Assembly: GCA_902515155.1 (NCBI GenBank)
Contig: CABXTT010000010.1
Span: 1 to 40,289 of the forward strand
DNA from: an uncultured SAR86 cluster bacterium
GTDB taxonomy: Bacteria; Pseudomonadota; Gammaproteobacteria; Magnimaribacterales; D2472
Reading direction: 5' to 3'
Length of the DNA: 40,289 nucleotides
Shown: piece by piece, positions 1 through 40,289 of the stretch
How positions within the stretch are numbered: position 1 is the first letter of the stretch
How the letters are laid out: each line of letters opens with the position of its first letter
Made by a program: the position numbers and the translations under genes
The notes under the pieces: model-generated
Seen by the model: the letters and a program-made list of their open reading frames with translations, nothing else
The model's database searches: none
What the model was told of the DNA's origin: nothing

Positions 1-201
1 ATACAAATAACCTCCATTTCTTCCTCTTATACTTTTTACAATACCAGCTATTCTTAACTTTCTAAATATTTGTTCCAAATAAGATAATTCTATACTTTGA
101 TTTAATGAAATATCTGCAAGTGAAACAGGGCCTCGTGACTCAAGAATTCGAAGCTCAGTTAAAGCATTTACAGCATATTTGCTTTTAGTAGTAAGTCTCA
201 C
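1..201 (-). CDS. iscR: Rrf2-family regulator IscR, N-terminal part (runs off the left edge)
   Basis: Reading the minus strand from a GTG at 201 gives [17 protein letters not shown], followed by a winged-helix region containing LSYLEQIF and RGRNGGYL. These are hallmark segments of IscR, the [2Fe-2S] regulator of Fe-S cluster assembly genes. Only about 67 residues are inside the window, so the three cluster-binding cysteines lie outside it. The GTG start is chosen because Rrf2 proteins begin M/V-R-L-T and no better start lies upstream. No Shine-Dalgarno is visible before it. The IscR box and promoter just upstream support IscR over other Rrf2 members. The isc operon would be expected to follow beyond the left edge. 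Confidence 0.88.
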
Positions 202-207
202 GGATGA

Positions 208-235
208 ATTATAAATACCTGACTATTTTAGTCAA
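208..235 (-). promoter_or_regulatory. iscR promoter (-35 TTGACT, 16-bp spacer, -10 TATAAT)
   Basis: On the minus strand TTGACT (230-235) is followed after 16 bases by a perfect TATAAT (208-213). The -35 lies inside the IscR box and shares bases with the purC stop codon (232-234). Six bases separate the -10 from the iscR GTG, so the expected transcription start is at or next to the start codon. Confidence 0.8.
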
Positions 236-239
236 GTTT
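215..239 (-). promoter_or_regulatory. IscR type 1 binding site (autoregulatory operator)
   Basis: The 25-bp site has the core half-sites GACT...AGTC with an A/T-rich centre and GGTAT at its downstream end. By eye it fits the known E. coli type 1 consensus (ATASYYGACTRWWWYAGTCRRSTAT) at all but one position. It covers the -35 of the iscR promoter, as expected for repression by holo-IscR, and includes the last codons and stop of purC. Confidence 0.8.
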
Positions 240-948
240 TAATATTCATGCCCAATCTGTCAGCAACTTGGTGATAAGATTCAACAACATCGCCTAGACC
301 TTGTCTAAATCTATCTTTATCCATCTTTTTTAAAGTTTCAGAATCCCAAAGCCTGCATCCATCAGGCGTAAATTCATCAGCAAGAAGGATTTTTTCACCT
401 GAAAGACCAAATTCAACTTTGAAGTCCACAAGAATTAACCCTGAGTTTATAAACAGCTCTGAAAGAACAGTATTAACTTTATATGTCAAGGCCTTCATTT
501 CATCTATTTGCGCTCTTGAGGCCCAGCCAAAAGAAAGAATATGCTCATCATTGATTAGTGGATCACCCAAATCATCATCCTTTAAGAAAAATTCAAAAAG
601 AGGACTTTCAAGTACTAAACCATCCTCAGTTCCAAGTCTTCTGCAAATTGAACCGGATGCCCTATTTCTAATTACACATTCTATAGGGAACATCGTTAAC
701 TTATGCACTAAAGAATCATTATTGTTTAAAACTTCTATATGATGAGTTTCAATTCCATTATTTTGTAAATGGTCCATTATAAATGCATTGAATTGATTAT
801 TGACTGATCCTTTTCCTAGTAATGCCTCTTTTTTTTTGCCATCGAATGCAGATGTATCATCACTAAAATGCATTATTAAATGCTCATTATTTGAAGTTGT
901 ATACAATGATTTAGCCTTGCCTTTTGTGATTTCTTTTATTTTATCCAT
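232..948 (-). CDS. purC: Phosphoribosylaminoimidazole-succinocarboxamide synthase (SAICAR synthetase)
   Basis: Purine biosynthesis: ATP-dependent joining of aspartate to CAIR, in the cytoplasm. The 238-residue protein is full length for the bacterial monofunctional enzyme. Visible family motifs are GKAKSLY near the N-terminus, ECVIRNRASGS (substrate and ATP region), LVDFKVEFG and the signature DEFTPDGCRLWD. It is the last gene of the dapA-bamC-purC operon, an order also found in E. coli. Its ATG overlaps the bamC stop by one base (TAATG), suggesting translational coupling. Its stop codon lies inside the IscR box of the next gene. Confidence 0.97.
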   Translation of the reverse strand: MDKIKEITKGKAKSLYTTSNNEHLIMHFSDDTSAFDGKKKEALLGKGSVNNQFNAFIMDHLQNNGIETHHIEVLNNNDSLVHKLTMFPIECVIRNRASGSICRRLGTEDGLVLESPLFEFFLKDDDLGDPLINDEHILSFGWASRAQIDEMKALTYKVNTVLSELFINSGLILVDFKVEFGLSGEKILLADEFTPDGCRLWDSETLKKMDKDRFRQGLGDVVESYHQVADRLGMNIKT

Positions 949-1934
949 TAGCTTAATGACTCATTAATTTTTGATAGTAACTCTTCTGCTTCTTCTATTT
1001 TACCATTTTTTGATACTGCTCTTACATAAGTTTTATTATTTTCTTCTGTAATAGTTACAATAAATTGAGAGTCATCATTAAAAGTGTTTTTATTGCTAGC
1101 ATTTTTAGAGCCACCAAATCCTAAAAAAGAAAATATTCCATCATCTTCCTCGCTAATATAACTCACATAAAATATACCCATGCTTCTATCAAGATCATTA
1201 GAAACAATATTTGAAGCATTCATTGCCTTACTCACAGAAGACCATGCTCTATCAAAATTTAAATTAAGTTCAATGACAGTCTGACCATTTTCTGCAAAAA
1301 TTTTAGCTTTTTTCATTTCATTAAGATTTTGTGCGGCCAAGGAAGTTCCAGTGAAACTATCTACAGATTCAGCGAAGTAATTAACTATATTTTCTAATTC
1401 TGATTGAATTAATGGGAGATTACTCTGAATCTCATTATTTTCTTTGTTAACCTGGTTTAAGAATATTTCTGTCGAAGCCTCTTTAATTCCGTGTTCTATT
1501 TTCATATTTAAAGTTGAATTTTCATCGAAGTTAATAATTATCTCACCTGTATTTGGATTAGTGCTTTTAACTTCATATGCGGAGGTATCCCAATAATTTT
1601 TAGATATAGGCCATGACGTTGAAGGCAACGTTTCTATGTAGATCCACATTAATTCTCCAAGCCTCCTTAGTTGAACTGAACTATTTCCAGATGAAGCAAA
1701 TATTTGTCTTGGTTTTGGGACATTCTGATCTTTCATAACTTCTTCAATCTCAAGAACTGGATAATGATTTTCATCGGCTACTAGATCAAGATTTTCAGGA
1801 AGGATGATATCTTTTTCTACTTTTTCTTTTAAAAAGTTATATTGGGTAGGTGGGAAAAGGCCTTCGGGTCCATTTATATATGAACACGAAGATAAGAAAA
1901 TAATACTAGCGATAAGGGAGTTTTTTATTTTCAT
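948..1934 (-). CDS. bamC: Outer membrane assembly lipoprotein BamC
   Basis: Lipoprotein partner of the BAM complex, which inserts beta-barrel proteins into the outer membrane. The N-terminus is a lipoprotein signal with lipobox LSSC (Cys about residue 17). A loose linker and two helix-grip-like domains follow; the C-terminal one begins around ELNLNFDRAWSSVSKAM. At 328 residues it is close to E. coli BamC (344). Sequence identity to the family looks low, as is normal for BamC, so the call leans on the lipobox, size and the dapA-bamC-purC context. The start overlaps the dapA stop by four bases (ATGA). Confidence 0.85.
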   Translation of the reverse strand: MKIKNSLIASIIFLSSCSYINGPEGLFPPTQYNFLKEKVEKDIILPENLDLVADENHYPVLEIEEVMKDQNVPKPRQIFASSGNSSVQLRRLGELMWIYIETLPSTSWPISKNYWDTSAYEVKSTNPNTGEIIINFDENSTLNMKIEHGIKEASTEIFLNQVNKENNEIQSNLPLIQSELENIVNYFAESVDSFTGTSLAAQNLNEMKKAKIFAENGQTVIELNLNFDRAWSSVSKAMNASNIVSNDLDRSMGIFYVSYISEEDDGIFSFLGFGGSKNASNKNTFNDDSQFIVTITEENNKTYVRAVSKNGKIEEAEELLSKINESLS

Positions 1935-2821
1935 ATTAATTCTAATTTTATCATCTCAGATAACACTTCGTCATGATAACTTTCATCCAACTCTATGAGA
2001 GGAAGCCTAATTGCATTTTTAATCATTCCCATTTTGTAAAGCATCCACTTAACTGGAATTGGATTAGATTCAACAAAAAGCAATCTATACAATTCAGAAT
2101 TTTTAGAGTGTAAGGCCCTGGCATCATTTATATTACCTTTTTTTACAAAGGAGCATATATCGGAAATAGATTTAGGAGTTACATTTGCTGCAACTGAAAT
2201 AACCCCATTTGTTCCGAGCTCAAGAGACTCTTCAAATGTTGGATCATCACCAGAATAGATAAAAAAATCTTTTTCTAATTTCTTAGAAATACTTATTAAA
2301 TCATTAACTCTATTAAGGTCATCAACTGCTTCTTTAATACCTATTATATTTTTGTGGTTTGATAAAGCTTGCACACTTGAAGGAAGAAGATCACAAGCAG
2401 TCCTAGATGGAACATTATATAAAATTTGATTTATTTCAACTGAGTCGGCTATGGATTCATAATGTGCGATTAGTCCCTTTTGATTAGGTTTATTATAGTA
2501 AGGAGTTACGAGAAGAGCATAGTCTGCTCCTAAGCTTTTAGATTCTTGTGTTAATTCAATAGCCTCTTGAGTTGAGTTTGCTCCTGTTCCTGCAATTACA
2601 GGTATTCTTTTATTTACATATTTTGATGTGAATCCTATTACCTCAAGATGCTCTTTAAAATTGAGAGTTGCCGATTCACCAGTAGTACCAACAGAAACTA
2701 TTCCATTAGTTCCTTCACTAATATGCCAGTCAATTAATTTTTCCAGAGATTTATAATCTATGTCTCCATTTGGAAACATTGGCGTTGTTAAAGCTACTAA
2801 ACTTCCCTCTAATGCTTGCAT
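1931..2821 (-). CDS. dapA: 4-hydroxy-tetrahydrodipicolinate synthase
   Basis: First committed step to diaminopimelate and lysine: condenses pyruvate with aspartate semialdehyde. It is a (beta/alpha)8 class I aldolase of 296 residues. Motifs seen are GTTGESATL, the Tyr motif YYNKP, LYNVPSRT and GIKEA with the Schiff-base lysine. The ATG at 2821 is preferred to an in-frame TTG one codon upstream because it gives the normal N-terminus (EGSLVALTTP). It heads the operon with bamC and purC. The 67-bp divergent gap to bcp must hold its promoter, but no clear -35/-10 pair was found. gcvR, which separates dapA from bcp in E. coli, is absent. Confidence 0.96.
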   Translation of the reverse strand: MQALEGSLVALTTPMFPNGDIDYKSLEKLIDWHISEGTNGIVSVGTTGESATLNFKEHLEVIGFTSKYVNKRIPVIAGTGANSTQEAIELTQESKSLGADYALLVTPYYNKPNQKGLIAHYESIADSVEINQILYNVPSRTACDLLPSSVQALSNHKNIIGIKEAVDDLNRVNDLISISKKLEKDFFIYSGDDPTFEESLELGTNGVISVAANVTPKSISDICSFVKKGNINDARALHSKNSELYRLLFVESNPIPVKWMLYKMGMIKNAIRLPLIELDESYHDEVLSEMIKLELI

Positions 2822-2888
2822 CAATAAAAATTTCGGTAAAGAATAGGACTATACACTATTTTAATAAAATATCTTATAGGTAGAAATT

Positions 2889-3359
2889 ATGACAAAAAAA
2901 CTTGAAGGAAAAAAATGTCCAAATTTTAATGGCGAATGCACTAACAATAAAACATTTTCTAACAAAGATTTTATCGGAAAAAATCTAATAATCTATTTTT
3001 ATCCAAAAGATAGTACTCCTGGATGCACTTCAGAAGGTCAAGACTTTAGAGATAAATATAAAGAATTTAAGAAATTAAAAACAGAAATATTAGGAGTTTC
3101 AAGAGAGTCTATAAAATCTCATGAAAATTTTAAATCTAAGCAGTCATTTCCATTTGAACTTTTATCAGATCCAGAAGAAAAAGTTTGCAAAGCTTTTGAC
3201 GTCATGAAATTAAAATCAATGTATGGAAGAGAATATATAGGCGTCGATAGAAGTACTTTTTTAATCAATTCTGATGGAAAAGTTGTTAAAGAGTGGAGAA
3301 ATGTGAAAGTTAAAGGCCATGTTGAAGAGGTTTTTAACTCTGTTAAGAATTTAACTTAG
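2889..3359 (+). CDS. bcp: Thioredoxin-dependent peroxiredoxin, Bcp/PrxQ type
   Basis: Reduces hydrogen peroxide and organic peroxides. The peroxidatic cysteine is Cys46 in STPGCTSEGQDF. The resolving Cys five residues later, present in E. coli Bcp, is replaced by Gln51. Remaining cysteines are 10, 17 and 100 (EEKVCKAFDV), so the resolving residue is uncertain or an outside thiol is used. The C-terminal VDRSTFLI...VKVKGHVEEV block is typical. It is 156 residues, full length. It is transcribed away from dapA and its last nine bases overlap the convergent perM gene. Confidence 0.94.
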   Translation: MTKKLEGKKCPNFNGECTNNKTFSNKDFIGKNLIIYFYPKDSTPGCTSEGQDFRDKYKEFKKLKTEILGVSRESIKSHENFKSKQSFPFELLSDPEEKVCKAFDVMKLKSMYGREYIGVDRSTFLINSDGKVVKEWRNVKVKGHVEEVFNSVKNLT

Positions 3360-4409
3360 TCTGTCTCCGGAAGGCCATGCATTCCATACGGCTTTTATAA
3401 AAGTTGCAATGGGAATTGAAAAGAAAACTCCCCAAAAACCAAACATGCTTCCAAATACAAATACAGCTAATATTATGATGACGGGATGCAACTTCACAGC
3501 ATCTGAGAAAATGATTGGAACCAATAAGTTGCCATCTAATGCTTGTAATAATAAATATAGTCCAACTAGAAGATAAAACTGGGTGCCAATACCAAATTGA
3601 AGTAATCCAACAACCACAACTGGAATAGTTACTAAAAAAGCTCCAACATATGGAATCAATACAGAGAAACCAACCAATACTGAAAGTAATGCAGTATATT
3701 TAAGACCTAATGATGCAAATATAATTGCTGCAGCAGAACCCACTATAAAGATTTCAAGAATTTTACCCCTTACATAATTACTAAGTTGAACGTCCATTTC
3801 TATCCATATATTGGAAAGCATTTGCCTTTTACCTGGAATTATTTTTATCAAGCCCTCAATAATATTTTTTCTATCAAAAAGAAAAAAGAAAACCAAAATT
3901 GGGAACAGAATTATGTACAACAGAATTGTGATTGTGCTTTGTATTCCAGCTATCGATGATTTAACTAAATTCTGAGTAATGGATGTTAATTCTGTTGAAA
4001 CTGCCTGAAAAAAAACTGAAATTTGATCAGAGGAAACTAGTTCAGGAAATTTTGTAGGCAATTCTGATACAAAATTAAGAAAATTATTAAATAGGCCAGG
4101 GATGTCTAAAATAAAGGCTTGAAGTTGAATATATAGAATTGGTACCAGCCAAATCAAAATTGCTGCACCAGTGATTATAAATATAGAAAAAGTTATTAAG
4201 AGTGCTAAATATTTACTTATATTATAAGACTCTATTTTTTTTTGGAGTCCTACTAATAAATATGCAACTACTATACTGATCAGAAATGGAGTTAGTATAG
4301 ATCCAAAGAAACTTATTATTAACAATACGAACACCAATACCAAAGAAAATATTATGGTTTCTTCGTTGCTAAAGATTTTTTTTAATAAGCTGTTTAGCTG
4401 ATTAAACAT
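3351..4409 (-). CDS. perM: PerM/AI-2E transporter family membrane protein
   Basis: Polytopic inner-membrane protein of 352 residues with about seven to eight hydrophobic segments: an N-terminal pair, a middle segment near 65-90, then a C-terminal cluster from about residue 150 on. The block LLIPYVGAFLVTIPVVV and the final VFGSMFGFWGVFFSIPIAT are typical of the family (PF01594). The family includes putative exporters and Na+/H+ antiporters, and the substrate here cannot be told. E. coli also has bcp, perM and bepA side by side, supporting the PerM label. No terminator is visible in the overlap with bcp. Confidence 0.88.
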   Translation of the reverse strand: MFNQLNSLLKKIFSNEETIIFSLVLVFVLLIISFFGSILTPFLISIVVAYLLVGLQKKIESYNISKYLALLITFSIFIITGAAILIWLVPILYIQLQAFILDIPGLFNNFLNFVSELPTKFPELVSSDQISVFFQAVSTELTSITQNLVKSSIAGIQSTITILLYIILFPILVFFFLFDRKNIIEGLIKIIPGKRQMLSNIWIEMDVQLSNYVRGKILEIFIVGSAAAIIFASLGLKYTALLSVLVGFSVLIPYVGAFLVTIPVVVVGLLQFGIGTQFYLLVGLYLLLQALDGNLLVPIIFSDAVKLHPVIIILAVFVFGSMFGFWGVFFSIPIATFIKAVWNAWPSGDRLS

Positions 4410-4569
4410 AATTTTTAAAACCCTCTTTTTATTGAAACTATATTGTTAAAAATATGGTCAAATAAGTGATATGTGTATTAATCTATATAATTGCTTCAAC
4501 CATATTAATCGAAAAACGCTTTTTATGTTAGTTTTAGGGCTCCTTAAAAATATTAAATCTTTTTAAATA

Positions 4570-5997
4570 ATGAAAATAACGATATATATCTTCATAGCTT
4601 TTTTAAGCTTATTTTGTGTATCAGATGAGAAAAAAGAGCTACTACTCCCACAGTTAGGTGACAGAGTATCAGCAGCAGTTTCACCTGCAGAAGAGAGAGC
4701 TATCGGTAAAGAATTTTTGAAACAGATATACTATCAGGCACCCTTGATTTCAGACCCATTAATACAAGAATATACTGAACTTCTGATATACAGACTTTCT
4801 GAATATAGCCAAGTTGAAGATAGATATTTCAATGTTCTTTTAGTAGATGATAATTCTCTTAACGCCTTTGCAGCACCGGGTGGAATTATTGGAGTGAATG
4901 GAGGATTATTTCTTAATGCTGATAATGAGGGACAATTCTCATCTGTCCTAGCACATGAGCTTGCCCATCTTAGTCAAAGACATTTTGCAAGAAATGTTTT
5001 GAGGTCTCAAGATACAAATTTAGCATCTATTTTGGTAATGGTTTCATCAATTGCAATTGGTCTTTTAAGTAATAATCCAAATGCTATGGCTTTTGGACCA
5101 GCATTTTTACAAACTCAAAGCTTAAGATATAGCAGATTATTTGAAAAAGAAGCAGACAGAGTGGGTTTCGCTAATTTAGTAAGAGCAGGCTATAACCCAA
5201 ATTCAATGGGAGAAATGTTTGAAAATATGAATGATCTAAGAAGATTATCAGGCGACCTTCCTCCCGAATTTTTATTAACACACCCCCTTTCAACATCTAG
5301 AATTAATGATGCATTTAATGCAGCTGAGGGTATTTCAAAAGATGGAACAAAGATAGATAGTCTTGAGTATTCCTTTATCAAAGCTAGATTAAAAATTCGT
5401 TACGAAAAGATACCCTCAAACGCTCTAAGAAACTATAAATCTTTGATAGAGAATTCGAGATCGGATGCGAATATTTATGGCTTGTCTCTATCTTATAAGG
5501 AAAATAATAATTATGAAAAAAGTATTAACTTAATAAATGAATTAATTAATAAGTATCCAAAAAATTTATTCTTAAATACTTCGAAAGTTGAAATACTTAC
5601 AGAGGCAAATCAATATGAAGCTGCTTTAAGATTATCTGATCAATTTCTAGAAATTTCTCCAAAAAACTATCCCCTATCAATTATGAAATCTAAATTATTA
5701 CTTCAAATGAAGAGATATTTTGAATCTGAAGAAATAATTAGAGATCAGATTTTAAGAAGAAATGATGACCCTGAATTATGGTTCATGTTATCTGAAATAC
5801 AAAGGAGCAGTAAAAATATTGTTGGGTATCATCAAAGTAGAGCTGAATATTTTTTACTACTTGGTCAGAACGAGGAGGCTTTAAATCAACTTGAGTTTGC
5901 ATTAAAACTTACTAAAAACAATTTTCAAGTTTCAGAAAGTATAATGACAAAAATTATTAAAATTAAAAAAGAATTAGAGAGTTCTAGGGGCCTTTAA
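4570..5997 (+). CDS. bepA: Periplasmic M48 metalloprotease/chaperone with TPR domain (BepA)
   Basis: Quality-control protease and chaperone for outer-membrane proteins, notably LptD assembly via BAM. It has an N-terminal signal peptide (about 1-18), an M48 peptidase domain with zinc motif HELAH (His129, Glu130, His133), and the downstream EKEAD motif supplying the third ligand. His238 in THPLSTSR matches the known BepA regulatory 'His switch'. TPR repeats run from about 265 to the C-terminus. The 475 residues compare with 487 in E. coli. No clear Shine-Dalgarno precedes the ATG. The 160-bp gap upstream holds a TATAAT-like hexamer at 4486-4491 without a good -35. The 3' end overlaps the convergent carrier gene. 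Confidence 0.93.
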   Translation: MKITIYIFIAFLSLFCVSDEKKELLLPQLGDRVSAAVSPAEERAIGKEFLKQIYYQAPLISDPLIQEYTELLIYRLSEYSQVEDRYFNVLLVDDNSLNAFAAPGGIIGVNGGLFLNADNEGQFSSVLAHELAHLSQRHFARNVLRSQDTNLASILVMVSSIAIGLLSNNPNAMAFGPAFLQTQSLRYSRLFEKEADRVGFANLVRAGYNPNSMGEMFENMNDLRRLSGDLPPEFLLTHPLSTSRINDAFNAAEGISKDGTKIDSLEYSFIKARLKIRYEKIPSNALRNYKSLIENSRSDANIYGLSLSYKENNNYEKSINLINELINKYPKNLFLNTSKVEILTEANQYEAALRLSDQFLEISPKNYPLSIMKSKLLLQMKRYFESEEIIRDQILRRNDDPELWFMLSEIQRSSKNIVGYHQSRAEYFLLLGQNEEALNQLEFALKLTKNNFQVSESIMTKIIKIKKELESSRGL

Positions 5998-7216
5998 CTT
6001 TATTGCTTGAATTTTTTGAAATTTTTAAGCCTGTAATAGATAAAAGTGCTGCAAGCGGAATTGCTAATAAAGGCATGACGCTTAAAGCTATTGATGATAA
6101 TTTACCGATTGCCATTAATAAACTACCTGTTAAATCTCCAAACCTAGTTACAAAGGTGTCTATAAATACTGAAGATTTATATCTATCTTTTTTACCTAGC
6201 TCACTATAAATTATTTCTCTACTTGGTTTGTTAAAACCATATTCAAAGACTCTTAGTAAAGCTTGTGCAAAAACTACCACTCCAACCGACGGAACTAAAC
6301 CATAAAGTAAAAAAACTATAACAAATAAAATTCCATAAACTATTAATATTAACTTTATACCAAATGCTGCAATTACTATGTAAGTTAAGAATAGCTGAGT
6401 TAATAATGTTAATGGTGACACTAATTGCTCTATTCTTGCAAAAAGTTCTATTCTTTGTGGAGACAAATCAGAATATGACTCAATTATTGGTATTGCACTA
6501 ATCCACTGTATGGTCATTAATAAAGTGAAAAGCCAAGAGTATGTGGCAATTGTTCTTATTTCATTGGTATTAATAATGTTATTTATAGCATCAGACCACT
6601 TGCCTCCAATCTTCTCAGATAGATTTGAGGTCTTATTAGAATTGGCAATATATATTGCGACTATCATTGCACAGAATAATAAAATTGATGCAGATAATAC
6701 AAAAAATTCTAGGCCAGAATTTGTGAATGATTCAGACAATCTAACAGATATTTCAGAACCAAAAATGGCTCCTAGAGAGCCTCCTGCCATTATAAAACCG
6801 TATAGCTTTCTTGATTTTGTATCTCTAAATATATTAATTACTAGGACCCAAAATATTGAAACAACAAAGAATGAATATATATTGCACCAAACGTAAAATA
6901 TTCGACCAAGCCATATAGCTTCAGTAATATTATTTTCACTCAATGATTTAGAATAAGATAGAAATGCAAATAGATTTAATATTAGAAAAGAATAGCAATA
7001 AATAATAATTTTTTTTAGATTTGATCTTGATGCTATCCATGCATATATAGGATTAATTACTAGCATTGTAATTGCTGTAACTGCTAATAAAACCAGTAAA
7101 AAGTCTTGGCTGTAGTTTTCTACTGCCATTTCGTTTCTTACAGCTCTTAAAACATACCAAGAAGATAAAACTAAAAAAAATAAAAAACTTGTTAGAACAG
7201 TATCTTTAAGTTTCAT
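5984..7216 (-). CDS. NTT/ATP-ADP translocase-like membrane carrier (MFS superfamily)
   Basis: A 410-residue protein with about 11-12 transmembrane segments. The motifs FLVLSSWYVLRAVRNEM near the N-terminus, IMAGGSLGAIFGSE in the middle and YGFNKPSREIIY in TM10 resemble the bacterial NTP/NDP exchange transporter family, whose best-known members are the ATP thieves of rickettsiae and chlamydiae. Free-living bacteria also carry shorter homologues of unknown substrate; this one is about 90 residues shorter than the classical translocases. It lies directly downstream of tRNA-Lys on the same strand and overlaps the convergent bepA by 14 bp. Family membership is fairly sure; nucleotide transport is not shown. 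Confidence 0.72.
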   Translation of the reverse strand: MKLKDTVLTSFLFFLVLSSWYVLRAVRNEMAVENYSQDFLLVLLAVTAITMLVINPIYAWIASRSNLKKIIIYCYSFLILNLFAFLSYSKSLSENNITEAIWLGRIFYVWCNIYSFFVVSIFWVLVINIFRDTKSRKLYGFIMAGGSLGAIFGSEISVRLSESFTNSGLEFFVLSASILLFCAMIVAIYIANSNKTSNLSEKIGGKWSDAINNIINTNEIRTIATYSWLFTLLMTIQWISAIPIIESYSDLSPQRIELFARIEQLVSPLTLLTQLFLTYIVIAAFGIKLILIVYGILFVIVFLLYGLVPSVGVVVFAQALLRVFEYGFNKPSREIIYSELGKKDRYKSSVFIDTFVTRFGDLTGSLLMAIGKLSSIALSVMPLLAIPLAALLSITGLKISKNSSNKVKGP

Positions 7217-7237
7217 TATAATATTATGCCCTATGAG

Positions 7238-7313
7238 TGGTGGGTCGCACAGGATTCGAACCTGTGACCAATTGGTTAAAAGCCAACTGCTCTACCAGCT
7301 GAGCTAGCGACCC
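7238..7313 (-). tRNA. tRNA-Lys, anticodon UUU
   Basis: The minus strand gives a full cloverleaf of 76 nt: acceptor GGGTCGC / GCGACCC, D arm with AGCTCAGCTGGTAGAGC, anticodon loop CTTTTAA (anticodon bases at 7278-7280), and T arm with GGTTCGAATCC. Discriminator A and a genome-encoded CCA end (7238-7240) are present. It follows cpoB by 24 bases. Pseudomonas also has tRNA-Lys near the end of its tol-pal region, so the placement is ancestral. No terminator is seen between cpoB and the tRNA, so it may be processed from the operon transcript. Confidence 0.98.
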
Positions 7314-7340
7314 GTGGTTATGCATAATAAAAAAAGGTGA

Positions 7341-7991
7341 TTATTCCATATTTTTCAATAACTGCAAGGCTAATGATGATGCTGTGTTATCTGGATATTC
7401 TCTAACAACATAATTATATTTTTCTTTTGCCATTACAATATCGTTATTTTTTAAATAAATATCGCCAATCTTCTTATGAGCTAAGGGTATTCTATAATGC
7501 GAGGGAAAGGATGAAATAAGTTCCATAAAATAATTATTTGATTGCTCAAAATTATTTTGAATCATGGATATTTCGCCTAACCAAAAAAAAGATAATGGAG
7601 TTTTTTCCTCATCAGTAAAACTTTCAACGAAATACTTAAACAATAAAAGTGCTCTATCAAAGTTTTGTTCTTCTAAAGCATTTATTGCTGATTTATATAC
7701 CTCATCTTTGCTTTTAGTATCTTCAATGCCTTTAAATCTTATGTTTGAATCGATTGCCAGATCTTCAAGACCATCATCAGTAACTTCAGGTTTGGAATCA
7801 ACTGATTCATCAATTAATTTATTAATTAAGTATTCTTGAGACTCTATTTGATTCCTTAGGTCTGCAATTTCTATTTCAAGTTCTTGTATCTTTAAAAATA
7901 GTAGATCAGCTTGTACATCTTTATTTTCATCAGCTTGAAGTTGATCAATTGATAATATTGATATCAAAAAAAATAAAATAACTTTTTTCAT
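7341..7991 (-). CDS. cpoB: Cell division coordinator CpoB (YbgF)
   Basis: Periplasmic protein that links Tol-Pal to PBP1B/LpoB activity at the septum. It has a signal peptide of about 20 residues (cleavage near QLQA-DE), then a short coiled-coil (about 28-60, heptad-like LKIQELEIEIADLRNQIE), a linker, and C-terminal TPR repeats from about residue 95 (YKSAINALEEQNFDRALLLF and following). At 216 residues it is slightly shorter than the 263 of E. coli. It is the last gene of the tol-pal run; its start lies three bases after the pal stop. Confidence 0.9.
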   Translation of the reverse strand: MKKVILFFLISILSIDQLQADENKDVQADLLFLKIQELEIEIADLRNQIESQEYLINKLIDESVDSKPEVTDDGLEDLAIDSNIRFKGIEDTKSKDEVYKSAINALEEQNFDRALLLFKYFVESFTDEEKTPLSFFWLGEISMIQNNFEQSNNYFMELISSFPSHYRIPLAHKKIGDIYLKNNDIVMAKEKYNYVVREYPDNTASSLALQLLKNME

Positions 7992-7994
7992 TAT

Positions 7995-8498
7995 TTAATT
8001 GATTTCAGCCCTTCTATTTTTCGAGTGGCTTGATTCATCTGAGCCTTCAGCTATTAATCTTTCTTCACCATAACTTTTTACCAACACTCTTGATTTGTTC
8101 ACACCATTAACTGCTAAATAATCCCTAACAGACTCTGCCCTTCTTTGTCCTAATGCTAAATTATATTCTCTGGTACCTCTCTCATCAGCATGGCCTGATA
8201 TAGTGATTTTTATGGAAGAATTTTCTTTCATAGCAGTAACAGCACTTCGTAATGTTTGAATAGATTTGCTGCTCAGCTTAAAACTATCAAATTCAAAATA
8301 AACAGTTGCATTAGCTAGGATAGCCTTAGTTTCATAATTAACAGAAATATTATCTTTTACAGACGCCTCAACCGTTTGGATACCACCGTCATAAACACTC
8401 TCTTCAGTTACATTCATACTTGAACATGAAGAAAGTAATATTAAAAAAACAAATGTGCTAAAAAAGTTTTTGTTAGGTACATTTTTTATATTTATCAT
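7995..8498 (-). CDS. pal: Peptidoglycan-associated lipoprotein Pal
   Basis: Outer-membrane lipoprotein that binds peptidoglycan and TolB. The lipobox LSSC is at about residues 22-25. The OmpA-like domain starts with YFEFDSFKL and contains SGHADERGTREYNLALGQRRA, with the Asp and Arg that bind diaminopimelate, and ends with SKNRRAEIN. The 167 residues match the family. It lies 18 bp after tolB. Confidence 0.97.
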   Translation of the reverse strand: MINIKNVPNKNFFSTFVFLILLSSCSSMNVTEESVYDGGIQTVEASVKDNISVNYETKAILANATVYFEFDSFKLSSKSIQTLRSAVTAMKENSSIKITISGHADERGTREYNLALGQRRAESVRDYLAVNGVNKSRVLVKSYGEERLIAEGSDESSHSKNRRAEIN

Positions 8499-8516
8499 AG
8501 TTAAGTCTCCAATAAT

Positions 8517-9791
8517 TTATCTTAAAAATCCTGACCAAGATGGCTCTCTAACTTCACCAGTTCTAGCAGGAAGTCTAAACTTTGCTCCACTAAGTGTGAC
8601 CCCTGAGAGCATACTCATTCCATCTTCAGTTACAGCATAGATTATCACATTCCCATTAGGAGAAATACTAGGTGATTCGTCTAATTTTGAATTCGTTAAC
8701 GGCCTTATAAAGCTTTCGTTTGTATACTTTAGAGCTATTTGAAAATTTTTTTCTGCTCTATGAACAAATACTATGCCTTCACCACTAGAAAGGTAAGACC
8801 CTTTGGCATTATAGTTTCCATCAAAAGTAATTCTTTTTGGTTTTGAACTAAATTTCCTTAAATTAATTTCATATAATTGAGGAGATCCAGATCTGCCAGA
8901 AGTAAACATAATCTTTGAACCATTTGGCGACCATGAGGATTCAGTATCAATTGCATAATGATTAGTCAATCTTGTAAGATTTTGATTTTTTAAATTTAAA
9001 ATATATATTTCTGCATTTCCATCTTGATACAGGGTTAGTGAAAGAAATTTACCGTTGGGAGACCAAGATGGTGAGCTTATCTGAGATGAGTTCTCTAAAA
9101 CCATCTCTCTTTTACCAGTTGCAATTTTTTGGATAAATACTTTTGCTATACCAGTTTCAAATGAAACATATGCAACTTGCTTCGAGTCTGGAGACCAAGA
9201 TGGAGATATTATAGGCTCAGAACTTTTTAGTAATGTTTGTTCATTAGAGCCGTCAGCATCTGCAACAACAAGTTTAAATATTGTCTTATCGTCGTTTATA
9301 TTCTCAGTTACATAAAGCAATTTTGTTGATGCTACTCCCTTTAAACCACTAATTTCTTCATATATTCCATCGCTAATGTAATGAGCTAACTGTCTTAACT
9401 TATTTGGAATACCAAATACTTTGGATGTCCTAATTTTTGTCTCTTTTTGTACATTAAAAACTTGATAAGATGCAGAAACATTAAATTTATCTTCATTTAT
9501 TAATGACCCTGTAATAATGAAATCAATTCCAAGTAACTTAAAATCTTCAAATTTAATATCTTCTTCATTTGTTGGTGTTGAAAGCAACTGAGATTCTCTA
9601 AATATTTTAAACTCCCCCGTCCTAATTAAATCAGCATTGATAATAGAATTTATTTCATTTGTTATTTTTTTTGATCCACTAAATTCAATTAATGCAATTG
9701 AGTATGGATCTTCAGAGCCTTTAGTGATTTCAAGAACTAATTCTGAAAAAATTAACTGACTAAAAAATAATAGTGATAAAAAAATCTTCAT
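8517..9791 (-). CDS. tolB: Tol-Pal system beta-propeller protein TolB
   Basis: Periplasmic protein that shuttles between Pal and TolA. Signal peptide about 1-16, an N-terminal alpha/beta domain (SIALIEFSG...), then a six-bladed beta propeller with repeated SWSPDSKQVAYVS / SWSPNGKFLSLT / SWSPNGSKIMFTSG blades. The 424 residues are normal. The start overlaps tolA by four bases. Confidence 0.96.
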   Translation of the reverse strand: MKIFLSLLFFSQLIFSELVLEITKGSEDPYSIALIEFSGSKKITNEINSIINADLIRTGEFKIFRESQLLSTPTNEEDIKFEDFKLLGIDFIITGSLINEDKFNVSASYQVFNVQKETKIRTSKVFGIPNKLRQLAHYISDGIYEEISGLKGVASTKLLYVTENINDDKTIFKLVVADADGSNEQTLLKSSEPIISPSWSPDSKQVAYVSFETGIAKVFIQKIATGKREMVLENSSQISSPSWSPNGKFLSLTLYQDGNAEIYILNLKNQNLTRLTNHYAIDTESSWSPNGSKIMFTSGRSGSPQLYEINLRKFSSKPKRITFDGNYNAKGSYLSSGEGIVFVHRAEKNFQIALKYTNESFIRPLTNSKLDESPSISPNGNVIIYAVTEDGMSMLSGVTLSGAKFRLPARTGEVREPSWSGFLR

Positions 9792-10390
9792 AGTGGGTTA
9801 AAAGTTATAACTATATTTTTAAAATTTTTTTGATACAAATTAAAGGGAATTTCATTAAAAAAACTAAAAGTTTCAACTCTTGAAATTGCCTTAATTGCAG
9901 AATTATCAAAACGTATATTGCCACTACTTTCAATTAAATCAACTTTTACAATCCTTCCATTCTTGTTGATTAACATTCTTAAATTGCAAACTAATCCGTC
10001 TTGAATATTTTGAGGTTTAATCCATGCTGATTGAATTAACTGAACCATCATATTGCTAAATTGATTTAATTGATCTTCTTCAGAATTAGACATGATAAGT
10101 TGGTCTTCTCTAATTAGGTTTCTGATATTTGTTGACTCAATTTTTGGTGATAAGGAAATTATATTTTCAACAGTAGTTATTGAATTGATTGTTGCCTTCT
10201 CTTCAATTATCTCAGTTTTTGAAATAGGCTTAATATCTTGTTTGAATAAAAGGTTCACATTTATTGCTTTGCTTAAAATTGGTCTTACCTGTTTTTCACT
10301 ATAGAAAAAATCCATCAAATATAAAATTATTAATGCATGTAATAAAAAAGATATAAAAGAAGCTATTAAGTAATCTGATTTAATCTGCAT
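9788..10390 (-). CDS. tolA: TolA, unusually short
   Basis: Inner-membrane protein that carries proton-motive energy from TolQR to TolB/Pal. One transmembrane helix (about 8-28) holds the SxxxH motif (Ser14, His18) that contacts TolQR. A C-terminal TonB-like domain (about 106-200) includes VCNLRMLINKNGRIVKVDLI. Between them lie only about 75 residues, where E. coli TolA has a helical domain of over 200, and the usual Ala/Lys/Glu-rich repeats are missing. The total is 200 residues against 421 in E. coli. The position between tolR and tolB (overlaps of 11 and 4 bp) makes the call safe. Confidence 0.88.
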   Translation of the reverse strand: MQIKSDYLIASFISFLLHALIILYLMDFFYSEKQVRPILSKAINVNLLFKQDIKPISKTEIIEEKATINSITTVENIISLSPKIESTNIRNLIREDQLIMSNSEEDQLNQFSNMMVQLIQSAWIKPQNIQDGLVCNLRMLINKNGRIVKVDLIESSGNIRFDNSAIKAISRVETFSFFNEIPFNLYQKNFKNIVITFNPL

Positions 10391-10802
10391 AGCCAGTAGT
10401 CACAATTCCTATTTTAGATATTCCAACACTTTGAACAGCCGCCATAGCTTTTGCAACGCTATCAAACATAACGCCTTTATCACCTTGAAAAACAACTTCA
10501 ATATCAGGATTTGCTTCAAAAATAATACTTGATTTTCTTTTTAGCTCATCGAGATTTATTGGCAATGTTTCTTCACCAACATTTATAAAATATTTTCCTT
10601 CTATATTTATAGATATGACAAGAGGCTCATTTTGAATTGACATTTTTGTAGTGTCAGTTTGTGGAAGATTAACTTCAATTCCCTGAATTAAAAGAGGTGA
10701 TAAAACCATAAATATAATCAATAAAACAAGCATTACATCTATATAAGGAACTACATTTATTTCTGCCTTAAGATTTTTTTTCTTGGCAAGCCTATAAATC
10801 AT
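10380..10802 (-). CDS. tolR: Tol-Pal system protein TolR
   Basis: ExbD/TolR family proton-channel subunit. A single N-terminal transmembrane helix follows the basic stretch; Asp22 in NVVPYIDVMLVLL is the conserved protonatable residue (Asp23 in E. coli). The periplasmic domain fills residues 45-140. The start overlaps the tolQ stop by four bases. Confidence 0.96.
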   Translation of the reverse strand: MIYRLAKKKNLKAEINVVPYIDVMLVLLIIFMVLSPLLIQGIEVNLPQTDTTKMSIQNEPLVISINIEGKYFINVGEETLPINLDELKRKSSIIFEANPDIEVVFQGDKGVMFDSVAKAMAAVQSVGISKIGIVTTGYAD

Positions 10803-11473
10803 TTATCTTTAATAGATTGTTTATAAAAAATGCTTGCGAGTTCTTCTGAAAAAATTAAAGTTGACTGACTCATTGTTTCTAGCTCAGAAGTATATTTGTT
10901 AAAAGCAATTACTGCAGGTATAGCTGCAAATAAACCCATTGCTGTGGCTACTAATGCCTCAGATATACCTGGTGCAACTGCATTTATGGTAGCTTGTGTT
11001 GCATCTGACAAGCCTTGAAAGGATGTCATGATTCCCCAAACTGTTCCCAGCAAGCCTACATAAGGACTCACAGAGCCAACATTAGCCAAAAAAGGTAAAT
11101 GTTTATTCATCTCCTCTTCGTCAGATGCAATTGCTACTCTCATACATCTATTGATACCCTCTAAGTCTGATTCTGAAATATGTTTATCTGTACTTATTTG
11201 CTTATACTCTTTATAGGAGCTTTTAAAAACATTTAATGATCCATATAAAAGTAATTCTTCATTAGCAATTTCATTATATAAACTATCTAGATCTTCCCCA
11301 CTCCAAAATTTTGTATGAAAACTATTATTGATTTTCTTAATTTTTTGGAAAAAATTATATCTTTCTACAATAACTATCCATGTTAATAGGGAAGCTACTA
11401 GCAATATAATCATTACAATTTTAACAACCATCCCCGCTTCAAGAAAAAGATTTATAATCGATATTTCATTCAT
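10799..11473 (-). CDS. tolQ: Tol-Pal system protein TolQ
   Basis: ExbB/TolQ/MotA family channel subunit with three transmembrane helices. The pair VGLLGTVWGIM (TM2) and ALVATAMGLFAAIPAVIAFN (TM3) carries the conserved pore threonines. The 224 residues are full length. It follows ybgC with a 4-bp gap, as in most gammaproteobacteria. Confidence 0.97.
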   Translation of the reverse strand: MNEISIINLFLEAGMVVKIVMIILLVASLLTWIVIVERYNFFQKIKKINNSFHTKFWSGEDLDSLYNEIANEELLLYGSLNVFKSSYKEYKQISTDKHISESDLEGINRCMRVAIASDEEEMNKHLPFLANVGSVSPYVGLLGTVWGIMTSFQGLSDATQATINAVAPGISEALVATAMGLFAAIPAVIAFNKYTSELETMSQSTLIFSEELASIFYKQSIKDK

Positions 11474-11477
11474 TTAT

Positions 11478-11894
11478 TTAGTCCTCATCAAATATTAATA
11501 ATAAATCATCGGGCAGTGGTTTTGGTTTTTTTGTATCAATATTTATTAAGCAAACCTCCACTAACCCTTTACAGATTGGTGTTTCATCTTTTTTTAATAT
11601 AATTTTTTGATTGAAAATCATTCGAGCATTTGATTTTTTTTCAACAGAAGACTTTACAACTAAAATGTCTCCAAGCTTCGCGGGAAAAAGATAGTCTATT
11701 TCTATTCTTTTTATAACAAAACCTAAATTGTTCTTTCTTAATATTTCTTGAGAGATGTTATTTGATGATAAGAAGTCTGATCTAGATCTTTCAAAAAATT
11801 TTATATAGTTAGCATGATATACAAAACCTTGAAAGTCGGTATCTTCAACATATATATAAATTGAAAAATCTTTATGCTTGAAAATTTTGCTCAT
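11478..11894 (-). CDS. ybgC: Acyl-CoA thioesterase YbgC
   Basis: Hotdog-fold thioesterase of 138 residues encoded with Tol-Pal. The active-site motif VEDTDFQGFVYHANY (Asp18) is intact. The ATG at 11894 lies 23 bases inside the preceding nuclease gene; this start is kept because the next possible one would remove the first strand and catalytic Asp. Confidence 0.94.
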   Translation of the reverse strand: MSKIFKHKDFSIYIYVEDTDFQGFVYHANYIKFFERSRSDFLSSNNISQEILRKNNLGFVIKRIEIDYLFPAKLGDILVVKSSVEKKSNARMIFNQKIILKKDETPICKGLVEVCLINIDTKKPKPLPDDLLLIFDED

Positions 11895-12297
11895 GGAGTT
11901 CTATATCTTTCTGGAATAACTCTAAAATAATTTGAATGAAGTCTGGCCATAAAAGATCTACAGTAACTAAATTATTTTGTATTTTTTCATTAATTGATGA
12001 AGCTAGCACTCTTACTTTTATAGGTCTATTATTGAATTTATAAACTAAAGCTGGCTTTAAATCATCTCCCTTTGACGATGCTAAAACCTGTTCCCACCAA
12101 TCTGGTCTTGGCTCAGCTCCTGAGCCATATGCTTTACATTCTATACACCAATTACCAAGTGTAAGGTCTGGAAGTTCTTTCGTTCTAGTTTGTTCAAGTA
12201 TTCTTTTTACAGGATTTCTTAAATTAAGATCTTGCATAAGAGCATTAGCTATTTGCCTCTCAAAAGTTGCTCCTTTATTTCTTGAATTAATGGGCAA
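11872..12297 (-). CDS. Small PDDEXK nuclease, phage-type putative Holliday junction resolvase
   Basis: A 141-residue protein with a clear PD-(D/E)XK core: Glu13 in KGATFERQIA, Pro43-Asp44, then Glu53-x-Lys55 in WCIECKAYG, followed by WWEQV with Gln70. The arrangement, and the opening NSRNKGATFER, resemble small phage proteins annotated as PDDEXK endonucleases or Holliday junction resolvases. The start is a TTG directly after the yebC stop; a strong AAGGAG Shine-Dalgarno lies in the last codons of yebC, and no ATG is available upstream. It occupies the place where ruvC-ruvA-ruvB lie in Pseudomonas (aspS-yebC-ruvCAB-ybgC-tolQ). Nuclease fold is well supported; junction resolution is inferred. 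Confidence 0.75.
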   Translation of the reverse strand: MPINSRNKGATFERQIANALMQDLNLRNPVKRILEQTRTKELPDLTLGNWCIECKAYGSGAEPRPDWWEQVLASSKGDDLKPALVYKFNNRPIKVRVLASSINEKIQNNLVTVDLLWPDFIQIILELFQKDIELHEQNFQA

Positions 12298-13038
12298 TTA
12301 GTTCTCCTTTATTTCAAAATTATCTGGAAATTCAGCATTTGTATGAACTTCTTGCACATCATCTAACTCATCCATAAAATCCATAATTTTAAGAACTTTT
12401 TCAGACATTTCTTGATCAATGGAAATTGAAGTCTCAGCCCGAAGTGTAAGCTCAGCGTTTACGTTTTCAATATTATTATCCTTTAACGACTTCAAAACAC
12501 TACTTAGATCAGAACTTGAAGTAACAATTTCAAAGTACTCTCCTTCATCTGTTAAATCTTCTGCGCCTGAATCAAGAGCAATCTCCATTAAGCTATCTTC
12601 AGGATAATTTTTTAGGACGTGGATAATGCCTATTTTATTGAATAAATAGGAAACAGAGCCATCAGTTCCAAGGTTTCCACCAAATTTAGAGAAGGCATGT
12701 CTAACATCAGAAACAGTTCTATTTCTGTTGTCTGACATAGTCTCAACTAAGATAGCTACTCCACCTGGGCCATATCCCTCAAATATAATCTCTTCTAAGG
12801 CTCCAGTTTCACCTGTTCCAGAGCCTTTCTCAATAGCTCTTTTGATATTATCTTTAGGCATATTAGCCGCATTAGCTTTATCTAATGCCAATCTTAATCT
12901 AGGGTTGTCATCTGGATCAGGACCGCCTTTAGCAGCGACTGTTATTTCTCTTATAACTTTTGTCCAAACTTTTCCTCTTGAGGCGTCTTGTCGAGCTTTT
13001 CTATGTTTTATATTTGCCCATTTTGAATGACCGGCCAT
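12298..13038 (-). CDS. yebC: YebC/PmpR family protein (TACO1 family)
   Basis: A 246-residue conserved cytoplasmic protein beginning MAGHSKWANIKHRKARQD, the family signature. Members have been described as transcriptional regulators and, more recently, as ribosome-associated factors that help at proline stalls. It sits three bases after aspS, the conserved gammaproteobacterial position. Confidence 0.97.
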   Translation of the reverse strand: MAGHSKWANIKHRKARQDASRGKVWTKVIREITVAAKGGPDPDDNPRLRLALDKANAANMPKDNIKRAIEKGSGTGETGALEEIIFEGYGPGGVAILVETMSDNRNRTVSDVRHAFSKFGGNLGTDGSVSYLFNKIGIIHVLKNYPEDSLMEIALDSGAEDLTDEGEYFEIVTSSSDLSSVLKSLKDNNIENVNAELTLRAETSISIDQEMSEKVLKIMDFMDELDDVQEVHTNAEFPDNFEIKEN

Positions 13039-13041
13039 TTA

Positions 13042-14808
13042 TTATTCTTCCTTGTGAGTACTAAGTATTTTTAGTTCATCTAATTGAGATTTATCAACAT
13101 TGCTTGGAGCATCAGTTAACAAACATGTAGCGCTTTGAGTTTTTGGAAAAGCTATTACGTCTCTGATATTTGTTGTATCAGTTACTAGCATAACTATTCT
13201 ATCTAATCCAAAAGCAATTCCACCATGGGGCGGACATCCTGATGATAGGGCTTTTAGAAGAAATCCAAATTTATTTTCAGCCTCTTCTTTTGTGATTTTT
13301 AAAATTTCAAATATAGTTTTCTGCATTTCTGTATCGAAAACTCTTAATGACCCACCACCAATTTCATAGCCATTTAAGACAACATCATATGCATGAGCAA
13401 GAGATTTTTCAGGTGATGCTTTTAACTCACTTGAACTACAATCAGGCAATGTAAATGGGTGATGGAGTGAGGTTAAATCCCCATCAGTATTTCTTTCAAA
13501 CATTGGGAAATTAACTACCCAACATGGCGCCCATTTCATTTGGTATAAACTTAAATCTTCTCCTATTTTTTTTATCAAACTACTCATACTAAGATTTACC
13601 ACAGATTTTTTACCTGCTCCAAAAAATAGTAAATCATCATTTTCAAGATCTAAATCTGAGATTAATGAAGATATGGTTTCATTTTTTAAGAATTTTAAAA
13701 TTGGAGACTGTAATCCATTTTTGATATCATTTTTGTCATTAACCTTAATATATGCAAGTCCTTTAGCGCCTAATTTAGACACAAAATTAGTGTAGTCATC
13801 AATTTGGCCTCTGGATAATGAATTACCACCTGGGATTTTCAATGCAACTACTCTTGAATTAATATCCTTAGCCGGTTCTGCAAATACTTTGAATTCTTCA
13901 TCTTTAACCAATTCTGATATTTCAATTAGTTTGAGGGGTATTCTCAAATCAGGTTTATCACAACCATAATCTCTCATAGAATCATGCCAATTTATTATAG
14001 GGAATGAGCCTAATTCATCTTCGCAAAATTCTTGTATCAAAGCCTTAATCATTCCTTCGCCAATTTCCATAATATAACTTTGATCAATAAATGAGGCTTC
14101 AATGTCAATTTGAGTAAATTCTGGCTGCCTATCTGCTCTAAGGTCTTCATCTCTAAAGCATCTTGCAATCTGATAATATTTATCTAGGCCACCTATCATC
14201 AAAAGCTGCTTAAATAGTTGAGGAGATTGAGGTAATGCAAAAAATTTACCGGATTGAACTCTACTTGGTAAAATAAAATCTCTTGCACCCTCTGGAGTTG
14301 CTCTTGTAAGGATAGGAGTTTCAATTTCATGAAAACCATTAGCATCCAAATAATTTCTTATCAGTGAACTAATTTTTGAGCGAACAACAATTCTTTGATT
14401 CATCTCAGGTCTTCTTAGATCTAGAACTCTGTTTTTTAAACGAACATCTTCATTAACTTCTTGATAATCATCCAGAGGAAAGACCGGTGTTACAGCCTTA
14501 CTTAAAATACTAATGTTGTTTGCTTCTAATTCTACTTCACCAGTTGTCATATTTTTGTTTACAGTACCTTCCAATCTTGCTCGAATAGTTCCAGAAATTT
14601 TTACTACAAACTCATTTCTTAAGGTTTCTGCAATCTTAAAAGATTCAGCATTATCTGGGTTTATTACGGCCTGGCATATACCTTTGATATCTCTAACATC
14701 AATAAAAATTACTCCGCCATGATCTCGTCTTTTATGAATCCAGCCGCATATGGTTACCTCTTGATCAAGATTTTCGGATGTAATTTCTCCACAATAGTGA
14801 GATCTCAT
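13042..14808 (-). CDS. aspS: Aspartyl-tRNA synthetase
   Basis: Class II synthetase, 588 residues, full-length bacterial type. N-terminal OB-fold anticodon domain (CGWIHKRRDHGG), motif 2 FRDEDLRADRQPEFTQID, the bacterial GAD insertion in the middle, and motif 3 GIAFGLDRIVMLVT near the C-terminus. It begins 14 bp after the FmdB gene and is followed closely by yebC. Confidence 0.98.
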   Translation of the reverse strand: MRSHYCGEITSENLDQEVTICGWIHKRRDHGGVIFIDVRDIKGICQAVINPDNAESFKIAETLRNEFVVKISGTIRARLEGTVNKNMTTGEVELEANNISILSKAVTPVFPLDDYQEVNEDVRLKNRVLDLRRPEMNQRIVVRSKISSLIRNYLDANGFHEIETPILTRATPEGARDFILPSRVQSGKFFALPQSPQLFKQLLMIGGLDKYYQIARCFRDEDLRADRQPEFTQIDIEASFIDQSYIMEIGEGMIKALIQEFCEDELGSFPIINWHDSMRDYGCDKPDLRIPLKLIEISELVKDEEFKVFAEPAKDINSRVVALKIPGGNSLSRGQIDDYTNFVSKLGAKGLAYIKVNDKNDIKNGLQSPILKFLKNETISSLISDLDLENDDLLFFGAGKKSVVNLSMSSLIKKIGEDLSLYQMKWAPCWVVNFPMFERNTDGDLTSLHHPFTLPDCSSSELKASPEKSLAHAYDVVLNGYEIGGGSLRVFDTEMQKTIFEILKITKEEAENKFGFLLKALSSGCPPHGGIAFGLDRIVMLVTDTTNIRDVIAFPKTQSATCLLTDAPSNVDKSQLDELKILSTHKEE

Positions 14809-14822
14809 AATATTTCCTTTGT

Positions 14823-15113
14823 TTATTTAGTAATCTTATCTTGTTTAGGCTCTTTCTTGGAGTCAGAAGTTGTATTTTGTGAAGATTTATCCTTAGATGG
14901 CTCTTCTATTGATGAAAGATTCTTCTTTTTACCAGTTTTAAAGTCAGTTTCATACCAACCACTGCCTTTTAATCTAAAAGATGGTGCTGATATCATCTTG
15001 ACAAGACTTTCTTTATTACAATTTGGACATAAGGTTTTTGGCCTATCACTAAACTTCTGAATAGCTTCTGTTTGGTGTCCACAATTTGAACATTTATAGT
15101 CATAAATCGGCAT
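14823..15113 (-). CDS. FmdB-family zinc ribbon protein
   Basis: A 96-residue protein with an N-terminal zinc ribbon: Cys8-x2-Cys11 and Cys29-x2-Cys32, in the context MPIYDYKCSNCGHQ and LCPNCN. A conserved SAPSFRLKGSGWYETD segment follows, then a charged, low-complexity Lys/Ser/Glu tail (about 62-96). The family is widespread and often lies upstream of aspS in gammaproteobacteria; its role is not established. It is divergent from proS with only 30 bp between starts. Confidence 0.92.
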   Translation of the reverse strand: MPIYDYKCSNCGHQTEAIQKFSDRPKTLCPNCNKESLVKMISAPSFRLKGSGWYETDFKTGKKKNLSSIEEPSKDKSSQNTTSDSKKEPKQDKITK

Positions 15114-15143
15114 AAGTCTTCAAAAAAAAGATAAAATTATAGA

Positions 15144-16424
15144 ATGTTGTTTTCAAAAATACTATTACCCACATTAAAAGATGCGCCTCAAGAGGCTGAA
15201 GTAATTAGTCATAAACTTATGCTACGAGCAGGCATGGTTAGAAAAGTTGCTTCTGGAATATATACCTGGCTTCCTTTGGGGTTAAGAGTTCTAAGAAAAA
15301 TAGAAAATATTGTTAGAGAAGAAATGGATGCCTCAGGTGCACAAGAAGTACTTATGCCAATGGTACAACCTAAAGAGCTTTGGCAAGAAACAAATAGATG
15401 GGAGAAGATGGGTCCTGAGCTTCTCAGATTACAAGATAGGCATGAAAGAGACTTTTGTTTAGGACCAACTCATGAAGAAGTTATAACAGATTTAATTAGA
15501 AATAATGTCAAGAGTTATAAAGAATTGCCTATAAACATTTATCAAATTCAAACAAAATTTAGAGATGAGGTTAGGCCTAGATACGGCGTGATGAGAGGAA
15601 GAGAATTTTTAATGAAAGACTCTTATAGTTTTAATGCCGATGAAGCGTGTTTAGAGGAAACATATCAAAAAATGAGAAACACCTATAAAACTGTTCTTGA
15701 AAGAATAGGTTTAGATTACAAAATAGTTTCAGCAGATTCAGGTTCAATTGGTGGAGATGCATCAGAAGAGTTTCATGTTTTAGCAGAAACCGGTGAAGAT
15801 ACGATCGCAATAAGTGATTCTTCAGAATTTGCAATCAATACAGAACTTCTATTAAAAGATGGTGAAGATATTTCATCGCTCGAAGGCAAGCCCTCACCTG
15901 ATGGAAACGGAACAATTCAAATAAAAAAAGGTATTGAGGTTGGTCATATTTTTCAATTAGGAAAAGTGTATGCAGAAGACATGAAAGCTAATGTTTTAAA
16001 TAAGGAAGGAAAAGCCTCAACTCTTCACATGGGCTGTTATGGAATTGGGGTTTCAAGATTGGTTGCTGCTGCTATAGAACAAAATAATGATGACAAAGGA
16101 ATAGTTTGGCCACATGGAATTGCGCCATTTGATATTAATATTATCGCTATTGGATATGAAAAAGATCAAATAATATCAGAAGCTGCTGATAGCCTTTATG
16201 CTGAATTAATATCAATGGGTTATGAGGTCATTTTAGATGATAGAAAAGATGGTTATGGCACTAAAATGAAAGATTCTGAACTTATGGGTATCCCACTAAA
16301 TATAATAATCGGTAAACAGTTTATAGAAAATAATGAGATTGAATTAAAAGCAAGAACTGGTGAGAGCTCTTCAAATGATATTGGTGATACAAAAACTATT
16401 TTAGATTTCTTTAAGAATAAATAA
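15144..16424 (+). CDS. proS: Prolyl-tRNA synthetase lacking the editing (INS) domain
   Basis: Charges tRNA-Pro. Motif 2 ([17 protein letters not shown], about 139-155) and motif 3 ([14 protein letters not shown], about 300-313) are intact, and an anticodon-binding domain completes the C-terminus. At 426 residues it is about 145 shorter than E. coli ProRS (572). The loss maps cleanly between [18 protein letters not shown] (about 217-234) and [20 protein letters not shown], which is where the INS domain that hydrolyses Ala-tRNA-Pro normally sits (about 224-407 in E. coli). Both flanks look gammaproteobacterial rather than like the naturally short alphaproteobacterial enzyme. The reading frame is intact. 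Confidence 0.96.
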
Positions 16425-16453
16425 TCACTTTACTTATTATAATTTAAAGTACT

Positions 16454-17632
16454 TTAAAGCCTTTCTATAATGGTTGCGTTAGCAGTTCCACCACCCTCAC
16501 AGATTGCTTGAAGGGCGTATTTACCCTCTCTTCTTTCGAGTTCATGTAACATAGTAGTCATTAATTTAGTGCCAGTTGCTCCTAATGGATGACCTAATGC
16601 AATTGCACCGCCATTTACATTAAGCTTTGATTGATCTGCTTCAAGTTCTATTGACCACGCTAAAGGAACGGGAGCAAATGCTTCATTTACTTCGTATAGA
16701 TCCATATCATTTATTGTTAGATTTGCTTTTTTAAGAGCTAATTTTGATGCAGGAATTGGCCCTGTTAACATGAACACAGGATCATCTCCTACGACAGTTA
16801 TGGTTTTTATTAATGCTCTAGGATCGCTAGTTATTTTTTTAAGTCCAGCATCATTACAAACCATTATCGCTGATGCTCCGTCAGTTATCTGACTAGCATT
16901 ACCAGCTGTTATCACACCGCCTTCAGTAACAGTTTTAAGTCCTGCTAAAGCTTCAATTGATGCATCATATCTAATTCCTTCATCAAGCATAACCATAGCA
17001 TCATTTCCATTATCATTTTTTCCTTGAAGAGGAAGTATTTCACCAGTAAATAATTCTGCTTTAGATGCAGCTGCAGCTTTCAAGTGGCTTTGTAAAGCAA
17101 ATTTATCTAAGTCTTCTCTTGAAAGATTCCATTTGTCAGCAACTAGCTCGGCACCAGTAAATTGCGAAAAGAATATACCAGGATATCTTTTTTCAATGCC
17201 GTCAGCGTTAAATGGAAAACCGTGATTAGCATTCATCCCATCGGTTATACTTGCTCCTATTGGAACAATTGACATAACTTCAACTCCTCCAGCAATCACA
17301 ACATCCTGAGTGCCAGACATGACTGCCTGTGTTGCAAAATGAAGAGCCTGTTGAGAGGATCCACATTGCCTATCAATTGTTGTTCCCGGTACTGATTCTG
17401 GAAGGCTAGAAGCAAGAACAGAATTTCTTGCAAGGTTTCCAGCTTGAGCGCCAACTTGATCAACGCAACCAAATATTACATCATCAACATCTTTAGGATC
17501 AATTCCAGTTTTTCTAATGAGCTCATCTAAAACCATCGCTCCCATGTCAGCGGGATGCCAACCAGAAAGTGAACCATTTTTCTTACCACCAGGAGTCCTG
17601 GTTGCAGAAACTATATATGCGTGTTCGGCCAT
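16454..17632 (-). CDS. Thiolase (acetyl-CoA C-acyltransferase family)
   Basis: A 392-residue type II thiolase. The nucleophilic Cys90 lies in DRQCGSSQQALHFA, His348 in GGAIALGHPLGATG, and the second catalytic Cys378 in CEGGGTAN. The overall pattern resembles thiolases that act in fatty acid, steroid or other lipid breakdown, so it may cleave 3-ketoacyl-CoA rather than make acetoacetyl-CoA. No other beta-oxidation gene is near, so the pathway cannot be told. Its start codon is immediately downstream of the recA terminator, and its likely Shine-Dalgarno (AGGGA) lies in the 3' arm of that hairpin. Confidence 0.93.
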   Translation of the reverse strand: MAEHAYIVSATRTPGGKKNGSLSGWHPADMGAMVLDELIRKTGIDPKDVDDVIFGCVDQVGAQAGNLARNSVLASSLPESVPGTTIDRQCGSSQQALHFATQAVMSGTQDVVIAGGVEVMSIVPIGASITDGMNANHGFPFNADGIEKRYPGIFFSQFTGAELVADKWNLSREDLDKFALQSHLKAAAASKAELFTGEILPLQGKNDNGNDAMVMLDEGIRYDASIEALAGLKTVTEGGVITAGNASQITDGASAIMVCNDAGLKKITSDPRALIKTITVVGDDPVFMLTGPIPASKLALKKANLTINDMDLYEVNEAFAPVPLAWSIELEADQSKLNVNGGAIALGHPLGATGTKLMTTMLHELERREGKYALQAICEGGGTANATIIERL

Positions 17633-17670
17633 AAAAAATCCCTATTAAAATTTAATTAAATTAATAGGGA
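17633..17670 (-). terminator. Intrinsic terminator of recA
   Basis: On the minus strand a 10-bp stem (arms 17661-17670 and 17639-17648, TCCCTATTAA / TTAATAGGGA) encloses a 12-nt A/T loop and is followed at once by six T (17633-17638). It lies 19 bp after the recA stop. The T run ends at the thiolase ATG. Confidence 0.85.
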
Positions 17671-17689
17671 TAATTGTATCAACAAAAAA

Positions 17690-18706
17690 CTATTTTGTAG
17701 ATTTTGCTTTACTCGCTATATATGCATCTCTTATTTCTTTTAATAATCCTTCGCGAATCTTTGCATTTTCTTTTAGAAACATACTTGCTTTTACTTTACC
17801 TTGCCCGATGGTTTCGCCATCAATCTTATAAAATGCACCTGACTTTTCTACTAATCCAAGTTTATGGCCATAATCAAGAATCTCACCCTCTGAATTTATA
17901 CCCTGACCATACATTATCTGAAACTCAGCCTGTTTAAATGGAGGTGAAACTTTATTTTTTACAACTTTAACCCTAGTTTCGTTGCCCATTATTTCGTCAC
18001 CCTCTTTTACTGCTCCAATTCTTCTTATATCTAGTCTAACTGAAGAGTAAAATTTGAGTGCATTTCCACCTGTAGTGGTTTCTGGACTCCCAAACATAAC
18101 ACCAATCTTCATTCTAATTTGATTAATGAATACTACTGTAGCCCCTGATCTTTGAATATTTCCTGTTATTTTTCGCAGGGCTTGTGACATTAAACGCGCT
18201 TGAAGGCCAACGTGATGATCGCCCATCTCCCCTTCTATTTCTGCTCTTGGAACGAGTGCTGCAACTGAATCTATAATTACCAAATCAACACTTTTTGATT
18301 TAACTAACATATCAGCGACTTCTAGTGCTTGTTCACCTGTATCAGGTTGAGATAAAAGAAGTTCGTCGACATTGACACCAAGCTTTTCTGCATATTGTGG
18401 ATCTAATGCATGCTCAGCATCTATAAATGCACATGTTCCACCATCTTTTTGGCATTGAGCAATAATTTGAAGTGTTAATGTTGTTTTTCCTGATGACTCT
18501 GGTCCGTATATCTCAGTAACTCTTCCTTTAGGGATTCCGCCTATCCCTAGTGCGATGTCCAATCCAACAGATCCAGTTGATATAGAAGGAATGTCCAGTA
18601 TTTCCCTGTCTCCCATCCTCATAACGGTGCCTTTGCCGAAATGACTATCTATATCTGCCAGTGTGTCTTTTAATGATTTATTACCCGTATCTTTTGATTT
18701 AGCCAT
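17690..18706 (-). CDS. recA: Recombinase RecA
   Basis: Strand-exchange ATPase and co-protease of the SOS response. Walker A GPESSGKT at 68-75, Walker [11 protein letters not shown], the L2-region [17 protein letters not shown], and normal length (338). A strong Shine-Dalgarno (AAGGAG, 18712-18717) precedes the ATG. It has its own LexA-controlled promoter and an intrinsic terminator, so it is a single-gene unit. The C-terminal tail is less acidic than in E. coli, ending basic (ASKAKSTK). Confidence 0.99.
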
Positions 18707-18718
18707 GTTAACTCCTTA

Positions 18719-18734
18719 CTGTATATTTATACAG
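18719..18734 (-). promoter_or_regulatory. LexA (SOS) box of recA
   Basis: CTGT-N8-ACAG, here CTGTATAAATATACAG on the coding strand, is a consensus gammaproteobacterial LexA operator. It overlaps the last two bases of the recA -10 hexamer and spans the predicted transcription start. Confidence 0.93.
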
Positions 18735-18760
18735 TATAATACAATATACACAATTTACAA
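18733..18760 (-). promoter_or_regulatory. recA promoter
   Basis: -35 TTGTAA (18755-18760), 16-bp spacer, -10 TATACT (18733-18738) on the minus strand. The predicted start near 18726 falls inside the LexA box and leaves a leader of about 20 nt containing the Shine-Dalgarno. Confidence 0.7.
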
Positions 18761-18831
18761 CTTTAAAGTATATTTTTTATTATTTATGTCTTAAAGTCAT
18801 CACATAAATATTACGTTATTATTAAAATATT

Positions 18832-19149
18832 ATGGCATTTGTAGTAACAGAATCATGTATCAAGTGTAAATACACTGACTGTGTAGAGGTTTGTCCGGTT
18901 GATTGTTTCTACGAGGGTCCAGATTTCTTAGTTATCCATCCTGATGAATGCATTGACTGTGCATTATGTGAGCCTGAATGCCCTATTGATGCAATTTTGT
19001 CAGAAGACGAATTGCCTGAAGACCAAATTGAGTTTATAGAAATTAATGCAAGACTTTCAGAAGTATATGAAAATATAACTGAATCCAAAGAACCTCTGCC
19101 TGATGCAGATAAATACAAAGATATTAGCGGTAAAAAGCAATACTTATAA
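18832..19149 (+). CDS. fdxA: Seven-iron ferredoxin FdxA ([3Fe-4S][4Fe-4S])
   Basis: A small acidic electron carrier, 105 residues, of the Azotobacter FdI type. Cysteines 9, 12, 17, 21, 25, 40, 43, 46 and 50 are present. By family comparison Cys9, 17 and 50 hold the 3Fe cluster and Cys21, 40, 43 and 46 the 4Fe cluster. It is divergent from recA. No Shine-Dalgarno is visible and the region before the ATG is A/T only. The stop overlaps the 3' end of the convergent DUF368 gene by six bases. Confidence 0.95.
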
Positions 19150-19836
19150 AAAATAATTAATTCCAGATATAAAAATTATGCCGCCAAAAAATATCAAAAT
19201 TGATTTTCCGTATTTTTTATATGCACTTTTAATGACTCTAGGCATTAATGAAAGAGCGATTAACATACCAAAACCAAAAGGAATTAATATTTCAAAATTT
19301 AGGTTAGCAATACTTCCGATGATTATTGGATATATGCCAATGGCTAATAGAAAAGCACTTCCAGATATTCCTGGAAAAAGTAAAAAAGAACAAGCAAAAA
19401 ATCCTGACAAAATTAAACTTATTAAACTTGGATTATAAATTTCTGATAAATAAAATTGATCTATAGTAAAACCAATAATTATTGCTACAAAGAGGTTAAT
19501 ATAAAAACCTTTTCCTTTATTAATATTTTCTTTCAAATATGTATTAATTACTAAAAAACAGCCATAACCTATCATCAATAATGCTATTAAAAAGCTAAAT
19601 ATGTCTCTGTAATTTTTATATAAAAAGTCAATAATGTTTGAAAAAGACAATACACTTACAATCATTCCAATAATTAATGGCAGTATTAAATTAAAATCTT
19701 TAAATCTACTTAAGAAATTTAAAATCTTTTCATATACACCAAACATTAGTGCAACAGTTGCTCCAGATATACCAGGCAACAACTCAGACAAACCAATAAA
19801 TAATCCAGCTATAAAGTACTTTATTTTTTCATTCAC
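19144..19836 (-). CDS. DUF368 membrane protein, probable undecaprenyl-phosphate translocase (PopT type)
   Basis: A 230-residue polytopic protein with about seven to eight hydrophobic segments and two internally related re-entrant motifs, [14 protein letters not shown] (about 18-31) and [16 protein letters not shown] (about 152-167). This doubled PGISG pattern marks the DUF368 family. Members have been shown in other bacteria to help return the lipid carrier undecaprenyl phosphate to the cytoplasmic face. It is the last gene of the pyrG...pcm operon, with ATGA overlap to pcm. Family is clear; function is by homology. Confidence 0.86.
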
Positions 19837-20516
19837 GAATCATTACCATCAATTGAGGTACCTGAAAGCATTGGAACAAAAGCGACTTCATCATGTAATT
19901 CCTCTTTAATTTCATTTTTAGAAATTTTAGTTATCACATTTAACTGTTGAAATTTATTGTCGCCTACAGGTATTACTATTTTTGAGTCATTGCTTAAAGA
20001 CTCTACTAATTCTTGAGGATATTGTCTTGGCGCTGCTGCGCAAAGGATTCCATCGTATGAGATATTTTTATCCCAGTCCAAGAAACCGTCACCGTATTTA
20101 AATAAAACATTATTAATTTTTAGCTCTACTAAATTTTCTCTTGCTTTATGGATTAAAGGTTTAATTCTTTCAACAGCAAAAACTTGTTCACTAAAATAAG
20201 AGAGGACTGCCGATTGATATCCGCAGCCAGAACCAAGCTCAAGAACATTACCTAAAACCTTGCCTCTAGACTTAGTGTGAGAAATTAATAACTCTGTCAT
20301 TTTAGCAACTATATATGGTTGTGAGATTGTTTGTTTATACCCAATAGTAAGAGATCTATTTTCATATGCTCTTGATCTTAAAGCTTCATCTAAAAAAATA
20401 TGTCTAGGTACTTGTGAGATTGCATCAAGAACTCTAAAATCTTTTATGCCCATTTCAAGAAGATTCTCAATCATCTCTTCTTTTACTCTTCTAAAAGTAA
20501 ATCCAGAACTATTCAT
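19833..20516 (-). CDS. pcm: Protein-L-isoaspartate O-methyltransferase
   Basis: Repairs isoaspartyl damage in proteins using S-adenosylmethionine. It is 227 residues, with a SAM-binding motif LELGSGCGYQSAVLS and the family block SQPYIVAKMTELL. It overlaps surE by eight bases. surE-pcm is the usual gammaproteobacterial pair, but here nlpD-rpoS do not follow. Confidence 0.95.
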   Translation of the reverse strand: MNSSGFTFRRVKEEMIENLLEMGIKDFRVLDAISQVPRHIFLDEALRSRAYENRSLTIGYKQTISQPYIVAKMTELLISHTKSRGKVLGNVLELGSGCGYQSAVLSYFSEQVFAVERIKPLIHKARENLVELKINNVLFKYGDGFLDWDKNISYDGILCAAAPRQYPQELVESLSNDSKIVIPVGDNKFQQLNVITKISKNEIKEELHDEVAFVPMLSGTSIDGNDS

Positions 20517-21255
20517 TTATGTATTCTTTTAAATTATCTCTTAAAATCTTTTGATCAAGGGTATAGTCCAAAACAGAAATAGATATATAGCCATCTCTAA
20601 CTGCCTCAGCATCTGTTATGTGTCCCTCTTTAATAGGTTCTCCTGAAAGATTATATCTGTAGGTCTTTGTATTTTTATTTGAGCATACTTCTATAGGCTT
20701 TGAAGGTATCCCTCTTTGTGCAAGAGCAGTTACTTTTTCACCTTTACAATATTCTTCTGGTAAATCAGGAAAATTAACGTTTATAACTTTGCCAAGAAAG
20801 TCCTTTGGTAGAGTCGTCACAGTTTCGATAATTTCTATAGATTTATTCACTATGAAATCTATGTTCTCACTATCATATGAAGCAACAGAAATAGCTACAG
20901 GAGGATATTTTAATTTTCTACCGCCTACAGCAGCTCCGACTGTTCCAGAATATATAACATCATTGCCAATATTGGCTCCATGATTTATCCCAGAAACAAC
21001 CATATCAAATTCAAAGTCGACAATGCTTAATAGACCAAAATAAGTGCAATCTGCCGGTGAGCCATCAACTGAGTATATTTGGTCATCAACTTTTGTAATT
21101 TCAGTTTGCTTCAAAAAAGAAATTGCTGCACTCATCCCACTGCAATTTTTTTTAGGAGCTATTAACCAGACATCATGAGATTTTGAAAGTTGTTTATATA
21201 GTGCTTTAATATTTGGTGCATCATAACCATCATCATTTGTTAATAAAATCTTCAT
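20509..21255 (-). CDS. surE: 5'/3'-nucleotidase SurE
   Basis: Metal-dependent survival-protein phosphatase acting on nucleoside monophosphates. The metal motif NDDG is at residues 7-10, then GSPADCTYFG, SGINHGANIGNDVIYSGTVGAA and the C-terminal TDAEAVRDGYISISVL. The 248 residues are normal. It overlaps ispDF by four bases (ATGA). Confidence 0.96.
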   Translation of the reverse strand: MKILLTNDDGYDAPNIKALYKQLSKSHDVWLIAPKKNCSGMSAAISFLKQTEITKVDDQIYSVDGSPADCTYFGLLSIVDFEFDMVVSGINHGANIGNDVIYSGTVGAAVGGRKLKYPPVAISVASYDSENIDFIVNKSIEIIETVTTLPKDFLGKVINVNFPDLPEEYCKGEKVTALAQRGIPSKPIEVCSNKNTKTYRYNLSGEPIKEGHITDAEAVRDGYISISVLDYTLDQKILRDNLKEYINE

Positions 21256-22397
21256 ACAATTTCTCTTAAATTCACTATAGATTGAACGGATATTGCTTTA
21301 TTTTTCCCGATAATGCCAACTTTTTCTGCAGTAGTTGCCTTTAAGCCAATTTTTGATTTTGGCAACCCTAGAATAATTGAAAGACTATCTAAAATATAAT
21401 TTCTGTGAGGACTTATCTTTGGCGATTCACAAATAATAGTTGCATCAACATTATAAATTTCCATTTTTAAATCTTTAATTTTATTGAGACAGAAATCAAT
21501 TATTACCTTACTATTTAATCCTCTATTTTGTTTGTCGGTATCTGGAAAAAAAATACCAATATCTCCAAGAGCTGAAGCACCAAGAATAGAATCAGCTATT
21601 GAATGCAAAAGAACATCACCATCAGAATGAGCCTCAATTTCATAATCACATTCAAGTAGATACCCTCCAATCAAAATGCCTTTACCTCTTTTATAGGTAT
21701 GAAGGTCATAGCCCGAACCTGTTCTAGTAGAAAACTTTCTTAAAAGATCTAAGTCATCTTTATGAGTAATCTTTATATTTGAAGATCTCCCTCGAATTTT
21801 TGAAATCTTTGCATTAATTGAATCCATTGCAAAAGATTCATCTGGAACATTTATGCCGCTATCTAACAAAGCCTCTAGAGCAGACTTTAATTTAGTTAAA
21901 TTTGAAATTTGAGGTGTTTGTACCAAATAAAATTTAGACTTTTCCTTTGTAATATCTTTTTCTTTAGAAATCTCTTTTAAGGAGTCAACCATTGGCATAT
22001 AAAAAATTGAGCAATCACTTTTGGTTGAAAGAATTTCGTTATAAATATTAGAAATATCATCTTCAGTAACATTTGGTCTTGCAGCGTCATGAACGATAAC
22101 AAAATCAAAACCTGAGACCTCTTTATTTTTTAAAGCATTTAAAACCGATTCTGCTCTTGATGAACCACCTTTAACTATTGTAATTTTTGAATCGCCATAA
22201 AAACTTTGTTTTTTGATGTATTCATCATTTGGAGCTACAGGAATCAAAATCTTTGATATTAAATTTGAATCAATAAAAGGTTGAATAGAATGTTCAATTA
22301 CAGATTTACCATTAAGGTCTTGATATTGCTTTGGTATGTGAGAGTCAAATCTCTGTCCTATTCCAGCAGAAGGAACAATTGCTAATATATTATTCAT
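21252..22397 (-). CDS. ispDF: Bifunctional IspD-IspF of the MEP isoprenoid pathway
   Basis: One 381-residue protein joins 2-C-methyl-D-erythritol 4-phosphate cytidylyltransferase (IspD, about 1-221; VPSAGIGQRF and VHDAARP motifs) to MECDP synthase (IspF, about 225-381; zinc ligands in GYDLH, then EAHSDGDVLLHSI and TTAEKVG). The linker is only a few residues. The ATG at 22397 is chosen over one 13 codons upstream because it starts exactly at the IspD domain and overlaps the ftsB stop by eight bases. Gammaproteobacteria usually have separate adjacent ispD and ispF here, while fusions are known in alpha- and epsilonproteobacteria. Confidence 0.95.
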   Translation of the reverse strand: MNNILAIVPSAGIGQRFDSHIPKQYQDLNGKSVIEHSIQPFIDSNLISKILIPVAPNDEYIKKQSFYGDSKITIVKGGSSRAESVLNALKNKEVSGFDFVIVHDAARPNVTEDDISNIYNEILSTKSDCSIFYMPMVDSLKEISKEKDITKEKSKFYLVQTPQISNLTKLKSALEALLDSGINVPDESFAMDSINAKISKIRGRSSNIKITHKDDLDLLRKFSTRTGSGYDLHTYKRGKGILIGGYLLECDYEIEAHSDGDVLLHSIADSILGASALGDIGIFFPDTDKQNRGLNSKVIIDFCLNKIKDLKMEIYNVDATIICESPKISPHRNYILDSLSIILGLPKSKIGLKATTAEKVGIIGKNKAISVQSIVNLREIV

Positions 22398-22689
22398 TGT
22401 CTTTATCTTCCTCTTTAAATGAAATGAATTCCTCATTTGGATATGAAAGATTTAGTTTTTCTCTCGCAAAATTTTCAACATGATCATCAGACTTTTGAGC
22501 GTTATTAATTTCGAATTCTAAAATATCATTTTTATTTTTAAGATCATTATTTTGAATAACTAAATTATTATTTTCATTGATTAATAATTGTTTTTTTGAA
22601 TAACTATTATTTCCAAAAAAAGTGCTATTAAATAAGATAATAGTAAGCATTAATAAAAGTGAAATTAGCAAATAAAAAAGTTTGTTCAT
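22390..22689 (-). CDS. ftsB: Cell division protein FtsB
   Basis: Bitopic septal protein of 99 residues: a short cytoplasmic start, one transmembrane helix (about 4-24), then an Asn-rich coiled-coil (about 35-70), ending with a [18 protein letters not shown] block typical of FtsB (compare AREELGMVRPGE). It forms the FtsQLB complex with FtsQ, encoded elsewhere in this window. The eno-ftsB-ispD order is the gammaproteobacterial one. It overlaps eno by four bases. Confidence 0.9.
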
Positions 22690-23963
22690 TTAGACAATTC
22701 TAAATCAGGACACTCCTCTTCTATCCAAAGAAGTCTATTATATTTAGATACTCTATCTGAACGACAAGGTGCCCCAGTTTTAATTTGACCAGCACCAAGA
22801 CCAACACACAGGTCTGAAATAGTGGTATCTTCAGTCTCACCAGATCGATGCGAAATTATGGATTTATAATTATTTGAATTTGCTAAATTTATAGTTTCAA
22901 TGGTTTCTGTAATTGTTCCGATTTGATTAAATTTGATTAGAATTGCATTTCCAAGGCCTTTTTCAATACCTTCTTTAAAAATTTTCTTATTTGTAACAAA
23001 TAAATCGTCTCCGACTAGCTGGCATTTAGATCCAATTTTTTCTGTCAGTATTTTCCATCCACTGTAATCATTTTCATCCATGCCGTCTTCAATTGAACTA
23101 ATTGGATAGTTTTCGACCAGATCTTCCAGGTAGTCAGCAAATTCTCCTGGATTTAAGCTTCTACCCTCACCAGATAAATGATATTTACCATCTTTATAAA
23201 ATTCGCTTGCTGCACAATCTAGCGCTAGTGTGATATCTTCACCAGCATTGAGATTAGACTTTTGTATAGACTCCAATATTAATTGAATTGCTTCTTCATT
23301 AGATTCAAGATTAGGAGCAAAGCCACCCTCATCTCCAACGGAAGTTGAAAGATTTCTTTCTTTCAAAATTGCTTTGAGGTTCCAATAAATTTCTGAAGAC
23401 CATCTAATTGCTTCTTTAAAATCTTTAGCTCCTTTGGGTATTATCATGAATTCTTGAATATCAATATTATTGTCAGCATGTTCACCGCCATTTAGGATAT
23501 TAAGCATAGGCATTGGCAGGTTTGGAGAAAGAATGTTGCCAGTAATATCAGTATAGATATATCCAAAATAACTATGGAGACTCTTATCAACTTCTTTTGC
23601 AGCAACCCTACAAATAGCCAAAGATACAGCCAGCACAGCATTTGCTCCTATATTCGACTTATCTTCAGTGCCATCAAGACTAATCAAATGCTCATCAATT
23701 TTTTTTTGATCTAATGGATTATGGCCTATCAAGGTTGGACTTATCACTTTATTAATATTGTCTACTGCCTTTTGAACACCTTTTCCCATGAAAGCTGTTT
23801 CACCATCTCTTAACTCCAATGCTTCCTTCGCACCAGTTGATGCTCCACTTGGAACCATGACGCCTGCAGTAAGATTATTATCTAGAGAAACTCTGCAAGC
23901 AACTGTTGGTAAACCGCGAGAGTCCAAGACCTGAATAGCTTGTATTGATTTTATTTTTGACAT
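22686..23963 (-). CDS. eno: Enolase
   Basis: Glycolytic enzyme converting 2-phosphoglycerate to phosphoenolpyruvate. It is 425 residues and full length, with [42 protein letters not shown], the catalytic lysine in [10 protein letters not shown], and [10 protein letters not shown]. kdsA, which uses PEP, lies just upstream in the same operon (5-bp gap). Confidence 0.98.
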
Positions 23964-23968
23964 TTACT

Positions 23969-24808
23969 CTATGATATTTCAAGAGCTTCCTGACTCTTTA
24001 TAAAATCATCTAATTGCTTAATTTGAGTTAAAAATGGTTCTATCATCTCAAGTTTTAGTGCGCAAGGACCATCACATTTTGCACTATCAGGATCTGGATG
24101 AGCTTCTAAAAACAAACCAGCAATACCTTGAGATATACCAGCTTTTGCAAGGCTTAAAAGATATTCTCTTCTACCACCAGCTGCATTTCCGAGACCTCCA
24201 GGAAGCTGAAGTGAATGAGTTACATCAAATATTGTAGGTCTTTTTAAACTTTTTAAAATTTGAAAATTTAAGGTATCAACAACTAGATTGTTATATCCAA
24301 AAGAATTACCTCTTTCGCATAATGTAATTTTATTATTGCCAACTGATTCACATTTTTCAATTATATTTCCCATCTCTGGAGCTGATAAAAATTGAGGTTT
24401 TTTAAATTGAATTATTGATTTGGTTTTAGCTGCAGCTTTCACTAAGTCTGTTTGACGTGCCAAAAAAGCTGGGATTTGAATAACTTCACAAACTTCACTT
24501 GCTGGCTCAGCTTGATTAGGTTCATGAATGTCAGTAATAGTAGGAATACTAAATTCATTTGATACTTCTTGTAGAATTTTCAAGCCGTCATCTAGGCCCG
24601 GTCCTCTAAAAGAATTTATTGAGCTTCTATTAGCTTTATCAAAAGACCCTTTAAAAATATAATTTATATTGTGCTTTTCTGAGACTGATTTAAATTTTTC
24701 TGCCACCATCATGGCAAGGTCTCTTGATTCAAGAACATTCATACCTCCCATCAAGGTCATAGATTGATCATTTCCTATTGAAAAATCTTTTAGCTTTAAA
24801 TCATTCAT
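23969..24808 (-). CDS. kdsA: 3-deoxy-8-phosphooctulonate synthase (KDO-8-P synthase)
   Basis: Makes KDO-8-phosphate from arabinose-5-phosphate and PEP for the lipopolysaccharide core. It is 279 residues, with GGMNVLESRDLAM, FKGSFDKANRSS, IQFKKPQFLSAPEM and HPDPDSAKCDGPCAL. Asn in GGMNVLE marks the metal-independent class, as in E. coli. It starts two bases after the pyrG stop. Confidence 0.97.
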   Translation of the reverse strand: MNDLKLKDFSIGNDQSMTLMGGMNVLESRDLAMMVAEKFKSVSEKHNINYIFKGSFDKANRSSINSFRGPGLDDGLKILQEVSNEFSIPTITDIHEPNQAEPASEVCEVIQIPAFLARQTDLVKAAAKTKSIIQFKKPQFLSAPEMGNIIEKCESVGNNKITLCERGNSFGYNNLVVDTLNFQILKSLKRPTIFDVTHSLQLPGGLGNAAGGRREYLLSLAKAGISQGIAGLFLEAHPDPDSAKCDGPCALKLEMIEPFLTQIKQLDDFIKSQEALEIS

Positions 24809-24810
24809 AA

Positions 24811-26439
<1,629 letters not shown>

Positions 26440-26515
26440 TTAATTGAATCATGATGGGATAACAGAATAACAGAATAAAATAAATAGTTAAATAATAATT
26501 TTAGAAATGACCAAA

Positions 26516-27577
26516 TTAAACTAACTTTTTATAGGATCTTTTAACCCTTGACTTAATTCTAATCATTAAATCATATGATATTAGTTTGTTTGACGAAGCC
26601 ATATTATTAATAGAGTGTTTTGGTGAAAAAAACACACACCAATCTTCAATTTTGCAATTTTTAATGTTCGTTACATCAACGGTAGTAACATCCATGCTAA
26701 CCTTACCAAATACTTTAGCATCTTGATTGTTGACTTTTACAATAGTCCCATCATTTATATTATTAGGCAGTCCATCAGCATATCCCATATAAACGGTGGC
26801 AATTTTCATGTCTTTTGATGCGATTGCTCTTCCGTCGTAACCTACTTTTTCGCCTTTCTTAATATCTCTAATGTTAATAATTGGAGATCTTAGTGTCATG
26901 GCAGTCTTTAATTGACTATTTCCAATATATCCACCAAAAATACCTATACCGACTCTAACCCAATCAAATGACTTATCAGGAAAGTTTAAAATGCATCCTG
27001 TATTAGCAATACTTTTTAAAACTTCAGAATGTAATTTATTGGATAGCCTATCAAAGCGTTTAAACTGATTTTCATTAGATCGTTCACTGGGAACATTAGA
27101 TGCTGAAAGATGAGACATTAAAGTAAATTTTTTCTCAGTCAAATAATTTTTATAGATATTCAAAAATTCTTCTTCTTCAAAACCAAGTCTGTTCATTCCA
27201 GTATTAATTTTGAACCATAAATTATTAAAATAATTATTCTTTTTTATAATCTCAAATTGATGTGAATTATGAACTACAAGATCTAATGAGTTCTCACATG
27301 CTTCTAAAAAATCTTCATTTGAATATACGCCCTGCATTAATAAAATTTTCTTTTTAGATAATTTACGTAATTCTATTGCTTCTTCGAGACGAACAACTCC
27401 ATAACCATCAACTAAATCATCGATGTCTCTCACGATATTAGTAAGAATATGGCCATAGGCATCAGACTTTATAATTGCCATAAAATTGGATTTATCTTCT
27501 ATTTGATTTTTTAATTCAAGGATATTGTCTCTTACTATAGATGGTTCTATTAAGAGTTCAGTCGATAGCCTACTCAT
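26516..27577 (-). CDS. alr: Alanine racemase
   Basis: PLP enzyme supplying D-alanine for peptidoglycan. It is 353 residues. The PLP lysine is in AIIKSDAYGH near the N-terminus, the catalytic tyrosine in EKVGYDGRAI, and MGYADGLP and GKVSMD motifs follow. Its start overlaps the dnaB stop by four bases. dnaB-alr is a conserved pair, and the D-Ala produced feeds Ddl encoded in the same window. Confidence 0.96.
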   Translation of the reverse strand: MSRLSTELLIEPSIVRDNILELKNQIEDKSNFMAIIKSDAYGHILTNIVRDIDDLVDGYGVVRLEEAIELRKLSKKKILLMQGVYSNEDFLEACENSLDLVVHNSHQFEIIKKNNYFNNLWFKINTGMNRLGFEEEEFLNIYKNYLTEKKFTLMSHLSASNVPSERSNENQFKRFDRLSNKLHSEVLKSIANTGCILNFPDKSFDWVRVGIGIFGGYIGNSQLKTAMTLRSPIINIRDIKKGEKVGYDGRAIASKDMKIATVYMGYADGLPNNINDGTIVKVNNQDAKVFGKVSMDVTTVDVTNIKNCKIEDWCVFFSPKHSINNMASSNKLISYDLMIRIKSRVKRSYKKLV

Positions 27578-28944
27578 TCATATGATTCGTAAAAACCATC
27601 GTTAGAGAAATTTTCAAAACGAGTATATTCTTTTAAGAAAGTAAGATTGATAGTGCCTATTGGGCCATTTCTTTGTTTTCCAATAATAATTTCAGCCTTG
27701 TTTCCTTGATCAGAATCTTCGTTATAAACTTCATCTCTGTATATGAATAATATTACATCAGCATCCTGCTCAATAGCTCCAGAGTCTCTAAGGTCCGCCA
27801 TGATAGGCCTTTTATTTGGCCTTTGCTCAACTGCTCTGTTTAACTGAGATAAAGCTATAACAGGAACATTTAATTCTTTTGCTAGTGATTTTAATGATCT
27901 AGATATCTCAGAAATCTGATTTACTCTGTTTTCTGCAGAAGTTGGAAGTTGCATTAACTGTAAATAATCAACCACTATTAATGAAAGTCCATTTTCTTCT
28001 TGTCTTGCTAATCTTCTTGCCTTAGCTCTTAATTCCATAGGTGTTAATAAGGAGCTATCATCAATCCATAGCGGTAGATTTTTTAATCTTTCACCCTCTT
28101 GAAGAAGAAGTTTTAATTCGTTATCTTTCAACATTCCAGACCTAACATTTTGTTGATTTAATTTGCTCATACCAGATAACATTCTTGTTGTAAGTGACTC
28201 TCCAGGCATTTCTAAACTGAAGATTAAAACTGCTCCTCCTGAGTCTTCATCTAATAGAACATTTTCTGCTAAATTCATTGCTAAAGAAGTTTTACCCATA
28301 CTTGGTCTTCCAGCAATAACAATTAAATCTCCGTTTTGAATACCTTGAAGTTTAGTATCAAGATCTTTAAATCCTGTTGAAGAACCTATAAGTCCACCTG
28401 ATTTATTAGACAACTCATGAAGTCTATCCATTGTTGATGGTATTAAAGATTTCATCGATTTAAGACTTTCATTGTCTTGGCTAGCCTCATCATTCAAAGC
28501 AAATATCATACTTTCTGCTTGATCTAGCAGAGCTACTCCATCTTGTCCTTGAGGGTTTTTTATTAGCTCTGAAATTTCAGAATTAGTTTTCATTAATCTT
28601 CTTACGATTGACCTTTGTCTTATAATTTCAGCATAAGCTTCAAGATTTGCTGCAGATGGAGTTGATGTTGCTAGCTCTATTAAATAATCTTTGCCGCCAA
28701 CTTTATTTAATGAATTTTTATTATCAAGCTTTTCAGATACTGTTATGGGATCAAGTGGTTTATTCTCCTCAATCAGCTCAGCCATTGATTGAAAGATAAT
28801 TTGATGATCTTTGCCATCAAAATCATTATCTTTGATAACTTGTATAACAGTGTCAAATCGGTGAGTTTCGAGCATGAGACCGCCAAGTACAGCTTTCTCA
28901 GCTTCCCTAGCTTGCTCGTTTTGGTTTACAGATACTTCAGACAT
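27574..28944 (-). CDS. dnaB: Replicative DNA helicase DnaB
   Basis: Hexameric 5'-3' helicase at the replication fork. It is 456 residues. The N-terminal helical domain (about 12-115) is followed by a RecA-like domain with Walker A AGRPSMGKTSLAMN, Walker B LIVVDYLQLM and the arginine-finger region KQRNGPIG. No intein interrupts it. It begins 38 bp after rplI. Confidence 0.98.
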   Translation of the reverse strand: MSEVSVNQNEQAREAEKAVLGGLMLETHRFDTVIQVIKDNDFDGKDHQIIFQSMAELIEENKPLDPITVSEKLDNKNSLNKVGGKDYLIELATSTPSAANLEAYAEIIRQRSIVRRLMKTNSEISELIKNPQGQDGVALLDQAESMIFALNDEASQDNESLKSMKSLIPSTMDRLHELSNKSGGLIGSSTGFKDLDTKLQGIQNGDLIVIAGRPSMGKTSLAMNLAENVLLDEDSGGAVLIFSLEMPGESLTTRMLSGMSKLNQQNVRSGMLKDNELKLLLQEGERLKNLPLWIDDSSLLTPMELRAKARRLARQEENGLSLIVVDYLQLMQLPTSAENRVNQISEISRSLKSLAKELNVPVIALSQLNRAVEQRPNKRPIMADLRDSGAIEQDADVILFIYRDEVYNEDSDQGNKAEIIIGKQRNGPIGTINLTFLKEYTRFENFSNDGFYESYE

Positions 28945-28982
28945 TGGAATATGATTTTTACATCATATTTTAAAATATACAA

Positions 28983-29429
28983 CTACTCAGCTAATACTTT
29001 TACTGTTACTTCAGATGAAACTTCAGGATGAACACTTATAGTAATAGCATGATCACCAATTTCTTTGATTGGTCCGTCTGGTAATTGGACTTCACTTTTA
29101 TCAATTTCAATATTAATAGCTTTAAAAGCATCTGAGATTTCTCTTGTTCCTACCGAGCCATATAAAGCACCCTCTTCAGTAACAGGAACAGTTATTTCAC
29201 ATACCGAGCCTTTAATCTCTTCAGATCTTGCTTCAGCGCGTGTAAGTTGATTAGCAGATGCAGCAGCAAGTTCATCTTTTTTTGCTTCTACATCGGCGAT
29301 ATTTTTATCGCTAGCAAACGCAGCTTTTTTTTGTGGTATTAAAAAATTCCTAGCATAACCAGAGTTTACTTCAACCACATCTCCAATTTCACCAAGCCTT
29401 TGTATTTTGTCTAAAAGTATTATTTTCAT
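28983..29429 (-). CDS. rplI: 50S ribosomal protein L9
   Basis: 148 residues, normal. The N-terminal domain (MKIILLDKIQRLGEIGDVVEV and GYARNFLIP) binds 23S rRNA; a long helix joins it to the C-terminal domain ending in VTVKVLAE. It starts four bases after rpsR. Confidence 0.98.
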   Translation of the reverse strand: MKIILLDKIQRLGEIGDVVEVNSGYARNFLIPQKKAAFASDKNIADVEAKKDELAAASANQLTRAEARSEEIKGSVCEITVPVTEEGALYGSVGTREISDAFKAINIEIDKSEVQLPDGPIKEIGDHAITISVHPEVSSEVTVKVLAE

Positions 29430-29433
29430 GATT

Positions 29434-29628
29434 CTATTGGTGCATATCCGTATATGGTAATAGTGCTAAAAACCTAGCAATCTTAATTGATTTGGTAATT
29501 TTTCTTTGATTTGCAGCAGATATTCCAGTTACTCTTGCTGGAATAATTTTTCCTGTTTCAGTTATAAACTGTTTAAGTACATCTATATCTTTATGATCAA
29601 ATCTTATTGGTAACTCATATTTACTCAT
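29434..29628 (-). CDS. rpsR: 30S ribosomal protein S18, N-terminally short
   Basis: The conserved S18 core ([20 protein letters not shown] through [14 protein letters not shown]) is intact. The start is placed at ATG 29628, one base after the rpsF stop and about nine bases after a GGAG Shine-Dalgarno in rpsF. That gives 64 residues against 75 in E. coli. An in-frame TTG eight codons upstream exists (72 residues) but adds only MMKMEKNK. Either way the usual N-terminal basic/Cys motif (YFRRRKFC type) is missing. Confidence 0.93.
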
Positions 29629-29629
29629 C

Positions 29630-30082
29630 TTATTCTTCTCCATCTTCATCAACTTTTTCAGGAGATGATTCTTCAGGTTCTTTATTTTGTTGATCTTCTT
29701 TTGGCTTGACAGCTTTTCTTTCCTTTTCTACTTCTATATCAACAGGCTCTGATTTTTTATTTTTTGATTCGGTAAAAAGACTTGAATCCTTGCCTTGATG
29801 CTCTTTAACAACTATGAATAAATGCCTAATAATGGATTCGTTATATTTAATCTTTGTTTCAAGTTCTATTAACTTCGACGGATTTCCCTCTAAATTAAAT
29901 AAGATATAGTGGCCTTTATTATGATTATTAATTGAATATGCTAATTGTCTTCTTCCAACATCTTCAATTTTAGCAATACTGAAGGAATTATCAGAAAGTA
30001 ATTTTTCAAAATCTTTTTTAAACTCACTAACCTTAGAAGATAGGTTAGGATTTAGAATAATGACTGCTTCGTACTTTTTCAT
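29630..30082 (-). CDS. rpsF: 30S ribosomal protein S6
   Basis: 150 residues. The S6 fold covers about 1-97 ([46 protein letters not shown]). A long charged, Glu/Lys-rich tail follows to the C-terminus, longer than in E. coli S6 (131-135 residues). AAGG stands before the ATG. It heads rpsF-rpsR-rplI-dnaB-alr. Confidence 0.97.
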
Positions 30083-30131
30083 TTGTTACCTTATGGTTAA
30101 AGATTTTTATCTAAATTGACAAAAACCAAGG

Positions 30132-30168
30132 AGAATGCATTCTAATAGAATTGATTTTCAGAATCAAT
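30132..30168. repeat. Three adjoining inverted repeats between ftsA and rpsF
   Basis: A perfect 12-bp palindrome AGAATGCATTCT (30132-30143) overlaps TTCTA-A-TAGAA (30140-30150), which shares one base with the stem ATTGATT-N5-AATCAAT (30150-30168). The last covers the ftsA stop codon. No T run follows on either strand, so this is not a standard terminator. It may be an operator, an RNA leader element for rpsF, or chance in A/T-rich DNA. Confidence 0.4.
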
Positions 30169-31390
30169 ACTCGCTTTTAACTATTTTTAGTAGCTTTGAA
30201 AGCCAGCTTTGATTCTGTTCTGATATTAATTCATCATTCATTTGCTTAAACCCGTGGTCAACAAGTCCAATTGAGGTTGCATATATTGGGTTTTGAAGGA
30301 TACTTTCCATACCTGAAAATTTGTTTGGAATACCTAGTCTTACTGAAGTTTGAAATATTGATTCAGCTAGCTCAACAACACCCTCCATCTTTGATGTTCC
30401 GCCAGTAAATACAATTCCAGCAGAGATTTTATCTTCGAATCCATTTCTAGAAATTTCAGCACTAACTAATTCAAATAGTTCAGTGTATCTTGGTTGTATA
30501 ATGTCGGCCAATGCTGTTCTTGATAGTTCTCTTGTTGGTCTTCCGCCAACTCCTGGAACCTCAATACTCTGATCATCTTTAGTGAATTCTGCAACAGCGC
30601 AACCATGTTTTTGCTTAATTTCCTCTGCTTGGGGAGTTGGAGTTCTTAGTGCTTGAGCTATGTCACTTGTAACTTGGTCGCCAGCAATTGGTATTACACC
30701 TGTAAAAACAATTGAACCAGAGTTAAAAATAGCAATATCTGTTGTTCCTCCTCCTATATCAACAAGACATACTCCAAGTTCTTTTTCATCTTCAGATAAG
30801 ATTGAATGAGAGCTAGCTAACTGCTCTAAAACGAATCCGTCTACAGACAAACCACAATTTTTTATACACTTTTCAATATTTTTTATTGCGCTATTTGCAC
30901 AAGTAACTAAGTGAACTTTTGCCTCTAATCTAACACCAGACATTCCAAGAGGGTCTAAACTAACTTCCTGATTATCTATAACATATTCTTGTGGAAGAAC
31001 ATGCAAAACATTTTGATCAGATGGAATTGAGACTGCTTGAGCAGAATCAATTACCCTATCAATATCATAAGGTGTCACTTCTTTGTCTTTTATGCCTACT
31101 GCACCTTGAGAGTTAAGGCTTTTTATATGATTTCCAGCAATACCAACGTATACAGAATTTATTTTTTCTTCAATCATAGATTGAGCTTGCTCAACGGCCT
31201 TTTTGATAGCATCAGTGGTAGCATCAATATTTACAACAACGCCTTTTTTGAGGCCGCTAGATGGATAAGCTCCTAATGAAACTATCTCAAGCTTATTCGA
31301 ATCATTATATCTTCCAACAATACATACAACTTTGGAAGTACCAATATCTAATCCAACAATCATATTAGAATTTTTAGTATTATTTACCAT
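30164..31390 (-). CDS. ftsA: Cell division protein FtsA
   Basis: Actin-like protein that ties FtsZ to the membrane. It is 408 residues. Phosphate motifs are VGLDIGTSKVVCIVG (about 12-26), LVDIGGGTTDIAIF and IVFTGGTSKMEG. The C-terminal amphipathic helix WLSKLLKIVKSEY is the membrane anchor. It overlaps ftsQ by 11 bases. ftsZ, which nearly always follows in gammaproteobacteria, does not: the next gene after 81 bp is rpsF. Confidence 0.97.
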   Translation of the reverse strand: MVNNTKNSNMIVGLDIGTSKVVCIVGRYNDSNKLEIVSLGAYPSSGLKKGVVVNIDATTDAIKKAVEQAQSMIEEKINSVYVGIAGNHIKSLNSQGAVGIKDKEVTPYDIDRVIDSAQAVSIPSDQNVLHVLPQEYVIDNQEVSLDPLGMSGVRLEAKVHLVTCANSAIKNIEKCIKNCGLSVDGFVLEQLASSHSILSEDEKELGVCLVDIGGGTTDIAIFNSGSIVFTGVIPIAGDQVTSDIAQALRTPTPQAEEIKQKHGCAVAEFTKDDQSIEVPGVGGRPTRELSRTALADIIQPRYTELFELVSAEISRNGFEDKISAGIVFTGGTSKMEGVVELAESIFQTSVRLGIPNKFSGMESILQNPIYATSIGLVDHGFKQMNDELISEQNQSWLSKLLKIVKSEY

Positions 31391-32015
31391 AATTTAAAGC
31401 TACTCCGTCTTTGTACCTTAAATCTATCATACTAGGTATTTTTCTTTTATCGTACAAGTAATTTAAAGTATCTTTTAAGGATTTAAATTTATTATCATCA
31501 AGATCATTGCCAAGCTTAATGACATATCTATCGGTCTTGATAATCCATCCAGATGTGAAGTTAAAATTAATTTTTTTAATAATTAGGAGGTTCCTCATAT
31601 TACTATTTTCTATTGATTTTATTAACTTAAACACTATTGCCATATCGTCAATTGGTCCAGTTACTATTATCAAATTTGAAAGAGTATTATCAAATTTAAA
31701 TAGCTGTAATTTTTCATCGACATAAAATTCATTATTTAAAATAAATTGAGGTGTTCTATTTAAAATATTAAGTGTTGCTTTATTAGAAAAAGGAGTAAAT
31801 TTTAAGGAATATCTAGCTATCCAATCCTGACTTTTTATTAACTCCTCTATATCTTGTTTTGATTTAGTATTTTTAATGTTGCTTATAAAAATATTCTGAG
31901 ATTCAAAGACGAAGCCAGATTCAAAAATAATATCTATATTAAAATTCTTAGTCCAAGCATTAGAGCAAAAAATTATCAGTATTAACTTTATCTGAATAAT
32001 ATTAAAACGAAGCAT
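31380..32015 (-). CDS. ftsQ: Cell division protein FtsQ, compact
   Basis: Position between ddl and ftsA identifies it; sequence conservation is weak. From the ATG at 32015 it is 211 residues: a hydrophobic helix at about 3-18, a POTRA-like segment (ISNIKNTKSKQDIEELIKSQ), then the beta domain with RTPQFILNNEFYVDEKLQLF and GWIIKTDRYVIKLG. E. coli FtsQ has 276. That ATG overlaps ddl by 14 bases and leaves almost no cytoplasmic tail. An in-frame TTG at 32054 would add 13 residues rich in Lys (KLFKKLLM), which would be a reasonable cytoplasmic tail. The start is therefore uncertain. Confidence 0.82.
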   Translation of the reverse strand: MLRFNIIQIKLILIIFCSNAWTKNFNIDIIFESGFVFESQNIFISNIKNTKSKQDIEELIKSQDWIARYSLKFTPFSNKATLNILNRTPQFILNNEFYVDEKLQLFKFDNTLSNLIIVTGPIDDMAIVFKLIKSIENSNMRNLLIIKKINFNFTSGWIIKTDRYVIKLGNDLDDNKFKSLKDTLNYLYDKRKIPSMIDLRYKDGVALNYGK

Positions 32016-32925
32016 CAACAATTTTTTGAACAACTTTATTATAGGATACACCAACTAGGCTTGCAGATTTGGGAACACAACTATGAGCTGTCATTCCTGG
32101 AACAGTATTTATTTCGATTATGTAAAAAATACCTTTTTTATTTTGAATGAAATCAATTCTGGCCCAACCAGAACAGTCCAATAAATTATATGCACTTAAT
32201 GAAATAGCATTTATTTCTTTTAATTCATCATTCGATAACTTTGCTTTAGATAGCTTGGTATTGTTTGAAATATATTTTGCATCGTAATCATAAAATTCAT
32301 TTTCGGTGATTATTTCTAAGGGAGGAAAAGATTCTCCATCTATAATAGTTACTGTTAATTCTTTTCCATCGATATACTCTTCAAATAAAAAATTTCTATT
32401 TGGATTGGAACATCTTTCATAAGCATCAATTAATTCTTTATCATTACTAATCTTAAAAATATCAGTGCTTGACCCATCTTCTTCTGGCTTAAGGAATAAA
32501 TAATTAAAGGGCCTAAATCTGTCATACGATGATTTCTTCAGTCCATTTTTAGCAAGATTCCTATCAAAAAATACTTCAAGCCAGATTGGGGTATTGATTT
32601 TATTATCTTTTAGTATTTCTTTTGTTAGTTTTTTATTCCATGAATCTTTGCATGCTTTCGATTTGGAACCAGAATATACAATTTTTAAATCATCTAACTT
32701 TCTTTGAAGCTGGCCTCCTTCACCCTCATGACCATGCAATGCTATAAAGACAAAATCAAAAGTTTTTAGTTCGTAAAGATCTTTAAGATCATTAAAGTCT
32801 TTTAGAGTCGTCTCATAGCCCAGGTCGCACAAAGCTTTGTATACACCTTGACCGCTTTGTAATGAAATCTCCCTCTCTGAAGAAGAGCCACCACATATAA
32901 CTATTACTTTCTTTACGCTTTCCAT
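32002..32925 (-). CDS. ddl: D-alanine--D-alanine ligase
   Basis: ATP-grasp enzyme making D-Ala-D-Ala for MurF. It is 307 residues, DdlB type. Motifs are VICGGSSSEREISLQSG, ALHGHEGEGGQLQ, FLKPEEDGSSTDIF, FEEYIDGKELTV and YIIEINTVPGMTAHS. It overlaps murC by 13 bases and ftsQ by about 14. Confidence 0.97.
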   Translation of the reverse strand: MESVKKVIVICGGSSSEREISLQSGQGVYKALCDLGYETTLKDFNDLKDLYELKTFDFVFIALHGHEGEGGQLQRKLDDLKIVYSGSKSKACKDSWNKKLTKEILKDNKINTPIWLEVFFDRNLAKNGLKKSSYDRFRPFNYLFLKPEEDGSSTDIFKISNDKELIDAYERCSNPNRNFLFEEYIDGKELTVTIIDGESFPPLEIITENEFYDYDAKYISNNTKLSKAKLSNDELKEINAISLSAYNLLDCSGWARIDFIQNKKGIFYIIEINTVPGMTAHSCVPKSASLVGVSYNKVVQKIVDASF

Positions 32926-34307
32926 GTATCTTTTATTAATTCACATACACCTGAAACACTTCCAGCACCTTGAGTTATTAAAATGTCAAAATCCTTTTCA
33001 ATGTTATCTAATAGATCAGTTACGTCATTGTGATTTTTAACATAGTAAATATCTTTGCGTCCCTCTTGCTTTATTGTTTCAACGATAGTTCTGGAATCAA
33101 TTCCCTTAATTGGTTTTTCACTTGCAGAATAGATATCTAAAAGAATTAGAGAGTCGACTTTTTTAAGAACATTTACAAAATCATCAAATAATTGTGCAGT
33201 TCTTGAAAATCTATGTGGCTGAAAAATCATACAAACTTTTTTATCTGGAAACTCTTCCTTAGTAGCTCTTATATTTGCAAGAATTTCAATTGGATGATGT
33301 CCATAATCATCTATAAGAATTTTCTTTTTTTTATTAATTGAAAGTGAGTGTTTTTCGTATCTTCTACCAACTCCAGAAAACTCCTTAATGCCTGTTTTTA
33401 TTGCTTTTATGGGCAAGCCCTCTTCAATACATACTGCTATTGAAGCTGCTGCATTAAAAACATTATGAATACCTGGTTGCCTAATATTGAAGGAATGAAT
33501 TTTGTTTCTTTGATTGTCTTTTAGAATAAAATCTTGGTAACCGTTATAGTAGTTTGATTCGAGAATTTGAAAATCTGCTTTAGATGATTTGCCAAATGTA
33601 ATTTGTCTTCTTGATATTCTTTTAGCAATTTTTCTTATATTTCTATCATCCCCATTAATTACCATATAGCCATAAAAAGGAACATTTTCTGAAAACATTA
33701 CAAATGAATCCAAGAGATTTTCAAAATTATTATCATAATGGACTAAATGATCATCATCAATGTTGGTCAATACAGCTACATCGGGTTGAAGATGAGAAAA
33801 GGAACCATCACTCTCATCAGCCTCAGCAATTAAATAATTTCCTTTACCAAGATCTGAATTTTCATCAGTACTAAGTACTTTACCTCCTACGACATATGTT
33901 GGACTTAGCTTTGCTGCACTAAAAATTTTTGCAATCATGCTTGTAGTAGTGGTTTTTCCATGACTGCCAGCAATTGCAATACTCTCATAGCCTCTCATAA
34001 TACTTCCAAGCATTTCTGCTCTAGGAATTATTGTTATTGAATTTTTTTTAGCTTCAACTATTTCAGAATTTTTATTATCAATTGCTGAAGAGACGACAAT
34101 TAGATTAGCCCCTTTTATGTTCAATTTTGAATGCCCTATAAATACTTTTGCGCCATCCTTTTTAATTTTTGTTAATTCATATGAACCATTTAAATCAGAG
34201 CCAGATACTTTATATCCTTTTTTTAGAAGAACTCTTGCAATACCAATCATTCCAGCTCCACCAATGCCTACAAAATGTATATGCTTAATCTTTTTAAAAA
34301 AATTCAT
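32913..34307 (-). CDS. murC: UDP-N-acetylmuramate--L-alanine ligase
   Basis: Adds the first amino acid to UDP-MurNAc. It is 464 residues. N-terminal IHFVGIGGAGMIGIARVL, intact P-loop AGSHGKTTTT, EADESDGSFSHLQPD, HNVFNAAASIAV, DDYGHHPIEI and FQPHRFSRT. It starts three bases after the murG stop. Confidence 0.98.
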   Translation of the reverse strand: MNFFKKIKHIHFVGIGGAGMIGIARVLLKKGYKVSGSDLNGSYELTKIKKDGAKVFIGHSKLNIKGANLIVVSSAIDNKNSEIVEAKKNSITIIPRAEMLGSIMRGYESIAIAGSHGKTTTTSMIAKIFSAAKLSPTYVVGGKVLSTDENSDLGKGNYLIAEADESDGSFSHLQPDVAVLTNIDDDHLVHYDNNFENLLDSFVMFSENVPFYGYMVINGDDRNIRKIAKRISRRQITFGKSSKADFQILESNYYNGYQDFILKDNQRNKIHSFNIRQPGIHNVFNAAASIAVCIEEGLPIKAIKTGIKEFSGVGRRYEKHSLSINKKKKILIDDYGHHPIEILANIRATKEEFPDKKVCMIFQPHRFSRTAQLFDDFVNVLKKVDSLILLDIYSASEKPIKGIDSRTIVETIKQEGRKDIYYVKNHNDVTDLLDNIEKDFDILITQGAGSVSGVCELIKDTWKA

Positions 34308-34310
34308 TTT

Positions 34311-35357
34311 TTATTTACTTATGTATTTAGTTACTTCATCAACGATTTTAGTTACGGCATTAATATGTTCTAAATTATTCTTTTCTTTCCATTTATTGTA
34401 TGTTTTTTGTTTAATAATATCTGAAAGCTTTTTATTTAGAATCTCAAATTTATCTGATTGATTATGAATAATGCCCATTCCAATTCCTTCAATATGTTTA
34501 GCATTAAAAAATTGATGATTATCTATAGAAGATGGGAGTGGTATCATCAACATACCTCTGGACATGGAAGAAATCTCAGAAATACTTAAAGCTCCAGATC
34601 TAGTTATTACAAAATCTGCCCAATTGATAATGAATTGTGGATTATCATAAAATTCCTTAACTTCGGCATCCACTTTAATATGCCTATAAAGACTCTTTAC
34701 TTGGTCAATTTTGCCTTTACCACATTGATGTTTAATTTTGAGATATTTATTAAATTCCTTAAAACACTTTGGAATATTTAAATTTATATATTCAGCTCCT
34801 TGGCTACCTCCAGTTACATAAATTCGTATTTCTTGTTCCGCTCTGATTTTGTTATCTGTATTTGAAGTAAAGACTGCTCTAATAGGATTTCCTGACACAA
34901 AAGTATTTTTAATATTTGAAATTGTTGGAAAAGCAATAAAATTTATTTTTGAAAATTTTGATAGCACCTTATTAGCAGATCCAATAACTGAATTTTGTTC
35001 ATGAGTGAAAATAGGCTTCCCCATTATTAGAAAAGCAAATGCGGGCGGTAATGTAATAAATCCACCAAAACCTATCATCGCATCAATCCTTTCTTTTCTT
35101 AGAATTTGAATGGTTTTTAAAACGCTTAATGGTATTAATAAAAGTGTGCTTATTTTATTTAATATATTCTTACCTCTAAAGCCTGTCATAGATATTTGAT
35201 AATAAGAAAATTTCTTACCTTTCAACGCATTTGTCTCTATTTCTGCTCCTGACCCCAAGAAAATAACTTGATGACCTCTTTTTATAAGTTCATCTCCAAT
35301 CGCGATTGCAGGAAATACATGTCCACCTGTTTTTGCTGCAGATACTAATATTTTCAT
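34311..35357 (-). CDS. murG: UDP-GlcNAc--lipid I N-acetylglucosaminyltransferase MurG
   Basis: Converts lipid I to lipid II at the inner membrane face. It is 348 residues, GT-B fold. The first glycine loop reads SAAKTGGHVFPAIA, where most relatives have GGTGGH; TGGH and the catalytic His remain. GFGGFITLPPA, HEQNSVIG, VTGGSQGAEYIN and TRSGALSISEIS are typical. It starts four bases after the ftsW stop. Confidence 0.96.
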   Translation of the reverse strand: MKILVSAAKTGGHVFPAIAIGDELIKRGHQVIFLGSGAEIETNALKGKKFSYYQISMTGFRGKNILNKISTLLLIPLSVLKTIQILRKERIDAMIGFGGFITLPPAFAFLIMGKPIFTHEQNSVIGSANKVLSKFSKINFIAFPTISNIKNTFVSGNPIRAVFTSNTDNKIRAEQEIRIYVTGGSQGAEYINLNIPKCFKEFNKYLKIKHQCGKGKIDQVKSLYRHIKVDAEVKEFYDNPQFIINWADFVITRSGALSISEISSMSRGMLMIPLPSSIDNHQFFNAKHIEGIGMGIIHNQSDKFEILNKKLSDIIKQKTYNKWKEKNNLEHINAVTKIVDEVTKYISK

Positions 35358-35361
35358 AAAA

Positions 35362-36471
35362 CTATATTAATTTGTTTTCATTATTAATTCTCAGAACAAT
35401 AGCAATTAAAGACATCATTACAATAATACTTGTTCCTCCATAACTAATAAAAGGAAGAGTTAGTCCTTTTGTTGGCAATAGTCCAATATTAACAGCGATA
35501 TTAAATAAAGCCTGTATGGCTATAAGAATCATAATTCCAAATGAAGTATAACCTTGAAATAATCTACCTTTATTTAGAGAATCAAGTGCAACTTTAAGAA
35601 TGCCAAAGAACAAAAGAGCAAACAATAATATTAAAAAAAGACCGCCTATGATTCCAAGTTCTTCGACAAGAATTGCGAATATAAAGTCTGTATGTGCCTC
35701 TGGAAGAAAAAAATTCTTTTGGAAGCTGTTTCCTATTCCTAAGCCTAGCCATCCGCCTTGTCCTATACTTATTAATGAATTAGATAGCTGATATCCACTT
35801 CCAAGAACAACCTCTTTATCAAAAGGGTCCATGTAAGCCATCATTCTAGCAATTCTCATAGGAGAACTAGATATCGCTACTACTCCTAATAGGCCTATAA
35901 GAATAGATAACAAACTAAATTGAAAAAAAGAAATGCCTGCATAAAACAATATTGCAACTACTAACAAACATATAATTGCTGTGGATCCCAGATCTGGTTG
36001 CCCCATTATCAAAACAGAAATTATAAAAAGTAAAAATAATGGTTTTAAGAAACTTCTTAGTGAGTTTATTTCAGATATTCTTCTTACAGAGTAACCAGAA
36101 ATATAAAGAATCAAACTAAATTTACATATTTCAGATGGCTGAATATTAATTGGCCCTAATCTTATCCATCTAATACTTCCATTTACACTTGTTCCCACAT
36201 CAGGAATGAATAGTGCCAAAAGTAATAATATGCTTATTAGCATAAATACCCAGTCTAATTTATATAGAAAATTTGAAGGTATTGAAAGAAAAAGCAGCAT
36301 AACTATGAGGCCGATTGAGATAAAAAACATCTGTCTTGAGGCAAAGTGAAAAGGATTTCCAAAAATATCATCTGCAATATATATACTTGCTGAAGTAACC
36401 ATTAGTAAACCCAATGACATTAAACTTATAAAAGGTATTAATATAAAAAGGTTATTGTATTTAGTTTCCAT
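35362..36471 (-). CDS. ftsW: Septal peptidoglycan polymerase FtsW
   Basis: SEDS-family glycosyltransferase that polymerises lipid II at the septum. It is 369 residues with about ten transmembrane segments. Signatures are QPSEICKFSLILY, GQPDLGSTAI, GSGYQLSNSLISIGQGGWLGLGIG, LPEAHTDFIFAILVEELG and PFISYGGTSII. Compared with E. coli (414 residues), the cytoplasmic N-terminus is nearly absent. It overlaps murD by 11 bases. Confidence 0.97.
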   Translation of the reverse strand: METKYNNLFILIPFISLMSLGLLMVTSASIYIADDIFGNPFHFASRQMFFISIGLIVMLLFLSIPSNFLYKLDWVFMLISILLLLALFIPDVGTSVNGSIRWIRLGPINIQPSEICKFSLILYISGYSVRRISEINSLRSFLKPLFLLFIISVLIMGQPDLGSTAIICLLVVAILFYAGISFFQFSLLSILIGLLGVVAISSSPMRIARMMAYMDPFDKEVVLGSGYQLSNSLISIGQGGWLGLGIGNSFQKNFFLPEAHTDFIFAILVEELGIIGGLFLILLFALLFFGILKVALDSLNKGRLFQGYTSFGIMILIAIQALFNIAVNIGLLPTKGLTLPFISYGGTSIIVMMSLIAIVLRINNENKLI

Positions 36472-37486
36472 TTATTATCTCTTTAACTAAAAAGTTGAAG
36501 TGATTTCCTCTTTCTTCAAAGTTTTTATAGTCTTTGCCACTTGGATATCCAGGTGAAAAAAGAATATTTTTTTTATTTTTTAGATAAGTTAAAGCCCCTT
36601 CAAGGTCTTCGAAATCTAATTTTTTATTATGAGAAATGCAATTCTTGATGTCATCTTTATGTTTGCCAAAAATTATTACTTCATCTGGTCCATTAATCTT
36701 TATTTTTGTGAAACCTTCTTTGCTTGGATCGCCACACAAAACTAGCGAATAATTTCCAGCAAATAAGTCTTTAGCTTTTTTTATTGCATAGGCTAAAGAA
36801 TCTGAGTTAGTAGATTTAGAGTCGTTGATAATCGAGCTTCTTATTTTTTGAAATCTAAAAGGAAGATCATTTAAGTGAATATTTTGTGGAACATCACCTG
36901 TTATCCACTCTTGTAATTTATATGGATCATTTTCATTTGAAAAATTTTTTGAACTCAGTATTTTTTCTTTTACTTTTTTATATTCTTCAAAGTTGCCATG
37001 ATAGTCGATATGATCTGGGGATATATTTAATAAAATACCATAATCAAGTTTATTTTGATTCATCTTGTCTAGTTGATAGCTTGACAGCTCAATTATTGAA
37101 TATTTCTTTCCATTATTGATTACGTCTAGCATTGGATTCCCAATATTACCAACTAAATTAACTGAGTGAGTTAGATTTATGATCTGAAACAAATGAAAAC
37201 ATGTAGTACTTTTTCTATTTGTTCCAGTAACTCCAATTTTAATAGACTCATCTTCAATAAAGAAAATATCTAGATCCGTCATGACCATGTTATTTTTTTT
37301 TAAATTCAAGAATTCAGCTTTAGGAATGCCTGGACTGCAATAAATAACATCATAAAGACCGAGATTAGGCTCACTAGAATATTCTGGGATATTCCTGTCA
37401 TAAATATCGTAATTTTTTTTTGTTTTTTTTAAATACCTTTCAAATGATTTGCCTGTAATCCCATAACCGTAAATTAAGGATTTCAT
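36461..37486 (-). CDS. murD: UDP-N-acetylmuramoyl-L-alanine--D-glutamate ligase, reduced and with altered P-loop
   Basis: Adds D-glutamate to UDP-MurNAc-L-Ala in the family. Identity is shown by GNIGNP (114-118), ELSSYQLD (133-140), SPDHIDYHG (156-164), NDSKSTN (221-227) and SPGYPSGKDYKNFEERGNHF at the C-terminus. It has only 341 residues against 438 in E. coli. The loss lies mainly in the central ATPase domain, between the carbamylated-lysine region (YKKVKEKIL, 169-177) and LPFRF (208-212): the NADD and HNxxN segments are gone. The P-loop reads GVTGTNRKST, with Arg91 (codon AGA) where Gly is near-invariant. The frame is open throughout. Activity is uncertain. Confidence 0.88.
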   Translation of the reverse strand: MKSLIYGYGITGKSFERYLKKTKKNYDIYDRNIPEYSSEPNLGLYDVIYCSPGIPKAEFLNLKKNNMVMTDLDIFFIEDESIKIGVTGTNRKSTTCFHLFQIINLTHSVNLVGNIGNPMLDVINNGKKYSIIELSSYQLDKMNQNKLDYGILLNISPDHIDYHGNFEEYKKVKEKILSSKNFSNENDPYKLQEWITGDVPQNIHLNDLPFRFQKIRSSIINDSKSTNSDSLAYAIKKAKDLFAGNYSLVLCGDPSKEGFTKIKINGPDEVIIFGKHKDDIKNCISHNKKLDFEDLEGALTYLKNKKNILFSPGYPSGKDYKNFEERGNHFNFLVKEIINGN

Positions 37487-37493
37487 TGAAAGA

Positions 37494-38579
37494 TTACCTT
37501 AATTTTAATGTCGCTAAAGCAATAAGAATCAATACAAGTGTTACTATCCAGAAGCGTACAATTATTTTGGGCTCGGGCCATCCTTTCAATTCATAGTGAT
37601 GATGAATTGGTGCCATTAAAAAAACTCTTTTTCCTCTTGTTTTAAAAGAAATAACTTGTATTGCAACGCTCATTGTCTCAATTACAAAGACGCCAGCCAT
37701 AATTGCAAATACAAGCTCATGTCGAAGCATTACTGCAATAATTCCAAGAATAGCACCTATCGTTAATGATCCAATATCGCCCATGAAAATCTCAGCAGGA
37801 TATGTGTTGTACCAAAGAAATCCAATACCTGAACCTATCAAAGCTCCGCAAAAAACAATTAATTCTCCTGAGAGCTCTAGATGAGGAAGGTATAAATAAT
37901 CAGCAATTATTTGGTTTCCCATGCTGTAAGCTATTAGACCTAAAGCACCAGCAATTAAGACCGAAGGTAAAATTGCCAATCCATCCAAGCCATCCGTAAG
38001 ATTAACTGCATTTGAAGATCCAATTAGAACCAACATGCCAAATGAGATAAAAATGAATGGACTCATTGGAATAATTAAATCTTTAAAAAAAGGAACAATG
38101 AAAGAAGTTTCGGGAGTTGTTTCAGCAGAGTAGAATAAATAATACATTGTTATAAATGAAAAAAAAGTTTGTATAGCAATTTTTTGTTTTGATGAAAGGC
38201 CATCTGAACTTTTCATTTTAATTTTAATAAAATCATCCAGAAAACCTATAGATGCAAAGGCAAGTGTTACAAATAGAACAACCCAAATATATCTATTGCT
38301 TAAATCTGCCCATAATAAAGTAGAAATTACTAATGATGAAATTATTAACAACCCACCCATTGTTGGTGTGCCTGATTTCTTGTAATGAGATTTAGGACCA
38401 TCTTTTCTAACATATTGTTCAAACTGCATGGATTTTAATAAATTTATTATTATTGGTCCCAAAAGAATTGATATTAAAAGAGCTGTTACTGTTCCGCCAA
38501 GTGTTCTCACGGTAAGATACCTCAGCACATCAAACCCAGGATCAATACTAACTAAAACTGTTCCTAAATATTCAAACAT
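37494..38579 (-). CDS. mraY: Phospho-N-acetylmuramoyl-pentapeptide transferase
   Basis: Makes lipid I by moving phospho-MurNAc-pentapeptide to undecaprenyl phosphate. It is 361 residues with ten transmembrane segments. Motifs are GTPTMGGLL, FLDDFIKIKMKSSDGLSSKQK, NAVNLTDGLDGLAI, EIFMGDIGSL and MAPIHHHYELKGW with the HHH active-site loop. It overlaps murF by eight bases. Confidence 0.98.
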   Translation of the reverse strand: MFEYLGTVLVSIDPGFDVLRYLTVRTLGGTVTALLISILLGPIIINLLKSMQFEQYVRKDGPKSHYKKSGTPTMGGLLIISSLVISTLLWADLSNRYIWVVLFVTLAFASIGFLDDFIKIKMKSSDGLSSKQKIAIQTFFSFITMYYLFYSAETTPETSFIVPFFKDLIIPMSPFIFISFGMLVLIGSSNAVNLTDGLDGLAILPSVLIAGALGLIAYSMGNQIIADYLYLPHLELSGELIVFCGALIGSGIGFLWYNTYPAEIFMGDIGSLTIGAILGIIAVMLRHELVFAIMAGVFVIETMSVAIQVISFKTRGKRVFLMAPIHHHYELKGWPEPKIIVRFWIVTLVLILIALATLKLR

Positions 38580-39912
38580 TTATAAATCTCTCCATCTTCA
38601 TTCCTCTTGAGCCCTTAATTAGAATAACATCACTAGAATTGATATTGTCATTCAAAAACTTCTTCAATGATTTCTCACTATCAAAAAACTTTCCGTTATT
38701 ACCAAAGCTTTCTACAGCATATTTTGTTAAATCTCCAAAACCAAGAAGAATGTCAATTTTTTTTGTAAGTGCATATTTTCCGATTTCAATGTGCATATTC
38801 CTTTTGAGTCTTCCTAGTTCGAGCATATCTCCAAGTAATAAAATTTTTCTTTTTGAAGATGTATTTAAAAGATCAATAGATCTTCTTACCGAATCTGGAT
38901 TCGCATTATAAGTATCATCTATTAGCAAAGAATTATTTATCCATTTTAATTGCCTTTGTCTAATTGATAAATTTTGATTACTTTTTAAGCTAGTAAGAAA
39001 TTTATCTACAGATGAATTTAAATAATTTAAAACAGCAAAGCTTGCTAAGATATTCAAAACATTATGCTCGCCTAACATAGAAGAATTTATTTTGATTTCA
39101 GAACCATATTTATCACTATAAATAGTAAATTTTAATTTGTTTAAGTCATAATCAATATCCACAGGATAGAAATCTGCACAGTCTTTAAGACCAAAAGTAA
39201 TTATTTTGATATCTTTTCTGATATTTTTCCAAAATTTTAAATGGCTTTTATTATCAGAAGGAACAATAAGGCATCCATCTTTCTTAATATTTGATACTAA
39301 TTCTGACTTGACGCTTAAGACACCCTGTATATTCTTAAGATTTTCAAGATGTGAGTTACCTATGCTTGTTATCACTCCAATATCTGGCTTTAGAAAAGAG
39401 CTCAAATAATGAATATCTTTTGGTTTTGCAGCCCCCATTTCAATAACAAGATTTTTTGATTTTGGATTAGCATTCATGATGCTTAAGGGCATTCCAATTT
39501 CATTATTAAAATTCTTAATAGTTCTGGAGCTTCTCTCTAAAGAATTAGAAATTATTCTCGTGGTGGTTGTCTTCCCGTTGCTTCCTGTGATACCAATAAC
39601 GTTACCTTCATAATCTTTAATAATGTTTTTTGCTATTTTTTTTAAAGCTGTGAGTGAGTTATTGACGAAAATTACTTTAGTATTTTTTGAGTCTTTAAAT
39701 TTTTTATTGTCCGTAATTACCAAACATGCGCCTTTTTTAAGAGCCTCATTAACATAATCATTCCCATTAAAAGAAGCACCTTTGATTGCGATAAACAAAG
39801 AATTCTTTTTTAAAGTTCGTGTATCAATAGATATAGATCTTATTTCAATATTCTTTTTAATTGGCTTTTGAAGAAATTTTGATAGTTGATTAGAATTACT
39901 TATAAATTTCAT
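38572..39912 (-). CDS. murF: UDP-N-acetylmuramoyl-tripeptide--D-alanyl-D-alanine ligase
   Basis: Adds D-Ala-D-Ala to the UDP-MurNAc tripeptide. It is 446 residues, full length. The P-loop GITGSNGKTTTT is intact; EMGAAKPKDI, GEHNVLNILAS, DDTYNANPDSVR and LGDMLELG follow. The start lies 17 bases inside murE. Confidence 0.97.
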   Translation of the reverse strand: MKFISNSNQLSKFLQKPIKKNIEIRSISIDTRTLKKNSLFIAIKGASFNGNDYVNEALKKGACLVITDNKKFKDSKNTKVIFVNNSLTALKKIAKNIIKDYEGNVIGITGSNGKTTTTRIISNSLERSSRTIKNFNNEIGMPLSIMNANPKSKNLVIEMGAAKPKDIHYLSSFLKPDIGVITSIGNSHLENLKNIQGVLSVKSELVSNIKKDGCLIVPSDNKSHLKFWKNIRKDIKIITFGLKDCADFYPVDIDYDLNKLKFTIYSDKYGSEIKINSSMLGEHNVLNILASFAVLNYLNSSVDKFLTSLKSNQNLSIRQRQLKWINNSLLIDDTYNANPDSVRRSIDLLNTSSKRKILLLGDMLELGRLKRNMHIEIGKYALTKKIDILLGFGDLTKYAVESFGNNGKFFDSEKSLKKFLNDNINSSDVILIKGSRGMKMERFINV

Positions 39913-40289
39913 TGACTACCTCATAATCACTAAAATAAATAATTGAATTTTTTATCTCTTGGGTTTCTTCATGGCCCTTGCCAAGAATAACTAAACAATC
40001 ATTGTCTTTTATTAATTCAGCTCCTTTCATAATTGCTACTTTTCTATCTTCTATTGCTGTTACTTTATTGTTATCGTTGCCTCTTATTGCATCTGATAAA
40101 ATATCATTGAAATCTTCACTTCTTGAATTGTCGGAAGTAAATATTATTTCTCTGCCGTATTCTAAAGCTACTTGCAGCATTTCTGGTCTTTTAAGTTTAT
40201 CCCTATCTCCACCACATCCAAAAACAATAACTAAGCTATCATAATAATCCTTGATACCTGACAAAAATATCCTAAAGCCATCAGGGTTA
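39896..40289 (-). CDS. murE: UDP-MurNAc-tripeptide synthetase MurE, C-terminal part (runs off the right edge)
   Basis: The open frame continues to the window edge. About 130 C-terminal residues are seen, starting NPDGFRIFLSGIKDYYDS, then VFGCGGDRDKLKRPEM, TSDNSRSEDF and LVILGKGHEETQ. This is the C-terminal domain that selects the third amino acid. DAP-adding MurE usually has DNPR; here it is DNSR, keeping the Arg expected for meso-diaminopimelate. dapA in this window fits that use. Confidence 0.93.
   Translation of the reverse strand, partial: NPDGFRIFLSGIKDYYDSLVIVFGCGGDRDKLKRPEMLQVALEYGREIIFTSDNSRSEDFNDILSDAIRGNDNNKVTAIEDRKVAIMKGAELIKDNDCLVILGKGHEETQEIKNSIIYFSDYEVVNEIYK

Follow-up and report, generated by a model that had tools for sequence, protein, structure and literature searches.

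A phage-related nuclease of archaeal Hjc type occupies the ruvC-ruvA-ruvB position in SAR86 bacteria and is proposed to be their Holliday junction resolvase

The window analysed in this work is a stretch of 40,289 nucleotides from a SAR86 cluster bacterium, and it corresponds to contig 10 of a genome whose assembly amounts to 1.02 Mb and is 75% complete. An open reading frame encoding a protein of 141 residues, called NUC from here on, is found between the genes yebC and ybgC (Table 1). Its start codon is TTG, which abuts the stop codon of yebC with no gap; the Shine-Dalgarno-like motif AAGGAG is located within the 3' end of yebC, 6 nt ahead of this TTG, and the 3' end of the NUC gene lies inside ybgC, with an overlap of 23 nt. 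An earlier note on this DNA had described the reading frame and its start, the ribosome-binding motif, the overlap, the residues Asp44, Glu53, Lys55 and Gln70 and the opening NSRNKGATFER, and all of these features have been found in the gene as described. The neighbours that it had named are partly confirmed: aspS, yebC, tolQ, tolB and pal score over the cut-offs of their families, whereas tolR and tolA remain under theirs, and ybgC is below the YbgC equivalog cut-offs (TIGR02799, 126.7 against 141.35 bits), so that its name holds at the subfamily level.

Table 1. Features of the window around the NUC gene, with the evidence for each assignment.
Feature	Position	Strand	Evidence
pal	7995..8498	-	TIGR02802, 126.6 bits, over cut-off
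tolB	8517..9791	-	TIGR02800, 400 bits, over cut-off
tolA (weak match and operon position)	9788..10390	-	TIGR02794, 47.8 bits, below cut-off 59.45
tolR	10380..10802	-	TIGR02801, 126.4 bits, just under cut-off 127.3
tolQ	10799..11473	-	TIGR02796, 256 bits, over cut-off
ybgC-type thioesterase, downstream of NUC	11478..11894	-	TIGR00051, 92.6 bits, cut-off 68.7
NUC, Hjc-type PD-(D/E)XK protein, 141 aa, proposed Holliday junction resolvase	11872..12297	-	Open reading frame, Pfam, phrog_244, AF2 model with Foldseek and VIA
yebC, upstream operon neighbour of NUC	12298..13038	-	NF001030, 340 bits, cut-off 243
AAGGAG, Shine-Dalgarno-like	12304..12309	-	Sequence
aspS	13042..14808	-	NF001750, 818 bits, over cut-off
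recA	17690..18706	-	TIGR02012, 525 bits, over NCBIfam cut-off

The gene recA is located 2.9 kb past aspS. Its presence indicates that strand exchange is kept in this bacterium, and therefore recombination junctions should still form. Apart from this region, IspD and IspF are fused in a single reading frame of 394 aa (window positions 21252-22436, minus strand), which scores 333.5 with the bifunctional model, below the cut-off of 417.

The position of NUC is constant in SAR86. The adjacency yebC-NUC-ybgC was observed in 80 out of 80 named loci kept from 180 relatives; these loci all come from that side of the order to which the window belongs, and the yebC-NUC pair is present in loci from all four families. 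Such an arrangement cannot be attributed to chance, given both the 80 named loci and the four families, and NUC is the sole occupant of the slot between yebC and ybgC in those loci. In eight of the nine loci fetched from the family f4 (L055-L063), tolQ comes after NUC with no ybgC match between the two, and in the ninth (L060) neither ybgC nor any tol match is seen there. According to the earlier note, NUC sits where ruvC, ruvA and ruvB belong, and this agrees with other Gammaproteobacteria: profile searches revealed the order yebC-ruvC-ruvA-ruvB-ybgC in two genomes of the class (L258 and L267). Among 20 RuvB loci of the class, picked non-randomly from the matches listed, ruvB is flanked by yebC and by ybgC or tolQ in 10, by only one of these flanks in five and by neither in five. 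The possibility that NUC is a prophage remnant was considered and rejected, because it stands after yebC in 63 chromosomal loci and in the 80 named loci, and because its sequences group by SAR86 family (f1, f2 and f4) in the tree described below.

The distribution of NUC and of the proteins for junction processing was analysed in 151 genomes of the order, including that of the window; 40 of them are considered good (completeness of 90% or more, contamination of 5% or less). NUC was found in 137 genomes (38 of the good ones). Of the 14 misses, 12 are genomes without any yebC match; in G046 the contig breaks off within yebC, and in G054 it does so 24 nt into NUC. All of them thus concern unassembled loci, and in this sample no assembled locus was seen without NUC. 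On the other hand, profile searches gave no match to RuvB_C or to RuvC in any of the 151 genomes. RuvA_N matched in two of them at E 0.001. The one over the cut-off (G118) is a full-length RuvA of 214 bits beside an RND efflux permease; since its contig is only 3.3 kb long and the genome has 3% contamination, this contig is probably foreign. The second match (G020, 19.8 bits) is below the cut-off. The window's own genome gave two RuvB_N matches, and with 29.2 bits one exceeds the Pfam cut-off of 27; the two proteins turned out to be ClpX (646 bits) and Lon (1140 bits). The same searches in 14 named control genomes detected RuvB_C in 10, RuvA_N in 10, RuvC in eight (six over the cut-off), RadA over the cut-off in 10 and RusA in three. 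In a sample of 229 genomes of the class, RuvB_C is present in 213 and NUC in five, three of which belong to the order while the other two are weak matches in genomes that have RuvB_C too; 13 genomes outside the order lack matches to both RuvB_C and NUC. The idea that ruvABC is hidden by the incompleteness of the window's genome was rejected on the basis of the 151-genome sample with its 40 good members. The suggestion of the earlier note that this could be a genome without RuvAB is supported, and no intact ruvABC set was detected elsewhere: ruvB and ruvC were not found in the sample of the order, and ruvA exceeds its cut-off in a single genome, on a short contig.

Few alternatives to RuvABC are left among the proteins searched for, as RadA/Sms does not pass its cut-off in any of the 151 genomes (weak matches in 148, the best one with 42 bits against a cut-off of 403) and RusA was not found in any of 61. 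The distribution of RecG is uneven. In the genus of the window (g1) and four related genera (g2, g3, g4 and g9) none of the 34 genomes has a match at the level of RecG, the best one never being stronger than 1e-110, a value that frames of Mfd size attain in other genomes; judging from the score and from the frame length there, these weaker matches would be Mfd. Among the other 117 genomes of the order, the match falls under 1e-170 in 110, of which 61 exceed the curated cut-off; in addition, G047 has a fragment at a contig edge. YqgF (RuvX) is present in 138 of the 151 genomes and in the 40 good ones. It could be argued from this distribution that YqgF resolves the junctions in SAR86 and that NUC has another job, and passages of Rocha et al. 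(PMC1193525) do treat YqgF as a candidate resolvase for genomes that lack both RuvC and RecU. Nevertheless, the same passages state that YqgF accompanies RuvC or RecU in the majority of genomes and that it had not been shown at that time to act as a resolvase; besides, a resolving YqgF leaves the position of NUC in the ruv slot unexplained, and we consider this explanation quite improbable.

NUC changes slowly at the amino acid level. Divergence was compared over 13 loci by means of dN, because synonymous sites have reached saturation or come close to it. Against the six closest loci (L086, L087, L091, L093, L096 and L098) dN is 0.064-0.095 for NUC and 0.060-0.088 for yebC, the values for aspS and ybgC being 0.100-0.113 and 0.205-0.254, respectively. 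Against the other seven loci the ranges are 0.112-0.260 for NUC, 0.080-0.245 for yebC, 0.101-0.273 for aspS and 0.246-0.442 for ybgC. Thus, dN of NUC is lower than that of ybgC in all 13 comparisons and similar to those of yebC and aspS, and the constraint on NUC is about as strong as that on these two housekeeping genes. These results bear on the proposal that SAR86 needs no dedicated resolvase, either because recombination is rare or because junctions are dissolved or reversed, with NUC being kept for anti-phage or other use. RuvABC and RadA were not found, nor was RecG in some genera, which is what would be expected if the late steps of recombination had been shed, and the 13 other genomes of the class without RuvB_C also do without a NUC match. 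However, NUC is found at every assembled locus with little amino acid change and RecA is present; a role as a defence gene was discarded, as NUC has no PADLOC match. The proposal is accordingly held to be highly improbable.

With respect to its sequence family, NUC matches PDDEXK_15 (PF24608) with 39.3 bits against a gathering cut-off of 27. This is the sole Pfam family listed at E <= 10, and it also matches the 49 members of the NUC profile A2 at E <= 1. The match to phrog_244 has an E value of 2.4e-13; this phrog is named RusA-like Holliday junction resolvase, a name that does not stand for a functional test. The label "RusA-like" does not fit, since NUC gives no match to the RusA model (PF05866) at E <= 10. 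There is no NCBIfam match at E <= 1 either, RuvC (TIGR00228) included, and the RecU sequence family does not appear among the Pfam or NCBIfam results. Regarding the archaeal resolvases, NUC does not match the Hjc family PF01870 at E <= 10 and only one of 49 relatives does so (E 0.2), while the 1gef sequence, used as positive control, obtains 113 bits. In the sequence search against the PDB, NUC alone had one chance-level match (E 0.78) and the profile A2 had none.

An AlphaFold (AF2) model of NUC was built from 49 aligned sequences chosen from the window and 160 fetched loci, with a mean pLDDT of 87.8. When this predicted model was compared with the PDB using Foldseek, ranks 1 to 9 were all archaeal Hjc or Hje enzymes (best E 9.4e-4), with a single match passing E 0.001 (TM 0.54/0.60). 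The highest Z scores in VIA were those of 1gef (10.3, with an rmsd of 2.7 over 102 residues), 2wcw (10.2) and 1ob8 (10.1), and the eight top rows among those listed are all Hjc/Hje with Z of at least 9.0. RecU/PrfA stays under the best Hjc rows (Z 6.3). Besides, BFVD contains 24 viral models at E 0.001, the best one with a TM of 0.78; among the named rows listed, some carry the name Holliday junction resolvase. The alignment of A2 with three Hjc sequences by hhalign reached a probability of 93% (E 3.3e-7), and that of the SAR86-only profile A1 only 16%. In the former, the residues E13, D44, E53, K55 and K87 of NUC are paired with E9, D33, E46, K48 and K81 of Hjc. Twelve residues (K8, G9, E13, R32, Q36, D44, E53, K55, W67, W68, Q70 and P82) are identical in 97 out of 97 aligned rows, and E13, D44, E53 and K55 are predicted to constitute the active site. 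The pI of NUC is near neutral (6.8), as residues 1-105 have a pI of 9.5 and the tail is acidic; that of Hjc from P. furiosus is 10.

The best structural matches are consequently enzymes acting on Holliday junctions, and not a nuclease class devoid of junction specificity. The earlier description of NUC as a phage-type PDDEXK resolvase agrees with its family and fold, with the reservation that archaeal Hjc type is a better structural name than RusA-like. It has to be considered, nevertheless, that the PD-(D/E)XK fold serves many substrates. NUC might be a nuclease for branched DNA or repair (flaps, nicks or mismatches) that came to the ruv slot by chance, the junctions being handled by something unrecognised; the nuclease domains of SPARDA, with a Z of 7.7, are level with some Sulfolobus-type Hjc chains (7.8, 7.7 and 6.8), and the family names of NUC say putative endonuclease only. 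The nine top Foldseek matches and the eight highest VIA rows speak against it, as does the location of NUC in the ruvCAB slot of an order where ruvB and ruvC were not found, and such a repair nuclease seems unlikely.

Several known systems resemble NUC. The archaeal Hjc/Hje enzymes (PF01870; 1gef, 2wcw and 1ob8) share its fold at a Z of about 10 and their KGxxxER helix, D, ExK and KF elements can be aligned; however, the NUC sequence is too distant for the Pfam model, and NUC has a WWxQV segment, an acidic C-terminal tail and a bacterial chromosome as its location. Another is Hjc_15-6 from the Thermus phage Tth15-6, a phage-carried resolvase of archaeal type with the motif E-xD-ExK. Its description (PMC8805305) reports cleavage of X-shaped DNA and the motifs E-SD-EVK and, in other proteins, E-PD-EVK; the motif of NUC, E-PD-ECK, fits the latter. 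Hjc_15-6, whose structure is not among the Foldseek and VIA rows listed, is a thermophilic phage protein, in contrast to NUC, which belongs to a host operon. In the same way, PDDEXK_15 and phrog_244, to which NUC is assigned by profile, are described as phage proteins, whereas NUC is fixed as a chromosomal gene.

Relatives of NUC are indeed found in phages, with matches in eight of 50,697 phage records. In Roseobacter phage CRP-811 the relative adjoins a PD-(D/E)XK nuclease-like gene, a ssDNA-binding protein and a helicase, and in Salmonella phage S144 it is annotated as putative resolvase. IMG/VR provided 414 stretches with relatives, of which 80 were kept, the best being 58% identical to NUC; none of these 80 matched the ten window neighbours searched. 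The viral contigs L166-L185 carry marine copies 50-58% identical to the SAR86 gene, and perhaps they belong to phages of SAR86. Their copies in L166, L168 and L182 lie mostly amid virion, lysis and metabolic genes, an endonuclease adjoining that of L166. Within the genus of the window, one locus (L054:4504-9100, G026) contains a second, diverged copy of NUC beside a RecE-like exonuclease and a primase/helicase. This copy groups with viruses in the trees, apart from the chromosomal one, and is probably a prophage or phage remnant.

A first tree comprised 58 of the 80 viral loci (the 22 omitted were identical to a kept row, shorter than 95 aa or without a match), in addition to 34 SAR86 sequences taken from the 63 chromosomal loci. 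The rows were grouped by family with supports of 59 for f1, 82 for f2 and 100 for f4, and f3 was not grouped. In a second, unrooted tree of 64 rows, from which six long-branch rows had been removed and in which the viral rows had been thinned to 29, a branch (100/97) separates SAR86 and nine near viral rows from the other viral rows. These near viruses seem to nest inside SAR86, on nodes that are partly weak, and SAR86 alone as one clade obtained a p-AU of 0.03, the group having been named after the first tree was seen. Since the tree is unrooted and some of the near viral copies appear nested in SAR86, the gene may also have returned to phages at a later time. The simplest interpretation would be that the family arose in phages, that its gene was fixed ahead of the diversification of SAR86 and that exchanges with phages followed, phage-to-host being the probable direction of the first transfer.

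Taken together, the position of NUC, the near-complete absence of RuvABC from the genomes sampled in the order, the fold and the active site lead us to propose that NUC resolves Holliday junctions and has displaced RuvABC: an archaeal-type phage enzyme would have been fixed in the ancestor of SAR86, replaced RuvABC rather than met its empty place by coincidence, and become the housekeeping resolvase. A probability of about 0.77 is given to this explanation. The nuclease, ssDNA-binding, helicase or RecE-like genes beside the relatives in CRP-811 and L054 speak for it, and what speaks against it is the missing match to the Pfam Hjc model, the low probability of A1, the near-neutral pI, the wide presence of YqgF, the full-length RuvA of G118 and the virion, lysis and metabolic neighbours in L166, L168 and L182. 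It supports the earlier idea of a domesticated phage resolvase that took over junction cutting, the cleavage itself being deduced from the fold, the active site of the model and the genomic context.

According to this proposal, a gene of a family common in marine phages would have come to stand where the yebC-ybgC-tol operon formerly held ruvC-ruvA-ruvB. RecA would generate joint molecules, and a NUC dimer would bind the four-way junction specifically through its basic core; in each subunit Mg2+ would be held by E13, D44, E53 and K55, and two opposing strands would be nicked to yield two ligatable duplexes. In most bacteria the RuvAB motor works with RuvC. The cutting by NUC would run without this motor, and branch migration could depend on RecG where it survives; in the genus of the window it may be driven by another motor, be spontaneous or not take place. 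It is conceivable, at somewhat less than even odds, that this genus and its near relatives lack RuvAB, RecG and RadA altogether, and that in them a single phage-derived Hjc-type protein processes Holliday junctions without a known branch-migration motor.

NUC shares with RuvABC the chromosomal position and the proposed cellular role, but there is no sequence match between them and NUC is one small protein without a motor. Passages of Rocha et al. (2005, PMC1193525) describe resolvases as present in almost all bacteria and propose that proteins of prophages may act as substitutes. The same source describes RecU in place of RuvC in Firmicutes, which is also a substitution across a bacterial group; there, however, RuvAB is retained, whereas RuvA and RuvB appear to be gone in SAR86, and the fold of RecU is a weaker match to NUC, as indicated above. 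In the open-access literature searched, no paper on SAR86 with ruvC, ruvA or Holliday junction was found.

It appears that SAR86 lost the whole RuvABC complex and that a phage-type enzyme of archaeal fold is located in its operon slot. SAR86 would then be a natural case of wholesale RuvABC replacement, in which the share of the motor and of the cut in the work of RuvABC becomes testable. If the single-protein scheme is true for the genus of the window and its relatives, these bacteria would represent a free-living lineage in which late recombination has been cut down to RecA and one archaeal-type resolvase.
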